From Catenovulum sediminis (GTDB lineage Bacteria > Pseudomonadota > Gammaproteobacteria > Enterobacterales > Alteromonadaceae): a DNA stretch of 64,000 nt. The stretch is from positions 3,782,001 to 3,846,000 of the forward strand of contig NZ_CP041660.1 of assembly GCF_007289895.1 (NCBI RefSeq), in the 5' to 3' direction. The notes beneath the pieces were generated by a model, which ran no database searches, had not been told where the DNA came from, and saw nothing but the letters and a program-made list of their open reading frames with translations. Both the position numbers and the translations under genes were made by a program. This document shows positions 1-64,000 of this stretch, piece by piece. The stretch's first letter is position 1. Every line of letters starts with the position of its first letter.

Positions 1-1
1 A

Positions 2-112
2 GAAACGCGAGACATGCTTAATGCTGGCATGACCAAGCACGAAATAACACTTGTACAAGAAAGCTACATTGAACTGAAAAAACAGGAAAAACGCTATGAC
101 AACGCAGCGTAA
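2..112 (+). CDS. C-terminal fragment of an element gene (partial)
   Basis: An open frame enters from the left edge and ends with TAA at 110-112, giving 36 visible residues rich in Lys and Glu and ending in NAA. The following gene starts inside it at 96, a 17-nt overlap, which is typical of compact phage or satellite operons. Too little is visible to name a family. The reading frame and the overlap are the only support. Confidence 0.5.
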   Translation, partial: ETRDMLNAGMTKHEITLVQESYIELKKQEKRYDNAA

Positions 113-329
113 CGTTTTAGATGTTTTTGACGTAGCAGAACACTGCGAAGTGTGCATACGGGACACCGAAACGGGCGAAATGATTCAGCTTTCTGCATCT
201 GATAACACAGTAACAGCACTCAGAGCAGCCAAAAAACAACTATCGCGATACATGAAAATCTGTGATCAACTTATTAAATCAGACGAACCGACAGAACCGG
301 CCAGTCAGATTGAAGCAAATGAAATTTAG
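96..329 (+). CDS. Small hypothetical protein of the integrative element
   Basis: A 77-residue acidic protein with no signal peptide or membrane segment and two cysteines in the order CEVC near residues 17-20. I do not recognise the family. It overlaps the end of the preceding partial gene and is followed 9 nt later by the next small gene, so it belongs to the same plus-strand operon leading to the AlpA-like gene. A role in element maintenance or replication control is possible but not shown. Confidence 0.55.
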   Translation: MTTQRNVLDVFDVAEHCEVCIRDTETGEMIQLSASDNTVTALRAAKKQLSRYMKICDQLIKSDEPTEPASQIEANEI

Positions 330-338
330 GAATTTATT

Positions 339-746
339 ATGAGCTTTAAACCCTCGCTACTCGAACTAAAAATAATCGCTGCATTGACAAACAGACCAAT
401 GCTAACAGCTGATTTGTTTCACGAAGTAACAGAACTGGAGAGCCAGCACCAAGCTGCAATGTGCATCGGCAATTTAGTTAAGGCAGGTGTAGTGAAAAAG
501 CTAAATTCAGACAACGGTTTTACATTAACAGATTTGTATCGTGAATATTCGCGCCTAGCGTTTGTTGTTGACTTACTCGTACAATCAAAACACAGCAACA
601 AACACTCGCTAGACGTGAAAACAAGAGTTTTGCAGCACTTTATTACAACATGTCGTGACGATGTGGCAGATGTATTAGAAAGCATTGTTGAAGATTTGAA
701 CGTGTTAAATAACCTGCAAGGTTCTAGCAGCAAGGAGGCCGCGTGA
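339..746 (+). CDS. Hypothetical protein, possible winged-helix type, of the integrative element
   Basis: A 135-residue protein. Its N-terminal part (LKIIAALTNRPMLTADLF, then a helix, then NLVKAGVVKKL and NGFTLTDLYRE at about residues 10-70) has the rhythm of a winged helix-turn-helix with a short wing. This would fit a DNA-binding regulator, but it is my reading of the pattern rather than a recognised family. The C-terminal half is helical. It ends in TGA at 744-746, overlapping the next start codon by one base (TGATG). Confidence 0.55.
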   Translation: MSFKPSLLELKIIAALTNRPMLTADLFHEVTELESQHQAAMCIGNLVKAGVVKKLNSDNGFTLTDLYREYSRLAFVVDLLVQSKHSNKHSLDVKTRVLQHFITTCRDDVADVLESIVEDLNVLNNLQGSSSKEAA

Positions 747-970
747 TGCGCCCCACCAGATCAGAGCGGTTAGATACTAGCCGACAACAGCAAAGCTTAC
801 CGAATGATATAGCGCAAGATAAAAACGGCCACCTGTATTGCGGCGTCGCTTGTCTTGTTTGCACGGGTGAAAACGAGTGGACCCAACCCGGCGGCAAAGT
901 TATTAAAGATAAACTGCAAGCGTTCGCAAAAGTTAGAAATATGAATTACAAAATGAGTAAAGTGGCATGA
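746..970 (+). CDS. Small hypothetical protein of the integrative element
   Basis: A basic protein of 74 residues with a CGVACLVC motif near the middle that could bind metal or be a disulphide pair. ATG at 746 is chosen over GTG at 743 because a perfect AGGAGG lies at 733-738, 7 nt ahead. The start overlaps the previous stop (TGATG), so translation is probably coupled. Family not recognised. Confidence 0.5.
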   Translation: MRPTRSERLDTSRQQQSLPNDIAQDKNGHLYCGVACLVCTGENEWTQPGGKVIKDKLQAFAKVRNMNYKMSKVA

Positions 971-1425
971 AATTTAATCAACAGAACAGTTTTGTATTTA
1001 ACGGCACGTACCATCGATATCGATGGTTTTTAACTGCGATTGTTGCGGAAGATAAAACTAATTATTGGCATTCTGCAAATGAGATATTAGATCCACGCCC
1101 CATTGAAGATATATGTGCGATTTTGGCAACTCACTACTCCGAGCCAAATAAAGCAATACAGCTTATGAAAAAAGGAAATATTCTTACATTACGAGAAACG
1201 CTTAAAAGTTCAGATGTAGATAATAACTATCATCAATTCAGTAACCAGCCCGATGCATATTGTATACATCAATACAATGTGCATGACTCTAACGAAAGTT
1301 TATTTTGGCAAAGAAAAATAAACTTTATCGAGTTCACTGGCACTAATTGGCGTTCGTCTTTATTGCCTGATGAATTCTTTAAACCTAAAAATGTTACGCA
1401 ATTTGAATTGGGATTTTTGATGTGA
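967..1425 (+). CDS. Hypothetical protein of the integrative element
   Basis: A 152-residue soluble protein rich in aromatic residues (several Trp, Tyr and Phe) and not recognised. It starts with an ATGA overlap on the previous gene's stop and ends with GTGA overlapping the next start, so it lies inside a translationally coupled run. A perfect 16-bp palindrome (CCATCGATATCGATGG, 1011-1026) falls in its codons 16-20 and is followed by five T residues. This may be chance, since it encodes an ordinary HRYRW stretch. Confidence 0.55.
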   Translation: MKFNQQNSFVFNGTYHRYRWFLTAIVAEDKTNYWHSANEILDPRPIEDICAILATHYSEPNKAIQLMKKGNILTLRETLKSSDVDNNYHQFSNQPDAYCIHQYNVHDSNESLFWQRKINFIEFTGTNWRSSLLPDEFFKPKNVTQFELGFLM

Positions 1426-1604
1426 AAAAACTATTAATCAAACAATGCCCTGATCCGCTTCGCTGGTACCGAAGGTTAATCGGACAAACTGTACCGTTTT
1501 TGGGTGATGTTGGTACCGAATACAAAAGCAAAGAACCCGAGGGTTACATTAATTTTGTTCAGTATGAAGATGCTGAAATTATTGAAGGTGATGAAAATGG
1601 CTAA
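1422..1604 (+). CDS. Small hypothetical protein of the integrative element
   Basis: A 60-residue protein with a basic N-terminus (KKLLIKQ, PLRWYRRLIG) and an acidic C-terminus. It starts with GTG at 1422, overlapping the preceding TGA by 4 nt, and its tail overlaps the AlpA-like start at 1597. The short length and the overlaps on both sides support a real coupled gene, but the family is unknown. Confidence 0.45.
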   Translation: MKKLLIKQCPDPLRWYRRLIGQTVPFLGDVGTEYKSKEPEGYINFVQYEDAEIIEGDENG

Positions 1605-1803
1605 ATTACTTGATAAAAAAGAATTTATGCAGCGTTTACACTGTGGAACTACTAAGTTTTGGCAAATCTCTAAGCAAGATCCAAATTTCCCAGAACCACA
1701 TGTAACCATAGGTACGACGAAACTATGGCTAGACGAACAGGTAGATGATTACATTGTAAATGGATTAAAAGGAAAAGAGATTATATTGAAAAAGGCGGCT
1801 TAG
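1597..1803 (+). CDS. AlpA-family excisionase/transcriptional regulator
   Basis: A 68-residue protein beginning MAKLLDKKEFMQRLHC, followed by a helix-turn-helix (TTKFWQISKQDPNFPEP) and a wing (TIGTTKLWLDEQVDDYI). This is the usual layout of AlpA/MerR-like excisionases (about 65-70 residues). In P4-like elements such proteins act on integrase expression or promote excision. I chose ATG at 1597 because AAGG at 1585-1588 sits 8 nt upstream; longer in-frame starts run back into the preceding gene. The stop codon lies inside a terminator hairpin. It is the last gene of the plus-strand operon. Confidence 0.75.
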   Translation: MAKLLDKKEFMQRLHCGTTKFWQISKQDPNFPEPHVTIGTTKLWLDEQVDDYIVNGLKGKEIILKKAA

Positions 1804-1812
1804 CCGCCTTTT
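1790..1812. terminator. Bidirectional intrinsic terminator
   Basis: AAAAGGCGGC and GCCGCCTTTT form a perfect 10-bp stem with a 3-nt loop, with A residues on one side and T residues on the other. It separates the AlpA-like gene (plus) from the convergent proteasome-like gene (minus) and can serve both. Confidence 0.8.
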
Positions 1813-1813
1813 A

Positions 1814-2692
1814 CTAATTAATAGAGTTTAAAAGAATATCATCCATTTTTTTAAGCAACTTTCTATCTTTTTCATTTATTGTAACTGTTCCCTTAGAAAC
1901 TGGACTCTGCCCTAGTCTCTTTAACTGCCTAATTTCATAAGCCGCATCGATGGGACTAGCACAAACAGCCCCGGCATTACGAGCGATTTTATCCAATTCG
2001 TCCATTACCTGTACTTGCTGTAAAGCATCGGTTTTACTTCCCATTACAACGTTTTTGTTTAAGTTAGTCATCTTGACCTCGCCTCCAGTAAATATATCGC
2101 CGCCTTTGCTATGACATGCTTGTACTATTGATTTCGAAACCTCAGCATCCAGCCCAGTATTTAAAATATTCGAAATGGCCTCTTTTAAAGATTTTTGCTT
2201 ACAAGCTCTCTCATTAGCCGTCTTTATCTTAAAAATTGGAAGTTGAATATTTCTATTCGTTTTATGCGCTTTGTACATTTTTGAGTTTTTACCTGAACCA
2301 ATTGCAAAAACTTTGACGTCTAAAGGCGCATCAGTAGAAAGTCTATAAATTTCGTCTTGACCAAAATCATTTTTTGGTGAATTGGCGAATAACTTTAGCT
2401 CACCATCATACTTTAGAATATTAAATTGAATATTATTCAATTTAGATTTATATGTTACTAAGTCTAGAACGTGATCCGCATTTTGTAAAACCTCATCGTA
2501 AAGCGACAAAAACCACTTAAACGCAATATTTGCTCCAGCAAAACCATACAACACCCCGTTGATAACAATAGTTTTACAAAAATCAGGTGAATCTATCCAT
2601 TTAACAAGCAATCCATTACTAACTAGGCTCACCCTACTATCTGACGCCATTCTAGCTTCGTCACCATCGTTCCTAAATATCGTTGTAGTCAT
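1814..2692 (-). CDS. Proteasome beta-subunit-like Ntn hydrolase on an integrative element
   Basis: Removing Met1 exposes TTTIF, the processed N-terminus of proteasome/HslV-type threonine peptidases. Counting that Thr as 1, the sequence keeps Asp17 in ASDSR, a Lys in FCKTIVI followed by LYGFAGA (the Lys33/Gly47 block, with about six extra residues before it), a GSG motif (Ser near 132), and GGDIFTGGEV near 196-205, matching the Asp166-x-x-Ser169-Gly-Gly block with Thr for Ser. The protein is 292 residues, longer than beta subunits because of a tail of about 80 residues that ends in a charged helix. The start at 2692 is chosen over 2707 because only it gives a mature N-terminal Thr, and GGGA precedes it. 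No ATPase partner is visible. Threonine-peptidase fold: strong. Substrate and role: unknown. Confidence 0.7.
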   Translation of the reverse strand: MTTTIFRNDGDEARMASDSRVSLVSNGLLVKWIDSPDFCKTIVINGVLYGFAGANIAFKWFLSLYDEVLQNADHVLDLVTYKSKLNNIQFNILKYDGELKLFANSPKNDFGQDEIYRLSTDAPLDVKVFAIGSGKNSKMYKAHKTNRNIQLPIFKIKTANERACKQKSLKEAISNILNTGLDAEVSKSIVQACHSKGGDIFTGGEVKMTNLNKNVVMGSKTDALQQVQVMDELDKIARNAGAVCASPIDAAYEIRQLKRLGQSPVSKGTVTINEKDRKLLKKMDDILLNSIN

Positions 2693-2727
2693 TCTATCCA
2701 TTCCCATGTTAGGCGATGGATATTAAA

Positions 2728-2759
2728 GCAAAATTGAAGAGATTTGAAATCAATTTTGC
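2728..2759. promoter_or_regulatory. Perfect inverted repeat between the proteasome-like gene and the integrase
   Basis: GCAAAATTGA and TCAATTTTGC form a perfect 10-bp inverted repeat around a 12-nt AT-rich spacer. It lies 36 bp upstream of the proteasome-like gene's start and just past the integrase stop. It could be an operator for the proteasome-like gene or a weak terminator of int; nothing in the sequence decides between these. Confidence 0.45.
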
Positions 2760-2785
2760 GAATAACTAATGCTATTTAGTATATA

Positions 2786-3970
2786 TTACTTATAAAGCGT
2801 ACATTTATTCTTAAAAATCAACTCATGATAACGCTCGTACGCGTCTAACTGTTCATCAATCCAATCGTGCTTATTATAAACGGCCATTACCCCACCCAAA
2901 ACATGGCCTAACATTTTTTCAGTTACGTGCGGCTCAACACCTTTTTCAGATAAACGAGTTGATAGCGTTCGTCTAAAATCATGAATACGCCAATGCTGAA
3001 TATCTAACTTTACTCTGAGCCTTGCAACCATTTTATGAACAGAATGAACATCCAACGGTTTAGTGTAGCTTTGCCCAGGACACAAATACTCAGTGTCGGG
3101 ATATGCAGTTATTAACGTTTCGATAATTCGTAAACATCGTTCGGGAATTGGCCGACGTATTGGCTTATTAATTTTTGAACGTTCCGCTGGAACTGTCCAA
3201 GTTCGAGCGTTTAAATCAAAATCAGACTTTAATGCAGATCTAATTTCTGACACTCGCGAACCGAAAAGCATTGTAAGCTGAACAATAGATTTAGTATTTA
3301 AACCGCATTTAGTTTGCTCAAGCGCCACCCAAATTTTATATAACTCAGGCAGTGTTAAAACCCTGTCGCCCTGCTTGGGCGTTTGCCCAACATCGCGGGG
3401 CTGGATATCTAACAGCGCGGGCCTTTGGATCATAGAACGCCTGTAACACCAACTTAAACAGTTTTTCATTACACGCAGTACATTGTATGAAACAACCGGC
3501 TTATTTTCTTGTATAGAAATTCTATCAAAAAATTGCAGCCATTCGTCTGTTCGCACTTTGCACGGCGATCTAGTTGGAAATAACCCAACTACATATTTAT
3601 TGTATATTTGTTTGTAAACGCCAACTGTTGATTTGCGTAAATTAGCATTTACATGAATTGAAAACCAAGCTTTAAAGCAATCGTCAATGTTGTTCTTGGG
3701 CTTCGTTTCGCTCGCATAACGCGGATCAACGCCATCCATAACAAGTTTACGCAGCGGTAACAAACGCTCACGCGCTTCTGCTAGTGTTAGCTCTGGATAT
3801 CGGCCGATTGTATAACAAACGGGTTTGCCGTTTATTCTATATCTGTATTGAAATGCGATGGTACCTTGCTTTGACACCCGCGCTGACATACCATCGCGAT
3901 CAGCAACCGTTTTTACAGAGTCATTTTTTTTGTTAAGAAGACTTCTTAGTTTTGCATCAGTTAGCGGCAT
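2786..3970 (-). CDS. int: P4-type tyrosine recombinase (integrase)
   Basis: A 394-residue phage integrase. The N-terminal arm-binding domain (about residues 1-90; LTDAKLRSLL and the GKPVCYTIGRYPELTLAEARE block) is of the DUF4102/P4-integrase type. A core-binding SAM-like domain follows (about 95-190). The catalytic domain (about 205-380) shows the Arg in GSRVSEIR, the His-x-x-Arg in HDFRR, the second His in LGHVLGG and the nucleophile Tyr in AVYNKHD. I chose ATG at 3970 rather than 4006 because the family starts at MPLTD. The gene points into the element, and its start is close to the chromosomal junction, as is usual. It should catalyse integration and, with the AlpA-like protein, excision. 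Confidence 0.92.
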   Translation of the reverse strand: MPLTDAKLRSLLNKKNDSVKTVADRDGMSARVSKQGTIAFQYRYRINGKPVCYTIGRYPELTLAEARERLLPLRKLVMDGVDPRYASETKPKNNIDDCFKAWFSIHVNANLRKSTVGVYKQIYNKYVVGLFPTRSPCKVRTDEWLQFFDRISIQENKPVVSYNVLRVMKNCLSWCYRRSMIQRPALLDIQPRDVGQTPKQGDRVLTLPELYKIWVALEQTKCGLNTKSIVQLTMLFGSRVSEIRSALKSDFDLNARTWTVPAERSKINKPIRRPIPERCLRIIETLITAYPDTEYLCPGQSYTKPLDVHSVHKMVARLRVKLDIQHWRIHDFRRTLSTRLSEKGVEPHVTEKMLGHVLGGVMAVYNKHDWIDEQLDAYERYHELIFKNKCTLYK

Positions 3971-4130
3971 AAACGTATATACACAGCATGTAAGAGTTAT
4001 ATACACATTAATTTACACGATTTACGCCGTATGTTAAAACACAAATAAGAATTAAAGCGGATAAAAGCGAATGACTATGAATATCTAATCAAATGATATT
4101 AAAGAGATTTAAGAAAGCCAACGAATAAAT

Positions 4131-5567
4131 ATGAATGATTTAAAAAGACAAACAATACTCTGGCATGATTTTGAGACTTGGGGGGCCAATCCTAAAATTG
4201 ATCACCCAGCGCAATTTGCAGCCATTCGTACCGATTTGGATTTAAACGAAGTTGGTGAGCCTGTTGAGCTTTTTTGCAAGATACCACAAGATTATTTACC
4301 AAATCCAGAAGCCTGTTTAATTACCGGTATAACGCCACAGCAGGCGCAGCGCAAAGGGCTTAATCAGCATAAATTTATGCGTCTAATTTTGCAGGAAATG
4401 GCTCAACCCAATACCTGCAGCGCAGGCTACAACACAATACGTTTTGATGATGAAGTAACCCGCTATAGTTTATACCGTAACTTTTTTAACCCTTACGAAC
4501 GTGAATGGAAAAATGGTAACAGTCGGTGGGATATTATTGATTTAGTGCGCACCTGTTATGCGCTCAGACCAGAGGGCATTAACTGGCCTAAAAAAGAAGA
4601 TGGTTCGCCGAGTTTTAAACTAGAAGATTTAACAAAAGCAAATGGGTTAGCACACGAAAGTGCGCACGATGCGGTTTCAGATGTTCGCGCGACAATTGCC
4701 ATGGCAAAATTGATCAAAGAAAAGCAGCCCAAGTTGTACCAGTACATATTTAGTATTCGCAACAAACGAAAAGTGGCTGAGTTAATTGATATCAATAATA
4801 TGACACCTTTGGTGCACGTTTCTTCTAAAATTAAATCTGTGCATGGTTGTTGCACTTGGATATGCCCGATAGCTTGGCACCCAACCAATAATAATGCCGT
4901 CATAGCACTTAATTTGATGCAAGACCCCAGCCCCTTATTGAATATGACGGTAGAACAAATTAAAGAAAAAATGTTTACCCCTACAAGTCAATTGGCAGAA
5001 AACGAAGAGCGACTTCCCATTAAACTGATTCAGCTAAATAAATGCCCTGTTTTGGCCACAGCTAAAACGTTACTGCCTGAGAACGCTGAGCGTTTAAAAA
5101 TTGATAGAGAAGCTTGTTTAGCCCATTTAAAAATAATCAAACAGAACCCAATTATTCGGGAAAAACTCACTCAACTCTACGAACAAATGGACTTTAGTTC
5201 AGAAACTGACCCTGATTTTGCTTTGTATGACGGGTTTGCTAGTTCACACGACCAAGCGCAAATGGAACAAATACAACAATTAAGTGAACCTGCATTGGCT
5301 GAGTTTACCCCCAGTTTTGAAGACGAGCGTTATGCAACCTTGTGGTTTAGGTTTAAAGCAAGAAATTATTTACAATTTTTGTCTCCTGCTGAAGTGCAAG
5401 CATGGAGGGCTCATTGTCAGGCACGGTTAACCGGCGAGCAAAATTATGCGGGACTGACTATTGACCAATTTATAAACAAACTAGATACGCTTGCTGTTGA
5501 AAATTCAAGCAATGAGCGCAACATGAACGTGTTAAAGGCGCTTTTTCGCTTTGTTCAGGAAATATAA
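4131..5567 (+). CDS. sbcB: Exodeoxyribonuclease I
   Basis: A 3'-to-5' single-strand DNA exonuclease used in recombination and mismatch repair. It has 478 residues, against about 475 for E. coli SbcB. The N-terminal DEDD exonuclease domain shows WHDFETWG (first Asp and Glu, about residues 11-14), GYNTIRFDDEV (about 98-108) and HDAVSDVRAT near 178-187 (motif III His and Asp). The C-terminal half covers the SH3-like and helical regions of the family. It is the first core gene beyond the integrative element and stands alone. Confidence 0.97.
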   Translation: MNDLKRQTILWHDFETWGANPKIDHPAQFAAIRTDLDLNEVGEPVELFCKIPQDYLPNPEACLITGITPQQAQRKGLNQHKFMRLILQEMAQPNTCSAGYNTIRFDDEVTRYSLYRNFFNPYEREWKNGNSRWDIIDLVRTCYALRPEGINWPKKEDGSPSFKLEDLTKANGLAHESAHDAVSDVRATIAMAKLIKEKQPKLYQYIFSIRNKRKVAELIDINNMTPLVHVSSKIKSVHGCCTWICPIAWHPTNNNAVIALNLMQDPSPLLNMTVEQIKEKMFTPTSQLAENEERLPIKLIQLNKCPVLATAKTLLPENAERLKIDREACLAHLKIIKQNPIIREKLTQLYEQMDFSSETDPDFALYDGFASSHDQAQMEQIQQLSEPALAEFTPSFEDERYATLWFRFKARNYLQFLSPAEVQAWRAHCQARLTGEQNYAGLTIDQFINKLDTLAVENSSNERNMNVLKALFRFVQEI

Positions 5568-5636
5568 GGCTAAAAAATTAGACATAACCCCCATCTATTG
5601 ACTAAAATTTTAGTGTTCGTGAAATGATTAGCCCTG

Positions 5637-5660
5637 CAAACAAACTGTTTGTAAATTTTT
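5637..5660 (+). terminator. Weak intrinsic terminator after sbcB
   Basis: CAAACA and TGTTTG form a 6-bp stem with a 3-nt loop, followed after four bases by a run of six T residues. The stem is short and AT-rich, so this is only a possible terminator for sbcB. Confidence 0.35.
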
Positions 5661-5745
5661 TGCTATTCACGCGTCTATCATGCGCCGATTGTAAAAGTCG
5701 CCGTTGGTTTTTGTATTTCGTTTTAGACATTGATGAGTAACCACT

Positions 5746-6330
5746 GTGCCTGTACCTGACTACATCCCAGATCATCTGAAAGTGATACTGAATGAAGATC
5801 CGCATGGAATTAGTTTCCCCTGTAACTCTGGCTGCCAAATGCGGTTTATTCGCAATAAACAAGATTTAGGTGGCTTTTATTCCTACAAGCAATGGGGAAG
5901 TGTAGAAAAAGCGATAAAGGCTGCAATGAATCGAAATAAGCAGCTTAAAGCGCTCTACCCCAGCCACTTAATAAAACGTAAACATAAACCCAACCCCAAT
6001 ACCAGCTGTGGCTTTAACGGCGTCGGTTTTCGCGAAAAACTGGATAAAAGACGAGATGAAGTTGAACGTTTTTATTGGGTAAGTTATCGCAAAAATGGTA
6101 AACCGGCTGTCAAAACATTTTCATTAGGCTACACCGAGTACGGGCCAGAATTGCAACTGCATGCTTATCGCACTGCGATTCAATTTCGTTCTGAGTGGGA
6201 TATGCTCGGTAACGATATGAACGAAGAAAAGTATAAAAAATGGAAAAAAGTGCGCCTTTATAACGAAGGTCACCCGCCGTTTGAATATGTAAAAGTTCGT
6301 CGTAAACGTACATTAAAAAAATCAGCTTAA
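5746..6330 (+). CDS. Hypothetical protein with an AP2-like region
   Basis: A 194-residue basic soluble protein. The block from about 115 to 160 (FYWVSYRKNGKPAVKTFSLG, then a helix with LQLHAYRTAIQFRSEW) has the three-strand-plus-helix pattern of AP2-type DNA-binding domains. An earlier block (GFYSYKQWGSVEKAIKAAM, about 42-60) could be a degenerate second copy. This is pattern reading, not a firm family call. GTG at 5746 is the first possible start after an in-frame TGA at 5734, and no good ribosome-binding site is visible, so the true N-terminus may be further in. A MITE follows immediately downstream. Confidence 0.6.
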   Translation: MPVPDYIPDHLKVILNEDPHGISFPCNSGCQMRFIRNKQDLGGFYSYKQWGSVEKAIKAAMNRNKQLKALYPSHLIKRKHKPNPNTSCGFNGVGFREKLDKRRDEVERFYWVSYRKNGKPAVKTFSLGYTEYGPELQLHAYRTAIQFRSEWDMLGNDMNEEKYKKWKKVRLYNEGHPPFEYVKVRRKRTLKKSA

Positions 6331-6332
6331 AG

Positions 6333-6602
6333 CTAGGGCGTGTTGACCTTTGCTGTATAAATTTTGTTCTAACTAAACGCTTTTTAATCGCGGCGCTGGG
6401 TTGTAGGCCTAGTGGGCTAAGTCAAAAATCAGCAACAAAGAGTAAAAAGCGTTTAGGACGAACCCTTCGGGCAGCGTTTGTGCGGCATTTCTACTGCCTC
6501 AGCACTCATTTATGTAGATCAACTACACCACAATCGTGCTTTGTTGTATAAATACCGCACAACTCGCTGCAAAATCATACAGCAAAGATAAACACGCCCT
6601 AG
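6333..6602. mobile_element. MITE-like element with 26-bp imperfect terminal inverted repeats
   Basis: A 270-bp non-coding element. The ends at 6333-6358 and 6577-6602 are inverted copies differing at three central positions; both begin CTAGGGCGTGTT and share CTTTGCTGTAT after the variable triplet. Inside, CTAAACGCTTTTTA (6373-6386) is repeated in perfect inversion at 6443-6456. Both ends sit in CTAG, the target preferred by IS630-type elements, which duplicate TA, so an IS630/Tc1-like origin is possible. No transposase frame is present. It fills the gap between the 5746 gene and gpx. Confidence 0.75.
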
Positions 6603-6665
6603 GTTGATTTTTAGCCAATAGCAGGCATAGTAACTAATATAACTTCTTAATCTATTAGCTATATT

Positions 6666-7145
6666 ATGTCTGATATATACCAGTTTAGTGTTAAAAATGC
6701 ACAAGGCGAGCTTGTCTCACTCGCTCAATACAAAGGAAAGTGGCTGCTTATTGTCAATACCGCGAGTAAATGTGGTTTTACCCCGCAATATGAAGGGCTA
6801 CAAAATTTATATCAGGCATTTTCAGATAAATTAACGGTACTGGCTTTCCCTTGTAATCAATTTGGCCAGCAGGAACCTGGAGACAACGAGGAGATCCAAG
6901 ACTTTTGCAATTTGATGTTTAAGGTTGAATTTCCGGTTTTTGCAAAAGTAGATGTAAACGGTGAGAATGCAGATCCATTGTTTCAATTTTTAAAACACCA
7001 ACAAAAAGGTGTGCTGGGCAGCGAATCAATTAAATGGAACTTTACCAAGTTTCTTATCTCGCCTAAAGGCGATGTTGTTAAGCGGTATGCTTCAACCACT
7101 AAACCTGAAAAAATCGGCCAAGATCTGAAAGAGTATATAAAATGA
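6666..7145 (+). CDS. gpx: Glutathione peroxidase family protein
   Basis: A thiol peroxidase of the GPx/BtuE family that reduces hydroperoxides. It has 159 residues, normal for bacterial members. It shows NTASKCGFTPQY with the peroxidatic Cys (a Cys, not selenocysteine, near residue 36), the FPCNQFGQQEPG block (Gln catalytic, and a Cys that can resolve) and the WNFTKFL block (Trp and Asn of the catalytic tetrad). No signal peptide, so cytoplasmic. Its TGA overlaps the ATG of ldhA by 4 nt, so the two are cotranscribed. No clear Shine-Dalgarno is visible. Confidence 0.95.
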   Translation: MSDIYQFSVKNAQGELVSLAQYKGKWLLIVNTASKCGFTPQYEGLQNLYQAFSDKLTVLAFPCNQFGQQEPGDNEEIQDFCNLMFKVEFPVFAKVDVNGENADPLFQFLKHQQKGVLGSESIKWNFTKFLISPKGDVVKRYASTTKPEKIGQDLKEYIK

Positions 7146-8143
7146 GCCCGTGGAAACTGTGTCTGTTTAGTACTAAACCATATGATAAAACATTCTTTGA
7201 ACAAGCTAATAATGCATATGGATTTAACATTAGCTTTTTTGACTGTGAATTAAATCAAAAAACGGTGGTTTTAGCAAAAAGCTTTGATGTTGTCTGTGTG
7301 TTTGTAAATGATAATGTAGATGCGCCAATCTTAGAACAGTTAAAAGCACAAGGCGTTAAAGCGCTGGCTTTGCGCTGTGCTGGTTACAATAATGTCGATT
7401 TAAACGCTGCAAAAAGACTGGGCATTAAAGTTGTCCGAGTACCTGAATATAGTCCCGAAGCGGTTGCTGAACATACGGTTGGTTTAATGCTCACATTAAG
7501 CCGTAAATTTCATAAAGCATACAACAGAGTAAAAGAAGATAACTTCGCGTTAAACGGCTTACTCGGTTTTAACTTACACAAAAAAACAGTAGGTATAATT
7601 GGTACTGGAAAAATTGGCCAAGCAACCAGTAAAATACTGCAAGGGTTTGGTTGTACTGTACTCGCGTACGATCCTTTCCCGCAAAATAAGCTTGAGAATG
7701 AACACTTTAAATATGTAGAGTTGGATAGTTTAATCGTTCAAGCTGATATTATTTCATTGCACTGCCCGCTAACACAGGATACACAGCATTTAATCAACGA
7801 CAAAGCTATCTCAATGATGAAAAATAACGTAATGTTGATTAATACAAGTCGCGGTGGCCTAATAGATACCAAAGCTGCAATTCAAGCATTAAAAAGCAAA
7901 AAGATTGGTTATTTGGGGTTAGATGTTTACGAGCAAGAATCAGATTTATTTTTTGAAGACTTGTCTAACGAAATTATAGACGATGATATTTTTCAAAGGC
8001 TGCTGACTTTTCCAAATGTTTTAATCACGGGACATCAAGGCTTTTTCACTCAAGAAGCTTTAACCGCTATTGCAACAACGACTTTAGAAAATATTAAATG
8101 CTTAAATGAAAATAATGCGTGCCCAAATCAGCTTGAGATTTAA
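7142..8143 (+). CDS. ldhA: D-lactate dehydrogenase (NAD-dependent)
   Basis: A 2-hydroxyacid dehydrogenase converting pyruvate and NADH to D-lactate, 333 residues like E. coli LdhA (329). It shows LRCAGYNNVDL (substrate Arg region, about 75-85), the Rossmann motif GIIGTGKIGQ (about 150-159), INTSRGGLIDT, and a GHQGFFT block near 300 with the catalytic His. The VRVPEYSPEAVAEH segment is typical of D-LDH. It overlaps gpx by 4 nt. It is convergent with pyrF, with 24 bp between and no strong hairpin. Confidence 0.94.
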   Translation: MSPWKLCLFSTKPYDKTFFEQANNAYGFNISFFDCELNQKTVVLAKSFDVVCVFVNDNVDAPILEQLKAQGVKALALRCAGYNNVDLNAAKRLGIKVVRVPEYSPEAVAEHTVGLMLTLSRKFHKAYNRVKEDNFALNGLLGFNLHKKTVGIIGTGKIGQATSKILQGFGCTVLAYDPFPQNKLENEHFKYVELDSLIVQADIISLHCPLTQDTQHLINDKAISMMKNNVMLINTSRGGLIDTKAAIQALKSKKIGYLGLDVYEQESDLFFEDLSNEIIDDDIFQRLLTFPNVLITGHQGFFTQEALTAIATTTLENIKCLNENNACPNQLEI

Positions 8144-8167
8144 GCACAAAAACCTAATTTTATTGAA

Positions 8168-8875
8168 TTAAGCAATATTTAAACTTTGGTTTATTGCATC
8201 TAACACGGCTTTAGGGTTGTCTGCCTGTGTAACAGGTCGACCTATGACTAAATAATCAGAGCCCGATAAGATAGCCTTTTTAGGTGTCATGATGCGTTTT
8301 TGGTCTCCTACATCTGCACCTTCAGGGCGAATACCGGGTGTGACCAATTTAAAATCTTGACCAAATTCGCTTTTAAGTGCACTGGCTTCCTGAGCTGAAC
8401 AAACAACACCATCTAAACCGGCCTGTTGAGCTAAACCTGCAAGATGAATCACTTGCTCGCCCGCACTGCGTTGAATACCCAACGACTGTATGTCTTGATC
8501 ATCCATACTGGTTAATACGGTTACACCAATTAGAAGAGGCGGATTTTGAAAATTGTCCTGTAATAAATTCTTGGCGGTTTGCATCATGTTTACGCCGCCG
8601 CTTGCATGCACATTCAGCATCCACACACCTAAGTTAGCAGCCGCTAAACAGGCTTTGGCTGTAGTTGCTGGGATATCATGAAACTTCAAATCTAAAAAAA
8701 CATCAAAGCCTTTGCTAGTGAGTGATTTGACAAATTCAGGACCAAATAAAGTAAACATCTCTTTACCCACTTTCAGGCGGCAGTCTGCTGGGGTTAATTG
8801 TGAAACGAGTTGTTGTGCTTTTTGCGCATCGTTAAAATCTAGTGCGACAACAACGGGTGAGTTACAATTTTGCAT
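8168..8875 (-). CDS. pyrF: Orotidine 5'-phosphate decarboxylase
   Basis: Last step of UMP synthesis, decarboxylating OMP. It has 235 residues, the usual length. It shows [13 protein letters not shown] at the N-terminus, the catalytic [12 protein letters not shown] (Asp-Lys-Asp set, about 59-70), the TPGIRPEG phosphate-binding loop (about 184-191) and the C-terminal [11 protein letters not shown]. It lies 6 nt downstream of lapB in the minus-strand cluster, the arrangement also seen in enterobacteria. Confidence 0.97.
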
Positions 8876-8881
8876 TTAATA

Positions 8882-10030
8882 TTAATCTCCAGTTAGTCCA
8901 ACTATCGGTTTTACACTTCCCCAGTACTTGCAACGCGGGCATTGCCAAAATAATAAACTGCCCTGATAGCCACACTGCTCGCATTCGTATTTAGGTAATT
9001 GTTTAATCTTATTGCGAACCATGCCTTCTAAATTGATCATCATTTGCTGTGCTTCAGGCGCTTCAATTTTTTTCGCATTTAAACTGAGTAAATTTGCAAA
9101 GCCGGCAATGGTCGCGTGTTTTTCTAATAAAGCGATAACTTTTTTTCTGGCATCTGTATTGCGCGACTGCTTTTCGTAAATGCGCGCAATAGAGGCAATG
9201 ACGGAAGTACTTTTTGTTTTATCGGCAATCGCTTCTAAAAAGGCAAGTTGTTGTTCATCCGATTCAAAGATTTTGTCTAACCGTTCAACCAACATAGTGG
9301 AAAATTTAGGACAGGTTTCAGCCAAGGCTTTGGCCATCACTTGGGCATTATCTTTTTGTTGGTTGACTGAATAATACTCTATCAAATCAAGATAAGCGCG
9401 CGCGCAATCTGTTTTGTATTGCAGTGCTTGCTTAAGCATTGCTTCTCGCTCTTCTCCAGATTTAACCGATGCCAGTTCACACAATAGATACGCTTTAGTA
9501 TTGTCTAAGTTTTCACCTTCGATTGATTCGACAGGCTCTATCACCTCATATGCTTTTTGCCAGTCTTTAAACACCTGATAAATCCGCGATAGCAGTACTC
9601 TTGCTTCACGCGCACAAATTTGATCGTCTAATTGCGGCAATAGTAGTGCTTCTGCCCTATCATATAATGCGCAATCAATATAATCGCGAGCCAATTGCAT
9701 TATCGAAGTACGTCTTTGTTCAGGGGTTAAGATATCTTGTTTGGCTAAAAATTGATGTATTTTTATCGCTCTATCATTTTCACCTTTCGCCCTAAACAGC
9801 TTTCCCAGTGCAATATGGGTCGTGAAGGTCTCATTATTTACTTCAAGGTTTTCAATCAAAACATTAATAGCTTTATCTCTTTGATTGTTTAAAAAAAGAT
9901 TTAACCCTGATAAAAAGTCTTGGTTGATTTTTTCGTGTTGTTTTAATTGGGCTTGGCGATAACTGTTGCGCCCCATAATGTAACCATACAAAGCAGCAAC
10001 AGGTAAGAGTAAAAACAGTAATTCAGGCAT
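8882..10030 (-). CDS. lapB: LPS assembly protein LapB (YciM)
   Basis: An inner-membrane tetratricopeptide protein that regulates LpxC proteolysis and lipopolysaccharide synthesis. It has 382 residues (E. coli 389). A single N-terminal membrane helix (ELLFLLLPVAALYGYIMG, about 3-20) is followed by several TPR-like helical repeats through the middle and a C-terminal rubredoxin-like zinc site with CEQCGY and CPRCKYWG (about 348-368). It directly follows lapA with no gap. Confidence 0.95.
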   Translation of the reverse strand: MPELLFLLLPVAALYGYIMGRNSYRQAQLKQHEKINQDFLSGLNLFLNNQRDKAINVLIENLEVNNETFTTHIALGKLFRAKGENDRAIKIHQFLAKQDILTPEQRRTSIMQLARDYIDCALYDRAEALLLPQLDDQICAREARVLLSRIYQVFKDWQKAYEVIEPVESIEGENLDNTKAYLLCELASVKSGEEREAMLKQALQYKTDCARAYLDLIEYYSVNQQKDNAQVMAKALAETCPKFSTMLVERLDKIFESDEQQLAFLEAIADKTKSTSVIASIARIYEKQSRNTDARKKVIALLEKHATIAGFANLLSLNAKKIEAPEAQQMMINLEGMVRNKIKQLPKYECEQCGYQGSLLFWQCPRCKYWGSVKPIVGLTGD

Positions 10031-10318
10031 TTATTGGTCTTTTAGCTGCAATCTAAGCAGTTCAATTTCTCGATTAAGTTTATTGATTTTCCAATTTTTT
10101 TTCTGCAGTTGATACCTAAGTTTAAAAAGGTAATAAAACCATGCACAACTGGCCAATATAATCCCTACAAAGAGACAAATCGCTAACGCAACGGCCAATG
10201 GCATTGATTGAACTGCCAATAAATAATTGAATTCGATTGTGCTTGTATTATAGGACGACAACAATAATAAAATGGCAGCCACTATAAACAAGAGTATCAA
10301 TGATATTGCTGCTCTCAC
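10031..10318 (-). CDS. lapA: Lipopolysaccharide assembly protein LapA
   Basis: A 95-residue membrane protein with two predicted helices (ISLILLFIVAAILLLLS and a second with AVALAICLFVGIILAS) and a C-terminal basic coiled segment (YQLQKKNWKINKLNREIE). This is the LapA/YciS layout, with a partner lapB right after it. It acts with LapB in controlling LPS synthesis. Confidence 0.92.
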   Translation of the reverse strand: MRAAISLILLFIVAAILLLLSSYNTSTIEFNYLLAVQSMPLAVALAICLFVGIILASCAWFYYLFKLRYQLQKKNWKINKLNREIELLRLQLKDQ

Positions 10319-10330
10319 AATATTTACACT

Positions 10331-10615
10331 CTATAAGCTAGCGTTGACGCGTTCTCGAAGCTCTTTACCCGGCTTAAAATAGGGTACGTATTTACCATCT
10401 AAATGAACAGTCTCGCCCGTTTTAGGGTTACGCCCTACTCGAGGTGCACGGTAATGCAATGAAAAACTACCAAAGCCGCGGATTTCAATTCTATCACCTT
10501 CCGATAGAGATTCAGCCATATACTCAAGCAATTCTTTTACACCCGCTTCTACATCTTTCAATTGTAGGCTAGGCTGTTTAGTTGCCATTAACTCGATTAA
10601 TTCAGATTTGGTCAT
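10331..10615 (-). CDS. ihfB: Integration host factor subunit beta
   Basis: The beta half of the heterodimeric DNA-bending protein IHF. It has 94 residues (E. coli 94). It begins [11 protein letters not shown] and shows the DNA-intercalating arm [12 protein letters not shown] with its Pro (about 62-73), [13 protein letters not shown], and the C-terminal [14 protein letters not shown]. It lies between rpsA and lapA as in other gammaproteobacteria. Confidence 0.97.
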
Positions 10616-10674
10616 GCTATATACTCCGGTCCGTATAAATTATTGCAACTACCAAAGTATAACAAAGGTGGGAG

Positions 10675-10703
10675 AAAAGAGAGTAGAATATCTACTCTCT
10701 TTT
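10675..10703 (-). terminator. Intrinsic terminator after rpsA
   Basis: A perfect 13-bp stem (AAAAGAGAGTAGA / TCTACTCTCTTTT) with a 3-nt loop begins 9 bp past the rpsA stop. Read on the minus strand it ends in TTTT. It probably limits read-through from the highly expressed rpsA into ihfB. Confidence 0.8.
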
Positions 10704-10711
10704 AAGCGAAA

Positions 10712-12388
10712 TTACTCGCCTTTTTGAGCATTCTTGAATGCTTCAGCCATTGCGCTGCTGAATACCGCAGTTTCTTGCTGTTTATTAACAGATTCAACTG
10801 CTGCTTTTTCGTCAGCTTCGTCTTTAGCTTTGATAGATAAGCTTACTACGCGGTTTTTACGGTCAACGCCCATGAACTTGGCCTCAACTGCATCACCTAC
10901 GTTTAGCTCTGTAGATGCATCTTCAACACGTTCACGTGAAATATCACCTGCACGGATGTAGCCTTCTACGCTATCAGCTAATTCAATGGTTGCACCTTTT
11001 GCATCAACATTGGTAACTGTACCAGTAACGATAGCACCTTTTTTGTTGACAGTCAGGTAGTTAGTGAACGGATCTTCATCAATTTGCTTGATACCCAAAG
11101 AAATACGCTCACGCTCAGCATCCACTTGTAATACAACAGCAGTAAGCTCTTCGCCTTTTTTGTAGTTACGAACAGCTTCTTCGCCTGCAGTATTCCAAGA
11201 AATATCTGACAAGTGAACCAAACCATCGATGCCGCCATCAAGACCGATGAAGATACCAAAGTCAGTGATTGACTTGATCTTACCAGAAACTTGATCGCCT
11301 TTAGCGAAGTTCTTAGCGAACTCTTCCCATGGATTTGGTTTACATTGCTTAAGGCCTAAAGAAATACGACGACGCTCTTCGTCGATTTCAAGAACCATAA
11401 CTTGAACACTGTCACCTAAGTTAACAACTTTTGATGGGTGGATGTTTTTGTTAGTCCAATCCATTTCAGAAACGTGAACAAGACCTTCAACGCCTTCTTG
11501 GATTTCAACGAAACAACCGTAATCAGTTAAGTTAGTTACGCGACCTTCAAGCTTAGTGCCTTCTGGGAAACGCGCAGCCAATTCTGACCAAGGATCGCTA
11601 CCCAATTGCTTAAGACCTAGAGAAACACGTGATTTTTCTTTGTCAAACTTCAATACTTTAACTGTGATTTCATCACCCACATTCACGATTTCACTTGGGT
11701 GTTTAACACGCTTCCAAGCCATATCAGTGATGTGTAATAGGCCGTCTAAACCGCCTAAATCTACGAATGCACCGTAGTCAGTAAGATTTTTAACGATACC
11801 TGTAACTTCTTGACCTTCTTCAAGGTTAGACAACAATTCGCTACGCTCTGCGCTTGTTTCTTGCTCGATAACTGCACGACGAGAAACAACTACGTTGTTG
11901 CGCTTTTGATCAAGCTTAATAACTTTGAACTCAAGCTCAGCGTTTTCCAAGTAAGTAGTATCGCGTACTGGACGTACGTCTACTAAAGAACCTGGTAAGA
12001 ATGCGCGAATGCCTTCAACTTCAACAGTGAAGCCGCCTTTAACCTTGCCACTGATCAAACCAGTAACAGTTTCGTTATCTTCACAAGCTTTTTCCAAACG
12101 GATCCAAGCTTCGTGACGCTTCGCTTTTTCGCGAGAAAGGATAGTTTCACCGAAACCATCTTCAACAGCATCTAGAGCAACGTCGATTTGATCACCAACG
12201 CTAACTTCTACTTCACCTTGCGCATTGAAAAATTGCTCTGCAGGGATAGCTGCTTCAGACTTAAGACCAGCATCAACCAAAATTACGTCTTTTTGGATTG
12301 CTACGATAGTACCTTTAACGATGGCACCAGGACGGGTTTCGATTTCGTTTAAGCTTTCTTCGAAAAGCTGTGCAAAACTTTCTGTCAT
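10712..12388 (-). CDS. rpsA: 30S ribosomal protein S1
   Basis: The large RNA-binding ribosomal protein that helps mRNA engage the 30S subunit. It has 558 residues (E. coli 557) made of six S1 (OB-fold) domains, seen as repeated modules such as [40 protein letters not shown] and [18 protein letters not shown]. The second domain contains [19 protein letters not shown]. It lies between cmk and ihfB, with its own terminator. S1 is known to repress its own translation through its leader; the 107-bp leader here was not modelled. Confidence 0.99.
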
Positions 12389-12495
12389 ATATAAAGTTTT
12401 CTTGAATAATAATCCGAGTTATATCCGGCTAACTCAGGGTTGTTAAAAATAACCGGCCTCCCTAGCCAGCTTCCAGACTCATACAAAAATATTAA

Positions 12496-13182
12496 TTACT
12501 GCCCTAACTTTTCTTGCATATAGCAAAAAACTTTATCGACAACTTGATCAATTGACATTGATGTTGAATCTATTTCTAGCGCATCGTCTGCCGGAACTAA
12601 AGGTGAAACACTACGGTTTGCATCTCTTTCATCCCGTGCTTGGATATCGGCTAAAAGGTGTTCAATTTTAGCTGTAGGATCGCTATCTTTCAACTGTAGA
12701 TAGCGTCTTTTTGCTCTTTCTTGTGCAGATGCGGTTAAAAATATCTTAACTTCGGCGTTTGGAAAGACAACTGTTCCCATATCCCGACCATCTGCAACTA
12801 AACCTGGCGCTTCTTTAAATGCACGTTGGCGTCTTAATAAGGCTTCTCGAACCCTAGGTAAAGAAGCTACTTTTGATGCTACCGCGCCGACTTTTTCATT
12901 GCGAATAGAACCTGAAACATCCTCCCCTTCTAAAATGACCCGAGTATCATCAGATTCACTAGAAGACGCAAAGTGTACATCTAAACAAGATGCTAAAGGA
13001 GCGACAGAGTCTTCATCTGTCGGGTCGATATCGTGATGAATGGTCGCTAGTGCCAATACTCTGTAGATTGCGCCACTATCTAAAAAATGCCAACCAAGTT
13101 TATCAGCAATATGTTTGCTGATCGTACCTTTACCTGCACCACTTGGTCCATCTATCGTTATGACCGGAATCTGATCCGCCAT
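12496..13182 (-). CDS. cmk: Cytidylate kinase
   Basis: Phosphorylates CMP and dCMP. It has 228 residues from the chosen start (E. coli 227). It shows the P-loop [11 protein letters not shown] (about residues 12-22), [16 protein letters not shown] in the middle and the lid RDERDANR near 180. I prefer ATG at 13182, which gives [12 protein letters not shown], over the ATG at 13194, because GAGG and AGGG lie just ahead of it. It follows serC by a short gap; aroA, often between them in related bacteria, is absent. Confidence 0.96.
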
Positions 13183-13212
13183 CCCTAACCTCATATTTTT
13201 TAACGTTAACTG

Positions 13213-14298
13213 TTATGCATGTGCTTTTTCAAAGCTCTGCATAAATTTGACTAATGCTTCAACACCAGATAATGGCATAGCATTATATATACTTGCTCGC
13301 ATACCACCAACTGAACGATGTCCTTTCAATGCCAATAAACCTACTTTTTCTGCTTCTGCTAAGAAAACTGCATTGAGAGATTCATCTTTTAACATAAACG
13401 GAACATTCATTTTTGAACGATAACGCGCAACAACTTGATTATGATAAAAATCACTATTGTCAATAAAGCTGTATAACATTTCTGCTTTCGCTGCGTTTAT
13501 GGCTTGTATAGCAGAAATACCGCCTTGCTTTTTCAACCACTTAAATACCAACCCGGCTAGATACCAAGCATATGTCGGCGGGGTATTAAACATTGAGTCG
13601 TTTTGATTTTGCAATGCGTAGTCGAAAATTGATGGTGTTCCACTTCTCGCATTACCCATCAAATCTTTTCGCACAATCGCTATAGCTAAACCAGATGGCC
13701 CAATATTTTTTTGTGCGCCGGCATAAATAATTCCGAACTTTGAGACATCTATTTCTTGTGACAAGATACAAGATGACATATCCGCAACGAGCGGTTTATC
13801 TGTTTCAGGAATAAAATCAAATTCAACGCCATCGACCGTTTCATTGGGGCAATAATGTACGTATACGGCTTTATCGCTCAACTTCCACTCTGATTGAGGT
13901 AATATTGAGCGCATGCCATTTTCAACATGCATATCAGCTGCAACATTGATCTGACCGAATTTACGACCTTCTGTTAATGCAGATTTTGACCAAGAGCCGG
14001 TCAAAACATAATCTGCTTCACCATTTTCGGGCAACAAATTCATTGGAACTGAGGCAAATTGACCTCGTCCACCACCGTGCATAAACAATACCGCATATTC
14101 ATCAGAGATATTCATCAAATCTCTCAAGTCTTGTTCAGCTTCGTGAGCTAATGCAACATAATCCTTACCGCGGTGGCTGACTTCCATCACAGAGCAGCCC
14201 ATGTCTTTCCAATTCACAAATTCTTTTTGTGCAATTTGCATTACGTCCTGCGGCAACATTGCAGGACCGGCACAAAAGTTATAAATCTGCTTAGTCAT
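13213..14298 (-). CDS. serC: Phosphoserine aminotransferase
   Basis: A PLP enzyme making 3-phosphoserine (and the pyridoxine precursor phosphohydroxythreonine). It has 361 residues, like E. coli SerC (362). It shows [10 protein letters not shown] at the N-terminus, VSHRGKDY, the phosphate-binding [12 protein letters not shown] (about 74-85), the Schiff-base Lys in [12 protein letters not shown] (about 192-203) and the C-terminal [17 protein letters not shown]. Its start overlaps the end of gyrA by 8 nt, so the two are probably cotranscribed and translationally coupled. Confidence 0.98.
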
Positions 14299-16933
14299 CT
14301 AGATTCTCGTTATTATCTGCATCAGGTGTATTGTCATCTGCCGATGAAGCTTCGTTTTCACCGCTATCACCTTCGATGACAATACCTTCTTCAATCAGTT
14401 CACTTTCTTCAATTTCATCAATACGCTCTAAACCAACAACCAGTTCATTTTCGCCAGTTCTGATCAATCTAACACCTTGCGTATTTCGACCCACGCTGGA
14501 AACTTCACTGACACGTGTACGAACCAAAGTGCCTTTATTACTGATTAACATGATTTCGTCACCATCGTTAACCTGGACAGCACCAACAACCAAGCCATTT
14601 CGCTCGCTCACTTTAATTGAAACAACCCCAAGTGTAGCTCGGCTCTTGGCTGGATACTCTTCTAAAGGCGTACGTTTACCAAAACCATTTTCGGTTACAG
14701 TTAAGACTTGACCATCTCCATGCGGCACTATCATGGAAACGACTTTTTGCTCATCCCCTAGTTTGATGCCGCGAACACCTGTTGCGGTCCGTCCCATAGA
14801 GCGTACTTGTTGCTCGTTAAAGCGCACAACTTTACCTTCATTCGAGAACAATAAAATATCACTATCACCATGTGTGATATCAACACCAATAACATGGTCA
14901 CCATCATTTAGGTTTAATGCAATGATACCGTTACTACGTGGACGCGAATACTCTGTTAAGGCTGTCTTTTTAACCGTACCATTAGCCGTAGCCATGATAA
15001 TAAACTTATCTTCTTCGTATTCACGAACCGGTAATACCGCACTAATACGCTCACCTTCTTCTAGTGGCAATAAGTTAACAATTGGGCGACCTCTTGCAGT
15101 ACGCGTAGCAAGTGGTAATTGATAAACTTTCAACCAATACAAACGGCCTAAATCAGAGAAACATAAAATCGTGTCATGCGTGTTTGCAACCAATAATTTC
15201 TCAATGAAATCATCATCTTTCATTTTGGTTGCAGCTTTACCTTTACCACCACGTCGCTGCGCTTCATATTCTGTCAGTGGTTGATATTTGACATAACCCG
15301 CATGTGATAAAGTAACGACTACATCTTCTTCTGCGATCAAATCTTCCATATTGATATCGTGCGCTGCGGCTGTAATTTCGGTGCGGCGCTCGTCACCAAA
15401 CTCTTCCTTAATCGCCAATAACTCGTCGTGAATAACTTCCATCAAACGTGTTGCGCTAGATAATATATGTAGTAGCGCAGCAATTTCATCCAATAATGTC
15501 TTATATTCGTCCAGAATTTTTTCGTGTTCAAGACCTGTTAACTTGTGCAAACGAAGGTCTAGAATGGCTTGAGCCTGTTGCTCTGTCAGATGGTACATAC
15601 CATCATGAATGCCATACTGATCTTCTAACCACTCTGGACGAGCCGCGTGTGTACCTGCACGCTCTAGCATATCCGCCACGTCACCTAAAGCCCAAGGCTG
15701 TGCGAGTAACCCTTTCTTCGCATCGGCAGGCGATGCTGAACGTTTGATAAGTTCGATGATAGGGTCGATATTAACCAACGCAATCGCCAAACCCTCTAAG
15801 ATATGTGCACGCTCGCGTGCTTTTCTCAGTTCAAAAATGGTTCTACGGGTAACAACTTCACGGCGGTGATTAAGGAATGCTTTGAGCATATCCGGCAAGT
15901 TGAAAATTTTAGGTTGGTTATTTTCTAAAGCAACCATATTCATGCCAAATACAACCTGCATTTGAGTCAATGAATATAAGTGGTTTAATAAAACCTCACC
16001 CGACTCGCCGCGCTTAACTTCAATTACGATACGCATCCCATCTTTATCGGATTCATCTCGCAGCGCAGAAATCGAATCAATACGCTTTTCTTTAACGAGC
16101 TCGGCTATTTTTTCAATTAATCGTGCTTTATTTACCTGATAAGGGATCTCGTTTACGATAATGGTTTCACGACCATTGTCAGCAACTTCAATTTCAGCTC
16201 TAGCGCGAATATATACTTTGCCACGCCCTGTGCGATAAGCCTGCTCTATACCCGCTCTGCCACTGATAATCGCAGCTGTTGGAAAGTCTGGACCCGGAAT
16301 AATTTCGATCAGCTCTTCGATGCTAATATCCGGATTGGCTATCATAGCTAAACAGCCAGATATCACTTCATTTAAATTATGAGGTGGGATGTTTGTTGCC
16401 ATACCAACCGCAATACCTGAAGAGCCATTGACCAATAAATTGGGAACGCGAGTCGGTAAAACTTCTGGAATTTGCTCAGTGCCGTCATAGTTATCAACAA
16501 AGTCGACTGTTTCTTTTTCTAAATCAGCCAGTAAAGAATGTGCAATTTTTGCCATTCTAATTTCGGTATAACGCATTGCAGCCGCAGAATCACCATCGAC
16601 CGAACCAAAGTTACCTTGTCCATCCACTAGCATATATCGCAAAGAGAATGGCTGAGCCATACGGACTATAGTGTCATAAACAGCACTATCACCATGTGGG
16701 TGATATTTACCGATTACGTCACCAACAATACGTGCTGATTTTTTGTAAGGCTTGTTGAAGTCATTTTTTAGTTCGTTCATCGCGAACAAAACGCGGCGGT
16801 GCACTGGCTTTAAACCATCTCGCACATCCGGTAAAGCACGCCCGACAATTACGCTCATTGCATAAGCAAGGTAAGATTCTTTTAATTCATCTTCTATATT
16901 GATTGGAAGAATTTCTTTCGCCAAATCGCTCAT
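14291..16933 (-). CDS. gyrA: DNA gyrase subunit A
   Basis: The DNA-cleaving subunit of gyrase, 880 residues (E. coli 875). The N-terminal winged-helix/tower part carries the quinolone-determining region [20 protein letters not shown], with the wild-type Ser and Asp at the positions of E. coli Ser83 and Asp87. The catalytic Tyr is in [13 protein letters not shown] (about 122). The C-terminal beta-pinwheel carries the GyrA box QRRGGKGK (about 560). The tail is acidic and Asn/Asp-rich. It heads the minus-strand cluster and is divergent from ubiG. Confidence 0.99.
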
Positions 16934-17126
16934 AAACAGGACAATTCCCTAATTTGTAATACTTGTTATTGCATCACGATTTTTTGCATAACCGTTTTTT
17001 AGCCAGCAATTCTACCACAAACCCAGTTTCATACCATTGAAAAAATACGCTTTAGCTTGTCGAAGCGCTGTATCTTTTTATAATGGGTATAAAAATGCAT
17101 TATCAATTGGCAAAAGAGAGTAAATT

Positions 17127-17837
17127 TTGAGCAATTCAATTCACAACGTAGATGATGGTGAAATAGAAAAATTTAACAGCATCGCTGGTAAATGGTGGGA
17201 CCTAACTGGCGAGTTTAAACCTTTGCATAAAATGAACCCCCACCGAGTGAATTATATTGAAATGCAAAGCCAAGGTTTATTTGCTAAAAAAGTTTTAGAT
17301 GTGGGTTGTGGCGGCGGTATTTTAACAGAAGCTCTTGCTCAAAAAGGCGCATTGGCCGAAGGCATTGATGCGGCTCCTGACTCTATAATCGTCGCCCAAG
17401 AACACGCTCAACAACAATCACTTGAAATTTCGTACACACAAATCACCGCAGAAGAACATGCATTAAAAAAGGCTCAAGCTTATGATGTTGTATGTTGTTT
17501 GGAGATGTTAGAGCATGTCCCTGACCCAAACTCTGTTATCGCTGCCAGTATCAAAATGTTAAAACCCGGCGGCTTTTTGTTTGCATCCACATTAAACCGA
17601 AATATGCGAAGCTACCTTTTAGGTATTGTCGCTGCTGAATACATTTTAAATATTGTCCCCAAAGGCACCCATCAGCACGAAAAATTTATTCGGCCATCCG
17701 AGTTAATCGATATGATTGAATCTAAAGGTTGTAAAGTACAAAATGCAAGCGGCATTCATTACAATCCAATCTTCGACACATTCAAGCTAAATTCCGACCT
17801 AGGTGTAAACTATATTTTATGTGCACAAAAACTGTAA
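17127..17837 (+). CDS. ubiG: Ubiquinone biosynthesis O-methyltransferase
   Basis: A SAM-dependent methyltransferase catalysing both O-methylations in ubiquinone synthesis. It has 236 residues (E. coli 240). It shows FNSIAGKWWDLTGEFKPLHK and NPHRVNYI near the N-terminus, the SAM motif VLDVGCGGGILTE (about 57-69), and VVCCLEMLEHVPDP. The start is a TTG at 17127, with GAGAG at 17115-17119 as ribosome-binding site; no ATG lies early enough to replace it. gph begins inside its last codons. The neighbour order gyrA-ubiG, divergent, is common in gammaproteobacteria. Confidence 0.97.
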   Translation: MSNSIHNVDDGEIEKFNSIAGKWWDLTGEFKPLHKMNPHRVNYIEMQSQGLFAKKVLDVGCGGGILTEALAQKGALAEGIDAAPDSIIVAQEHAQQQSLEISYTQITAEEHALKKAQAYDVVCCLEMLEHVPDPNSVIAASIKMLKPGGFLFASTLNRNMRSYLLGIVAAEYILNIVPKGTHQHEKFIRPSELIDMIESKGCKVQNASGIHYNPIFDTFKLNSDLGVNYILCAQKL

Positions 17838-18490
17838 CTAAACCAAAAGCAATCTTGTTCGATTTAGATGGCACTTTGCTCGACACAGCCAAAGATTTGG
17901 GCGAAACACTCAATCTAATATTGAAAAAGTTAGATTTACCGGCCGTCAGCTATGATGATTATCGTCCAGTTGCATCTCATGGCGCAATGGGGCTACTTAA
18001 GCTCGGGCTTGGTGATAATATTAAAGCCTATGATATCGAAGTTTTGAGAAAAGAGTTTCTCAGTACGTATCAGGCTAATATTAACTTACATACACGTTTC
18101 TTTGACGGTATGCGTGAGTGTTTAAAGCAATTACAGCAAGATCAGCTCCGCTGGGGCGTAGTTACCAACAAACCGGAATTTTTAACGACTCAACTTTTAG
18201 CTCATTATCCTGAATTTTCATTGTCGGGTGCCAATATAAGCGGAGATACACTCCCAGTGCGTAAACCTGATCCTGCACCATTAACTCACGCGTGTAAATT
18301 AATGGATATAGATGCCAAAGATTGTTGGTATATTGGCGATGCACAACGAGATATCGAAGCAGGTAACCGAGCAGGAATGACCACTTTGGTTGCCAACTGG
18401 GGTTATACATATGACCCTATCCCAGTTTCTGAGTGGCAGGCTGATTATATCATCGAGCACCCGTTAGAAATTATAGACAAATACAAATAA
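17819..18490 (+). CDS. gph: Phosphoglycolate phosphatase (HAD family)
   Basis: A haloacid-dehalogenase-type phosphatase, 223 residues. It shows motif I LFDLDGTLLDTA (about 14-25), motif II VVTNKP (about 115), motif III Lys in VRKPDP (about 144-149) and motif IV WYIGDAQRDIEAG (about 165-177). The cap is the small helical kind found in Gph. It overlaps ubiG by 19 nt, which ties it to ubiG expression. Gph clears 2-phosphoglycolate from DNA repair; related enzymes (such as MupP) have other substrates, so the exact substrate is inferred. Confidence 0.85.
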   Translation: MCTKTVTKPKAILFDLDGTLLDTAKDLGETLNLILKKLDLPAVSYDDYRPVASHGAMGLLKLGLGDNIKAYDIEVLRKEFLSTYQANINLHTRFFDGMRECLKQLQQDQLRWGVVTNKPEFLTTQLLAHYPEFSLSGANISGDTLPVRKPDPAPLTHACKLMDIDAKDCWYIGDAQRDIEAGNRAGMTTLVANWGYTYDPIPVSEWQADYIIEHPLEIIDKYK

Positions 18491-18755
18491 CCGCCAACTG
18501 CATTAAATTCAAGCAATATGCACAGCAATTAATCGCAATTGAGAAGGCAACAAATTTCATATATTTTTTTTAAATAAAGCAGCTCAAGATAAAATATACA
18601 AATTTCTGAATATAAACTAAACAGCAAAACTGATTGAAAAAAATTAATTGTAAGTCTCGTTAGATTCGACAAAGTGAGCAGGCACTAACAAGCCTTGTTT
18701 GCGATAAAATTTTCATACAGAATAAGTAAAATCACAACTTGCTTTCAGGAACAAA
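18491..18755. other. Long gap before nrdA, upstream part: nothing recognised
   Basis: The 370-bp gap between gph and nrdA is AT-rich and has no convincing small gene on either strand. Its downstream part carries the two NrdR-like boxes listed separately; the upstream 265 bp show no clear hairpin or repeat. Confidence 0.5.
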
Positions 18756-18771
18756 CCTCATTATCTTGTGT
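18756..18771 (+). promoter_or_regulatory. Upstream NrdR-like box
   Basis: CCTCATTATCTTGTGT matches the NrdR box consensus ACACWATATATWGTGT at 12 of 16 positions, including the whole right half-site WGTGT. It begins exactly 31 bp before the second box, the three-helical-turn spacing typical of paired NrdR boxes. Confidence 0.6.
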
Positions 18772-18786
18772 TGATTCTGAAATCAG

Positions 18787-18802
18787 CCCCAATATGTAGT
18801 GT
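18787..18802 (+). promoter_or_regulatory. Downstream NrdR-like box
   Basis: CCCCAATATGTAGTGT matches the NrdR consensus ACACWATATATWGTGT at 13 of 16 positions. It lies 58 bp upstream of the nrdA start. With the box at 18756 it forms the usual pair that lets the nucleotide-sensing repressor NrdR control ribonucleotide reductase operons. The nrdR gene is not in this window. Confidence 0.65.
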
Positions 18803-18860
18803 ATGACATTTAAACAATGTCCACTGGGCAATAATTAAAAGAACAGGATAATAGACTCGC

Positions 18861-21146
18861 ATGACTGACCAGCTTTTTGTTACTAAGCGAAACGGATCTA
18901 AAGAACCTCTTGATTTAGAGAAACTGCATAAAGTTGTCTCTTGGGCTGCTAAAGGGCTAAATAATGTTTCCGTCTCTCAAGTAGAGATGAAGTCACATAT
19001 ACAGTTTTATGATGGCATTAAAACTGAAGATATTCATGAAACAATTATTAAATCTGCTGCCGACCTTATTTCGGAAGAATCTCCGGATTACCAATATTTA
19101 GCGGCTCGCTTATCCATTTTCCACTTACGTAAAAAAGCGTATGGTCAATTTGAGCCGCCGCAATTATACAATCACGTAGTCAAGTTATGTGAAGCTGGAA
19201 AATATGACCAGCATTTATTAGCGGATTATAGCAAAGAAGAAATTGATGCAATGAATGATTTTGTCGATCATTCCCGCGATTTAAATTTCTCTTATGCCGC
19301 CGTAAAACAGTTAGAAGGTAAATACTTGGTGCAAAACCGAGTGACTGGACAAATTTATGAAAGTCCTCAATACCTTTATGTATTAGTGTCAGCCTGTTTG
19401 TTTGCCAATTATCCAAAAGAAACTAGATTGGATTATGTTCAACGTTTCTATGATGCTATTTCTCAATTTAAAATCTCTTTGCCAACACCTATTATGTCTG
19501 GTGTGCGCACCCCTACCCGTCAGTTTAGTTCATGTGTTTTGATAGAATGTGGGGATAGCCTTGATTCTATCAACGCAACGTCAAGTGCCATTGTTAAATA
19601 TGTCAGTCAAAGAGCGGGGATTGGCGTAAACGCTGGTCGAATTCGCGCACTAGGCAGTGAAATTCGTGGAGGTGAAGCTTTCCACACAGGTTGTATTCCG
19701 TTTTACAAGCATTTCCAAACGGCCGTTAAAAGCTGTTCTCAGGGCGGTGTACGTGGTGGTGCTGCTACCCTGTTTTATCCTTTATGGCATTTAGAAGTAG
19801 AATCTTTAATTGTTTTAAAAAATAACCGTGGTGTCGATGACAACCGTGTTCGCCATTTAGATTATGGTGTTCAATTTAACCGCATGATGTACCATAGGTT
19901 AATTAAAAATGAAAACATCACCTTATTTAGCCCAAGTGATGTACCTGGCTTGTATGACGCATTTTTTGCTGACCAAGCTGAGTTTGAAACGTTATACGTT
20001 AAATACGAAAACGATCCGTCAATTCGTAAAAAGTCGATTAAAGCCACTGAATTATTTGGCTTATTTGCACAAGAGCGCGCAAGTACGGGTCGAATTTATC
20101 TACAAAATGTTGATCACTGTAATACGCATAGTCCATTCGACCCCAAAGTTGCACCGATTAAACAAAGTAATTTGTGTTTAGAAATTGCGCTACCGACTAA
20201 ACCATTACACGATATCAACGACGAAGACGCTGAAATTGCACTCTGCACCTTATCTGCATTTAACTTAGGTGCGATTAAAAGCTTAGATGAGCTTGAAGAA
20301 TTGTCGAGACTAGCCGTACGGGCACTTGATTGCTTGTTAGATTATCAAGATTACCCGGTACCCGCGGCTCGAAACTCAAGTTTAAACCGCAGAACTTTAG
20401 GCATAGGTGTTATTAATTACGCTTATTATTTAGCGAAAAATGGTGTGCGTTATTCAGATGGCAGTGCTAATGACTTAACCCACAGAACGTTTGAAGCTAT
20501 TCAATATTACTTGTTGAAAGCATCAAATGAATTGGCCAAAGAACAAGGTGCCTGCCCTAAATTTAATGAAACAACATACGCTCAAGGTATTTTACCAATA
20601 GATACTTACAAGAAAGATTTGGATGCTGTGTGTAGTGAATCATTAAAATTAGATTGGGAAGCGCTGCGTCAAAGTATTCAGCAGTTTGGTTTACGTAACT
20701 CGACATTGTCTGCATTGATGCCGTCTGAAACCTCTTCTCAGATTTCTAACGCAACCAATGGTATTGAACCACCTCGTGGGTATATCAGTATTAAAGCCAG
20801 TAAAGACGGTATCTTAAAACAGGTTGTTCCAGAGTTTGAGACACTTAAAAATCAATACGAATTATTGTGGAATATACCTAGCAACAAAGGTTATTTGGAA
20901 TTGGTTGCAGTGATGCAGAAATTTGTTGATCAGACAATTTCGGCAAACACCAATTATGATCCAAATAAATTCCCAAGTGGCAAAGTGCCAATGCAACAAT
21001 TATTAAAAGATTTGCTGTATGCCTACAAATTAGGGGTAAAAACATTGTATTATCACAACACGCGTGATGGTGCAGAAGATCCGCAAAAAGAAGCCAAAGC
21101 TGCAGCACAAGATGATGACTGCGCAGGCGGTGCATGTAAAATTTAA
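18861..21146 (+). CDS. nrdA: Ribonucleoside-diphosphate reductase, class Ia, alpha subunit
   Basis: The catalytic subunit that reduces ribonucleoside diphosphates, 761 residues as in E. coli. An N-terminal ATP-cone (LFVTKRNGSKEPLDLEKLHKV, about 5-25) provides the dATP activity switch. The barrel shows SSCVLIECGDS (active-site Cys near 225), SNLCLEIALPT with the radical Cys near 439 and Glu near 441, and LMPSETSSQISNATNGIEPP. The C-terminus ends with the redox pair in DDDCAGGACKI. It is followed by a hairpin terminator and then nrdB. Confidence 0.99.
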   Translation: MTDQLFVTKRNGSKEPLDLEKLHKVVSWAAKGLNNVSVSQVEMKSHIQFYDGIKTEDIHETIIKSAADLISEESPDYQYLAARLSIFHLRKKAYGQFEPPQLYNHVVKLCEAGKYDQHLLADYSKEEIDAMNDFVDHSRDLNFSYAAVKQLEGKYLVQNRVTGQIYESPQYLYVLVSACLFANYPKETRLDYVQRFYDAISQFKISLPTPIMSGVRTPTRQFSSCVLIECGDSLDSINATSSAIVKYVSQRAGIGVNAGRIRALGSEIRGGEAFHTGCIPFYKHFQTAVKSCSQGGVRGGAATLFYPLWHLEVESLIVLKNNRGVDDNRVRHLDYGVQFNRMMYHRLIKNENITLFSPSDVPGLYDAFFADQAEFETLYVKYENDPSIRKKSIKATELFGLFAQERASTGRIYLQNVDHCNTHSPFDPKVAPIKQSNLCLEIALPTKPLHDINDEDAEIALCTLSAFNLGAIKSLDELEELSRLAVRALDCLLDYQDYPVPAARNSSLNRRTLGIGVINYAYYLAKNGVRYSDGSANDLTHRTFEAIQYYLLKASNELAKEQGACPKFNETTYAQGILPIDTYKKDLDAVCSESLKLDWEALRQSIQQFGLRNSTLSALMPSETSSQISNATNGIEPPRGYISIKASKDGILKQVVPEFETLKNQYELLWNIPSNKGYLELVAVMQKFVDQTISANTNYDPNKFPSGKVPMQQLLKDLLYAYKLGVKTLYYHNTRDGAEDPQKEAKAAAQDDDCAGGACKI

Positions 21147-21175
21147 TCCAATTCAGGGTTAAATAAGTATAATTT

Positions 21176-21203
21176 AAAGGCCGTTTTAGCAACGGCCTTT
21201 TTG
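21176..21203 (+). terminator. Intrinsic terminator between nrdA and nrdB
   Basis: AAAGGCCGTT and AACGGCCTTT form a perfect 10-bp stem with a 5-nt loop, followed by TT and a T-rich run. It lies in the 83-bp gap inside the nrdAB operon, so it probably causes partial termination and lowers nrdB relative to nrdA, unless nrdB has its own promoter. Confidence 0.75.
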
Positions 21204-21229
21204 TCTTTCATTGAGAATTTGTCGAGCCT

Positions 21230-22360
21230 ATGAGTTACACTACTTTTAACAAAAACAACACGAACTACCTGTCTGAACCTATGTTTTTTGGCAGCCTAGT
21301 CAATGTAGCGCGCTACGATAAACAAAAACATCCGATATTCGAGCGCTTAATTGAAAAACAACTCAGCTTTTTCTGGCGACCGGAAGAAGTAGACGTAAGC
21401 CGCGACAGAGCTGACTTTCAAAAGCTATCTGAGCATGAAAGACACGTCTTTTTAAGCAATCTAAAATACCAAACCTTATTAGATAGTATTCAAGGCCGAT
21501 CGCCCAATGTCGCTTTGTTGCCGATTGTTTCATTACCCGAGTTGGAAACTTGGATTGAAACCTGGGCATTCAGCGAAACGATCCATAGCCGATCGTACAC
21601 ACATATTATCCGAAATATTGTAAATGAGCCGAGTCTAGTGTTTGACGATATTGTCGTTAATGAACATATCTTAAAACGTGCGAAAGACATATCTCAATAT
21701 TACGATAATCTAATACAGTGCTGTCAGCTTTACCATACTCGCGGTGAAGGTGAGTTCGAAGTCGGCGATCAAATAGTAACTGTCACTGTGCGCGAGCTAA
21801 AACGCCTAACCTATTTATGTATTGCAGCAGTAAATGTACTGGAAGCAATACGTTTTTACGTCAGTTTCGCCTGTAGTTTTGCATTTGCTGAACGCGAACT
21901 GATGGAAGGTAACGCTAAAATCATCAAGCTGATTGCGCGTGATGAAGCATTACATTTAACTGGCACTCAGCACATGTTAAACATCATGGCTGATGGTCAG
22001 GACGATCCTGTGATGGCAGAAATTGCACTAGAGTGCCGCGAAGAAATTATTGAAATTTTCCGCAGTGCAGCCGAGCAGGAAAAAGAATGGGCTCAGTACC
22101 TATTTAAAGATGGCTCTATGATTGGTTTGAACGTCGAAATATTAAGCCAATATGTAGAATACATTACCAATACTCGCATGATGGCAATTGGCTTACCGGC
22201 TATATTTTCTCAAACTCAAAATCCAATTCCATGGATTAATGCTTGGTTAATCAGTGACAACGTACAGGTTGCCCCGCAAGAAGCAGAAATAAGTTCATAT
22301 CTAGTTGGCCAAATTGACAGCGAAGTCAACACCGACGACTTTGGCGAATTTGAGCTGTAA
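21230..22360 (+). CDS. nrdB: Ribonucleoside-diphosphate reductase, class Ia, beta subunit
   Basis: The radical-bearing subunit, 376 residues as in E. coli. It shows [17 protein letters not shown] near 50 (metal-ligand Asp of the di-iron site), [22 protein letters not shown] with Glu and His ligands and the radical Tyr (about 105-123), and [17 protein letters not shown] with further Glu and His ligands (about 231-247). The C-terminal DFGEFEL resembles the tail that docks on NrdA. yfaE, 12 nt downstream, supplies the ferredoxin that maintains the cofactor. Confidence 0.99.
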
Positions 22361-22371
22361 TCGCAGCGTCA

Positions 22372-22638
22372 ATGAGTCAACCAATAAAATGCCGGATTGA
22401 TTATTCTGACTATCAATCATCCGGCAAAAACAGCCTCCTAGAATATTTCGAAGCGCAAAACCTTGAAGTACATTACCATTGTCGTGATGGTTATTGCGGT
22501 GCCTGCCGCACCGTACTGTGTGAAGGTCAAGTCAGCTATCCCAAAGAGCCTTTGGCATTTATTCGCCGTGGAGAATTTTTACCTTGCTGCAGCGAACCTT
22601 CAAGTGATTTAGTGATCGAAGCAGAAAAGCGCAAATAA
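22372..22638 (+). CDS. yfaE: 2Fe-2S ferredoxin YfaE, NrdB cofactor maintenance
   Basis: An 88-residue plant-type ferredoxin. The cluster ligands appear as CRDGYCGACRTVLC (about 37-50) plus a fourth Cys in FLPCCSE (about 67-73). It sits 12 nt after nrdB, the same neighbourhood as in E. coli, where YfaE donates electrons to rebuild the NrdB di-iron/tyrosyl radical. Confidence 0.95.
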   Translation: MSQPIKCRIDYSDYQSSGKNSLLEYFEAQNLEVHYHCRDGYCGACRTVLCEGQVSYPKEPLAFIRRGEFLPCCSEPSSDLVIEAEKRK

Positions 22639-22669
22639 ACAAAATATCAATCGAGTAAGGATTAAAACA

Positions 22670-23575
22670 ATGTGGTTTAAAAATGCCTTGTACTACAAAT
22701 TTAGTCAAAAATTTGAGTTCACAGCTGAACAACTGGAAGAAAAATTACAAGAATTTTGCTTTAAACCCGTTAGCAAAACAGAAATGCATACCATTGGATG
22801 GTCGCCCGCTTTAAGCCCAAAAGCAAATGCTTTAGTACACAGTGCTGGTGAATTTCACTTAGTCTGTTTGAAAAAGCAAGAGCGCGTCTTGCCAGCATCT
22901 GTCGTAAAGGAAATGCTGGAAGAAAAGCTAGAAGAAATTGAACAAGCGGAAGGCAGAAAAGTAAAAGGTAAAGAAAAGCAGAACATTAAAGAAGAGCTCA
23001 TCCATACACTTTTGCCTCAAGCTTTTACTAAATCCAGTTTTATCAAAGCTTATATTGCAGCAGAAAGTGGTTGGATTATTGTAGAAGCTTCCAGCCCAAA
23101 TAAGGCAGAAGAGCTAACTGCCTATTTAAGAAAGTGCTTAGGTACTTTACCCGTCGTTCCGCCAGAAGCAGAACAACCTTTAATGCTCACCTTTGACGAA
23201 TGGATGCGTGGCAACCACCCTTCAGACTTTATCTTAGGTACTGAAGTTGAGTTAAAAGATTTTGCTGAAGATGAAGGCATTTTAAGGTGTAAAAACCTAG
23301 CACTCGATTCTGAAGATTTGCAAAATCATTTAGATAATGGAAAACACGTAACTAAAATCGCGGTTGACTGGGGTGAAACCCTTTCATGCATTTTATGTGA
23401 AGACAACTCTATAAAGCGCATTAAATTCAGCGATGTAATGAAAGAGCAGAACGAAGACATCACGGATGAAGATAAACTGGCAAGATTAGATGCAGATTTC
23501 GCGCTCATGGCCGGTGAGTTAACAAGGTTTATAGAACGTTTAACTGAAGTATTAGAGCTTACAACCCCAGAATAA
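22670..23575 (+). CDS. rdgC: Recombination-associated protein RdgC
   Basis: A ring-shaped DNA-binding protein that limits RecA activity, 301 residues (E. coli 303). It shows the N-terminal MWFKNALYYKFS, the WSPAL segment, VVKEMLEEKLEEIEQAEGRKVKGKEK (split here by reading only), TFDEWMRGNHPSDFILGTEVELKD in the middle and KIAVDWGETLSCIL. It stands 31 nt after yfaE and may be transcribed with it. Confidence 0.96.
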   Translation: MWFKNALYYKFSQKFEFTAEQLEEKLQEFCFKPVSKTEMHTIGWSPALSPKANALVHSAGEFHLVCLKKQERVLPASVVKEMLEEKLEEIEQAEGRKVKGKEKQNIKEELIHTLLPQAFTKSSFIKAYIAAESGWIIVEASSPNKAEELTAYLRKCLGTLPVVPPEAEQPLMLTFDEWMRGNHPSDFILGTEVELKDFAEDEGILRCKNLALDSEDLQNHLDNGKHVTKIAVDWGETLSCILCEDNSIKRIKFSDVMKEQNEDITDEDKLARLDADFALMAGELTRFIERLTEVLELTTPE

Positions 23576-23592
23576 TACAATTTGATGATTAA

Positions 23593-23652
23593 GATATCGC
23601 AGTGTTTGTTTATTGCAGTACTACCGACTGCAATAAACACCGCGATATTTTA
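23593..23652. terminator. Long hairpin terminator between rdgC and the HDOD gene
   Basis: ATATCGC and TTTATTGCAGT on the left pair with ACTGCAATAAA and GCGATAT on the right, with a small bulge between, followed by TTTTATT. The gene on the other side ends convergently, so it probably terminates rdgC and may act in both directions. Confidence 0.7.
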
Positions 23653-23696
23653 TTGGCCAACCATGTTGACCCACAAAAACAACTTATCCTGTTAAA

Positions 23697-24542
23697 TTAA
23701 TCAGCAAAAATAGATTTTGCAATTGTATATTGCTCAATAAACTCTTCCGATTCCATATACTCAACATCCGGAATAACCCCTTTGGCAACATACGAAGCGT
23801 AGACTTCAGACTTTTCACCGTCTACTGGCATGACATCAGCATATATCGCAGCTACCCTAACAAAATCAATATAAGCAATTGACTCAGGCTCATAACGTTT
23901 ATCATTCCAACGCTCTGCAACTGTCACAAATTCAGGGCCAAAATCCCACGCTCGCATAATAGAACCACCAACACGTCCCGCTAATCTGGATATTGCGCCT
24001 TCTAAAAACGCTGGGTTCGCAAAAACATCTGGATGTCTTTCCGCTTCAGTTAATATCGGTAATACGCCAATATTATGAACCATCGCAGCTAGCGTAATGG
24101 TATCTAAATTTAAAGATGTGTGTTTATTACGGCTGATATAATGTTTTAACAGCGCCATCGCAACTGATGAAACTTCAACCGTGAGCCCCCAGACTTTATC
24201 TAAAGCAGCTTTAACCGTATCGTTTTTAGAGACGAATAATTGCTCCATTGCCAATGCGGTTGCGATATTCTTAATTTGCCTTAAACCAATACGCGTTACC
24301 GCTTGATTTAAGGTAGCGACTTTAACTGAGCGCCCCATATATGCACTATTGGCAATTTTAAGCATGCGTGCTGATAGTGCTGGATCATGTGAAATAACAT
24401 CTGCCATTTGATGCAAGTTAACATCTGGATCATCAGCAGCTTCCCGAACTCGTATTGCGACCTCCGGTAATGTTGGCAAAACTAAAGAATCATTTTTTAT
24501 TTTTTCAGCAAGTATAGTGAGTAATGCGTTTTCTGTAGACAT
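23697..24542 (-). CDS. HDOD-domain signalling protein
   Basis: About 281 residues, almost entirely one HDOD domain (LVLPTLPEVAIRVREAADDPD, then ISHDPALSARMLKIANSAYMG and LNQAVTRIGLRQIKNIATALAME). HDOD proteins are relatives of HD phosphohydrolases that usually lack the catalytic residues and act in signalling, often with c-di-GMP or two-component systems. No other domain is present. I chose ATG at 24542 because AAGGAA (24547-24552) lies directly upstream; the longer frame from 24617 begins with a segment that is not HDOD-like. Specific role unknown. Confidence 0.85.
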   Translation of the reverse strand: MSTENALLTILAEKIKNDSLVLPTLPEVAIRVREAADDPDVNLHQMADVISHDPALSARMLKIANSAYMGRSVKVATLNQAVTRIGLRQIKNIATALAMEQLFVSKNDTVKAALDKVWGLTVEVSSVAMALLKHYISRNKHTSLNLDTITLAAMVHNIGVLPILTEAERHPDVFANPAFLEGAISRLAGRVGGSIMRAWDFGPEFVTVAERWNDKRYEPESIAYIDFVRVAAIYADVMPVDGEKSEVYASYVAKGVIPDVEYMESEEFIEQYTIAKSIFAD

Positions 24543-24773
24543 AATGTTCCTTACATCAATACCGTGATTTATTTGGCTTACTTCTTTCAAATTTAGTCTG
24601 CTCTCATTATTTGGCAAGCTGAATATGTAATAAAATCAGCCAACTGCACATTTTTTGTCCGAAAAGGGAAAAATAGCCGAAAATGAATTACAACAGCTCT
24701 GTTGAGTATAAGTGGCGCTATTGGCTTTGACAACGCAACAGCACCATTAAATTAGCAAAAATTAAAGGAGGGA

Positions 24774-25697
24774 TTAAAGACCTACTGTCTCTTTGTCGCC
24801 AATATGAGCTTTACCACGAGCTTCGGCGAGTTGAATTTGTTTTTCTCGCTCGGCAAATCGTTTTTTGTCTTCATCTGTCGTTTGATGATAACAGTGCGGG
24901 CAGCTAACCCCTTTTTCGTATAACTCAGATTGTTTTTCTTCTTCAGTAATTGGCATACGGCAAGCATAGCATTGGTCGTAACTACCTTGATTAAGATCAT
25001 GGTCTACCGTTACACGTTGATCAAAAACGAAACACTCACCCTTCCACATCGTCTTTTCTTTAGGTACTTCTTCAAGGTATTTTAAAATGCCACCTTTTAA
25101 GTGATACACCTCTTCAAAACCTTGCTCTTTTAAATATGCAGTCGATTTTTCGCAGCGAATGCCGCCAGTACAAAACATCGCAACTTTCTTATGCTTTTTA
25201 GGATCTAGGTGTTTTTCAACGTATTCGGGAAACTCTCTAAATGATTTGGTTTTCGGATCAACTGCATTTTCAAACGTACCAATGGCAATTTCGTAATCAT
25301 TACGCGTATCCACTAATAATACTTCTGGATCAGAAATTAAATCATTCCAATTTTCAGGATCTACATAAGTGCCAACCACCTCTTCAGGATTAATACCTTC
25401 AACGCCCATGGTGACAATTTCTTTTTTGAGTTTAACTTTAGTACGGTAAAAAGGCTGTTCTTCACTTAATGATTCTTTATGCCCGATGTCGTTAAAACGT
25501 TCGTCTAGCTTTAACCAATTTAGAACATTGTCAATACCTTCACGAAAACCCGCGATTGTGCCATTAATCCCTTCGTTGGCTAATAACAAAGTGCCTTTCA
25601 CCTGGTTGTCCGTCATCACTTTTAACAATGGCTCTTTTAACTGCTCAAAGTCATTCAACCTTGTGAACTTATATAAAGCTGCAACTACATATTTCAT
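24774..25697 (-). CDS. trhO: tRNA uridine(34) hydroxylase TrhO (YceA)
   Basis: A rhodanese-like enzyme forming 5-hydroxyuridine at the wobble position of certain tRNAs. It has 307 residues. The N-terminal acylphosphatase-like domain has [13 protein letters not shown] (about 38-50). The rhodanese domain carries the active Cys in [12 protein letters not shown] (about 178-189), followed by [11 protein letters not shown]. The C-terminus holds zinc-like pairs CYACRMP and CPHCYHQ. It stands alone, convergent to nothing and divergent from no close gene. Confidence 0.95.
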
Positions 25698-25755
25698 ATA
25701 TCTACCTGTTTGTTAGGGCTCAATCGTAAATTGAGTACAATTTTGCGGACGCGTA

Positions 25756-26634
25756 TTATATACGCAAAAAAACCAAATATACACCCGCAGAAACAAAAGC
25801 GCATGCCAGTATAAACAGCAAAGTAATAGGCTCTCCAATAAATAATAAGCCACCGATAGCCGCGACCACTGGCACTGACAACTGTGCGGCAATAGTTTGA
25901 CTGGCAGATATGGCCGGCAAAACTTTATACCAAACGTAATACCCTAACCCTGAGCACAAAACACCAGATATTAGCGCATAACCTATGCCTATGGATTGCC
26001 AACTGACACTATCTGTTAGCAGCATAACCATAGCAAACACAGCCATCGCAACGGGTACTGACAACATAAAGCTCACTTTGCTATCAAAAATAGGCATTTG
26101 AGATGCGCGCCCTACCAGCGTATACCCACCCCAAGCAATACCGGCCAAAGCCATTAAAAATACATAACCTAAGTCTGCTGATTGTGAATTTGGCAAAGTC
26201 ACCAACAACATGCCAATTGTGGCAAGTCCCATACCAATCCATTCATTTCGAGCAAATTTTTGACCCGCTAAAAAGCTAAACAACAGTAAGGTTAATTGCA
26301 CACTGGCAAAAAGAATCAGCGCGCCCGTACCCGACGGAAGCTGTAAATATGCATAAGCAAATAAAAAGGCATACAAACACAAACACGCAGTTGAAAACCA
26401 ATGTTTAGGCTTAATGACATTGCTAACCAAATGAGACTGATCTTGTTTAAAATAAGCCAATAAAAATAAAACTACCGCCCCACTAGACAAACGAAGTGAA
26501 GTAAAGCTAATCGGATCAATGTGCTCTGAATACAAGGCTAACCGACAAACAACTGAATTTCCGGCAAACGCTAAAACGGCAAAAAGAAGCCAGCATAAGT
26601 GATTGTTTTTATTTTTGCGTATATGAGAAAAAAT
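25756..26634 (-). CDS. EamA/DMT-family transporter with a probable non-AUG start
   Basis: A drug/metabolite transporter-superfamily permease with ten expected membrane helices in two EamA repeats; the substrate cannot be told. The first canonical start, TTG at 26535, would begin in the middle of the first helix (259 residues). The frame stays open upstream and encodes WLLFAVLAFAGNSVVCRLAL, the conserved EamA N-terminus. No ATG, GTG or TTG occurs between the in-frame stop and 26535. ATT at 26634 follows AGGAA (26641-26645) by 6 nt and would give 292 residues, normal for the family. An AUU or AUA start, or a mutated start codon, is therefore likely. Confidence 0.7.
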   Translation of the reverse strand: MFSHIRKNKNNHLCWLLFAVLAFAGNSVVCRLALYSEHIDPISFTSLRLSSGAVVLFLLAYFKQDQSHLVSNVIKPKHWFSTACLCLYAFLFAYAYLQLPSGTGALILFASVQLTLLLFSFLAGQKFARNEWIGMGLATIGMLLVTLPNSQSADLGYVFLMALAGIAWGGYTLVGRASQMPIFDSKVSFMLSVPVAMAVFAMVMLLTDSVSWQSIGIGYALISGVLCSGLGYYVWYKVLPAISASQTIAAQLSVPVVAAIGGLLFIGEPITLLFILACAFVSAGVYLVFLRI

Positions 26635-26778
26635 AATTATTTCCTGATGTTTTTAAAGTCAGTAAAACGACAATTCTGTTCCGCTTACCCGTAGAAATCA
26701 ATTTATTTCCCGGCCATGCAGATTTTTACTTTGATAAAACGTAAAATACGCGACTTTGCATTCTAAAGAAAAGAGTAG

Positions 26779-27348
26779 TTGAAGCCCAAACGCATTATGT
26801 CTGCCTGTAAACTGCATAAAATTGAAGATCTAATTCGTATATTCGAGCGAATTTTTTTCAAAACATATAATACAAAGCTGGTTGTCGGCCACGATGAGCC
26901 GGTTTACCTACCCGCAGATGAAAATACCCAATATCATCAAATTGTTTTTGCGCACGGATTTTACGCCAGTGCCCTGCATGAAATCGCCCATTGGTGTTTA
27001 GCAGGTCCAAAACGCAGAGAACAATTAGATTACGGCTATTGGTATAATCCTGATGGACGAAACAAGCAGCAGCAACAAAAGTTTGAATTTGTCGAGATCA
27101 AACCGCAAGCTATCGAGTGGATTCTCTCTGTTTGTGCTGGTTTTGATTTCAAAGTCAGTTGTGACAATTTAAATGGCAGCTATACGCCCGACAGACATGC
27201 TTTTCGTGCCAGGATCTATTCACAAGTCGAGCAGTATTTAGCAGGAAAATTGCCAACCAGAGCAAAACTGCTTGGTATTGCATTGGCTGATTTTTATCAA
27301 GTCAAACACCCTTTTAGCATTAAAAAGTTTACCGTAGAAGAGCGCTAA
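26779..27348 (+). CDS. epmC: Elongation factor P hydroxylase EpmC
   Basis: EpmC (YfcM) hydroxylates the modified lysine of elongation factor P. It has 189 residues (about 180 in E. coli). It shows FAHGFYASALHEIAHWCLAG with the metal-binding HEIAH (about 67-71), the DYGYWYNPDGR block (about 88-98) and KPQAIEW. The listed start is TTG at 26779 with AAGAG upstream; ATG at 26797 is an alternative that loses six residues. Downstream are the NAD-kinase-family gene and yfcL in the same direction. Confidence 0.92.
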   Translation: MKPKRIMSACKLHKIEDLIRIFERIFFKTYNTKLVVGHDEPVYLPADENTQYHQIVFAHGFYASALHEIAHWCLAGPKRREQLDYGYWYNPDGRNKQQQQKFEFVEIKPQAIEWILSVCAGFDFKVSCDNLNGSYTPDRHAFRARIYSQVEQYLAGKLPTRAKLLGIALADFYQVKHPFSIKKFTVEER

Positions 27349-27396
27349 ACAGGTATACCAACAAATCACTTGTGAGTGGTAAAAGGTAGCAAATAA

Positions 27397-28518
27397 ATGA
27401 AAAAATTAAAAATTGGACTGTTGATTAACCCTGTCGCTGGTTTAGGTGGCAGTGTCGCATTAAAAGGCAGTGACGGCGAAAATATTCAACAACAAGCAAT
27501 TCAACTTGGTGCAACGCCACAAGCTGAAGAAAAAGCATTACGCACCTTGCAACATGTTGTTGACTACAAAAATAAAGTCGAATTTTATACTGTTTCTGGC
27601 CAAATGGGTGAGCACATTTGCCAAAAATTGCAGTTTTCACATTCGATCGTACACACCACTTCAGGCAAAACATCAGCCAGCGATACTGAACATGCAATAA
27701 ATGAATTTGAAAATATTGATCTGGATATTATTGTATTCGCTGGTGGTGATGGGACAGCCCGCAATGTGACTAAAGCATTAAATAAAGATATTCCGGTTTT
27801 AGGTATACCTGCAGGGTGCAAAATTCATTCTGGTGTATATTCAGTAACCCCATCTGCAGCTGGTAAATTACTGCAAAAATTACTGACCGGCGAAATGCTT
27901 AGCGTCAGTTACGCAGACGTTATGGATATAGATGAAAGTTCATTTCGACAAGGTATAGTGAAAACAAAACGGTATGGAGAATTACCTGTACCAATGGATT
28001 TAACCTATATTCAGGCGGTTAAACAAGGTGGTATAGAGCATGATGAGCTTGTACTGGCTGACATATGCGCCGATATAATAGAGAATATGGAAGACGATAC
28101 CTTATATTTAATAGGCTCGGGTGCAACAACCAAAAGTTTAATGGATGAATTGCAGCTAGATTCAACTTTACTAGGGATAGATGCGGTATATCAGGAAAAT
28201 TTAATAGGCAAAGATTTAACCGCTTTGCAAATTGAAGAATTGCTAGCAGATTACCCGAAGACTAAACTCATTGTCAGTCCTATAGGCGGACAAGGCCACC
28301 TATTTGGTCGCGGTAACCAGCAATTATCTGCCAAAACATTAGCTGCAATTGGCAAAAATAATACCATCGTTGTTTCAACTAAAAGCAAACTTAAAGCTTT
28401 GCAAGGTCGACCATTGATAATCGATGTTCTAGATCAAAATGTAGCCAAGAGCTACAAAGGTTTAATTAAAATTACCACCGGATATCACGATTCAGTGCTT
28501 TATTCTATTACAGATTAA
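27397..28518 (+). CDS. ATP-NAD/AcoX kinase family protein
   Basis: A 373-residue protein with the NAD-kinase/diacylglycerol-kinase nucleotide fold: GLLINPVAGLGGSVALKG at the N-terminus, the signature FAGGDGTARNV (about 112-122), LGIPAGCKIHSGVYSVTP, and GQGHLFGRGNQQLS near 305. This is the AcoX/YcjM-like branch, not the canonical NadK. The substrate is not known. It lies between epmC and yfcL, 13 nt before yfcL, so these probably form one operon. Confidence 0.85.
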   Translation: MKKLKIGLLINPVAGLGGSVALKGSDGENIQQQAIQLGATPQAEEKALRTLQHVVDYKNKVEFYTVSGQMGEHICQKLQFSHSIVHTTSGKTSASDTEHAINEFENIDLDIIVFAGGDGTARNVTKALNKDIPVLGIPAGCKIHSGVYSVTPSAAGKLLQKLLTGEMLSVSYADVMDIDESSFRQGIVKTKRYGELPVPMDLTYIQAVKQGGIEHDELVLADICADIIENMEDDTLYLIGSGATTKSLMDELQLDSTLLGIDAVYQENLIGKDLTALQIEELLADYPKTKLIVSPIGGQGHLFGRGNQQLSAKTLAAIGKNNTIVVSTKSKLKALQGRPLIIDVLDQNVAKSYKGLIKITTGYHDSVLYSITD

Positions 28519-28531
28519 CAGGAACCCTATA

Positions 28532-28828
28532 ATGACAACTTCAGTCAGTCAAAATGCCCAAAATTACTTAGATAAAATTGAAAAAACACTGGACGATATG
28601 GTGAGCACTGCCGACGACGACATGTTATTTATTAGCGGCTATCTGCGTGGTCATATCATGCTGGCGGCCGGTTACCTAGAAATGGATGATAAATTAGAAA
28701 TTGACGCGCTAAACCAAGCGGCTACTCAGTCGTTATTACAAGCCGTAGAAAATGGTGAATTAGATAGCGCGGATAAGACGCGCGCTTTTGATTTATGGAA
28801 TGATTTACAAAAACTACAAGCAAGCTAA
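28532..28828 (+). CDS. yfcL: YfcL family protein
   Basis: A 98-residue acidic helical protein with LFISGYLRGHIMLAAGYLEM in the middle, matching the YfcL family of unknown function. In E. coli yfcL is next to yfcM (epmC); the same pairing with one gene inserted is kept here, which supports the call. Confidence 0.85.
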   Translation: MTTSVSQNAQNYLDKIEKTLDDMVSTADDDMLFISGYLRGHIMLAAGYLEMDDKLEIDALNQAATQSLLQAVENGELDSADKTRAFDLWNDLQKLQAS

Positions 28829-28848
28829 CCTTTAAATACCTTGACGCG

Positions 28849-28902
28849 ATATTCGCAGTGGTTTGCGGCGTTACGCGATAAAGGCTGCAAACCTCGCAAT
28901 AT
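28849..28902. repeat. Imperfect hairpin between yfcL and zipA
   Basis: ATATTCGCAGTGGTTTGCGGC (left arm, one base over the stem length) pairs imperfectly with GCTGCAAACCTCGCAATAT across a GC-rich loop. There is no T-tract, so it is a poor intrinsic terminator; it may be a processed 3' structure between the two convergent genes or a dispersed extragenic palindrome. Confidence 0.4.
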
Positions 28903-28952
28903 GGACGCGCCGAGGCATCTTTATATATGGATATAATGTTAGCTAGCGTTGG

Positions 28953-29888
28953 CTATTTTAGCAATTGCCGACGTTCGAACTCACGGATGCGTTCAACATA
29001 GTGTTGCACAGTTTGTCTAGTTAACACACTACGCTGGCCATCCAGCACCTGGCCGGAAAACTCTGCTGCGATCTTTTTCGCGGCATTGTGCATCATATTA
29101 AAAGTAGCTTGTGCATCCCCTTTCACCGGTAAACTTAAAAACAATGACACACCTTGCGTTGTAAATTGCTCGATATTGTCGATATCAAATGTCCCCGGAT
29201 TAAACATATTTGCCAAGCTAAATAAAACTTCCCCTGAGCCTGCCGCATCTTCATGTCGATGGAAAATGTTAAACTCACCAAACTTAAATCCTAACGTCAA
29301 TAAGGTCGGCAATAAAACAGCACCTGACATTGTTTGCCCTTCTGGGGCAACAACATTCAATATTAAAACCTCTTCGGGTTCGCTGGCTGCCGATTTTCTC
29401 TGTGAGTCTTCATTTTGCTTACTCATTTTTGGACTATCACCTTCAGAATTGTCCATTGGCTCGCTCTCTCGGGCACTTATTTGTTCAAATAAATCATCAC
29501 CAAAATCATGATTATCCTCATCAATTTCATTCAGTGACATCTGTAACTGCTCACCACCAATCTCAGGTTCAACCCGGTTTTTAACTGCGTCTTTATTATC
29601 AGTTGAAGTCTGTTTAATTTTATTTATTTTATCTTTTATTGAGTTTTTAATATCCACCGATTTAGCCGATGACTGCATTTCAGGCTTGCTTTCGGGCGTT
29701 GTTTTTTGTACAACTCTGGCGGATGAGATCACTTCATCTTCAACTTCATTGCTATTCTCATATTCAGGTTGTTCTGCTTGTAATTGTTTATTTTTTCTAA
29801 TTGTATAAATTCCGTGCACAACTAATGCCACTATCGCCAGTACACCTAAAACCATAAGAACAATTCTTAAATCTGATTCCATCTTCAA
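28953..29888 (-). CDS. zipA: Cell division protein ZipA
   Basis: An inner-membrane division protein that anchors FtsZ, 311 residues. One N-terminal membrane helix (LRIVLMVLGVLAIVALVVHGIY, about 6-27) is followed by a basic then acidic disordered linker (about 40-165) and the C-terminal ZipA FtsZ-binding domain (VLILNVVAPEGQTMSG to the end). It begins 9 nt after smc, the standard order. ligA, which often follows zipA, is not present; the next gene is convergent. Confidence 0.94.
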   Translation of the reverse strand: MKMESDLRIVLMVLGVLAIVALVVHGIYTIRKNKQLQAEQPEYENSNEVEDEVISSARVVQKTTPESKPEMQSSAKSVDIKNSIKDKINKIKQTSTDNKDAVKNRVEPEIGGEQLQMSLNEIDEDNHDFGDDLFEQISARESEPMDNSEGDSPKMSKQNEDSQRKSAASEPEEVLILNVVAPEGQTMSGAVLLPTLLTLGFKFGEFNIFHRHEDAAGSGEVLFSLANMFNPGTFDIDNIEQFTTQGVSLFLSLPVKGDAQATFNMMHNAAKKIAAEFSGQVLDGQRSVLTRQTVQHYVERIREFERRQLLK

Positions 29889-29897
29889 CCCGTATTA

Positions 29898-32800
29898 TTA
29901 GTCTAATTCAGCAAGTTCAATCGCTTTTTCAATATCAACCGCAACCATTCTAGAAACACCCGGCTCCTGCATGGTTACACCCACTAAATGTGTTGCCATT
30001 TCCATGGCAATTTTATTGTGCGAGATAAACACAAATTGCACACTTGATGACATTTCTTGAACCAATCGGCAAAATCGCCCAACATTGGCATCATCCAGTG
30101 GTGCATCCACTTCGTCCAACATACAAAAGGGTGCGGGATTAAGTCGAAATATTGCAAATACCAATGATAATGCAGTTAACGCTTTTTCCCCACCAGAAAG
30201 TAGGTGGATAGTACTATTTCTTTTACCCGGTGGTCGAGCCATTATTGTAACACCAGTATCTAACAAATCATCATCTGTTAACTCTAACCACGCAGCGCCC
30301 CCGCCAAAAACTTTTGGGAATAAGGCTTTTAAGTCACTGTTGACTGCTTCAAAAGTGTCTCTAAATTTACTTTTTGTTTCTTTGTCTATTTTACGTATCG
30401 CATCTTCAAGCGTATTAAGTGCGGCGATTAAATCTAGATGCTGTGCATCTAAATACTCTTTGCGTTGCGACTGATGTTCGTACTCATCAATTGCAGCTAA
30501 ATTGATTGCGCCGAGCCGATTAATAGATTGACTGGTTTTACTGAGCTCCTGCTCCCAAGCTTGCTCTTGAGCGTCAGCAGGCAATTGCTGGGCAACTTCT
30601 CGTACATTGGTTTCTAATTCTGATAGCACTTCTATCACCGACTTTGCTCGTACTCGATAACCTTCTTGATCAATTTTAAGCTGCGCAATTTGATCTTTTA
30701 ATTTTTGTGTTTCGGCCATAATGCCATGCTGATCTTTTTCCAGCACGCTAAGCTGTTCGTCAACATCTTGTAATTGCTCTTGTAGTTCAGTTTTTTCAAG
30801 CTCAGTTTGCGCTTTATCTTCTAATAATTGCTGCAACTCTATCGCGTATTCATCTAGCGGTTCATCAATTTCAATCAAACGAGCGGTTAATTCTTCTAAT
30901 CTATCCTGCAGCTCTACAATTTTTTCTTGTGATAGACGAAGAGCTTGTTCGCTAGTTTGTGCTGTATGTTTGCTTTGCTCAACCTTTAATTGTAATTGAT
31001 GCGTTAAGGTTTGTGCTTTTTCCTTTTTTGCTCGGGTGTCCGACACTTGGTTTTGCAAGGTGCCTCTGGTTGATTGCCCTGCATTATTTTCAGCTTCTAG
31101 CGCTAATAATTGATGTTGCTCTTCTTCAACTTCATCTTCAAGTATTTCAACTCTTTCTTCATCTATGGCTAATTGCTGTTGATTTTGTTCAATTTCAGTG
31201 GTTAATTTTTCGATTTGAGCTTGTTTAAACGCCAATTGCTGTTCAGCCGATGTTAACTCTGACTCTATTCTTGTCAGCTCATTTTTAAGCGCATACTGTT
31301 GATTGTGAAACTCACTCAATTCATTTTCTAATTGCTTTTTGTGATTATCACAGTCGTCCAATTTTTCTGTCAGAGCATCTAATTGTTGCGCCAGCATAGC
31401 GACATTTTCTGATTCTATTTGCTGCTTATGCTGCAATAAAAAAATATTATCTTGTTGCGCTTTAATCTGAATTTGCCAGTCTAGGCCACACCAATTACCA
31501 CTCGAATCAACCCAACTATCTCTACCTTCCGGTAATAATGTGGGATCAAATTCAATTGCATCTTCGGTAATAGATATTTTGCCTAAAATCTGTTTAATCC
31601 CTTGCGGTGCGACCACTTTTTCAGCCAAAGTATTACGCAAATCAAGCGATCTATGGGATGAACAATTCTCACTAAATAGTGCAATGCCAATTTCATTTTT
31701 TTCTAGTGAAACCGGCACGGTTTGTTGTGTAAGTACCGCATTTGACCAGTTAGACAAAACGCTACTCACAATTTGTTCCCATCCAGTTTCGACTTCGATA
31801 TGTGTAAAGACAGACCCTGAGTGCTCAATATTTTGCTGCGCCAGTAACGCCAGCATTTGGCTTTGTTTATCTTCGCTTTGATGCTTGATCAAAGCTTCAA
31901 ATGAACTTAGTTGGCCTTTGCTTTGGTGCAATTGCTCGGTACACTGATTGGCTTGTAGCTGCAGGTCTCTTCGCTTCTGCTGATTAGATTGAAGTTTATC
32001 CTGCGTCTGTGCAATCTGTTCCTGTAACGTTTCGATACGAGCTTGCGTAATATGCGATTTTTCTGAAAGTTGCTCAAGGTCTGCACCTTGTTTTTCGGTA
32101 AATTCCAACAACGCTTGTTGCGCCTGTGCAATACGCTGCTGTTGAGTTGACATGATGTGCCGAATGCTTTGGCACTGCGACTGTTTAGCTTTTATAGCAT
32201 TATCAAGCTGATAATATTCCCTTGCTTTTTGTTCCCAACTTTGGCTGTATTGCTGTAATTCGCCTTCTGCGATTGCCAAAGCATCTTCAATTTCAAGCAA
32301 CGATTCTTGTTGTAATTCTAATTCGGGCAACAGGTCTTGCAGCATGATCTTGCTTTCTTCTACATGCTCACTATCTTGCTCTGCACGCTCGTTTAACCGA
32401 ATCAGATCATCACTTAAGCGAGACTTTTCAAGCTGTAAATTTTGCTTTTTTTCTTTTTGGTGTAATAAGGTTTGTTCTATTTTGCTGATATCTTGCGCCA
32501 AACTGAAAAGTTGCTGAGTTTTATCTTCTACATTTTTTCTTAATTCAAATTGCTGTTGGCGCAATTTAATCGTTTGCGCTTCATCCCCACGCTGATGGCT
32601 TTGCACTTCTTCTAGCTTTAATTCCAGTGTTTGGATATCTGCGCCAATGGCATCCGCCTGGCCATTTAACCTTATCCAACGTAATACACTTAATTCAGCT
32701 TTTAATTTTCGTTCTTTAGCTTTGAGCTCTTTATAGCGTTTAGCGGCACTGGCTTGTCGTTGTAGCTTTTCAATTTGCTGTTGTAATTCACTTAAAACGT

Positions 32801-33386
32801 CCTCTAAACGCTCTAAATTATCTCGCGTATGCCTGATACGATTTTCAGTTTCTCTGCGCCTTTCCTTGTATTTTGAAATACCTGCCGCCTCTTCAATAAA
32901 CAGTCTGAGTTCTTGCGGTTTAGATTCGATTAAACGGCTTATCATGCCTTGTTCAATAATCGCATATGAGCGCGGACCTAATCCCGTCCCCAAAAATAAA
33001 TCGGTAATATCTTTTTTACGGCACTTAGTTCCATTAAGATAATAAGCAGAAGTGGGATCGCGATTAACAGAACGTTTTACAGAAATTTCGTTGTAATTGG
33101 CAAATTCACCTTCTATTCTGCCTTGGCTATTGTCAAAAACTAATTCTATGCTAGCTTGAGATACGGGTTTACGGGCGCTTGAACCATTAAAGATAACATC
33201 CGTCATTGCGTCGCCACGTAAATTTTTTGCTGAGCTTTCACCCAATACCCAACGTACCGCGTCAATAATATTTGATTTACCGCAACCATTTGGCCCTACA
33301 ATAGCAGTCATCTGCGCCGGAAAAGGTACAGTTGTAGGATCAACAAATGACTTAAAGCCAGCTAGTTTTATTTGTTTAAGTCGCAT
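29898..33386 (-). CDS. smc: Chromosome segregation protein SMC
   Basis: A long coiled-coil ATPase that organises chromosomes, 1162 residues. The N-terminal head has Walker A GPNGCGKSNIIDAVRW (about 32-47) and GTGLGPRSYAIIEQGM. Two long coiled coils rich in Gln, Glu and Leu flank a hinge around residues 500-640. The C-terminal head has the signature LLSGGEKALTALSL and Walker B FCMLDEVDAPLDD. It is followed by zipA. Organisms with this smc-zipA pair use SMC rather than MukB. Confidence 0.98.
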   Translation of the reverse strand: MRLKQIKLAGFKSFVDPTTVPFPAQMTAIVGPNGCGKSNIIDAVRWVLGESSAKNLRGDAMTDVIFNGSSARKPVSQASIELVFDNSQGRIEGEFANYNEISVKRSVNRDPTSAYYLNGTKCRKKDITDLFLGTGLGPRSYAIIEQGMISRLIESKPQELRLFIEEAAGISKYKERRRETENRIRHTRDNLERLEDVLSELQQQIEKLQRQASAAKRYKELKAKERKLKAELSVLRWIRLNGQADAIGADIQTLELKLEEVQSHQRGDEAQTIKLRQQQFELRKNVEDKTQQLFSLAQDISKIEQTLLHQKEKKQNLQLEKSRLSDDLIRLNERAEQDSEHVEESKIMLQDLLPELELQQESLLEIEDALAIAEGELQQYSQSWEQKAREYYQLDNAIKAKQSQCQSIRHIMSTQQQRIAQAQQALLEFTEKQGADLEQLSEKSHITQARIETLQEQIAQTQDKLQSNQQKRRDLQLQANQCTEQLHQSKGQLSSFEALIKHQSEDKQSQMLALLAQQNIEHSGSVFTHIEVETGWEQIVSSVLSNWSNAVLTQQTVPVSLEKNEIGIALFSENCSSHRSLDLRNTLAEKVVAPQGIKQILGKISITEDAIEFDPTLLPEGRDSWVDSSGNWCGLDWQIQIKAQQDNIFLLQHKQQIESENVAMLAQQLDALTEKLDDCDNHKKQLENELSEFHNQQYALKNELTRIESELTSAEQQLAFKQAQIEKLTTEIEQNQQQLAIDEERVEILEDEVEEEQHQLLALEAENNAGQSTRGTLQNQVSDTRAKKEKAQTLTHQLQLKVEQSKHTAQTSEQALRLSQEKIVELQDRLEELTARLIEIDEPLDEYAIELQQLLEDKAQTELEKTELQEQLQDVDEQLSVLEKDQHGIMAETQKLKDQIAQLKIDQEGYRVRAKSVIEVLSELETNVREVAQQLPADAQEQAWEQELSKTSQSINRLGAINLAAIDEYEHQSQRKEYLDAQHLDLIAALNTLEDAIRKIDKETKSKFRDTFEAVNSDLKALFPKVFGGGAAWLELTDDDLLDTGVTIMARPPGKRNSTIHLLSGGEKALTALSLVFAIFRLNPAPFCMLDEVDAPLDDANVGRFCRLVQEMSSSVQFVFISHNKIAMEMATHLVGVTMQEPGVSRMVAVDIEKAIELAELD

Positions 33387-33555
33387 TGCGGTTAATAAAC
33401 TTCATCTAACCTTGAAAATAGAAAGATGAAACATATCAAATGAAGTTAACTTGCACAATTTTTTAGCGCAAAAACTAACATTAAAATCAGAGCTTATTTT
33501 TGATTTGTATTATTTTTATGCAAAGATAAACGTGTCGTAATTTTTAGGAAGAACC

Positions 33556-34287
33556 ATGACTTCAGGTATTAAATTTTTCACCGATGGATTTTCACTTATT
33601 AACCAAAAAGGGATTAGGCGTTTTGTGTATATCCCACTACTCGTAAACTGCATCTTGTTTGGTGCTGCTTTTTATTGGTTAATCGGCCAGACCGACAAAA
33701 TGTTAGAGTTTGCCAATAGCTGGTTGCCAGACTGGCTAGCTTGGCTAAATGTTTTAGTCACGCCCCTAATCGTGATCACATTTTTTGTTGTTTTTGCTTT
33801 TTTGTTTACCACTATTGCTAACTTTATTGCAGCGCCATTTCATGGTTTATTGGCTTCCAAAGTAGAAGAAAAGCTTAACCCCAAATTAGCCGCTAAAGCA
33901 CCACAGGAATTTAAACTACTCAATGAAATAGGTCGAACTTTAAAACGTGAATGGCAAAAGCAACTTTATTTTTTACCGCGAGCGTTAGGCTTTCTATTAT
34001 TGTTTTTTATCTTACCAATTGGCGGACAGATACTCTGGTTCTTATTTATTGCCTGGACAATGGCTCTGCAATACTGTGATTTTGCTTTTGACAATCACAA
34101 AGTTCCATTTTACAAGATGCGAGCGGTGTTGCGTCAGAATAAACTAAACTGTTTTGGCTTTGGCGTTATAACCAGTCTTTGCTCTATGATCCCACTCGTC
34201 AACATGATTGTGATGCCAATCGCAGTATGTGGCGCGACTAAATTTTGGGTAGAAGAACTTGCTGCGCAAACCTATAGTGAAAACTAA
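33556..34287 (+). CDS. cysZ: Sulfate transporter CysZ
   Basis: A 243-residue membrane protein (E. coli 253) that supports sulfate uptake for cysteine synthesis. It shows GIKFFTDGFSLINQKGIRRFVYIPLLVN at the start, several strong hydrophobic segments (about 25-45, 68-95, 145-175 and 205-225) and MALQYCDFAFDNH, a conserved block. It is divergent from smc. Confidence 0.92.
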   Translation: MTSGIKFFTDGFSLINQKGIRRFVYIPLLVNCILFGAAFYWLIGQTDKMLEFANSWLPDWLAWLNVLVTPLIVITFFVVFAFLFTTIANFIAAPFHGLLASKVEEKLNPKLAAKAPQEFKLLNEIGRTLKREWQKQLYFLPRALGFLLLFFILPIGGQILWFLFIAWTMALQYCDFAFDNHKVPFYKMRAVLRQNKLNCFGFGVITSLCSMIPLVNMIVMPIAVCGATKFWVEELAAQTYSEN

Positions 34288-34593
34288 CTTTATTCGTCAA
34301 ACGTGAAGCCAAAATCTCTGAAAGGCAGAGAAGTAACGCTAAAGTTTGCTTAATTTATAATCCATGGTATCTTGTAACCAATTGTGCTTGTTTAAACACC
34401 TGCACAATTGGTTTATACCGGTTTAACTGTACTGCAACGGCGTAGTAAGTTAAATGTCTCCCCGAATAAAAGCTTGCTGGTTTCAGGCAGTGAGCCATTT
34501 GTCTGTATTGATTGTCTGCTCTGTATTGATAGGCATCGCAATACACAGACTCATTGACCCGCTACTAGTCAGTTTATTTTAAGTGTTTTTATC
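34288..34593. other. Gap between cysZ and the Rrf2 gene
   Basis: The 306-bp gap has no convincing gene. It contains a perfect 12-bp inverted repeat (listed separately) and two copies of CTGTATTGAT near 34503 and 34523, which could be incidental. Confidence 0.5.
34376..34413. promoter_or_regulatory. Perfect 12-bp inverted repeat with nested palindrome
   Basis: AACCAATTGTGC is repeated in perfect inversion as GCACAATTGGTT with a 14-nt spacer, and the spacer itself contains the palindrome TGTTTAAACA. It lies 181 bp upstream of the Rrf2 gene and 89 bp past cysZ. There is no T-run, so an operator or RNA structure is more likely than an intrinsic terminator. Confidence 0.5.
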
Positions 34594-35031
34594 ATGCAAT
34601 TAACTAGATTTACGGATTATTCGCTGAGAACTTTAATATTTCTCGCAGAAAAACCGCCCGGCTTTAAAGTTTCTTTAGGGCAATTGGCTGAGTTTTTCAA
34701 TATGAACCTGAACCACTTACAAAAAGTAAGTCAGAAATTAGTGCAGCTTGGATATATAGAATCCAGCCGTGGCAAACAAGGTGGGATCAGTTTGGCTGTC
34801 GACAGTACCTCTGTTACATTGGCGGATATTGTCAGAAAAATGGAACCGGCGCTTGAGCCAGTAGATTGCGACGGAACACTCTGTCCGATTAGGACCTCTT
34901 GTAATTTACGAGGGGTATTTGCTGAAGCAGCAAACAGTTTTATGCAAGTGTTGGAAAGTAAAACACTGGCAGATGTTGCATACACAGGGCCCGGTAAATT
35001 TGACGACCTGTTAGTACTAGAAGCTGTGTAA
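34594..35031 (+). CDS. nsrR: Rrf2-family iron-sulfur regulator, NsrR-like
   Basis: A 145-residue winged-helix regulator. It begins MQLTRFTDYSLRTLIFLAE, has recognition-helix and wing segments NLNHLQKVSQKLVQLGYIE and RGKQGGISLA, and three Cys in CDGTLCPIRTSCNLRG (about 90-105) that bind an Fe-S cluster. The N-terminus and the Cys spacing are those of NsrR, the nitric-oxide-sensing repressor. IscR-type members differ in both. No NO-detoxification gene is adjacent, so the regulon is elsewhere. Confidence 0.8.
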   Translation: MQLTRFTDYSLRTLIFLAEKPPGFKVSLGQLAEFFNMNLNHLQKVSQKLVQLGYIESSRGKQGGISLAVDSTSVTLADIVRKMEPALEPVDCDGTLCPIRTSCNLRGVFAEAANSFMQVLESKTLADVAYTGPGKFDDLLVLEAV

Positions 35032-35039
35032 GGCGATGC

Positions 35040-35074
35040 GAATGCTTTCAAAGCAGATACTTTTGAAAGCATTC
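35040..35074. repeat. Perfect 13-bp hairpin after the nsrR-like gene
   Basis: GAATGCTTTCAAA pairs perfectly with TTTGAAAGCATTC around a 9-nt loop, starting 9 bp after the nsrR stop. No T-run follows, so the structure may be a transcript-stabilising stem or a weak terminator separating nsrR from the small basic gene. Confidence 0.5.
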
Positions 35075-35176
35075 AGTACAAACAATATTTTAAAAAAGTT
35101 GAACCAGCTAGTAATCAATCTGTCATAAAGACATGTTTAACTGTTTTAAATTTTAAAATCAAAAAGAGGAAAATAA

Positions 35177-35305
35177 ATGACCACAAGACGTAAAAAAATG
35201 AACAGCACCAGTAGACGTAAAAACATGCTTAAGAAAATCCATAACAAAGTTATTAGCCGTCGTAAAAGCTTTGCTTATATTCAAATGGACGAAGCAGGCA
35301 TGTAA
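35177..35305 (+). CDS. Small basic protein (42 residues)
   Basis: A short frame with a strong ribosome-binding site (AAGAGG at 35164-35169, 7 nt before ATG) encodes 42 residues with about one third Arg or Lys, including RRKKM, SRRKNMLKK and SRRKS, ending IQMDEAGM. The composition and the good start signal suggest a real gene, perhaps nucleic-acid or ribosome binding. I do not recognise a family. Confidence 0.55.
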   Translation: MTTRRKKMNSTSRRKNMLKKIHNKVISRRKSFAYIQMDEAGM

Positions 35306-35407
35306 CAAGTCATTACTCTCGTTTTTTAGGTTATGTAGCCTAACCTGAAATTTCGAAAGTTATGACTTCCCCTCTAACGCAATCGTATTTAAAGCCTTCT
35401 CTTTCGC

Positions 35408-35905
35408 TTAATTCTCTTTTAACTTCTTTTTAGCTTCTTTAATCTGCTTTCTTCGCATTCGAAAAAAAGCGGATAATTTATCTCCGCACGCTTGCGCTAA
35501 AATTCCAGAAGTGATTTTCACCTTGTGGTTTAACAGCTCATGGTTCGCCAAATTCATGATAGAACCACAAGATCCGGTTTTATAATCAGAAGCACCAAAG
35601 ATCACCTCTTCAATGCGGCTATGTACAAGCAAACCTGCACACATAAAACAAGGTTCTAAAGTAACATACAGCCGACATCCAACCAGTCTGTAATTCTCTA
35701 AAATCTGACCCGCTCGGCGAATTGCTAACATTTCAGCATGCGCAGATGGATCATTGCCTGTAATCGATAAATTGAATGCAGAAGCAATTAGCTTGTTGTC
35801 TTTTACAACAATGGCACCAACAGGAATTTCGCCTATCTTCTGTGCTTCGTCTGCCAATAGCAATGCTTGTTGCATCCAATATTCGTGAGAATAACAGTCT
35901 GACAT
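35408..35905 (-). CDS. tadA: tRNA-specific adenosine deaminase TadA
   Basis: Converts wobble adenosine 34 to inosine in tRNA-Arg. It has 165 residues. It shows the deaminase zinc motif SAHAEMLAIR (His and Glu, about 55-64) and PCFMCAGLLVHSRI (Cys pair, about 85-98), and FGASDYKTGSCGS. It lies 10 nt after a LacI-family regulator gene in the same direction, an uncommon neighbour. Confidence 0.95.
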   Translation of the reverse strand: MSDCYSHEYWMQQALLLADEAQKIGEIPVGAIVVKDNKLIASAFNLSITGNDPSAHAEMLAIRRAGQILENYRLVGCRLYVTLEPCFMCAGLLVHSRIEEVIFGASDYKTGSCGSIMNLANHELLNHKVKITSGILAQACGDKLSAFFRMRRKQIKEAKKKLKEN

Positions 35906-35915
35906 AATTTACTTT

Positions 35916-36941
35916 CTAGCCGCAGCCGCACGACTTACGGACAATCAGTTTAGCCGGTGTTAAAGAAGCCTTTACTTCAACGCCATGAATCAGGTTAACC
36001 AAAGACTCTATTAATATTTCGCCGGCTAATTTTGTGTTTTGCTGTATGGTGGTTAAAGGTGGATTGGTAAAATGCGAAATAGGTATATCATCAAAACCTA
36101 CTACCGCAATATCGTCCGGTACTTTAAGCCCATTTTCTTGAAAAGCTCGCATTGCTCCAATCGCAATCATATCTGAAGCGCCCATAACCGCATCAATTTG
36201 AATATCCTTTTCTAATAGCTTTTTACCGGCTACAAAGCCTGACTCTTCAGTTGAAATGGCTGAAATCTGACATTCACTGCGCACATCTAAGCCAGCTTCT
36301 TGGATGGCTTTACAGTGTCCCTGATAGCGAGCCCAAAATTCAGGTGCAGACTCTGTCGCATCACCTAAAAACGCAAAGTGTTTACGCCCCAATGCAATTA
36401 AGTGTTGGGTTGCGAGGTAGCCACCTTGAAAATTATCACAGCCAAATGAAACGCCGGGTTGATCTTCTGCAACTGAACCATAACGAACAAAATGCGTACC
36501 TTGCTCATACAGTTTTTTGAGCTTTTCAGCGTAATCTACATAATCACCATACCCCAGCAAAATAATGCCATCCGCTTTTGATGCATCTTCATAATCAGCA
36601 TGCCAATCGTCACTCAGTTGCTGAAAGGAAACTAATAAATCATATCCTTTGCGAGCCGCAGCACGCGTGATACTACCCAGCATTGAAAGAAAAAATGGGT
36701 TAATCAGCGAATCATCTGTGGTTGGATCTTCAAATAACAATAAAGCTAACGTGCCGGTATGTTGAGACCTTAAATTACTGGCATTTTTATCCACTTTATA
36801 ATTTAACTCTTTGGCAATTGCCTGAACGCGCTTGCGGGTTTCTTCATTTACCAACGGACTGTTTCTTAACGCTCTTGAAACCGTAGATTGAGAAACACCA
36901 GCCTGATACGCTATGTCAAATGAAGTTGCTCTTTGCTTCAT
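35916..36941 (-). CDS. LacI-family transcriptional regulator
   Basis: A 341-residue sugar-responsive repressor. The N-terminal helix-turn-helix has SFDIAYQAGVSQSTVSRALR (about 7-26), followed by a hinge (KNASNLRSQ) and a periplasmic-binding-protein-like effector domain (about 62-335; PFFLSMLGSITRAAARKGYDLL, IAVVGFDDIPISHF near 275-288). It ends in a Cys-rich RKSCGCG. The effector is unknown. It is the only LacI-family gene in the window and so a candidate, by proximity only, for the CCACCGGT operators 10-24 kb away. None of those operators lies before this gene, and tadA follows in the same operon. Confidence 0.92.
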   Translation of the reverse strand: MKQRATSFDIAYQAGVSQSTVSRALRNSPLVNEETRKRVQAIAKELNYKVDKNASNLRSQHTGTLALLLFEDPTTDDSLINPFFLSMLGSITRAAARKGYDLLVSFQQLSDDWHADYEDASKADGIILLGYGDYVDYAEKLKKLYEQGTHFVRYGSVAEDQPGVSFGCDNFQGGYLATQHLIALGRKHFAFLGDATESAPEFWARYQGHCKAIQEAGLDVRSECQISAISTEESGFVAGKKLLEKDIQIDAVMGASDMIAIGAMRAFQENGLKVPDDIAVVGFDDIPISHFTNPPLTTIQQNTKLAGEILIESLVNLIHGVEVKASLTPAKLIVRKSCGCG

Positions 36942-37066
36942 ATTACCTCTTATCTCAAAACACCAACTACATGGCAGGAATATCCAATTGGGTTATATGT
37001 CAGTCCATGACTCGTAAAAATGAATGACTATTCAGAAGTTTATACGACATTTTGAAACTTTGGACG

Positions 37067-37104
37067 ACTTTTTTGCATAAAATTTACAAAATATGCAAAA
37101 AAGT
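37067..37104. repeat. 13-bp perfect dyad at the end of recJ
   Basis: ACTTTTTTGCATA is inverted as TATGCAAAAAAGT with a 12-nt spacer. The right arm touches the recJ stop codon. It could end recJ transcription, although the usual T-run is missing past the stem, or it could be an operator for the LacI gene, whose start lies 126 bp to the left. Confidence 0.45.
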
Positions 37105-38816
37105 TAATCCGCTCGCTGACAGGTATGTATCATTAGCTGAACATTAGTGTTGCCCCGGAAATGATTTACGTCAAGACTGAATACAGCATGCAATTTTTGC
37201 GCGCCGTTTGGTTGCCAAAGATCTGGGTTAAAATTAAACCAAATGGCATCTAACACCACGCCGCTACTGTGCTGTAAAACAAATTTGATATGTTTTTCCT
37301 GCAATACTCTTTCTTGCACAACGACAAATTTATCATCAAACATTGGCTGCTCGAAACACTGACCCCAAGGCATCGCACTTTTTAACAATTGAGCCAGTTC
37401 AACAGAATATTCGTCAGCGTTTAACCCACCATCAGACAAACATTGATTCAAGAATATATCTTGAGGGGCTATTGCTTTAACGGTTTGATCAAATATATGT
37501 TTAAAGTCGTTGAGCTGATCTTTACCAATAGATAATCCAGCCGCCATCGCGTGGCCACCAAACTTACTAATTAAACCGGGATGTTGGGTATTCATCCGCT
37601 CTAATGCATCACGAATATGAAAACCGGGAATTGAACGGCATGAACCTTTTAAATTAGTATCATCATCTTCGGCAAATATAACGACAGGCCTGTGATATCT
37701 TTCTTTAATGCGGCCGGCCAGGATGCCTATTACGCCCTGATGCCAGTCATCCTGATAGAGACATATACCAAAAGGTAGATTATCTAAGCGAATGGATTTA
37801 AGCGTATTTAAAGCTTCGTGCTGCATGCTAAGCTCGATAGCACGACGCTCTTGATTAAGTTCATCTAAACGCGCCGCTAAATGCATCGCTTGAGTATAAT
37901 CTTTGGCTAACAGACAACTGATCCCCAGCGTCATATCATCCAACCGCCCTGCCGCATTTAAACGTGGTCCAATTGCGAAACCAAAATCACTGGAAACTAT
38001 GCTTTTAAAATCACGTTTACTTACATCCAATAAAGCTTTTATGCCGGGCCGGCAATACCCTTTACGAATACGATTGATACCTTGTTGCACCAATATTCGA
38101 TTAATATCATCCAGTGGAACAACATCGGCAACAGTTCCTAAAGCAACTAAATCTAATAAGGTCGCTAAATTAGGTTCGGCAATTTTCTGTTGGGTAAAAT
38201 AGTCTTGTTTTCGCAAAAACGCTCTGAGTGCCAACATTAGGTAAAAGGCAACACCGACACCAGCAATATTTTTACTGGGAAACTTACAATCTTTACGGTT
38301 TGGATTTACGATTGCATCTGCTATCGGCAGTTTATCGGCTGGAAGGTGGTGATCGGTCACAATCACTTGCATGCCTAACGATTTAGCTTTAGCGACGCCA
38401 GCAAAACAGGCAATACCGTTATCAACAGTGATCAGTAATTCAGCGCCCAATTGATGCGCCATATCAACTAATGGCTCACTTAAACCATACCCAAAATCAA
38501 AACGGTTAGGAACTAAAAAATCGACATACTTTGCGCCAAACTCTTTCAGTGCAGTAACAGAAAGCGCGGTGCTTGTTGCTCCGTCCGCATCAAAATCACC
38601 GATCACAAAAATACGTTTTTGCTCAACAATTGCTTTATGCAATATTGAAACTGCATTGTCGATATCGGCTAAATTTGGTTTTTCTAGACGTGCTAAAGAT
38701 AAATCTATCTGCTGCTGCTCTATTCCACGATGGGCAAGCACCCTGCGTAAAACAGGATGCATATGAGTGGGTAAACTTGCGGGGTCTTGCGCAGGGTTTC
38801 GTCTAACAATGCGCAT
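37104..38816 (-). CDS. recJ: Single-stranded-DNA-specific exonuclease RecJ
   Basis: A 5'-to-3' exonuclease of recombination and repair, 570 residues (E. coli 577). It carries the DHH motifs VIGDFDADGATSTALS (about 71-86), LLITVDNGI (about 130), VIVTDHHLPAD with DHH (about 151-161), and the later DHHA1 domain with FGGHAMAAGLSI (about 417-428). It starts 2 nt after dsbC, the usual dsbC-recJ pairing. Confidence 0.98.
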   Translation of the reverse strand: MRIVRRNPAQDPASLPTHMHPVLRRVLAHRGIEQQQIDLSLARLEKPNLADIDNAVSILHKAIVEQKRIFVIGDFDADGATSTALSVTALKEFGAKYVDFLVPNRFDFGYGLSEPLVDMAHQLGAELLITVDNGIACFAGVAKAKSLGMQVIVTDHHLPADKLPIADAIVNPNRKDCKFPSKNIAGVGVAFYLMLALRAFLRKQDYFTQQKIAEPNLATLLDLVALGTVADVVPLDDINRILVQQGINRIRKGYCRPGIKALLDVSKRDFKSIVSSDFGFAIGPRLNAAGRLDDMTLGISCLLAKDYTQAMHLAARLDELNQERRAIELSMQHEALNTLKSIRLDNLPFGICLYQDDWHQGVIGILAGRIKERYHRPVVIFAEDDDTNLKGSCRSIPGFHIRDALERMNTQHPGLISKFGGHAMAAGLSIGKDQLNDFKHIFDQTVKAIAPQDIFLNQCLSDGGLNADEYSVELAQLLKSAMPWGQCFEQPMFDDKFVVVQERVLQEKHIKFVLQHSSGVVLDAIWFNFNPDLWQPNGAQKLHAVFSLDVNHFRGNTNVQLMIHTCQRAD

Positions 38817-38818
38817 TC

Positions 38819-39541
38819 TTATCCTTCAAGCACTTTTAACATATCCGCAGGCGGACGATACCCGGGTACCAAGGTACCATCTTTTAAGATAATCGCGGGT
38901 GTACCCGTAACACCACTTTGCGCACCAAAATTGTATTGCGCTTCAACATTATTCTCACAACTTTTTGCAACCACTTTGCCTTGCAGTTTTGCATCTGTCA
39001 TCGCTTGTTTTGGATCGTTTGCACACCATACGCTAACCATATCGTTATACGACTGGCTCGCAACACCGCCTCGCGGGAAAGCCAAATATTTAACAGTAAT
39101 ACCTAATGCATTATATTCGTCAATTTGCTGGTGTAATTTGCGACAATAACCACAAGTAATATCCGTAAATACATTAATAACGTGTTTTTCATTTTTGGCT
39201 TTGTAGGTAATCATATCACCAGAAAACTGGTTTAACTGTTGCTGACGAACACCCGACAAAATCACCTCAGATTCATTTCGCATATTTTGTTTAACGTTAA
39301 ACAAACTGCCATGAAATAAATATTCACCATTATCACTGACATAAAACAAGCCTTTGTCAGTTAACACACCTGACATGCCCTGCACGGGGATATCAATGAT
39401 ATCTTCTACTTTTAAACCTAATCGATTTTCAACTGAATTTTTTATAGCTTTAGTGTCCGCTTCAGCAGATACTAAAGAAGGCATTTGTATACCAAGTGCC
39501 AACAATGCGATACAAGCGCGCTTAAACGTTTTATTTAACAT
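38819..39541 (-). CDS. dsbC: Thiol:disulfide interchange protein DsbC
   Basis: A periplasmic disulfide isomerase, 240 residues including a signal peptide (ACIALLALGIQMPSLVSAEA, cleavage about 26). The N-terminal dimerisation domain is followed by a thioredoxin fold with the active CGYC in DITCGYCRKLHQQ (about 143-155) and the cis-Pro loop GVTGTPAIILKDG (about 210-222). It is the first gene of the dsbC-recJ pair; xerD, often upstream, is not there. Confidence 0.96.
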   Translation of the reverse strand: MLNKTFKRACIALLALGIQMPSLVSAEADTKAIKNSVENRLGLKVEDIIDIPVQGMSGVLTDKGLFYVSDNGEYLFHGSLFNVKQNMRNESEVILSGVRQQQLNQFSGDMITYKAKNEKHVINVFTDITCGYCRKLHQQIDEYNALGITVKYLAFPRGGVASQSYNDMVSVWCANDPKQAMTDAKLQGKVVAKSCENNVEAQYNFGAQSGVTGTPAIILKDGTLVPGYRPPADMLKVLEG

Positions 39542-39676
39542 AGAACTTCTCTGATTTTTTGAACTCAGTATTATTGACCGAGAATGAATCGCAAAAGTTA
39601 CAGGGGAATCGCTTTTTTTTCAATTGTAATTTTTGATTGATAAAATAATAAGCCTTTAGCATTTTAGGAAACCATT

Positions 39677-40129
39677 ATGTATAAACAATTCAAAATTGTA
39701 GTGATAAGCCTCTCAGTGCTTATGTCAGGCCAAGTATTAGCAGCTGAAAAAGAAGATGAAAAGTCATGGTGGGACAACGTGACTGAATATGTATCTGATT
39801 TTTGGCAAGACAGCGAACCACAACGAGAAGCCGTTGAAGAAGGCACCAGCAAAGCCTTTGATAAAGCAAAAGAAACAGGCCGTGACGTAGCCGAAAAAAC
39901 GCGTGAAACCTCAGAAAAAGTCTGGCAAAAAACTAAAGAAAAATCATCTGAAGTTTGGGATAAAACCAAAGAAACCAGCGCAGAAGTGGCTGAAAAAACT
40001 AAAGAGAAATCGTCTGAACTTTGGGATAAAACCAAAGAAACCAGTGCCGATGTAGCAGATAAAACAAAAGAAAAATCTGCCGAGTTGTGGGAAAAAACAA
40101 AAGAAACAGTAGAAGATTTAAAAGACTAA
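39677..40129 (+). CDS. Secreted 11-residue-repeat amphipathic helix protein (LEA/apolipoprotein-like)
   Basis: A 150-residue protein with a signal peptide (cleavage after VLAA, about residue 23) and a short Trp-rich linker. Residues 63-150 then form eight uninterrupted 11-residue repeats such as KTKETSAEVAE, alternating with KTKEKSSELWD, so the higher-order unit is 22 residues. Such 11-mers form long amphipathic helices in group 3 LEA proteins and apolipoproteins, which protect proteins or membranes under desiccation or osmotic stress; a related role here is inferred. There is no Cys and no further domain. The convergent diguanylate cyclase gene abuts it with no gap. Confidence 0.85.
   Translation: MYKQFKIVVISLSVLMSGQVLAAEKEDEKSWWDNVTEYVSDFWQDSEPQREAVEEGTSKAFDKAKETGRDVAEKTRETSEKVWQKTKEKSSEVWDKTKETSAEVAEKTKEKSSELWDKTKETSADVADKTKEKSAELWEKTKETVEDLKD
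39863..40126 (+). repeat. Eight tandem 33-bp coding repeats
   Basis: The codons for the eight 11-residue units of the secreted repeat protein form a 264-bp tandem array. Units 3-8 are most alike and alternate in pairs, giving a 66-bp period, which suggests growth by duplication of two-unit blocks. Confidence 0.8.
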
Positions 40130-41506
40130 CTAAATGGCCGCATACATCTGAAATTGATTGCGGCCTTTATCTTTCGCACGATACATTGCCTGATCAGCAC
40201 ACACAAAAAGCGACTCAATATCGTTGGCATCACCGGGACAAAAAGCAATACCGATACTCACACCTATTTGCACCGTTTCACTAGATAATTGAATTGGCTG
40301 CGCCAATTTTTCAACTACTTGATTAGCAACACGTGCTATATCAGTCATATTTTTTAGACCACACATAACAACGGTAAACTCATCTCCGCCCAAACGCGCG
40401 ACGACATCTTCGTTACGAACCACTTTTTTTAAGCGCGCAGCAACAATCTTAAGTAAGTTATCCCCTTCTGAGTGACCTAACTTATCATTTACCTCTTTAA
40501 ACATATCTAAATCTAGATACATCAGTGCAACTTGACTATTGTGTTCTGGCGAATAGCTAATCAACTTTCGTAATTTATCGTATAAAAAACGACGATTTGG
40601 CAAGCCAGTTAAAGAATCGAAATTAGCATGCTGCCAAATCATTCTTTGAGCTTCTTTTTTTTCAGTAATATCTGAAATGGAGCCCACTATACGCTTCGCG
40701 ACATTAGCAGCATTACGGGTCGCTTGCCCGGCCAGATGAAACCAACGGTAGTCACCTCGGTTGGTTTTTATACGGCATTCAATATCTAAAATGTTTGAGT
40801 TTGATTGCAAATGTTGCTGCAAACATAATTCAAACTCTTCTTTATCTTCTTCGTGTACCCTGTTTTGTATAAATTCAAAACCTTGCGGTAATTCTTTTCC
40901 TTGAAAACCTAATAGATTTTTAAAAAATGAAGAGTAATAAGTATGGTTTTTATCGATTTTCCAATCCCACAAACCGACATTTGAACCTTTAATTGCAAGG
41001 TCGAGCCGCTCTTCACTTTCAACTAAAGCCGTTTGAGCATGTATTCTGACAATTAATTGGCCAACCACACTACTGTACACTTTGACTAAATCTAACTGCG
41101 AATCACTCAGCGGTTTTTGCTGTAATAAATTGTCTATAAAAAACCAGCCTAAACAATCATCACCATCAAATATTGCCGCCTGTATCAACCACCCTTGCCC
41201 AACGGGCTGGTTTTTATCATACAAGGCTGTATTGAAATCGACTTTAATCTTTGCGTCGTTGGGTGACATAATCAAATGGCTGGCTAGCGGAAAACGAAAA
41301 CCATGTTCGTCTTGCTCTTGCCCACTTGGGTCAGTCCCCCAAGTGCAGACTTGCTGTTTTTTTTCAGCATCATAAAGCAACAAACCAGCCCGATCGAACC
41401 CTAAAGTTGTGCGCACCTGTGCGACCGCTTCACGAATAAGTGAATCGAAACTTGTAGCTTGTTTTAATTTTTCAATCGCATTATATAAATCTATAAGATC
41501 TGACAT
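40130..41506 (-). CDS. Diguanylate cyclase (GAF-PAS-GGDEF)
   Basis: A 458-residue soluble protein making cyclic di-GMP. It has an N-terminal GAF domain (about 15-155), a PAS domain with an adjoining PAC segment (about 165-285; SNVGLWDWKID, YRWFHLAGQATRN) and a C-terminal GGDEF domain (about 295-458) with an intact active site ARLGGDEF and an inhibitory I-site RNED just ahead of it. No membrane segment, so it is a cytoplasmic sensor; the ligand is unknown. It ends back-to-back with the repeat-protein gene. Confidence 0.95.
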   Translation of the reverse strand: MSDLIDLYNAIEKLKQATSFDSLIREAVAQVRTTLGFDRAGLLLYDAEKKQQVCTWGTDPSGQEQDEHGFRFPLASHLIMSPNDAKIKVDFNTALYDKNQPVGQGWLIQAAIFDGDDCLGWFFIDNLLQQKPLSDSQLDLVKVYSSVVGQLIVRIHAQTALVESEERLDLAIKGSNVGLWDWKIDKNHTYYSSFFKNLLGFQGKELPQGFEFIQNRVHEEDKEEFELCLQQHLQSNSNILDIECRIKTNRGDYRWFHLAGQATRNAANVAKRIVGSISDITEKKEAQRMIWQHANFDSLTGLPNRRFLYDKLRKLISYSPEHNSQVALMYLDLDMFKEVNDKLGHSEGDNLLKIVAARLKKVVRNEDVVARLGGDEFTVVMCGLKNMTDIARVANQVVEKLAQPIQLSSETVQIGVSIGIAFCPGDANDIESLFVCADQAMYRAKDKGRNQFQMYAAI

Positions 41507-41786
41507 ACAAAAAACTGATCTGAAAACTCGAATTAAAAACAGTGTCTTATTGGAAGACTATCATAAAAACGGATTACAACAACAAAATAAAAACACTTTA
41601 ATAACAACACGCAGTCCTCGTTAACTAATCCGCAGGTACTTATAATCGTTAAAACAAATAAAAGCTCGCCCAATGCAAGTTAGATTTTTAGCTTGCACAA
41701 TTAGCTAAATTTAAACAAAGCTGGTGAACGCGGTGTGATGTGCCGCGTTATTAACAAGACGAGATAATGTGTCGCTGATGCAACAA

Positions 41787-42155
41787 TTACAGATGCAAAG
41801 CAAGCGAGGCCTGTTCTTTTTTTGTCAGTTTACTGACCACCAGCTGATAAGAATGGTCAATCATTCGCGTAATTTCGCCCTCTGGAATTGAGCCATCTAG
41901 AATAATGGTATTCCAGTGTTTTTTATTCATGTGATAACCGGGTATGACGCTTGCAAAAATATCGCGCAGCGCAATGGCTTGCTGCGGTTCGCATTTTAGA
42001 TTCATATTGTAATGCGCATCCAGGGCGCCAAGCTTGCCATAGGACAAGGTTGCAAACATTTTGTTTTTAACCTTGTATACGGCAACATCAGGCCCGAATG
42101 GATATTCTCTGACGGCGGCAGGCTTAGCTATTAATAACGTATGCCATTGTTCCAT
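41787..42155 (-). CDS. MmcQ/YjbR family DNA-binding protein
   Basis: A 122-residue protein of the MmcQ/YjbR family (double-wing fold): REYPFGPDVAVYKVKNKMFATLS near the N-terminus, LKCEPQQAIALRD, PGYHMNKKHWNTIILDG and the final IDHSYQLVVSKL. Members are small proteins thought to bind DNA or ligands; the function is poorly known. It directly follows the ABC exporter gene with no spacing, so it is cotranscribed. Confidence 0.88.
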   Translation of the reverse strand: MEQWHTLLIAKPAAVREYPFGPDVAVYKVKNKMFATLSYGKLGALDAHYNMNLKCEPQQAIALRDIFASVIPGYHMNKKHWNTIILDGSIPEGEITRMIDHSYQLVVSKLTKKEQASLALHL

Positions 42156-43991
42156 TTATTCATCCGTATCTACACCAATAAATCCACCGGTTTGATGCGC
42201 CCAAAGTTGGGCGTATATGCCGCCATGTTCAATCAGTTGTTGATGGCTACCCTGCTCTACAATTTGTCCTTTATCTAATACCACTAAGCGATCCATAGCG
42301 GCAATGGTAGATAAACGGTGTGCTATCGCAATAACCGTTTTACCTTCCATCAACTTATATAAACTATGCTGAATGGCGGCTTCAACTTCCGAATCTAAAG
42401 CAGATGTTGCTTCATCTAATACCAGTATAGGCGCATCTTTTAATAATACGCGTGCAATTGCAATACGCTGACGCTGCCCACCACTGAGTTTAACACCACG
42501 TTCACCGACTTGCGCATCGTAGCCTTCACGGCCTTCCATATCGCTCAGTTGCTGAATAAAATCATGCGCTTCGGCTTGTTGGGCGGCAGAATATAAATCC
42601 GCGTCACTGGCATTATTACGGCCATACAAAATATTTTCTTTCACTGAGCGGTGCAACAGTGAAGTATCCTGAGTTACCATGCCAATTTGCGCGCGCAAAC
42701 TTTCTTGCTCTACGTCTTTTATATTTTGCCCGTCGATTGAAATAGAGCCTGATTGGATATCATAAAATCGCAGCAGCAGGTTAACTAAAGTCGATTTACC
42801 AGCTCCCGAACGTCCCACTATGCCGACTTTTTCCCCCGCTCGAATGTCTAAATTTAGTCCCTTAAAAACTTCTACTTGACCATATTTAAAATCAACATCT
42901 TTAAAATGAATATGGCCTGAGGTCACGTTAAGCGGTTTTGCGCGCGCCTTGTCTTGCACTTCTTTAGGTTTAGACAAGGTTCGCATGCCATCTGTCGCGG
43001 TGCCGATATTCTCAAATAATGAGCTCACTTCCCACATTATCCATTGTGACATACCGTTTAATCGTAACGATAAACTCACCGCAACCGCTATCGCACCAAC
43101 GGTTATTAAACTATCTTTCCATAACCAAATTGACATAAATGCAACCACAAACAATAAAATGTAATTGCTAATTTGCACACTCGATATCATGCCGGTTGCC
43201 AAGCGCATTTGCCAATAAACGGTTTTTAAAAAGCCGGACATGCCAGATTTTGCGTATTCGGCTTCTTGTTGTGTATGCGCAAATAACTTAACTGTGCTGA
43301 TATTTGTGTAACTATCTACGATACGGCCTGTCATATCCGCACGCGCGTCAGCTTGCACGGTTGATGCTTTTTTAAGTCTGGGGATAAAATAAAGTTGTAT
43401 GATTATATAAGCGGCCAGCCAGACAAACATTGGAATCGCTAAGCGCCAATCGGCCTGTGCAATAAGCACCAGCATACTTAAAAAGTAAACCAGCACATAA
43501 ACAAACACATCCAGCAGTTTCATCACACTTTCGCGTACAGCAAGTGCGGTTTGCATGACCTTAGTAGAAATTCGGCCGGCAAATTCATTTTGAAAAAATG
43601 AAACGCTCTGGCCTAACAAATACCGGTGTGATTGCCAGCGAATGGCCATTGGATAATTACCCAATAAAGTCTGATGAACAATAACCGCGTGCAACCAAAT
43701 TGTCAGCGGCGCTATCACTAAAATCAGCACCGTCATAAAAATCAGATGATTGCCGTTTTGTGCGAAAAAATCTTGCGGACTAGATGTCGAAAGTAAATCA
43801 ACCAGTTGTCCTAAATAAGCCATCAAATAGGCTTCAATCACAGCTAAACCCGCCGTTAACGCCGCCATGAGAGATAAATGCAGCCCAATGCCTTGGGTAT
43901 AATGCTGGCAAAACGCAAATAAAGTTGAAGGCGGCTGGGTCGGCTCTTCAGGTGGAAAAGGCTTAATCAGTTTTTCAAAAAATTTATACAT
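42156..43991 (-). CDS. ABC transporter, fused permease and ATPase
   Basis: A 611-residue half-transporter of the MsbA/LmrA exporter type. Six membrane helices (about 30-320) precede a nucleotide-binding domain with Walker A GRSGAGKSTLV (about 393-403), signature LSGGQRQRIAIARV (about 500) and Walker B ILVLDEATSALDSE. It works as a homodimer. The substrate cannot be told from the sequence; canonical MsbA differs at the N-terminus. The yjbR gene follows it directly. Confidence 0.93.
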   Translation of the reverse strand: MYKFFEKLIKPFPPEEPTQPPSTLFAFCQHYTQGIGLHLSLMAALTAGLAVIEAYLMAYLGQLVDLLSTSSPQDFFAQNGNHLIFMTVLILVIAPLTIWLHAVIVHQTLLGNYPMAIRWQSHRYLLGQSVSFFQNEFAGRISTKVMQTALAVRESVMKLLDVFVYVLVYFLSMLVLIAQADWRLAIPMFVWLAAYIIIQLYFIPRLKKASTVQADARADMTGRIVDSYTNISTVKLFAHTQQEAEYAKSGMSGFLKTVYWQMRLATGMISSVQISNYILLFVVAFMSIWLWKDSLITVGAIAVAVSLSLRLNGMSQWIMWEVSSLFENIGTATDGMRTLSKPKEVQDKARAKPLNVTSGHIHFKDVDFKYGQVEVFKGLNLDIRAGEKVGIVGRSGAGKSTLVNLLLRFYDIQSGSISIDGQNIKDVEQESLRAQIGMVTQDTSLLHRSVKENILYGRNNASDADLYSAAQQAEAHDFIQQLSDMEGREGYDAQVGERGVKLSGGQRQRIAIARVLLKDAPILVLDEATSALDSEVEAAIQHSLYKLMEGKTVIAIAHRLSTIAAMDRLVVLDKGQIVEQGSHQQLIEHGGIYAQLWAHQTGGFIGVDTDE

Positions 43992-44018
43992 AAAGTCCGC
44001 AGATAGTTATCAATAATA

Positions 44019-44372
44019 TTAAGGGGTTATTTTTTGCAATGCTTTTGCAGAAAATTCGATCCCCTTCCATCCTGTTTTCATAAAGTTACGAATATTCTGG
44101 TGGTCGCTCCCAGTTGGATTCAACAATACATCTTTACGGTAATAATCACCAAAAAGTTGCAATGTTTGTTCTGGCGATAAAGCGTGTAATTGAGCAAAAG
44201 CGAAAACCTTACAAGAGCCGGAATTCTGTCCAGCTTCGTTGTGTAAACTACCATTGTTAAATGAAGTCGGGATGAATGTGTAATTCGCTTCAATCGCCTC
44301 AATAACATCGCTAAAAGTGACAGCTTCAGGCGTTGTTTTTAATTGCGCTAGTATTTCTGATTCTTTAGACAT
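44019..44372 (-). CDS. HopJ type III effector family protein
   Basis: A 117-residue protein of the HopJ family: FSDVIEAIEANYTFIPTSF, the conserved GSCKVFAFAQLHALSPEQTLQLFGDYYR core (about 53-80, read in parts) and NIRNFMKTGWKGIEF. Despite the name, family members occur in many bacteria without type III secretion, so an effector role is not implied. There is no signal peptide. It lies just upstream of the ABC exporter in the same direction. Confidence 0.9.
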   Translation of the reverse strand: MSKESEILAQLKTTPEAVTFSDVIEAIEANYTFIPTSFNNGSLHNEAGQNSGSCKVFAFAQLHALSPEQTLQLFGDYYRKDVLLNPTGSDHQNIRNFMKTGWKGIEFSAKALQKITP

Positions 44373-44523
44373 AATAAATCTCTTCGAAAAATGCGCATTG
44401 TACCTTAAATAATAAGTCTTGTTTACACTAGATATTAATTCATACGATAACGCCCTTGTAGCTAAAAAAAGTAACGTTAAGCGCTCTCAAGATTTTGTAA
44501 ACACTTCGTAAATTAATAATTAA

Positions 44524-44537
44524 TGCATACGTATGCA
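44524..44537. promoter_or_regulatory. Perfect 14-bp palindrome, possible LacI-type operator of the amylase
   Basis: TGCATACGTATGCA is a perfect palindrome with a central CG, the form typical of operators for LacI-family repressors including maltose/alpha-glucoside regulators. It lies 142 bp upstream of the alpha-amylase start. It is distinct from the CCACCGGT operators of the pectin genes. Confidence 0.5.
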
Positions 44538-44668
44538 GGGCGTAGACATAAAATATTTTTTACATTAGTGTAACAAACAACACAAAAAACCGACGATATG
44601 GACATTGCAAGATACACAACCGAAATCAATTAAAACTTACACTCACACAACAAATTAGGAAGCGAATG

Positions 44669-46078
44669 ATGTCGAAAAAATCACTTGTTAAAAAGGTCAG
44701 TGCATTCGCGCTGGCGACTTCAAGCATTTTATCATGTCAGGTTAATGCAGAAACAATTTTACATGCATTTAACTGGACTTACGACGAGGTTGAACAAAAG
44801 GCACAGGAAATTGCCAACTTAGGTTATAAGAAAGTTTTAGTTTCACCGGCTTATAAGTCGTCAGGCTCAGAGTGGTGGTCAAGATATCAACCCCAAGATT
44901 TACGGGTTATTGATAGCCCGTTAGGGGATACAAATGATTTTAAAGACATGATAAATGCACTGAGTGCACATGGCGTTGATGTATATGCTGATATCGTGCT
45001 GAATCATATGGCGAATGAATCTTGGAAACGCTCAGATCTGAATTACCCCGGCACAGATGTACTTAACGAATATGCCGCCAATTATAACTATTACAATTCG
45101 ATCAAATTATTTGGTGACATTAATTATAACTATTTAGGTGCAGGTGATTTTCATCCGGCGGGTTGTATCACGGATTGGAATGATCCCGGTCACGTACAAT
45201 ACTGGCGTTTATGTGGTGGTAATGGTGATACAGGTTTGCCAGATTTAGATGCAAATAACTGGGTTGTAGAGCAGCAAAAAAGCTACCTTCAGGCACTTAA
45301 AAATTTAGGCGTAAAAGGGTTTCGTGTTGATGCTGCTAAACATATGACTAACTATCATATCAATGCGGTATTTACCTCACAGATTAAACAAGGTATGCAT
45401 GTATTTGGAGAAATCATAACATCAGGTGGTTCGGGTGATGGCAGTTATGATAATTTTCTTGCCCCCTATTTAAATGAAACAGATCACGCTGCATATGACT
45501 TTCCATTATTTGCGCAAATGCGCAGTGCATTGGGTCCGGGTGGTTCCATGAACCAACTGGTTGATCCGGGCGCTTATGGTCAGGCACTGCCAGGATACCG
45601 TGCTGTAACCTTCTCGATCACGCATGATATCCCAACCAATGATGGTTTCCGCTATCAAATTATGGACCCGACTGATGAATATTTGGCCAACGCCTTTATT
45701 CTCGGCCGTGATGGTGGTGTACCTATGATTTATTCAGATCATAACGAAAGTAACGACGGCAACCGTTGGGTTGATATGTATAAACGCAATGACGTTGCTG
45801 GCATGGTTAAGTTCCACAATGCAACCGATGGTCGCTCTATGGAAATTTTAAATTCAAACGACTGTATCATTTTGTTTAAAAGAGAACATGTTGGCGTGGT
45901 TGGCATTAACAAGTGTGGATCTGGGCAAGATGTTTGGGTGAATACCTCAGATGCAGGTTTATGGTGGTATAGAACTTACAGAGATACGCTAGATGGTAGC
46001 AGCACTCAGTATATCACCTCTACATGGCACAAATTCTATTTACCAGCTAGACAAGCTCGTATGTGGTTAATGGAGTAG
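44669..46078 (+). CDS. Secreted alpha-amylase (GH13)
   Basis: Hydrolyses alpha-1,4-glucan bonds in starch. A signal peptide (LVKKVSAFALATSSILSCQVNAE, cleavage near 28) precedes a GH13 barrel with motif I DVYADIVLNHM, motif II GFRVDAAKH (nucleophile Asp222, numbered from the first ATG), motif III with Glu249 in VFGEII and motif IV THDIPTND (Asp321). The length fits a single barrel plus domain C. Two adjacent ATGs exist (44666 and 44669); the second is better spaced (6 nt) from AGGAAG and is used. No other starch gene is adjacent, and the next gene is the pectin TonB receptor. Confidence 0.94.
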   Translation: MSKKSLVKKVSAFALATSSILSCQVNAETILHAFNWTYDEVEQKAQEIANLGYKKVLVSPAYKSSGSEWWSRYQPQDLRVIDSPLGDTNDFKDMINALSAHGVDVYADIVLNHMANESWKRSDLNYPGTDVLNEYAANYNYYNSIKLFGDINYNYLGAGDFHPAGCITDWNDPGHVQYWRLCGGNGDTGLPDLDANNWVVEQQKSYLQALKNLGVKGFRVDAAKHMTNYHINAVFTSQIKQGMHVFGEIITSGGSGDGSYDNFLAPYLNETDHAAYDFPLFAQMRSALGPGGSMNQLVDPGAYGQALPGYRAVTFSITHDIPTNDGFRYQIMDPTDEYLANAFILGRDGGVPMIYSDHNESNDGNRWVDMYKRNDVAGMVKFHNATDGRSMEILNSNDCIILFKREHVGVVGINKCGSGQDVWVNTSDAGLWWYRTYRDTLDGSSTQYITSTWHKFYLPARQARMWLME

Positions 46079-46407
46079 CCCTGACCTTCCCTTTTAAATC
46101 TAATTTTACGACCCTCTTGCTCTCCCCTTAGAGTTTTCAAAGGGGGTTGTAAAAAATGAAATCCCTTTCTAAACATACAAACGAACTTAAATCAACGAAG
46201 CGCATATTAATAATATAGTACATGGGTGAACTATATTTATATGCTGAACGTCAGCTAAAGTATAACCCACTCTATTTAATATTACTATATCATCTTTGAA
46301 CTTGATATTTAGATTAACCACCTTTGAGCTATCACCTTTATATGTAAAAACCAAACAGTCAGAACATTTACCAGGCAATTAATTTAAAAAAATGTAAAAT
46401 TTACTAT

Positions 46408-46421
46408 TGCCACCGGTAGCA
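46408..46421. promoter_or_regulatory. CCACCGGT operator 1 (upstream, TonB receptor)
   Basis: TGCCACCGGTAGCA, extended by AT on each side into an 18-bp near-perfect palindrome centred on CCGG, as in LacI-family operators. It lies 142 bp before the TonB receptor start and begins exactly 100 bp before operator 2. Confidence 0.75.
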
Positions 46422-46507
46422 ATTATATATTATCTTAACCTAATTGAAATAAATTGAGAACGAAACATTTCAATTAATTAGGCATTACTTTACCGTAAGA
46501 ATAAATA

Positions 46508-46521
46508 TGCCACCGGTAGCA
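46508..46521. promoter_or_regulatory. CCACCGGT operator 2 (proximal, TonB receptor)
   Basis: TGCCACCGGTAGCA, identical over 14 bp to operator 1, 28 bp before the receptor's start codon, where bound repressor would block transcription. Five sites in the window share the core GCCACCGGTAGCA. Confidence 0.8.
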
Positions 46522-46549
46522 TACTATACACATACCAAGGAGATTAAAG

Positions 46550-49288
46550 ATGCAAAGCACTTTACGTAATAGAAAAGGCACAACCAATCAGCGTATTCTA
46601 AAAAGAACCAAGCTAATGAGTTGTTTAAGTTTAATTTTAGGCATGCATGCTTTGCCGACTGTACACGCACAAGAATCAGCAGAAGATGTGGAAACCATTG
46701 AAGTAAAAGGTTTCCGTGCATCTTTAAACAAATCGCTGGCGACAAAAAGAGTATCGGTTAACGCAGCAGAATCAATTGCCGCCGAAGATATAGGTAAATT
46801 TCCGGATTTAAATATTGCAGAATCTCTGCAGCGTGTGCCGGGTGTTGCGATTAGTCGAGAAGGCGGTGAAGGCCGACAAATTACATTACGTGGTTTAGGG
46901 CCGGATTTTACCCGTTCAACTTTAAATGGCATGGAAGTACCCGCCAGTACAGATGGTACTGATTCAGGCGGCGGCGTAAATGGCGGCCGTGCGTTTGATT
47001 TTAACGTATTTGCCTCAGAACTATTTAATCGTGTTGATATTCAAAAAGCCCCGACCGCAGCAATGGAAGAAGGCGGTATCGCCGGTACAGTTGACATGTA
47101 TTCTGCCAAACCATTTGATTCGCAGGGTTTTCATGTTTCAGCATCAGCACAAGGCGGATACAACGAATTAAGCAAAGAGGTTGACCCTAGGTTTGCGTTT
47201 ATGATCAGCAATACATTTGCTGACGACACCATTGGTGCCTTGTTTTCTATTGCGAGTTCTAAACGAAATGTACGGCAAGAGGGTTTTGGGACCGTTCGCT
47301 GGACCACGCCAGTCAAAGACGGTGGCGGTATTTTTGCCGATACATCGGCAACTCAAGTGGAAGGTACACCCAATGTCGGTAGCTGTACAGTCCAAGAAGG
47401 GGAAGTAGAAGTTGACGTCGATCCAATCAATTGTTTATGGACCCCTCGCCTGCCTCGCCCAGATTTCTTTGGTAACGAGCAAGAGCGTTTAGGTTTTACG
47501 GGCTCATTACAGTATGCACCAACAGATGATTTGTTAGTCACATTTGATATGCTGCAATCGACCTTAGACAATAAGCGTACTATGTATAATTTCTTTGAAA
47601 TGTTCAGAAGTACGTTTGATGAAATCACCCCAGTGTCTATTAAAGTACATCCTAACGGGCGCCAAGTATTAGCAGGCACGTATGATGGAATGAACTCCAG
47701 AATTGAAAGTCGCCAGCAAATTTCTGAAACCAAGTTTAAACAATACGTATTATCTGGTCGATATCATTTAAGTGATTACCTGACCTTAAATGCGATGGTG
47801 GGTACAGCAGAATCTGACGCCCGTTCAGAGCAATACCGTTACAACATGACAAACTCAACCGATCACAGGTTTAGTTTTGATTTCAGTAAAAACGCCAATA
47901 ACCCAGAATTAGATTATGGTTACGACATCAACGATGAGAGCATGTACAACTTAGTAGATGGTCGTTTACGGGCAACTGATGTATTACGCGAAAATGATAC
48001 TGCAAAATTAGATCTTAGTTATGATATGGGTGACTACATTATTAAAACAGGGCTCGCCTTTAATGATCGCAGTGTTGCTTATGCTGAAGAGCAAATAAAC
48101 GGATTTGCAGATCAAGATTCGGCTGTTGGTTATACAGAAATGCTACCTTACGATGACTTTGGCAATGGTTTTGATGGAGGTTTGCCACGCTTTATCGTCG
48201 CTGATTTCGCTAAAATCGAATCAACTATCTTAGAAAAAAACTGGACGCCAAGAAGTGAACAGAGCTGGTTAGTACAAGAAGAAACACAAGCGGCGTATGT
48301 GCAGGCCAACACAGATTTTGATATTGGCTCTATGTTACTGCGTACAAACTTTGGTGTGCGTTATGTTAAAACCGAAACCACATCAACTGGTTTTATTCAA
48401 ACGGATCCTGTCACGGTTGGTAACAGTTATTCAAATGTCCTACCCGCGATTAACTTAGCGTTAGATGCAACTGATGAAATTGTATTGCGTTTGGGTATTT
48501 CAAAATCAATGACGCGTCCTGGCTTAAGCTCGCTAAACCCAGGGAATCCATCTTTTTCTTATGCCAATTCATCGGTTAGCGCAGGTAACCCCAAACTCGA
48601 TCCGTTTGTTTCAAACAATGCCGATTTAAGTTTTGAGTGGTATTTTGACAGCGAAGCACTATTTGCCGCGACAATATTTACCAAAAACATTGAAACTTAC
48701 ATCAAAACCGATAGTGAAGAAAAATTTGTTGACCCGGTTTATTATCCATTTATTGACAGTGATCCACAATACGATCCAAGCTTAGCGCTTGATCCAAGAG
48801 AGGTAAAATACACCCATAACACGCCATTAAATGTAGGTGGAATAAACATCAATGGCTATGAACTTATCTATCAGCAACCGTTCACTTTTCTACCTGAGCC
48901 ATTTAACGGTTTTGGCATAGTTGCTAACTATACAAAAGTTTCAACCGGTGAGGACATTACTGATTTATCGGAAAACTCCTACAACCTAACTTTTTATTAC
49001 GAGCAAGAATCCTTTGGTGCAAGAATTTCGGCAAATACACGTGATGATTATATTACCGATTATACTGGCAGTAACGGCAATAAAGAGCACGGTACAACCG
49101 GGCCAACTCATCTTGATTTATCGGCATTTTACAATGTCACAGATAATATTACCGTGACCTTTGAAGCCATTAACTTAACCGATGAATATGAAAGACTCTA
49201 CACGACAGGTGATGGTGATTTAAACTTAATGCGAGAATATAACCACACTGGAACTCAGTTTTTCTTAGGTGCTCGTTTTAATATCTAG
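46550..49288 (+). CDS. TonB-dependent receptor for pectin-derived oligosaccharides
   Basis: A 912-residue outer-membrane transporter. The start is set by AAGGAG at 46537-46542; it gives a long, basic leader and a signal core (MSCLSLILGMHALPTVHAQ, cleavage about 41). The plug domain shows the TonB-box-like ETIEVKGF, then LQRVPGVAISREGGEGRQ and RGLGPDFTRSTLNGM. A 22-strand barrel follows, ending in FFLGARFNI. This is the carbohydrate-type receptor of gammaproteobacteria. The substrate is inferred from the neighbouring pectinase operon and the shared operator. A strong bidirectional terminator lies downstream. Confidence 0.93.
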   Translation: MQSTLRNRKGTTNQRILKRTKLMSCLSLILGMHALPTVHAQESAEDVETIEVKGFRASLNKSLATKRVSVNAAESIAAEDIGKFPDLNIAESLQRVPGVAISREGGEGRQITLRGLGPDFTRSTLNGMEVPASTDGTDSGGGVNGGRAFDFNVFASELFNRVDIQKAPTAAMEEGGIAGTVDMYSAKPFDSQGFHVSASAQGGYNELSKEVDPRFAFMISNTFADDTIGALFSIASSKRNVRQEGFGTVRWTTPVKDGGGIFADTSATQVEGTPNVGSCTVQEGEVEVDVDPINCLWTPRLPRPDFFGNEQERLGFTGSLQYAPTDDLLVTFDMLQSTLDNKRTMYNFFEMFRSTFDEITPVSIKVHPNGRQVLAGTYDGMNSRIESRQQISETKFKQYVLSGRYHLSDYLTLNAMVGTAESDARSEQYRYNMTNSTDHRFSFDFSKNANNPELDYGYDINDESMYNLVDGRLRATDVLRENDTAKLDLSYDMGDYIIKTGLAFNDRSVAYAEEQINGFADQDSAVGYTEMLPYDDFGNGFDGGLPRFIVADFAKIESTILEKNWTPRSEQSWLVQEETQAAYVQANTDFDIGSMLLRTNFGVRYVKTETTSTGFIQTDPVTVGNSYSNVLPAINLALDATDEIVLRLGISKSMTRPGLSSLNPGNPSFSYANSSVSAGNPKLDPFVSNNADLSFEWYFDSEALFAATIFTKNIETYIKTDSEEKFVDPVYYPFIDSDPQYDPSLALDPREVKYTHNTPLNVGGININGYELIYQQPFTFLPEPFNGFGIVANYTKVSTGEDITDLSENSYNLTFYYEQESFGARISANTRDDYITDYTGSNGNKEHGTTGPTHLDLSAFYNVTDNITVTFEAINLTDEYERLYTTGDGDLNLMREYNHTGTQFFLGARFNI

Positions 49289-49303
49289 TCACTAGGCAAA
49301 AAC

Positions 49304-49334
49304 AAAAACCGCCGGCAATACCGGCGGTTTTATT
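49304..49334. terminator. Bidirectional intrinsic terminator between the TonB receptor and kdgK
   Basis: AAACCGCCGG and CCGGCGGTTT form a perfect GC-rich stem with a 5-nt loop, with A residues before and T residues after. It serves both convergent genes, the receptor and the end of the long pectin operon. Confidence 0.9.
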
Positions 49335-49364
49335 TATTATGGGTTTAACCATTAGATAAATGAA

Positions 49365-50282
49365 CTAATCTAATTTTTGCAAATTTTCCAATGGAATGAT
49401 TGCACCTTTGTGCTGGATCACCGTGCCTGCTGTTTTGGCTGCAAACTGGACAGAGTCTGCAATTGATTTACCTTTTAAACGGGCAGCTAAAAAACTGCCA
49501 TTAAAAGAGTCACCAGCAGATGTTGTATCTACCACATTTTGGACAGGCGTCACTTTATGCTCTTGGTATTCACCGTTTATTGCAGAATAAACAGAGGCAG
49601 GACCGTTTTTAACAATCACTTCAGGGCAGTTAAATGGTTGCAAAAAGGTTTTGACAGACTCGATATCTGCACAACCGAATATCGCATCTAAGTCTTCGAT
49701 ACCGGGTAATAACAGATCACAACAAGCTAAAGCTTTACGGTATTGCGCTTGATAATCCCGTCCTTGCCACAATGCAGCACGGAAATTTGGATCAAAGGCA
49801 ATTTTAACGCCTTGTGCTCTGAGCTCTTCGAGCATTGACCAAAAATCATCTAAATCTTGCTGCTGGATAACCGCTAGACTAATGCCTGAATAAAACAAAT
49901 AATCAGCTTGTTTAAGCTGCTCGATTGCGTCTGCTTGTTTAATCGCAGAAATGACGCGTTTGGCCGCTGAATTGTCACGCCAGTAACTAAAGCTGCGCTC
50001 ACCTGAGTTATCTATTGAAATCATATACAAACCGGGCATGTACTGAGGCAACTGAAAACAAAGGTCGGTATTCAAAGACTCGTTGACTAAAAAGTTGCGT
50101 AATTTATCGCTCATTTTATCTTCGCCAACCGCCGTTACATAACTGACATCTGCTGTCGAATTTAAACGCTTTAAATACACCGCCATATTTAAGGTATCGC
50201 CCGCAATACCTTGTTTGTAATTATCATCACTTGCAGGTGCGAGCTCTATCATGGCTTCACCCAAACACATCACTTTTACCAT
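49365..50282 (-). CDS. kdgK: 2-keto-3-deoxygluconate kinase
   Basis: A PfkB-family sugar kinase phosphorylating KDG to KDPG, 305 residues. It shows VMCLGEAMIELAP at the N-terminus, GIAGDTLNMAVYLKRL (about 25-40), and the anion-hole and catalytic Asp in VVDTTSAGDSFNGSFLAARL (about 245-264). It is the last gene of the pectin operon, which fits its role at the end of uronate catabolism. kdgA, which would cleave KDPG, is not in the window. Confidence 0.93.
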   Translation of the reverse strand: MVKVMCLGEAMIELAPASDDNYKQGIAGDTLNMAVYLKRLNSTADVSYVTAVGEDKMSDKLRNFLVNESLNTDLCFQLPQYMPGLYMISIDNSGERSFSYWRDNSAAKRVISAIKQADAIEQLKQADYLFYSGISLAVIQQQDLDDFWSMLEELRAQGVKIAFDPNFRAALWQGRDYQAQYRKALACCDLLLPGIEDLDAIFGCADIESVKTFLQPFNCPEVIVKNGPASVYSAINGEYQEHKVTPVQNVVDTTSAGDSFNGSFLAARLKGKSIADSVQFAAKTAGTVIQHKGAIIPLENLQKLD

Positions 50283-50300
50283 TTAATATCCTTGCACTAA

Positions 50301-51782
50301 TTATTGAGGCAAGACACAGCGAATATCATCCGCTGTTAGCACCTGCCTGTAACTTTCTGTGATGTATTGTACCACCAGAGGATTTTCAACCAAGTGTTTT
50401 GGTAATAATCCTTCTGCATATATAAACAAAGCGACATCCTGCGCTGCATTTCCAGTAAAACTTTTTGCCAATTCTAATAATTGTCGCGCTTTAGGATCGT
50501 TTAATTGTTCCGTATCATCTGCTGAAAGTTTAGCTTTGTTAGCAACAAATTTAATCCAGGCTGCGACAACAAAATACAATGCATTATTAGTACGCTGATT
50601 GTTTAAATTATCATTGATAGGCTCTAAGGTTCTAACCGGAATTTTAATTGAACCATCACAAGCGATTTGCTCTAACAAATGACGAATTTTTGGATTTTCA
50701 AAACGCGCGATAATGTCCCGTGAATATGCGGTTAAATCTAAACCTGCTGGTGCGTCTATTGTCGGAATAATCTCTTCATCTACCAACTTGATTAAAAATG
50801 CTTTTAAACGACTATCACTAATGGCTTGATAGACGGTTTCATAACCACATAAACGACCAATATAAGCTAAAGCAGAATGCAGACCATTTAAAATTCGAAG
50901 TTTCGTATGCTCAAAACCATTCACATTTGATGTAAATATTACCCCAACGGATTGCCAGTCAGGTTTATCGCCGGTTAAACAATCTTCAATAACCCATTGA
51001 TTAAACCCCTCTCTTTGCACTGGGGCTAAATCGGTTAAACCAGTGGCGGATTCTACCAAAGCTAACGTTTTATCTTCTGTGTGCGGTGTAATACAGTCAA
51101 CCATAGTATTTGGAAACTGCACGTTACTGGCAATCCAACCCGCTAATGCTTGTGAATAAAAACCGGCTAACTGAACCACGCCGCGTTTTAATTTTTCACC
51201 GTTGGCCGGCAAATTGTCACAGGCTATGACATTAAATGGCGCAACCGATTTTTCCCATCGAATGGCCAGCGCCGCAACTATCATACCTAAAGCCGATTTG
51301 GGTTGAGTCGGGTTTTGAATGTCATGCTGAATGATTTCCAGCTCTGTATCCAACTCGCCTGCAGAATTTAAACAATATCCTTTTTCTGTAACCGTTAAAG
51401 ACACCAGCTTAGTGTCTGCATCAGTCATTCTAAAAAGCACTTTATCCAATTGATGGGCGGCAACCAATACCTCTTTTAACGCGCCCACAATTTGAAATTC
51501 GTCTTGTTTATCGGTCACGGCAACGGTATACAAACCATCCTGAGCTGCTAGTTTTTGTTGTAAATCAGCATTTCGCATACTTACACCACAAATACCCCAG
51601 TCACCTCCCTGCTCGTTCATAACTTTTTCCGTATACAAAGCTTGATGCGAACGATGAAATGCCCCTAACCCCAAATGAACAATGCCAATTTTACAAGTGT
51701 CTCGGTTGTATTTCGGTAACAATACATTGGGTTTATTTTGGCTGTTTTGTAGTTTAATTAAACTACTTTGGTCTAATCTCAT
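50301..51782 (-). CDS. uxuB: Mannitol dehydrogenase-family fructuronate reductase
   Basis: An NAD-dependent polyol/uronate dehydrogenase, 493 residues. It shows IGIVHLGLGAFHRSHQALYTEK (about 32-53, read in parts), the nucleotide-binding Rossmann start typical of UxuB and mannitol 2-dehydrogenases rather than the tagaturonate reductase UxaB, then VIACDNLPANGEKLKRGV and VDCITPHTED. The context (kdgK next, pectinases before) favours D-fructuronate reduction to D-mannonate. ATG at 51782 with GAGAG upstream is preferred to the frame start at 51836, which would overlap the esterase gene. Confidence 0.85.
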   Translation of the reverse strand: MRLDQSSLIKLQNSQNKPNVLLPKYNRDTCKIGIVHLGLGAFHRSHQALYTEKVMNEQGGDWGICGVSMRNADLQQKLAAQDGLYTVAVTDKQDEFQIVGALKEVLVAAHQLDKVLFRMTDADTKLVSLTVTEKGYCLNSAGELDTELEIIQHDIQNPTQPKSALGMIVAALAIRWEKSVAPFNVIACDNLPANGEKLKRGVVQLAGFYSQALAGWIASNVQFPNTMVDCITPHTEDKTLALVESATGLTDLAPVQREGFNQWVIEDCLTGDKPDWQSVGVIFTSNVNGFEHTKLRILNGLHSALAYIGRLCGYETVYQAISDSRLKAFLIKLVDEEIIPTIDAPAGLDLTAYSRDIIARFENPKIRHLLEQIACDGSIKIPVRTLEPINDNLNNQRTNNALYFVVAAWIKFVANKAKLSADDTEQLNDPKARQLLELAKSFTGNAAQDVALFIYAEGLLPKHLVENPLVVQYITESYRQVLTADDIRCVLPQ

Positions 51783-51804
51783 AATTTTTCTCTCATCTAA
51801 CAGA

Positions 51805-53004
51805 TTACTCTTGTGAAATACTCGGCTGCCAGCCACCTAACAGCTGTTCAAGCGTGTAATAGTGCGCAACTTCTTGATCAGTTAATTGCCTGCGTTTATG
51901 GTTTTGAGATGCCCCCGGCCCGCTATTTTTATATTCAAAAAAACGCGCACTTTCGGGTTTAAACTCATCTTTTTGACCTTTCACTCGACTGGTGCCTCGC
52001 ATCGATGCCCAACCATTAAGACTAATATGTGCATCCATATAGGTATTAATGTAAACCGCTTTACCTATCGCATTTGGGTTTGCGTATCGACCATCATGAA
52101 AGGTTGTGGTGGGATGCCACGGGCGCCCTAAAGGCACTGAGTTATCAGGTACATTTGGCTCACGTAGCAAACGACAATTTAAAAAGGTAAAACCATAAGG
52201 TTGTGTAATTAAGGTACTGGGCGCGGTGACATATCCGCTATACTTTGTTTTTTTATAACGTGCACGTGAAATGATATCGGTTTCTGTAAAAACCACATTT
52301 CCTTTACCAAAAATAAAATCGACATGACCAAAAATTTTACTGCGGTAAAAATAACTGCGCCCAGCATCGGCATATAAGGTATCTTGATAACCGAATAAAC
52401 TGACATTTTCAAAACTGTTTTTATCTGCCTGACCTGCGATTTTTAACGCGACGGCTTGCTCTCCCCCAACCTTATTCTCATCCGTTTTATCAAGTTTTTC
52501 ATTAGCCGGATAATCAAAACCATTCTCAATGCTGAGGTTTTTAAGCTGAATATTTTTTGCGGTGATCGAAAAAGTTGCGGTGCGAAAAGTGCCGTATTTT
52601 TCAAGACCATTTGGCATTAACTTACCGGCATATAAATCGTATGTAATTAACGTTTGAGCAGGTTCTTCATGAGCGCCTTGCCCTTCAATAGTAATGTTAT
52701 TTTTATCAACCACCACTCTTTGATAATAGCGTCCGGCAGTAATAAGTATTTGGTAACGTTTATTTGAACGCTCGTTAATGACAGGTGCATCGTCTATTGC
52801 CTTTTGAATATCATGATAGACTGCGACACCTTTTGTTATCCATGCCTGTTTTTTCTGTTCAGAAGAAACATCTGACTGAATAACAACGGCGTCCGGTAAC
52901 CTTTTTAATGGGTTAGCTACACCCGCATTGTGAGGAATCGCGCAGCTTTGCAGGCACAAAACAAAAGTGACAATGAATAATAACTGGATTTTGATAACCG
53001 CCAT
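51805..53004 (-). CDS. Pectin methylesterase, lipoprotein (CE8)
   Basis: Removes methyl esters from homogalacturonan. It has 399 residues with a lipoprotein signal (LLFIVTFVLCLQSCAIP, lipid Cys about 22). The right-handed beta-helix shows GYQDTLYADAGRSYF (first catalytic Asp, in QDTL), GHVDFIFGKGNVVF (second Asp) and LGRPWHP, the full CE8 signature. It is packed in the operon, 1 nt after the acetylesterase gene. Confidence 0.94.
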   Translation of the reverse strand: MAVIKIQLLFIVTFVLCLQSCAIPHNAGVANPLKRLPDAVVIQSDVSSEQKKQAWITKGVAVYHDIQKAIDDAPVINERSNKRYQILITAGRYYQRVVVDKNNITIEGQGAHEEPAQTLITYDLYAGKLMPNGLEKYGTFRTATFSITAKNIQLKNLSIENGFDYPANEKLDKTDENKVGGEQAVALKIAGQADKNSFENVSLFGYQDTLYADAGRSYFYRSKIFGHVDFIFGKGNVVFTETDIISRARYKKTKYSGYVTAPSTLITQPYGFTFLNCRLLREPNVPDNSVPLGRPWHPTTTFHDGRYANPNAIGKAVYINTYMDAHISLNGWASMRGTSRVKGQKDEFKPESARFFEYKNSGPGASQNHKRRQLTDQEVAHYYTLEQLLGGWQPSISQE

Positions 53005-53005
53005 A

Positions 53006-53764
53006 TTAGAAAAGCTCCGGTGCGATTTGTTTTAAATCCTCGACGACCAAAGACACAACTTCATCCGCGCCCCAAACCGATAAATGCGTTCTATCACTAA
53101 CACCATTTGGATACGCCGCATATTCGCCTGGCGCGTAAAACAAAAATAACTTTTTACTTTTTTCAGGGCCAAGTGTTTCATATAAAGTTTTCGTTTTTTG
53201 ATTTAAGGCGATAACAGGGACTGACAGTGTTCTGCCTAATTCATGCATGGCTTTAGGGTAATCGCCAAGGGTAAGAAATAGTTTGCCGTTTTGAGAAAAT
53301 TTATATCGATTGATTGAAGTGACTAACACCGGATTTGCCCCCGCTTGTCGAGCGGCATTAATATACTGAGTTAAATAATCCCGATATGTATTATCCGGAT
53401 CGGTAAAACGATTATTCGTTGTTTTTTGGTCATTATGGCCAAATTGAATTAACAAATAATCACCTTGCTTTATTTGCTCTTTAACCTTGTTAAAATGACC
53501 TTCTTCTATAAAGCTGCGTGAGCTTCTGCCAGAGACAGCCGCATTGACGACCTCTACACCATCCGCTAAATGATTTTGCAAACGCATCGCCCAACCTGTT
53601 CTTGGATAACGCTCAGGTTTGTAATAACTTGCGGTAGAGTCGCCCACCACAAATACTCGAGGTGAATTTTCTTTTACCGGTTGTTGTATTGCGCAGGCTG
53701 ATATCGCGAATAAAGATAAAACAACTAGCCAAAGTCTAAATCGCGATGACTTTAAAAATGACAT
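53006..53764 (-). CDS. SGNH rhamnogalacturonan acetylesterase, lipoprotein (CE12-like)
   Basis: An SGNH-fold esterase of 252 residues that probably removes acetyl groups from rhamnogalacturonan. A lipoprotein signal (WLVVLSLFAISACAIQ, lipid Cys about 25) is followed by block I VVGDSTASYY with the catalytic Ser (about 40-49), the block with NAAVSGRSSRS, block III FGHNDQK and the Asp-x-x-His pair in DRTHLSVWGAD (about 227-237). This layout matches CE12 enzymes such as YesT and RGAE. The operon context supports it. Confidence 0.9.
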   Translation of the reverse strand: MSFLKSSRFRLWLVVLSLFAISACAIQQPVKENSPRVFVVGDSTASYYKPERYPRTGWAMRLQNHLADGVEVVNAAVSGRSSRSFIEEGHFNKVKEQIKQGDYLLIQFGHNDQKTTNNRFTDPDNTYRDYLTQYINAARQAGANPVLVTSINRYKFSQNGKLFLTLGDYPKAMHELGRTLSVPVIALNQKTKTLYETLGPEKSKKLFLFYAPGEYAAYPNGVSDRTHLSVWGADEVVSLVVEDLKQIAPELF

Positions 53765-55156
53765 TTAAAAAGCTCCTAAATAATCAATATATTGCTGCAC
53801 AGGCGGTACGCCTTTTATCAAGTTACCGGAAAACTCCGCCATCCAAGTATCAGCAATCCCATCTTTGTTTTTATCTTGATAAGCACTAAATTGCGTAAAT
53901 TGTTTTTCGTATTCAGGCCAGTTGTTGATGACATCTAATTCAGTATCGATAATACCTTTATTCCCCTTGCCGGCACTGCCATTAGCTATCTCTCGCAAGA
54001 TTCGATTATCTACAGAATCAACAAATACACCTGTAAAATTACGGTTTGCGCCAATTTCTTTATTGACGATTAGATTAACGTAAGCATCTGTTGCAGCAAT
54101 AGTGGGATAATAAAACCCATTGTGCGTCGCTAACGCTGTTTTTACAGGGTTATCCTGAATAATTGACAAGGGCTCATCTTTTGACATTTTGGAAGAAAAT
54201 TTCAGGCCTCGTAAATTATTATTAGTGATTTTTTCAGCTCCGAAAAAGTAATTACCTTCGATATAGGCTTGTGTTTTATTTACCCCATCTTTAACCGGGA
54301 AAAATTCAAAAATACGCTCTGGCCCGGCTGCCGGCCCTAGTTTAAAATAATTGTTAAGCAAGTTAAAACGAGCATTTTCGCCGCCATATGCACTTTTATT
54401 CTGCCAGTTATAAATGACATTATTGACAAGCTCAACATATGCCTCACTTTGTGCAAATTGGGGTTTTAAGCGGTAACCATTAATGCGTGGCGTGCGGCTG
54501 GTATGGTGGGCTATCACATTATTAGCAAAACTTGCGCCACTGCCACCCCAAATACCACCATAACCGTGCTGACCTTTTTTATGACCCGCATCATTTAAAC
54601 TTTCAGAAATAATACTGTATTGTAAAGTAAAGTATCGGTTGTTATAAAAGCTTGCGGTTTCGTCTACTCCCCAGCTAAAAGAACAATGATCAATAATCAC
54701 GTGATTCACATTGCGGGCAGAAAATGCATCTTCATCCGCAACGGAATGCCCCAATCTGAAACGCAGATAACGAATAATAACCTGATCGGTTGATAATCCG
54801 GTTGTCTGGCCCGCAATCACAATTCCACCTGGCGAGGTTTGTCCTGCAACTGTGATATAAGGGTTGTTAAATTTAAGTGGTTTCTTCAGCTGAATAACGC
54901 CGGATACATTAAAAACAACAATCCGTGGTCCTTTACTTTCAACCGCGTAACGCAAAGTCCCTTTAATCGGTGTTTTCGTATAATCCGCTAATGAGTCAAC
55001 CACATAAACCTGACCGCCATATCCACCTTGGGTATAACGGCCAAACCCTTTCGCTTCAGGAAAAGCCAAACGGCTTTCCTGACTCAATGACCATGTTGAA
55101 ATACTCAACAATAAACAAATGAATAGTCCTTTATTTATTGTAGAAATATTCCTCAT
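53765..55156 (-). CDS. Secreted pectate lyase (PL1-like)
   Basis: Cleaves polygalacturonate by beta-elimination, 463 residues. A signal peptide (LFICLLLSISTWSLSQ, cleavage about 25) precedes a right-handed beta-helix beginning FPEAKGFGRYTQGGYGG, with GTLRYAVESKGPRIVVFNVSG, VIIDHCSFSWGVDE (about 150-163), and TSRTPRINGYRLKPQ, where an Arg serves as base in the family. These features match the PL1 family (probably the branch near subfamily 2). It follows the polygalacturonase gene with a 4-nt overlap. Lyase products would be substrates for the GH105 domain encoded nearby. Confidence 0.85.
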   Translation of the reverse strand: MRNISTINKGLFICLLLSISTWSLSQESRLAFPEAKGFGRYTQGGYGGQVYVVDSLADYTKTPIKGTLRYAVESKGPRIVVFNVSGVIQLKKPLKFNNPYITVAGQTSPGGIVIAGQTTGLSTDQVIIRYLRFRLGHSVADEDAFSARNVNHVIIDHCSFSWGVDETASFYNNRYFTLQYSIISESLNDAGHKKGQHGYGGIWGGSGASFANNVIAHHTSRTPRINGYRLKPQFAQSEAYVELVNNVIYNWQNKSAYGGENARFNLLNNYFKLGPAAGPERIFEFFPVKDGVNKTQAYIEGNYFFGAEKITNNNLRGLKFSSKMSKDEPLSIIQDNPVKTALATHNGFYYPTIAATDAYVNLIVNKEIGANRNFTGVFVDSVDNRILREIANGSAGKGNKGIIDTELDVINNWPEYEKQFTQFSAYQDKNKDGIADTWMAEFSGNLIKGVPPVQQYIDYLGAF

Positions 55157-56631
55157 ACCAACTCCTTAATCAGCGCACCACCCACTTTCACATTGTTAAG
55201 TTTTACATCACTGACGTTTTCAATCTGACTTTGTTTTTCAACTTTTTTAATCTCTACATCCGTTAAGGTAATACCGGAAATTGGGGTATGGGGATAACCG
55301 CGAATAACAAACGCGCGCTGCGCTTCTTCTACCACTAAGTTTTGAATATTGATGTTTTTAAGCTCGGGTTTAAACTGACCTACATCGCCTTCTTCATAGT
55401 AAAAATTTACCACAATGGCATCTTTTACTTTACCGATATGAATATCCCGGTAATTTAAATTTTCTAATAAACCACCCCGAATCGAGTTGGTTTTAATGCG
55501 AATACCACGCGCTAAATCAGGGCTGCTCATTTCACAATTTTGCGCGTATAAGTTGCGAACACCACCGGATATCTCACTACCAATCACAACGCCGCCGTGA
55601 CCTGCTTTCATTTGGCATTTATCAATTACGATGTTTTGACAGGGTACAGCGACTCGTCGGCCATCCGCATTACGACCCGATTTTATTGCGATACAATCAT
55701 CGCCTGTATCAAACACACAATTTTCAATTAACACGTCTTTACAGGCTTCGGGATCACAACCATCCGAGTTCGGTCCATAACTGTCACAATGCACATCTCT
55801 AATGGTTACGCTGGTACATAAAACCGGATTCAACAGCCAAAATGGTGAATTTTTAACAGTGACGCCTTCAATTAATACATTGGTACACAAATACGGCTGG
55901 ATAAAGGGTGGGCGCAAATAGTTTTGTTCAAATACACGTTGCTCTACTGGTACCTGATCTTCGGCCATTTGCCTTAAAACATCGCGCGTATGTTTTTGAT
56001 TTTCTACTTCGCTGATCGTCCAGTCTGCTTTTTTCCATTTGCCTTTCCATGGCCACCAGTGATCATTACTTCCGCCACCTTCTAATGTGCCTTTACCGGT
56101 TATCGCAATATTGTTTTTCTTGAATGCATAAATAAGAGGCGAATAACCGATCAATTCAGTGCCTTCCCAACGTGTGAATACATAGGGTTTATAACGCTCT
56201 GGCTCAGGAATAAATGCTACAGTTGCACCTTCACTAATATGTAGCTCGATATTCGATTCGAGGTGAATAGGACCGGTTAAATATTCACCTTGCGGCACCA
56301 CAATACGTCCCCCTCCCTCTTTATGTGCTGCAGCGATTGCATCTTTAAAGGCCTGTGTATTATCAAACTGACCATCACCTTGTCCGGTATAATCTGTTAA
56401 AACAAAATCCCGATTTGGAATTTTGGGCAACTGAATACGCGCTTTTATCCGTTCAACATTTTTATCCCATTGCTTTTTACTGATCGGCGCATCTTGGTTA
56501 GCGATTCCCTGTGCTGCGGTTTCGCCCGCATCAGACATCAATGATTCGCCGCAAGCGGTTAGGTTCAACAAGCTTAAAGTGGCCGCACCATAACTTACGT
56601 TTTTTATTAAGTCTCTTTTTTTAATATCCAT
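55153..56631 (-). CDS. Polygalacturonase, GH28 lipoprotein
   Basis: Hydrolyses galacturonan, 492 residues. The start codon is ATG at 56631, preceded by AAAGGTGAG; the GTG at 56640 lies within that ribosome-binding site. The leader (KKRDLIKNVSYGAATLSLLNLTACG) is a lipoprotein signal with an RD-type, Tat-like n-region. The beta-helix shows the GH28 set: NSDGCDPEAC (first Asp pair), DTGDDCIAIKSG (two Asp), GHGGVVIGSE (His) and RGIRIKT (Arg-x-Lys). It is the first gene of the six-gene pectin operon, with an operator just upstream. Confidence 0.93.
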   Translation of the reverse strand: MDIKKRDLIKNVSYGAATLSLLNLTACGESLMSDAGETAAQGIANQDAPISKKQWDKNVERIKARIQLPKIPNRDFVLTDYTGQGDGQFDNTQAFKDAIAAAHKEGGGRIVVPQGEYLTGPIHLESNIELHISEGATVAFIPEPERYKPYVFTRWEGTELIGYSPLIYAFKKNNIAITGKGTLEGGGSNDHWWPWKGKWKKADWTISEVENQKHTRDVLRQMAEDQVPVEQRVFEQNYLRPPFIQPYLCTNVLIEGVTVKNSPFWLLNPVLCTSVTIRDVHCDSYGPNSDGCDPEACKDVLIENCVFDTGDDCIAIKSGRNADGRRVAVPCQNIVIDKCQMKAGHGGVVIGSEISGGVRNLYAQNCEMSSPDLARGIRIKTNSIRGGLLENLNYRDIHIGKVKDAIVVNFYYEEGDVGQFKPELKNINIQNLVVEEAQRAFVIRGYPHTPISGITLTDVEIKKVEKQSQIENVSDVKLNNVKVGGALIKELV

Positions 56632-56666
56632 CCAACTCACCTTTGAAAGTTTAACAATTAAAACTA

Positions 56667-56680
56667 CGCCACCGGTAGCA
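56667..56680. promoter_or_regulatory. CCACCGGT operator 3 (polygalacturonase operon)
   Basis: CGCCACCGGTAGCA, one outer base from the consensus, 35 bp before the polygalacturonase start in the 131-bp gap after the TRAP genes. It implies a separate promoter here in addition to read-through from dctPQM. Confidence 0.78.
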
Positions 56681-56762
56681 ATAATTCAAATACACAATAG
56701 AAACAAGCTGCATTTAAAGCTTGTTTGTATCTGTTTAGCTTGGTATTCATTCAAATTTGTTT

Positions 56763-58064
56763 TTAATACAAACCAAATAACTTAGGTAAAAATTCACTCA
56801 ACTCAGGTATATAAGTCACGAGCATTAAAACAATAAACATCGCCAAATATAACGGCATCAATGGTTTTATGATTTTCTCTATCGTGGTTTTAGCAACCGC
56901 ACAAGAAACAAATAACACAGAGCCAACCGGCGGCGAGCACAAACCTATCGATAAGTTAAGCACAATCATGATGCCAAAGTGTAATGGTGACATACCTAAC
57001 TGTGTAGCAACCGGTAAAAATATCGGGGTAAAAATTAGCACTGCTGGCGTCATATCCATAAAAGCGCCGATAATGATTAACGTTAAGTTGATGATTAACA
57101 GAATCAAAAATGGGTTTTCACTCAGCGTCATCAAAAAATCACTGATGGTTTGTGGAATATTTTCGTATGATAAAATCCATGACATCGCAGACGAAGCACC
57201 AATCAGCAACATTACGATAGCAGTGGTTTCTGCCGCTTTTAATAATATTTCCGGTAATTGTGATTGGCTCACTTCTTTGTAAACAAATACCGACAAGATA
57301 AGTGAATAAATTACCGCTATTGCACCGGCTTCCGTTGCAGTAAACACACCACCGATAATGCCGCCAATTACGATAAAAATAAGTAATAAACTCGGCACAG
57401 CTGCTAAAACTTTTTCAACAACCACTTTAAGTGGCAGTCTCGCTTCAGTCGGATACCCTTTTAATTTCGCATAACCTGCGCAGACTAACATCAGCGATAA
57501 TGCGACTAAAATACCCGGCAAATAACCAGCGACAAACAATGCAGCAATAGAAACACCACCGCTGGCAATCGCATAAATAATCAATATATTGCTGGGCGGT
57601 ATTAACATACCAGTTGTCGCAGCAGCCCCCGTTAACGCGGCGCTAAAGTTTCTATCGTATCCCTTTTTTTCCATTTGTGGGATCATAAAACTACCGATAG
57701 CACTGGTGGCAGCAACGGCAGAGCCGGAAATTGCACCAAACAAAGTACAAGAAAGTACATTCACCAAAGCTAATCCACCCGGTAGCATACCAATTAATGC
57801 CATCGCGCATTCGATTAATCTTTTAGCAATACCACCCCGCCCCATAATTAAACCCGAGAGCACAAAAAACGGAATTGCTAACAATGCAAAACTGTTAATC
57901 CCCCCCGCTAAGCGCTGTGCAATGGTGGTCGCTGCAGGTATTAAATCAATACTGCACAGCATAGTCACGAGTGTCGCTAAACCAATGCTAAATGAAATCG
58001 GAACGTTGACAGCCAACAGAGCAAAAAATACTAGAACTAAAATTAAACCGGATAATTCCATCAT
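56763..58064 (-). CDS. dctM: TRAP transporter large permease, DctM
   Basis: The 433-residue channel subunit of a sodium-coupled tripartite transporter, with about 12 hydrophobic segments. It shows PFFVLSGLIMGRGGIAKRLIE, ISGSAVAATSAIGSFMIPQMEKKGYDR and LPPSNILIIYAIASGG-like blocks (seen as MLIPPSNILIIY), the DctM hallmarks. Its ATG overlaps the dctQ stop by 1 nt (TAATG). The likely cargo is a small uronate from pectin, by context. Confidence 0.95.
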   Translation of the reverse strand: MMELSGLILVLVFFALLAVNVPISFSIGLATLVTMLCSIDLIPAATTIAQRLAGGINSFALLAIPFFVLSGLIMGRGGIAKRLIECAMALIGMLPGGLALVNVLSCTLFGAISGSAVAATSAIGSFMIPQMEKKGYDRNFSAALTGAAATTGMLIPPSNILIIYAIASGGVSIAALFVAGYLPGILVALSLMLVCAGYAKLKGYPTEARLPLKVVVEKVLAAVPSLLLIFIVIGGIIGGVFTATEAGAIAVIYSLILSVFVYKEVSQSQLPEILLKAAETTAIVMLLIGASSAMSWILSYENIPQTISDFLMTLSENPFLILLIINLTLIIIGAFMDMTPAVLIFTPIFLPVATQLGMSPLHFGIMIVLNLSIGLCSPPVGSVLFVSCAVAKTTIEKIIKPLMPLYLAMFIVLMLVTYIPELSEFLPKLFGLY

Positions 58065-58618
58065 TATTCTCCTGAAACTTCTGATTGACGGACTTTAGAT
58101 TGACTGATATCAGACTGTTTCGTATCTAACCCAGAACCCGAATTCAAAAATACCGAAACAATATTACTCAGTGCAAACAGAGTAATTAACGCACCGGATG
58201 CCGGCACGGCTAGATACACATAACCCATTTGTACCTCCAGCGAAGCAGAGGTTTGCGCAGGATCCATCGTCAACGCAACTAAAGATATCCCACCAATTAA
58301 CATCACAATAATGGCGAACGTTAATACCGCCAGATTAATAAATACTTCTGCCACTTTTAATGCCGACCCTTTTAAGCGCGTGGTTAAAATATCTAAGCCT
58401 AAATGAGAACCGGTGCGGTACGCATAAGCCGCGCCAAACAAACCTATCCAAATCAGTAAAAATCGCGCCAACTCTTCGGTAACTGAGCTAGGTGCTTGTA
58501 GCACATACCGAGAGAAAACTTGCCAGCTTACGCCCGCAACAATCGATGCGACCAATAAAATTAATAAGTACCCTAATAAGCGCTCTAACGACCTACTTAA
58601 ACTTTGCAATACGTGCAT
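58064..58618 (-). CDS. dctQ: TRAP transporter small permease, DctQ
   Basis: A 184-residue membrane protein with four hydrophobic segments and the WQVFSRYVLQAPSSVTEELARFLLIWIGLFGAAYAYR block (about 28-65, read in parts), which identifies DctQ. It forms the membrane complex with DctM. It overlaps dctP by 1 nt, so the three genes are coupled. Confidence 0.94.
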   Translation of the reverse strand: MHVLQSLSRSLERLLGYLLILLVASIVAGVSWQVFSRYVLQAPSSVTEELARFLLIWIGLFGAAYAYRTGSHLGLDILTTRLKGSALKVAEVFINLAVLTFAIIVMLIGGISLVALTMDPAQTSASLEVQMGYVYLAVPASGALITLFALSNIVSVFLNSGSGLDTKQSDISQSKVRQSEVSGE

Positions 58619-59598
58619 CAGTTAGCCTCCGCTTTAATTGCATTTAAATAACGGCCTATCAAAGTGCCATCAAAACTGGCGTGAAAATCTTTTACCGCCG
58701 CCATAAATGGGTTTTTATCTGGATATATCACTTCTACGCCCGCTTTTTTGACTTCCTCAAGTGCATATTTTTCACCCGCCAGCCACAGTTCTTTTTGTAA
58801 CTCAACTGAATCTGAAATTGCTTGGTTTAACCAGTCTTGCTGTTGTTTGTTTAGCGTATCGTAAACATGTGCACTGCCTAAAATAATATCCGGTACGGAG
58901 GTGTGTTCGTTGAGTATATAGTAGTCACAAATTTCATAATGTCTGGATAAATAAAATGAAGGTGGATTATTTTCTGCACCATCGACAACACCTTGCTGTA
59001 GTGCGGCATACAACTCTCCAAAAGAAATAGGTGTTGCGGATCCACCAAACGCATTGACCATTCTCACTGCCATCTGGCTTTCCATCACCCGGATTTTTTT
59101 ACCCGTTAGATCTTTAGGCGTTTCAACTTTTGTATTCGTTGTATAAAAGCTTCTCGAACCTGAATCGTAGTAGCCCAAACCAACAAAATGTGCCTGTCGC
59201 GTTGCATTTAATAAACTCTGCCCCACTTCTCCTTGCAATACTTTCCAGCGGTGTTCGCGGCTTTCAAATAAATAAGGCACACCATATACTTTCATATCGG
59301 GTACAAAGCCTTCTATCGCAGCAGCAGATACTTTGGTCATTGCCAAACTGCCGATTTGCAATAATTCAACCATTTCACGCTCTGTACCTAACTGTGCATT
59401 GGGGTATATTTTAATTTCCATCGTGCCATTTGAATATTCATCCAATTTCTCTGCCATATGCAGCATGGCTTTATGTACACTATGTTCACTGTCTAAAGTG
59501 TGGCCCATACGTAAGGTGATTTTATCTTGCTGCTGGCTACAGGCTGTAACGAACAAACAGCATGCAATCACCCACAGCCGAGTAAAACTCTGATTCAT
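58618..59598 (-). CDS. dctP: TRAP transporter substrate-binding protein, DctP, predicted lipoprotein
   Basis: The 326-residue extracytoplasmic receptor. It shows LRMGHTLDSEHSVHKAM, KIYPNAQLGTEREMVELLQIGSLAM (about 62-85, read in parts), KIRVMESQMAVRMVNAFGGSATPISF with the conserved Arg that contacts the substrate carboxylate, and YAALQQGVVDGAENN. Unlike the usual cleaved type, its leader ends in LFVTACSQ, a lipobox, so it is probably membrane-anchored. It is the first gene of the TRAP operon, and the operator at 59691 lies 93 bp upstream. Confidence 0.94.
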   Translation of the reverse strand: MNQSFTRLWVIACCLFVTACSQQQDKITLRMGHTLDSEHSVHKAMLHMAEKLDEYSNGTMEIKIYPNAQLGTEREMVELLQIGSLAMTKVSAAAIEGFVPDMKVYGVPYLFESREHRWKVLQGEVGQSLLNATRQAHFVGLGYYDSGSRSFYTTNTKVETPKDLTGKKIRVMESQMAVRMVNAFGGSATPISFGELYAALQQGVVDGAENNPPSFYLSRHYEICDYYILNEHTSVPDIILGSAHVYDTLNKQQQDWLNQAISDSVELQKELWLAGEKYALEEVKKAGVEVIYPDKNPFMAAVKDFHASFDGTLIGRYLNAIKAEAN

Positions 59599-59690
59599 TT
59601 AAACAACTCCTAATACAGCTAAATCGCCCTGTAATTATTATTTTTATCGTCAGTTTAGAACCCATTACACCATTGATAAACGAACAACAA

Positions 59691-59704
59691 AGCCACCGGT
59701 AGCA
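59691..59704. promoter_or_regulatory. CCACCGGT operator 4 (dctP side)
   Basis: AGCCACCGGTAGCA, 92 bp before the dctP start. It shares the 13-mer GCCACCGGTAGCA with the other sites. Confidence 0.78.
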
Positions 59705-59813
59705 TATTACGTATAACAAATGTAAAGTTTGCTCTATTTGACCGACAAATAAATTAAGTTAGAAAGATGTTAGCCTTTTTAACAGAAGGATACAATGCTT
59801 TATAAAAAATAAA

Positions 59814-59827
59814 TGCCACCGGTAGCA
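59814..59827. promoter_or_regulatory. CCACCGGT operator 5 (GH105 side)
   Basis: TGCCACCGGTAGCA, identical to operators 1 and 2, with AA and TT outside extending the dyad. It lies 210 bp before the GH105 start and 123 bp from operator 4, so it could regulate either direction. Confidence 0.75.
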
Positions 59828-60037
59828 TTATATAAAAAATAAGATTATATTAAGAAAAGTTTATCGCGTTAAAATACTATGTTAGTAAAAAAGCCAATGC
59901 TCGCTTTATAACAAACAATGTAAATATTTAACGTGAAAGCAAAACAAAGAGATTTTAAACAATTTGTGTCGGTTGACGTTTAAAGGGCGATTTTTTTTGC
60001 CAAAAGATCAACAGACTTTAGAGTTAATGGGGGAAAT

Positions 60038-62509
60038 ATGAGAAAAGTCAGCTTTATTGGTTTAGCGATATTAGCCGCAGGCTGTACAAATACAGACACG
60101 GTCAGCCAAACAAACGAATCGCAAGTTACAACACCTTATCACCAACAAAAAAGCCAACAAATCATTGCAAGCATGACACTAAAAAATCCGTCCGCTTTTG
60201 CACGAAACGATGAAACGACATTTTTTACACATGAATCACTCGGTATCAATTCAACCGACCCCAGAGTGAAAGATTTAGTCGTCAAAAACGGCTCTCAACT
60301 TATCCCAAGCCAAAATATTGATACAGACAATGACGGTTTTGTCGATCAATTGGCAATATTAAACAATTTCTCTGCTGGCCAAAGCATTCAGTTAACCATT
60401 TCGCCCGATCCGCTATTAAGTGCTCAAGCTAGTTTTGAAAAACGCACACAAGCTGAAATTTCAAGAAAAGTTGGCGGCCAATGGCAAGGTAAAAAATATA
60501 TTGGCGGGTATTTTGAGAATGTAGATGAGCTTGTTACACCGCCTCAGTATACCGACCATTCAGAATACATTCGTTACGAAGGAACCGGCTTAGAGTCCAA
60601 TAAAGTAGGCTATCGATTTTATATGGATTGGCGCAACGGGTTTGATATTTTTGGCAAAACAAAAGATCAAATAGCCCTGCATAACATTGGGTTAGACGGT
60701 TACGCCAGTTACCACGAAATGCAAGACTGGGGCATGGATATTCTTAAAGTTGGTAAGTCTTTAGGCATGGGTGGTTATGGTTATTGGAATGGCAAAAGCG
60801 TTGAGCGGGTTTCAAAAGTAGATAGCTGGCGCTCTAAAATTATAGAAAACGGCCCTGTCTATTCTTCGATTCAGTTAGATTATAGAGGCTGGGCAGTCGA
60901 TGGTAAAAAAGTCGACCTAATATCCAGAATGTCTATGACAGCCGGCAGCCGTTTGGTTAACGTACGTTTATCAACCAGTGAAAAAGTCGACAATTTAGCC
61001 GTTGGTTTAGTTAAACACCCGAATACCACTTGGTTACAAGGTGAAACTAATGTGCATGGCACCGCTTGGGTCTACTTTGCATCTTATGGCAAGCAAACGT
61101 TAAACAACGATAATTTGGGTATGGCGCTTTTTGTGCGTAAAACCAATATTAAAGATATAACGCAAGATGAAAACAATTATGTAATTGTCACTAAAAGTAA
61201 TCATAACGCGCTTGAGTATTATTTTGCTGCCGCTTGGCAAGGTGAACAAAACGGCATTAAAAATCAACAATCGTTTGAGCAATACCTGCAGCAAACGGCA
61301 CAACGTTTAACGCGCAGCATTCGGGTAGATAAAACAACTCAGTTAGGTTTAGCCGATAAACAAAAACCGTTAACAGCAGAGTATGCATTAACCTTTGCAC
61401 AACGTTTAGCTGACTCTGAATTACGCCGTAAAGCCTACGATTACGTGTATGGTGGTTTTGATAAAATGCGATTTAGAGAATCAAGATATACCTACACGAC
61501 TGGATTACTGGCACAATCAATTGATGATCTTGAAAAAGTAACCAACGAATTTAGATATAAACAAGCATCTGAGGCATTAATTGGCTCGTTTATCACAGAC
61601 AATGGCGAAATACTCACCTACAAAAAGTCTGATTTTAATATAGATAAAATAAACTCAGGCAAAATGTTGTTACGTTTGTATCAGCGTACCGGAAATGAAA
61701 AATACCGTCTAGCGGCTGATAAATTGCGGGCGCAATTACATGAACACCCGAAAACCTCAAACGGCGCATTTTGGCACAAAAAGAAATACCCGCACCAGTT
61801 ATGGTTAGACGGCGTATATATGGGTATGCCCTTTTTAGCTGAATATAGCCTGATGTTTGAAAACGGCGCATCGCTAGAAGAAGCCGTGCACGAATTTGAA
61901 ATTAGTCGTCAATACTTAAGAGATACAAAAACCGGCCTGTATTACCATGGCTGGGACGAATCAAAAAGCATTGAATGGGCGGATAAAAATACCGGTTTGT
62001 CGCAAGAGTTTTGGTCTAGAGGCATGGGCTGGTTATCAATGGCAGCGGTGGATATTTTAGATTATATTCCGCCCTCTAAACCACAATTACGGGCCCAAAT
62101 GCTTAAGATTGTTAACGAATTAGCGGCTGATTTACAAAAGTATCAGCATTCATCTGGCACCTGGTATCAAATTCCGAATAAACCCGATGCAATTGGCAAT
62201 TACCTTGAAGCATCGGCCAGCAGCATGTTTACTTACTTTTACGCAAAAGCGTTAAATAAAGGCTACATAGGTGCTGAATATAAACCAACTGCTTTAAAAG
62301 CTTATCAGGGCGTGGTGAATAAATTTATTGAGTCGCACCCAGATGGCAGTGTCAGTTTGATCAATTTGTGTTTTGTTGCTGGTTTAGGTTATGGCCGTGA
62401 TGGCAGTTACGATTATTATATGGATGAACCTGTCCTTGCGAACGATCCTAAAGGCACTGGACCATTTATCATGGCCAGCGCTCAAATTGCCCGGTTACTG
62501 AACAACTAG
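60038..62509 (+). CDS. DUF4861-GH105 fusion lipoprotein, unsaturated rhamnogalacturonyl/glucuronyl hydrolase
   Basis: An 823-residue lipoprotein (leader IGLAILAAGCTNTD, lipid Cys near 16). Residues about 30-420 resemble DUF4861 (NESEYIRYEGTGLESNKVGYRFYMDWRN-like block with GFDIFGK, then GMGGYGYWNGKS). Residues about 440-823 are a GH105 (alpha/alpha)6 barrel with PHQLWLDGVYMGMPFLAEYS carrying a catalytic Asp, YYHGWDES and WSRGMGWLSMA. GH105 enzymes remove the unsaturated uronate left by lyases at oligosaccharide ends. The role of the DUF4861 half is not known. The start is supported by GGGGGA 5 nt upstream. The gene stands alone, with its own terminator. Confidence 0.87.
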   Translation: MRKVSFIGLAILAAGCTNTDTVSQTNESQVTTPYHQQKSQQIIASMTLKNPSAFARNDETTFFTHESLGINSTDPRVKDLVVKNGSQLIPSQNIDTDNDGFVDQLAILNNFSAGQSIQLTISPDPLLSAQASFEKRTQAEISRKVGGQWQGKKYIGGYFENVDELVTPPQYTDHSEYIRYEGTGLESNKVGYRFYMDWRNGFDIFGKTKDQIALHNIGLDGYASYHEMQDWGMDILKVGKSLGMGGYGYWNGKSVERVSKVDSWRSKIIENGPVYSSIQLDYRGWAVDGKKVDLISRMSMTAGSRLVNVRLSTSEKVDNLAVGLVKHPNTTWLQGETNVHGTAWVYFASYGKQTLNNDNLGMALFVRKTNIKDITQDENNYVIVTKSNHNALEYYFAAAWQGEQNGIKNQQSFEQYLQQTAQRLTRSIRVDKTTQLGLADKQKPLTAEYALTFAQRLADSELRRKAYDYVYGGFDKMRFRESRYTYTTGLLAQSIDDLEKVTNEFRYKQASEALIGSFITDNGEILTYKKSDFNIDKINSGKMLLRLYQRTGNEKYRLAADKLRAQLHEHPKTSNGAFWHKKKYPHQLWLDGVYMGMPFLAEYSLMFENGASLEEAVHEFEISRQYLRDTKTGLYYHGWDESKSIEWADKNTGLSQEFWSRGMGWLSMAAVDILDYIPPSKPQLRAQMLKIVNELAADLQKYQHSSGTWYQIPNKPDAIGNYLEASASSMFTYFYAKALNKGYIGAEYKPTALKAYQGVVNKFIESHPDGSVSLINLCFVAGLGYGRDGSYDYYMDEPVLANDPKGTGPFIMASAQIARLLNN

Positions 62510-62559
62510 AGTGCTAAACCGTTAGATTAATGAACAAGCCGATTTGAGTTAAATAAACC

Positions 62560-62596
62560 AAGTCACCGAGCCGTATATCTTCAAACTCGGTGACTT
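62560..62596. terminator. Bidirectional terminator between the GH105 and GH43 genes
   Basis: AAGTCACCGAG and CTCGGTGACTT form a perfect 11-bp stem with a 15-nt loop, followed by ATTT and a T-rich run. It lies between two convergent genes and can end both. Confidence 0.8.
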
Positions 62597-62605
62597 ATTT
62601 AATTT

Positions 62606-64000
62606 TTATTTAGTCCCCCAAACTGACACACCGCTTGCAGAAATCGCTGTAAAAGTGGTGACGAGTTGATCCGTCGCATCATTCCACTGCCAACTGGCTA
62701 CACCGTTGAAGCTGCCCAAATTATCAAGCGTAATTTGAAAGGTATTATCACTTTGTAACCACCAACTACCGCTCACTGCTCCGCTGACAGTACCATCCGC
62801 ATTTAGCTGAATATTGACTGATTGTTTTGCCGTTGTGTTGATATCTTTTTGATGATTGACAAATTTATAGCTGCCCAGCATATCGTAAAAATCAACCTTA
62901 TTTTCACCATTCAGAGCAACATATCTCTGTGGTGCAATCACAGGCCAGCCTTCTGCGTTAATAAACATTTCATGCACACGAACCGAATGATATTCCCCAG
63001 CATTAGGAAAACGGGTGTGAAATACCATAAAGTTTTGCCCTGTATCCGCATTATACAAAGCGGATTGATGGCCTGGTGAAAGGTAACCATATTCACCTGT
63101 GAATTCAAAGCCACCCATTAACTTCATGCCATAAGGCGCGATTGAATTGCGATCGCCTTTGACATTTGCCATATCGTTACCTTGTGCATCGTAATATGGG
63201 CCATCTGGCGAAGTTGCTCGTGCAACCCGAATATTATATCCACCATCGGCTGAGAGACCGCCAAATGAGGTGAACAAATAATAATATTGAGAATCTGGTC
63301 GGTGTAATATAAATGCCGCTTCAATATGACTATGATCGCCCCCTAACAAATGTTTACCATATCCCTGCCCTGCATAAGGTTTACCGGTACTTGGGTTCAT
63401 TTCCAAAATAAAAATACCGCCCGAATACGAACCATAAACCATCCACAGTTTGCCATTTTTATCATAAAAAGCATGCGGGTCGACTGCATTGGGATGGATC
63501 GTCGGATCATATATTTCGCCCGCATTTTCACTTTCTTGTCCCCACATGCCCGATTTTAAAAACAACCCTTGATTGCTATACGCGCCTTCGATATTAGAGC
63601 TGGTCGCAACGCCCGTATAACCTCGCGGTTCTGTCATTAAACTTTGGTTGTAATAATAAGCAAATTGTCCGTTGTTAAGCTTTACAACATCAGCCGCCCA
63701 TAAAGCTTGTTCACCAGTCCAGTTGAACCCTTCTGCAAGTTCATTGGTAATATTATAACCAAATAAAGGGTTGTTATCGTCAACACCAGCGGATACCGAT
63801 TCCCAGTTCATTAAATCAGTTGATTTTGCGCTAGCGGCAAATGAGCCAAAAATATAATAGGTTTTTTGTCCATTAACGACAGTTTCATAGATAGACGGAT
63901 CATGCACCGAAACATCTGTAAACTTGGCAGCTCCGGCGACATATGGATTTGCATACGTGGCATGTTCAAATTGCCATTGTTGCGCCGCCCCGCCCCAATA
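62606..64000 (-). CDS. GH43 arabinan endo-1,5-alpha-L-arabinosidase-like protein (partial, N-terminus beyond window)
   Basis: A frame open to the window edge encodes at least 464 residues; the start lies outside. The five-bladed beta-propeller shows the catalytic base Asp in SVHDPSIYE, a second Asp in NAVDPHAFYD with GKLWMVYGSYSGGIFIL, and the acid Glu in SHIEAAFIL, the GH43 trio. A C-terminal domain of about 95 residues (NGENKVDFYDMLGS to the end) is a beta-rich module as found in arabinanases. It would trim arabinan side chains of rhamnogalacturonan. A GTG at 63907 is not a real start, because the conserved SVHDP block crosses it. Confidence 0.88.
   Translation of the reverse strand, partial: YWGGAAQQWQFEHATYANPYVAGAAKFTDVSVHDPSIYETVVNGQKTYYIFGSFAASAKSTDLMNWESVSAGVDDNNPLFGYNITNELAEGFNWTGEQALWAADVVKLNNGQFAYYYNQSLMTEPRGYTGVATSSNIEGAYSNQGLFLKSGMWGQESENAGEIYDPTIHPNAVDPHAFYDKNGKLWMVYGSYSGGIFILEMNPSTGKPYAGQGYGKHLLGGDHSHIEAAFILHRPDSQYYYLFTSFGGLSADGGYNIRVARATSPDGPYYDAQGNDMANVKGDRNSIAPYGMKLMGGFEFTGEYGYLSPGHQSALYNADTGQNFMVFHTRFPNAGEYHSVRVHEMFINAEGWPVIAPQRYVALNGENKVDFYDMLGSYKFVNHQKDINTTAKQSVNIQLNADGTVSGAVSGSWWLQSDNTFQITLDNLGSFNGVASWQWNDATDQLVTTFTAISASGVSVWGTK

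Follow-up and report, generated by a model that had tools for sequence, protein, structure and literature searches.

A probable stand-alone proteasome-like threonine hydrolase carried beside the integrase of a temperate phage in Catenovulum sediminis

We analysed a 64,000-nucleotide stretch of Catenovulum sediminis DNA (hereafter the window; positions 3,782,001-3,846,000 on the larger of the two contigs that make up the 4.87-Mb genome) and found a gene whose product is probably a stand-alone N-terminal-threonine hydrolase with an intact active site. We place it in the phage/HslV-like group of the proteasome-like superfamily (peptidase family T1) and read the gene as accessory cargo whose enzyme would act on a specific substrate with no ATPase. 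The gene lies between the integrase gene and an excisionase-like gene of a temperate tailed phage that looks complete.

Gene, neighbourhood and prophage

The peptidase open reading frame spans 1814-2707 on the minus strand and is intact. Three in-frame ATGs precede the three threonines (TTT) in the window (MGMDRM-TTTIF), and in both close relatives the earliest start codon that the frame offers (ATG, GTG or TTG) is a TTG immediately ahead of these threonines; the likely start is therefore 2692, which would expose the threonine. The features discussed below are as follows.

1504-1803, plus strand: excisionase/AlpA-like helix-turn-helix (HTH) gene, with weak profile matches only; the true start is probably inside the ORF
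1790-1812, no strand assigned: bidirectional terminator-like hairpin AAAAGGCGGCTTAGCCGCCTTTT between the converging genes (z -3.8 on the plus strand, -2.9 on the minus strand)
1814-2692, minus strand: T1-like N-terminal-threonine hydrolase, 292 aa, stop included in the coordinates; mature Thr1 is residue 2
1817-2056, minus strand: C-terminal extension, residues 213-292, with a conserved CASPxDA...E..QL...GQ..VS block
2081-2098, minus strand: DIFTGG codons, residues 199-204 (Asp166, Thr169, Gly170, Gly171)
2108-2290, minus strand: stretch before Asp166, residues 135-195, carrying an insert of about 33-40 residues
2687-2689, minus strand: codon of the catalytic Thr1, directly 3' of the start codon 2690-2692
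2728-2759, minus strand: 10-bp AT-rich hairpin, terminator-like or an operator, between integrase and peptidase genes (z -4.6 for 2690-2800)
2786-4006, minus strand: tyrosine integrase (PF00589 E 5e-22, Arm-DNA-bind_3 E 1e-17), start possibly 3970
4158-4176, no strand assigned: attR, a 19-bp exact repeat CTCTGGCATGATTTTGAGA, whose attL copy lies 41,428 bp leftward, outside the window

The peptidase gene follows the integrase gene on the same strand after a gap of 93 bp (78 bp from the first ATG) and converges on the excisionase-like gene over the shared terminator-like hairpin; the terminator scan lists neither this hairpin nor the one at 2728-2759. A promoter scan of 1400-4200 returned 5 sites, against 9.1 in shuffles, none of them in the gap before the peptidase gene. 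The gene is AT-richer (35.5% GC) than the prophage (41.8% GC), and its pN is at most about half of a near-saturated pS, which shows purifying selection. Both flanks had been named in the original prediction: the integrase stands, whereas the identity of the AlpA-like gene comes down to weak HTH/excisionase matches (phrog_597 E 3.3e-4, the best; phrog_668 8.3e-4; phrog_66 0.0024).

The same prediction spoke of an integrative element, and the gene is indeed carried by a mobile element, but this element is a siphophage-like prophage that looks complete and spans 41,428 bp, bounded by the 19-bp att repeat and lying mostly outside the window. It encodes small and large terminase subunits, portal, head maturation protease, major head, tail and tape-measure proteins, a repressor, head completion, connector and tip attachment domains, and an antiterminator Q-like protein, and IMG/VR also contains this prophage, on a 42,667-bp contig. 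The attR site falls within the first codons of the host exonuclease I gene (PF08411 E 3e-98; presumably sbcB): the left repeat closes a stub, MNNTIQPTILWHDFE, and on the right side the phage supplies a new start, MNDLKRQ, to the exonuclease I gene. This seat of the prophage in the 5' end of the gene (4131-4176 of the window and G000:C1:3744730) is a possible way to alter the host nuclease. No AAA+ partner, whose lack had already been noted for the stretch in view, was found in the 51 of 53 listed prophage ORFs scanned by profile (10 of them with PHROGs only; the other two measure 50 and 55 aa, and a 2,295-aa ORF was scanned as two pieces). By attL, more probable cargo is seen in an ion-channel gene (PF07885) and a staphylococcal-nuclease homologue (PF00565; L003:9319-11100), and just outside attL three GNSIVEGM... 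ORFs alternate with others on the minus strand (L003:3445-8452), perhaps a duplicated toxin-like array, which is a guess.

Active site, fold and relatives

We aligned the window protein with its relatives (36 proteins: 3 of its own clade, 22 from phages, 3 other T1-like proteins and 8 HslV) and found T1, D17, K33, G47, G128-S129-G130, D166, T169 and G170 in it. The further residue numbers (Ser129, Asp166, Ser169, Gly170 etc.) follow proteasome numbering. Asp17 and Lys33 are present in all 36 rows and Thr1 in 35 (one has Ser), contrary to the proposal's refuting case of homologues without the N-terminal Thr and Lys; Thr1, Asp17, Lys33 and Gly47, whose numbering is stated in PMC8665760, are kept in all three clade members. 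The predicted beta-subunit order of TTTIF N-terminus, Asp17, Lys33, GSG and DIFTGG, with Thr at 169, is thus borne out by the alignment. Ser129 and Asp166 are present, Asp166 as placed by the alignment and not by the model, and Thr169 is shared with several phage members. The motif Asp166-x-x-(Ser/Thr)-Gly occurs in 3/3 clade proteins, 21/22 phage proteins (the remaining one has Cys) and 1/3 further T1-like proteins, and in 0/8 HslV as aligned, the HslV alignment being uncertain at that place.

Single-sequence folding reached a pLDDT of only 33.6 and gave no usable model. In the structure predicted from an alignment, the Ntn alpha-beta-beta-alpha core is present; the best Foldseek match of this model is HslV (6kui), and the best 50 rows of a second structural comparison, of the kind proposed at the outset, match 20S, HslV and Anbu chains only. 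Many VIA-align rows begin by pairing model residue 2 with chain residue 1. Model residues 135-200, Asp166 included, have a pLDDT below 50, so the complete site is not seen in place. The model has helices at 55-63 and 65-85 with a one-residue break between them (region of helix H2, a helix that PPH lacks), and the C-terminal extension is mostly helical. Taken together, the protein almost certainly has a T1-type fold with an intact active site, a fold assignment that depends on an alignment rich in phage relatives.

Two relatives, 44-49% identical to the window protein, form a clade with it, whose members are 289-292 residues long. The second member, 49% identical, came from a profile search of 196 relatives' genomes and lies on a 3-kb contig of an Alteromonadaceae MAG (JABSOJ010000511.1) where all surrounding ORFs are unnamed. 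The third, 44% identical, lies in an inovirus (filamentous-phage) provirus on a viral contig (L101), downstream of genes for a replication protein, coat protein, minor head protein and Zot and near a host patatin-like gene (by eye). The cargo of this inovirus (L101:6768-9584) includes, between successive genes, a 181-nt, 72% direct repeat of the end of an HTH-like gene and a 47-nt terminator-like repeat in three copies that are 64-100% alike, which resembles exchangeable cassettes. Close relatives are few, the clade counting three known members: 1 of 98 genomes, being the own one; 2 of 395 family genomes (the own one and the MAG) with the inovirus protein as query; one MAG contig (1/48 stretches) in the scan of genome contigs and two loci, the own one included, in four scans of viral contigs, where more distant members may be missed because these scans use short peptide patterns. 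The inovirus protein had no match at E<=1 among phages or among plasmids. A search of the phylum returned 3/398 genomes, the own one included, and the two others fall in TPR-like proteins (by eye) and were rejected as chance.

The clade is set apart by its anatomy. An insertion of 6-9 residues before Lys33, relative to HslV and to the phage proteins, shifts this lysine to residue 39 of the mature window protein and, on our reading of the model, would sit between strands 3 and 4. A longer insert precedes Asp166, of about 33 residues (versus HslV) to 40 (versus phAPEC8), and the tail of about 80 residues that had been predicted is present as an 80-residue extension common to all three members. 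Within the clade, identity is 47-62% in the N-terminal core, 43-52% in the extension and 31-48% in the insert region, the least conserved part of these proteins and the one modelled at low confidence. This anatomy fits the scheme that Fuchs et al. give (PMC8665760).

By profile, the clade is closer to the phage 'peptidase HslV family' (PHROG 1040) than to HslV. The window protein matches PHROG 1040 at E 1e-7 and its relatives at 2.2e-9 and 3.8e-9, whereas Pfam, NCBIfam and PADLOC returned no T1 family at E<=1 for it. The best sub-threshold names were unrelated (NF041310 E 0.029, MOZART1 0.091), and the PADLOC 2.0.0 defence profiles, which cover families described by 2023, gave no match. In profile-profile comparison the clade matched ten long phage members over residues 1-213 (P 97.3, E 2e-11), eleven short phage members over 45 columns (P 84) and HslV over 81 columns (P 11, E 0.0027), with a reversed HslV control at P 0.15. 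As a genome query PHROG 1040 matched 330/369 genomes, many via HslV (E. coli among the controls), and was excluded from counting.

Searched with tblastn, phages gave no match to the window protein at E<=0.01 and plasmids none at E<=1; a phmmer search of PDB chains gave a chance match only (E 0.88). At E<=10 three phage records appeared, of which Aeromonas phage vB_AceP_PAc (E 0.3) is a true relative and the remaining two are crAss002 (E 8). The Aeromonas relative led to 178 phage records matching at E<=0.01, whose annotations range from hypothetical to names such as HslV family and putative 20S proteasome. In the tree of the 36 rows the window protein and its two relatives group together (100/100) at the end of a long branch that falls outside the HslV clade (98/100); the bootstrap is unsettled and several branches are long, so only these two clades are used and not the deeper order. 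The phage rows need five changes on the tree and hence are not one clade. Omitted from the tree were near-copies or close kin of kept rows (L104-L107, L111, L112, L116 and the duplicates L108, L109, L113, L120), L110 with no standard start, two further T1-like extras (L092, L097) and, for balance, 26 of the 34 HslV rows.

Cargo status and possible roles

To the integrase we found 11 related integrases (35-43% identical; 12 of 295 genomes, the own one included). An AlpA-like frame, recognised by eye, follows six of them: directly in L124 and L127, past one small own-strand ORF in L132, and with other genes in between in L125 (among them a PF21716 antidote), L131 and L133. L126, L128, L130 and L134 have no AlpA-like frame in the sequence covered, and the contig of L129 ends. 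Three of the 11 integrases have a clear foreign gene at the same place, two have none, one has a small ORF and five are unreadable. A cargo slot between integrase and AlpA-like gene is thus supported, but thinly. In one such locus (L125:2744-3596) the genes between integrase and AlpA-like gene encode a probable addiction-module antidote (PF21716) and a small protein, RelE-like by eye but without a Pfam match. Members of the clade occur in temperate phages of two unrelated sorts, one tailed and one filamentous, and this fits accessory cargo, as do the other genes in the slot of related integrases. It is likely that the gene is such cargo, as the original prediction had it, and not a core phage gene.

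We consider proteolysis of a specific target reasonably likely. Host methionine aminopeptidase would take off Met1 and free Thr1, with no need of a propeptide; Thr1, together with Lys33 and Asp17, would attack the peptide bond, and Gly47 would form the oxyanion hole. The insert before Asp166 would sit where helices H3 and H4 join two proteasome rings, so the protein is unlikely to form a standard double ring. Recognition or partner binding probably falls to the conserved C-terminal extension, which may choose the target. The enzyme would need no ATPase of its own and would act on one or a few exposed substrates, probably while the phage is lysogenic.

Several other roles were weighed. As an HslV paralogue the protein might dock on host HslU and hijack or block the host HslUV protease; the host does encode an hslV-hslU pair elsewhere in the genome (at 0.47 Mb, by eye), and the Met-Thr start, the catalytic residues and the top structural match are as in HslV, yet the weak profile similarity to HslV beside that to the long phage relatives, the long branch outside the HslV clade, and a length of 292 aa with insert and extension against 174-180 aa in the eight HslV rows make this improbable. 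A role in the lytic cycle, where the enzyme would process virion, lysis or takeover proteins, is suggested by the many phage records that match a relative, and by phoH, lysozyme or holin/endolysin genes near a relative in 11 of 14 phage loci (3-kb flanks). This reading is nevertheless unlikely: the window gene lies on the integrase strand, distant from the head and tail genes, the prophage already encodes a head maturation protease, and the same clade is found in an inovirus.

The place of the gene between integrase and excisionase-like gene, with co-transcription with the integrase possible, could also point to control of the prophage itself, e.g., cleavage of its repressor, excisionase or integrase. 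However, no T1-like frame follows ten related integrases elsewhere (by eye; the eleventh contig ends), and the inovirus carrier has no recognised integrase-excisionase pair (by eye), so that we give this role rather little weight. Least probable of all is a specific transpeptidase or ligase like connectase, not a protease: the short insertion lies, on our reading, between strands 3 and 4, where connectase has its signature insertion (as described in PMC8665760), but it measures only some 6-9 residues and no two-helix element is predicted there. Returning to a target-specific hydrolase carried as cargo, its benefit may tentatively be defence against other phages, and protection of the lysogen is, given the place among integrase-linked cargo, a fair guess, no more. 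More speculatively, the gene could be a single-gene prophage module for defence or host modification, i.e., an ATPase-free beta-fold enzyme, probably with no double ring, whose extension picks one target, a protein of an invading phage or of the host, the module being swapped between the tailed and the filamentous kinds of temperate phage in Alteromonadaceae.

Comparison with known systems

Phage-borne proteasome homologues are common. Orphan T1-like proteins of phages were described as PPH and AAH by Fuchs et al. 2021 (PMC8665760), along with RPC and DPH, longer or divergent kin of PPH; in Table 1 of that paper neither RPC nor DPH is marked as occurring in phages, and the discussion offers no clue to the specific function of the phage proteasome homologues. 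A Salmonella jumbo phage, pSal-SNUABM-04, is described in PMC7823757 as having two HslV genes and no HslU. No function announced for a phage proteasome homologue was found in the open literature searched. The gene is an orphan, as predicted, but that state is not unusual (PHROG 1040; PPH and AAH in PMC8665760), and the list of bacterial members given with the prediction (HslV, Anbu, BPH, 20S) was incomplete, missing the phage PPH and AAH and the RPC/DPH kin. Short orphan T1-like proteins also occur in two relatives' genomes (L096:4871-5347, L097:5732-6352, L098:5472-6077), the first near DNA adenine methylase-like and phage lysozyme-like genes (by eye), and at L099:5100-5687, minus strand, a T1-like protein (PF00227 E 4.7e-7) is clustered with an LMWPc-like protein and PrfH-like and RtcB-like genes (by eye).

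With PHROG 1040 and PPH, which we infer to overlap, the window protein shares the best profile match, a phage-borne orphan gene, the Met-Thr start, D17, K33, GSG and DxxSGG. Unlike PPH, of about 140 residues (PMC8665760), it has 292, with the insertion before Lys33, the insert before Asp166 and the conserved extension, and its gene is the neighbour of an integrase gene in a temperate phage. The likeness to RPC, judged by RPC's description only, consists in a C-terminal extension without known fold, a proteobacterial origin and membership of group I. HslV likewise has Thr1 after Met1, D17, K33, G47 and GSG and is the top Foldseek match, but the window gene has no HslU or other ATPase adjoining, an 80-residue extension, weak profile similarity, and DxxTGG where HslV has GDICxYTN (the alignment there being uncertain). 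Anbu and BPH are likewise bacterial and proteasome-like, and Anbu is among the fold matches, but neither gave a sequence match (phmmer against PDB chains, chance match only). From connectase the protein differs in its insertion of 6-9 residues with no helix predicted and no two-helix S3-S4 insertion.

The clade offers a testable setting, an accessory prophage gene shared with an unrelated filamentous phage, in which the conserved extension may mark the target of the clade enzymes, and it would be a rare use of the proteasome fold outside ATP-driven protein turnover. On sequence grounds we file it under a kind already published, the phage proteasome homologues, as an apparent variant with insert and extension.
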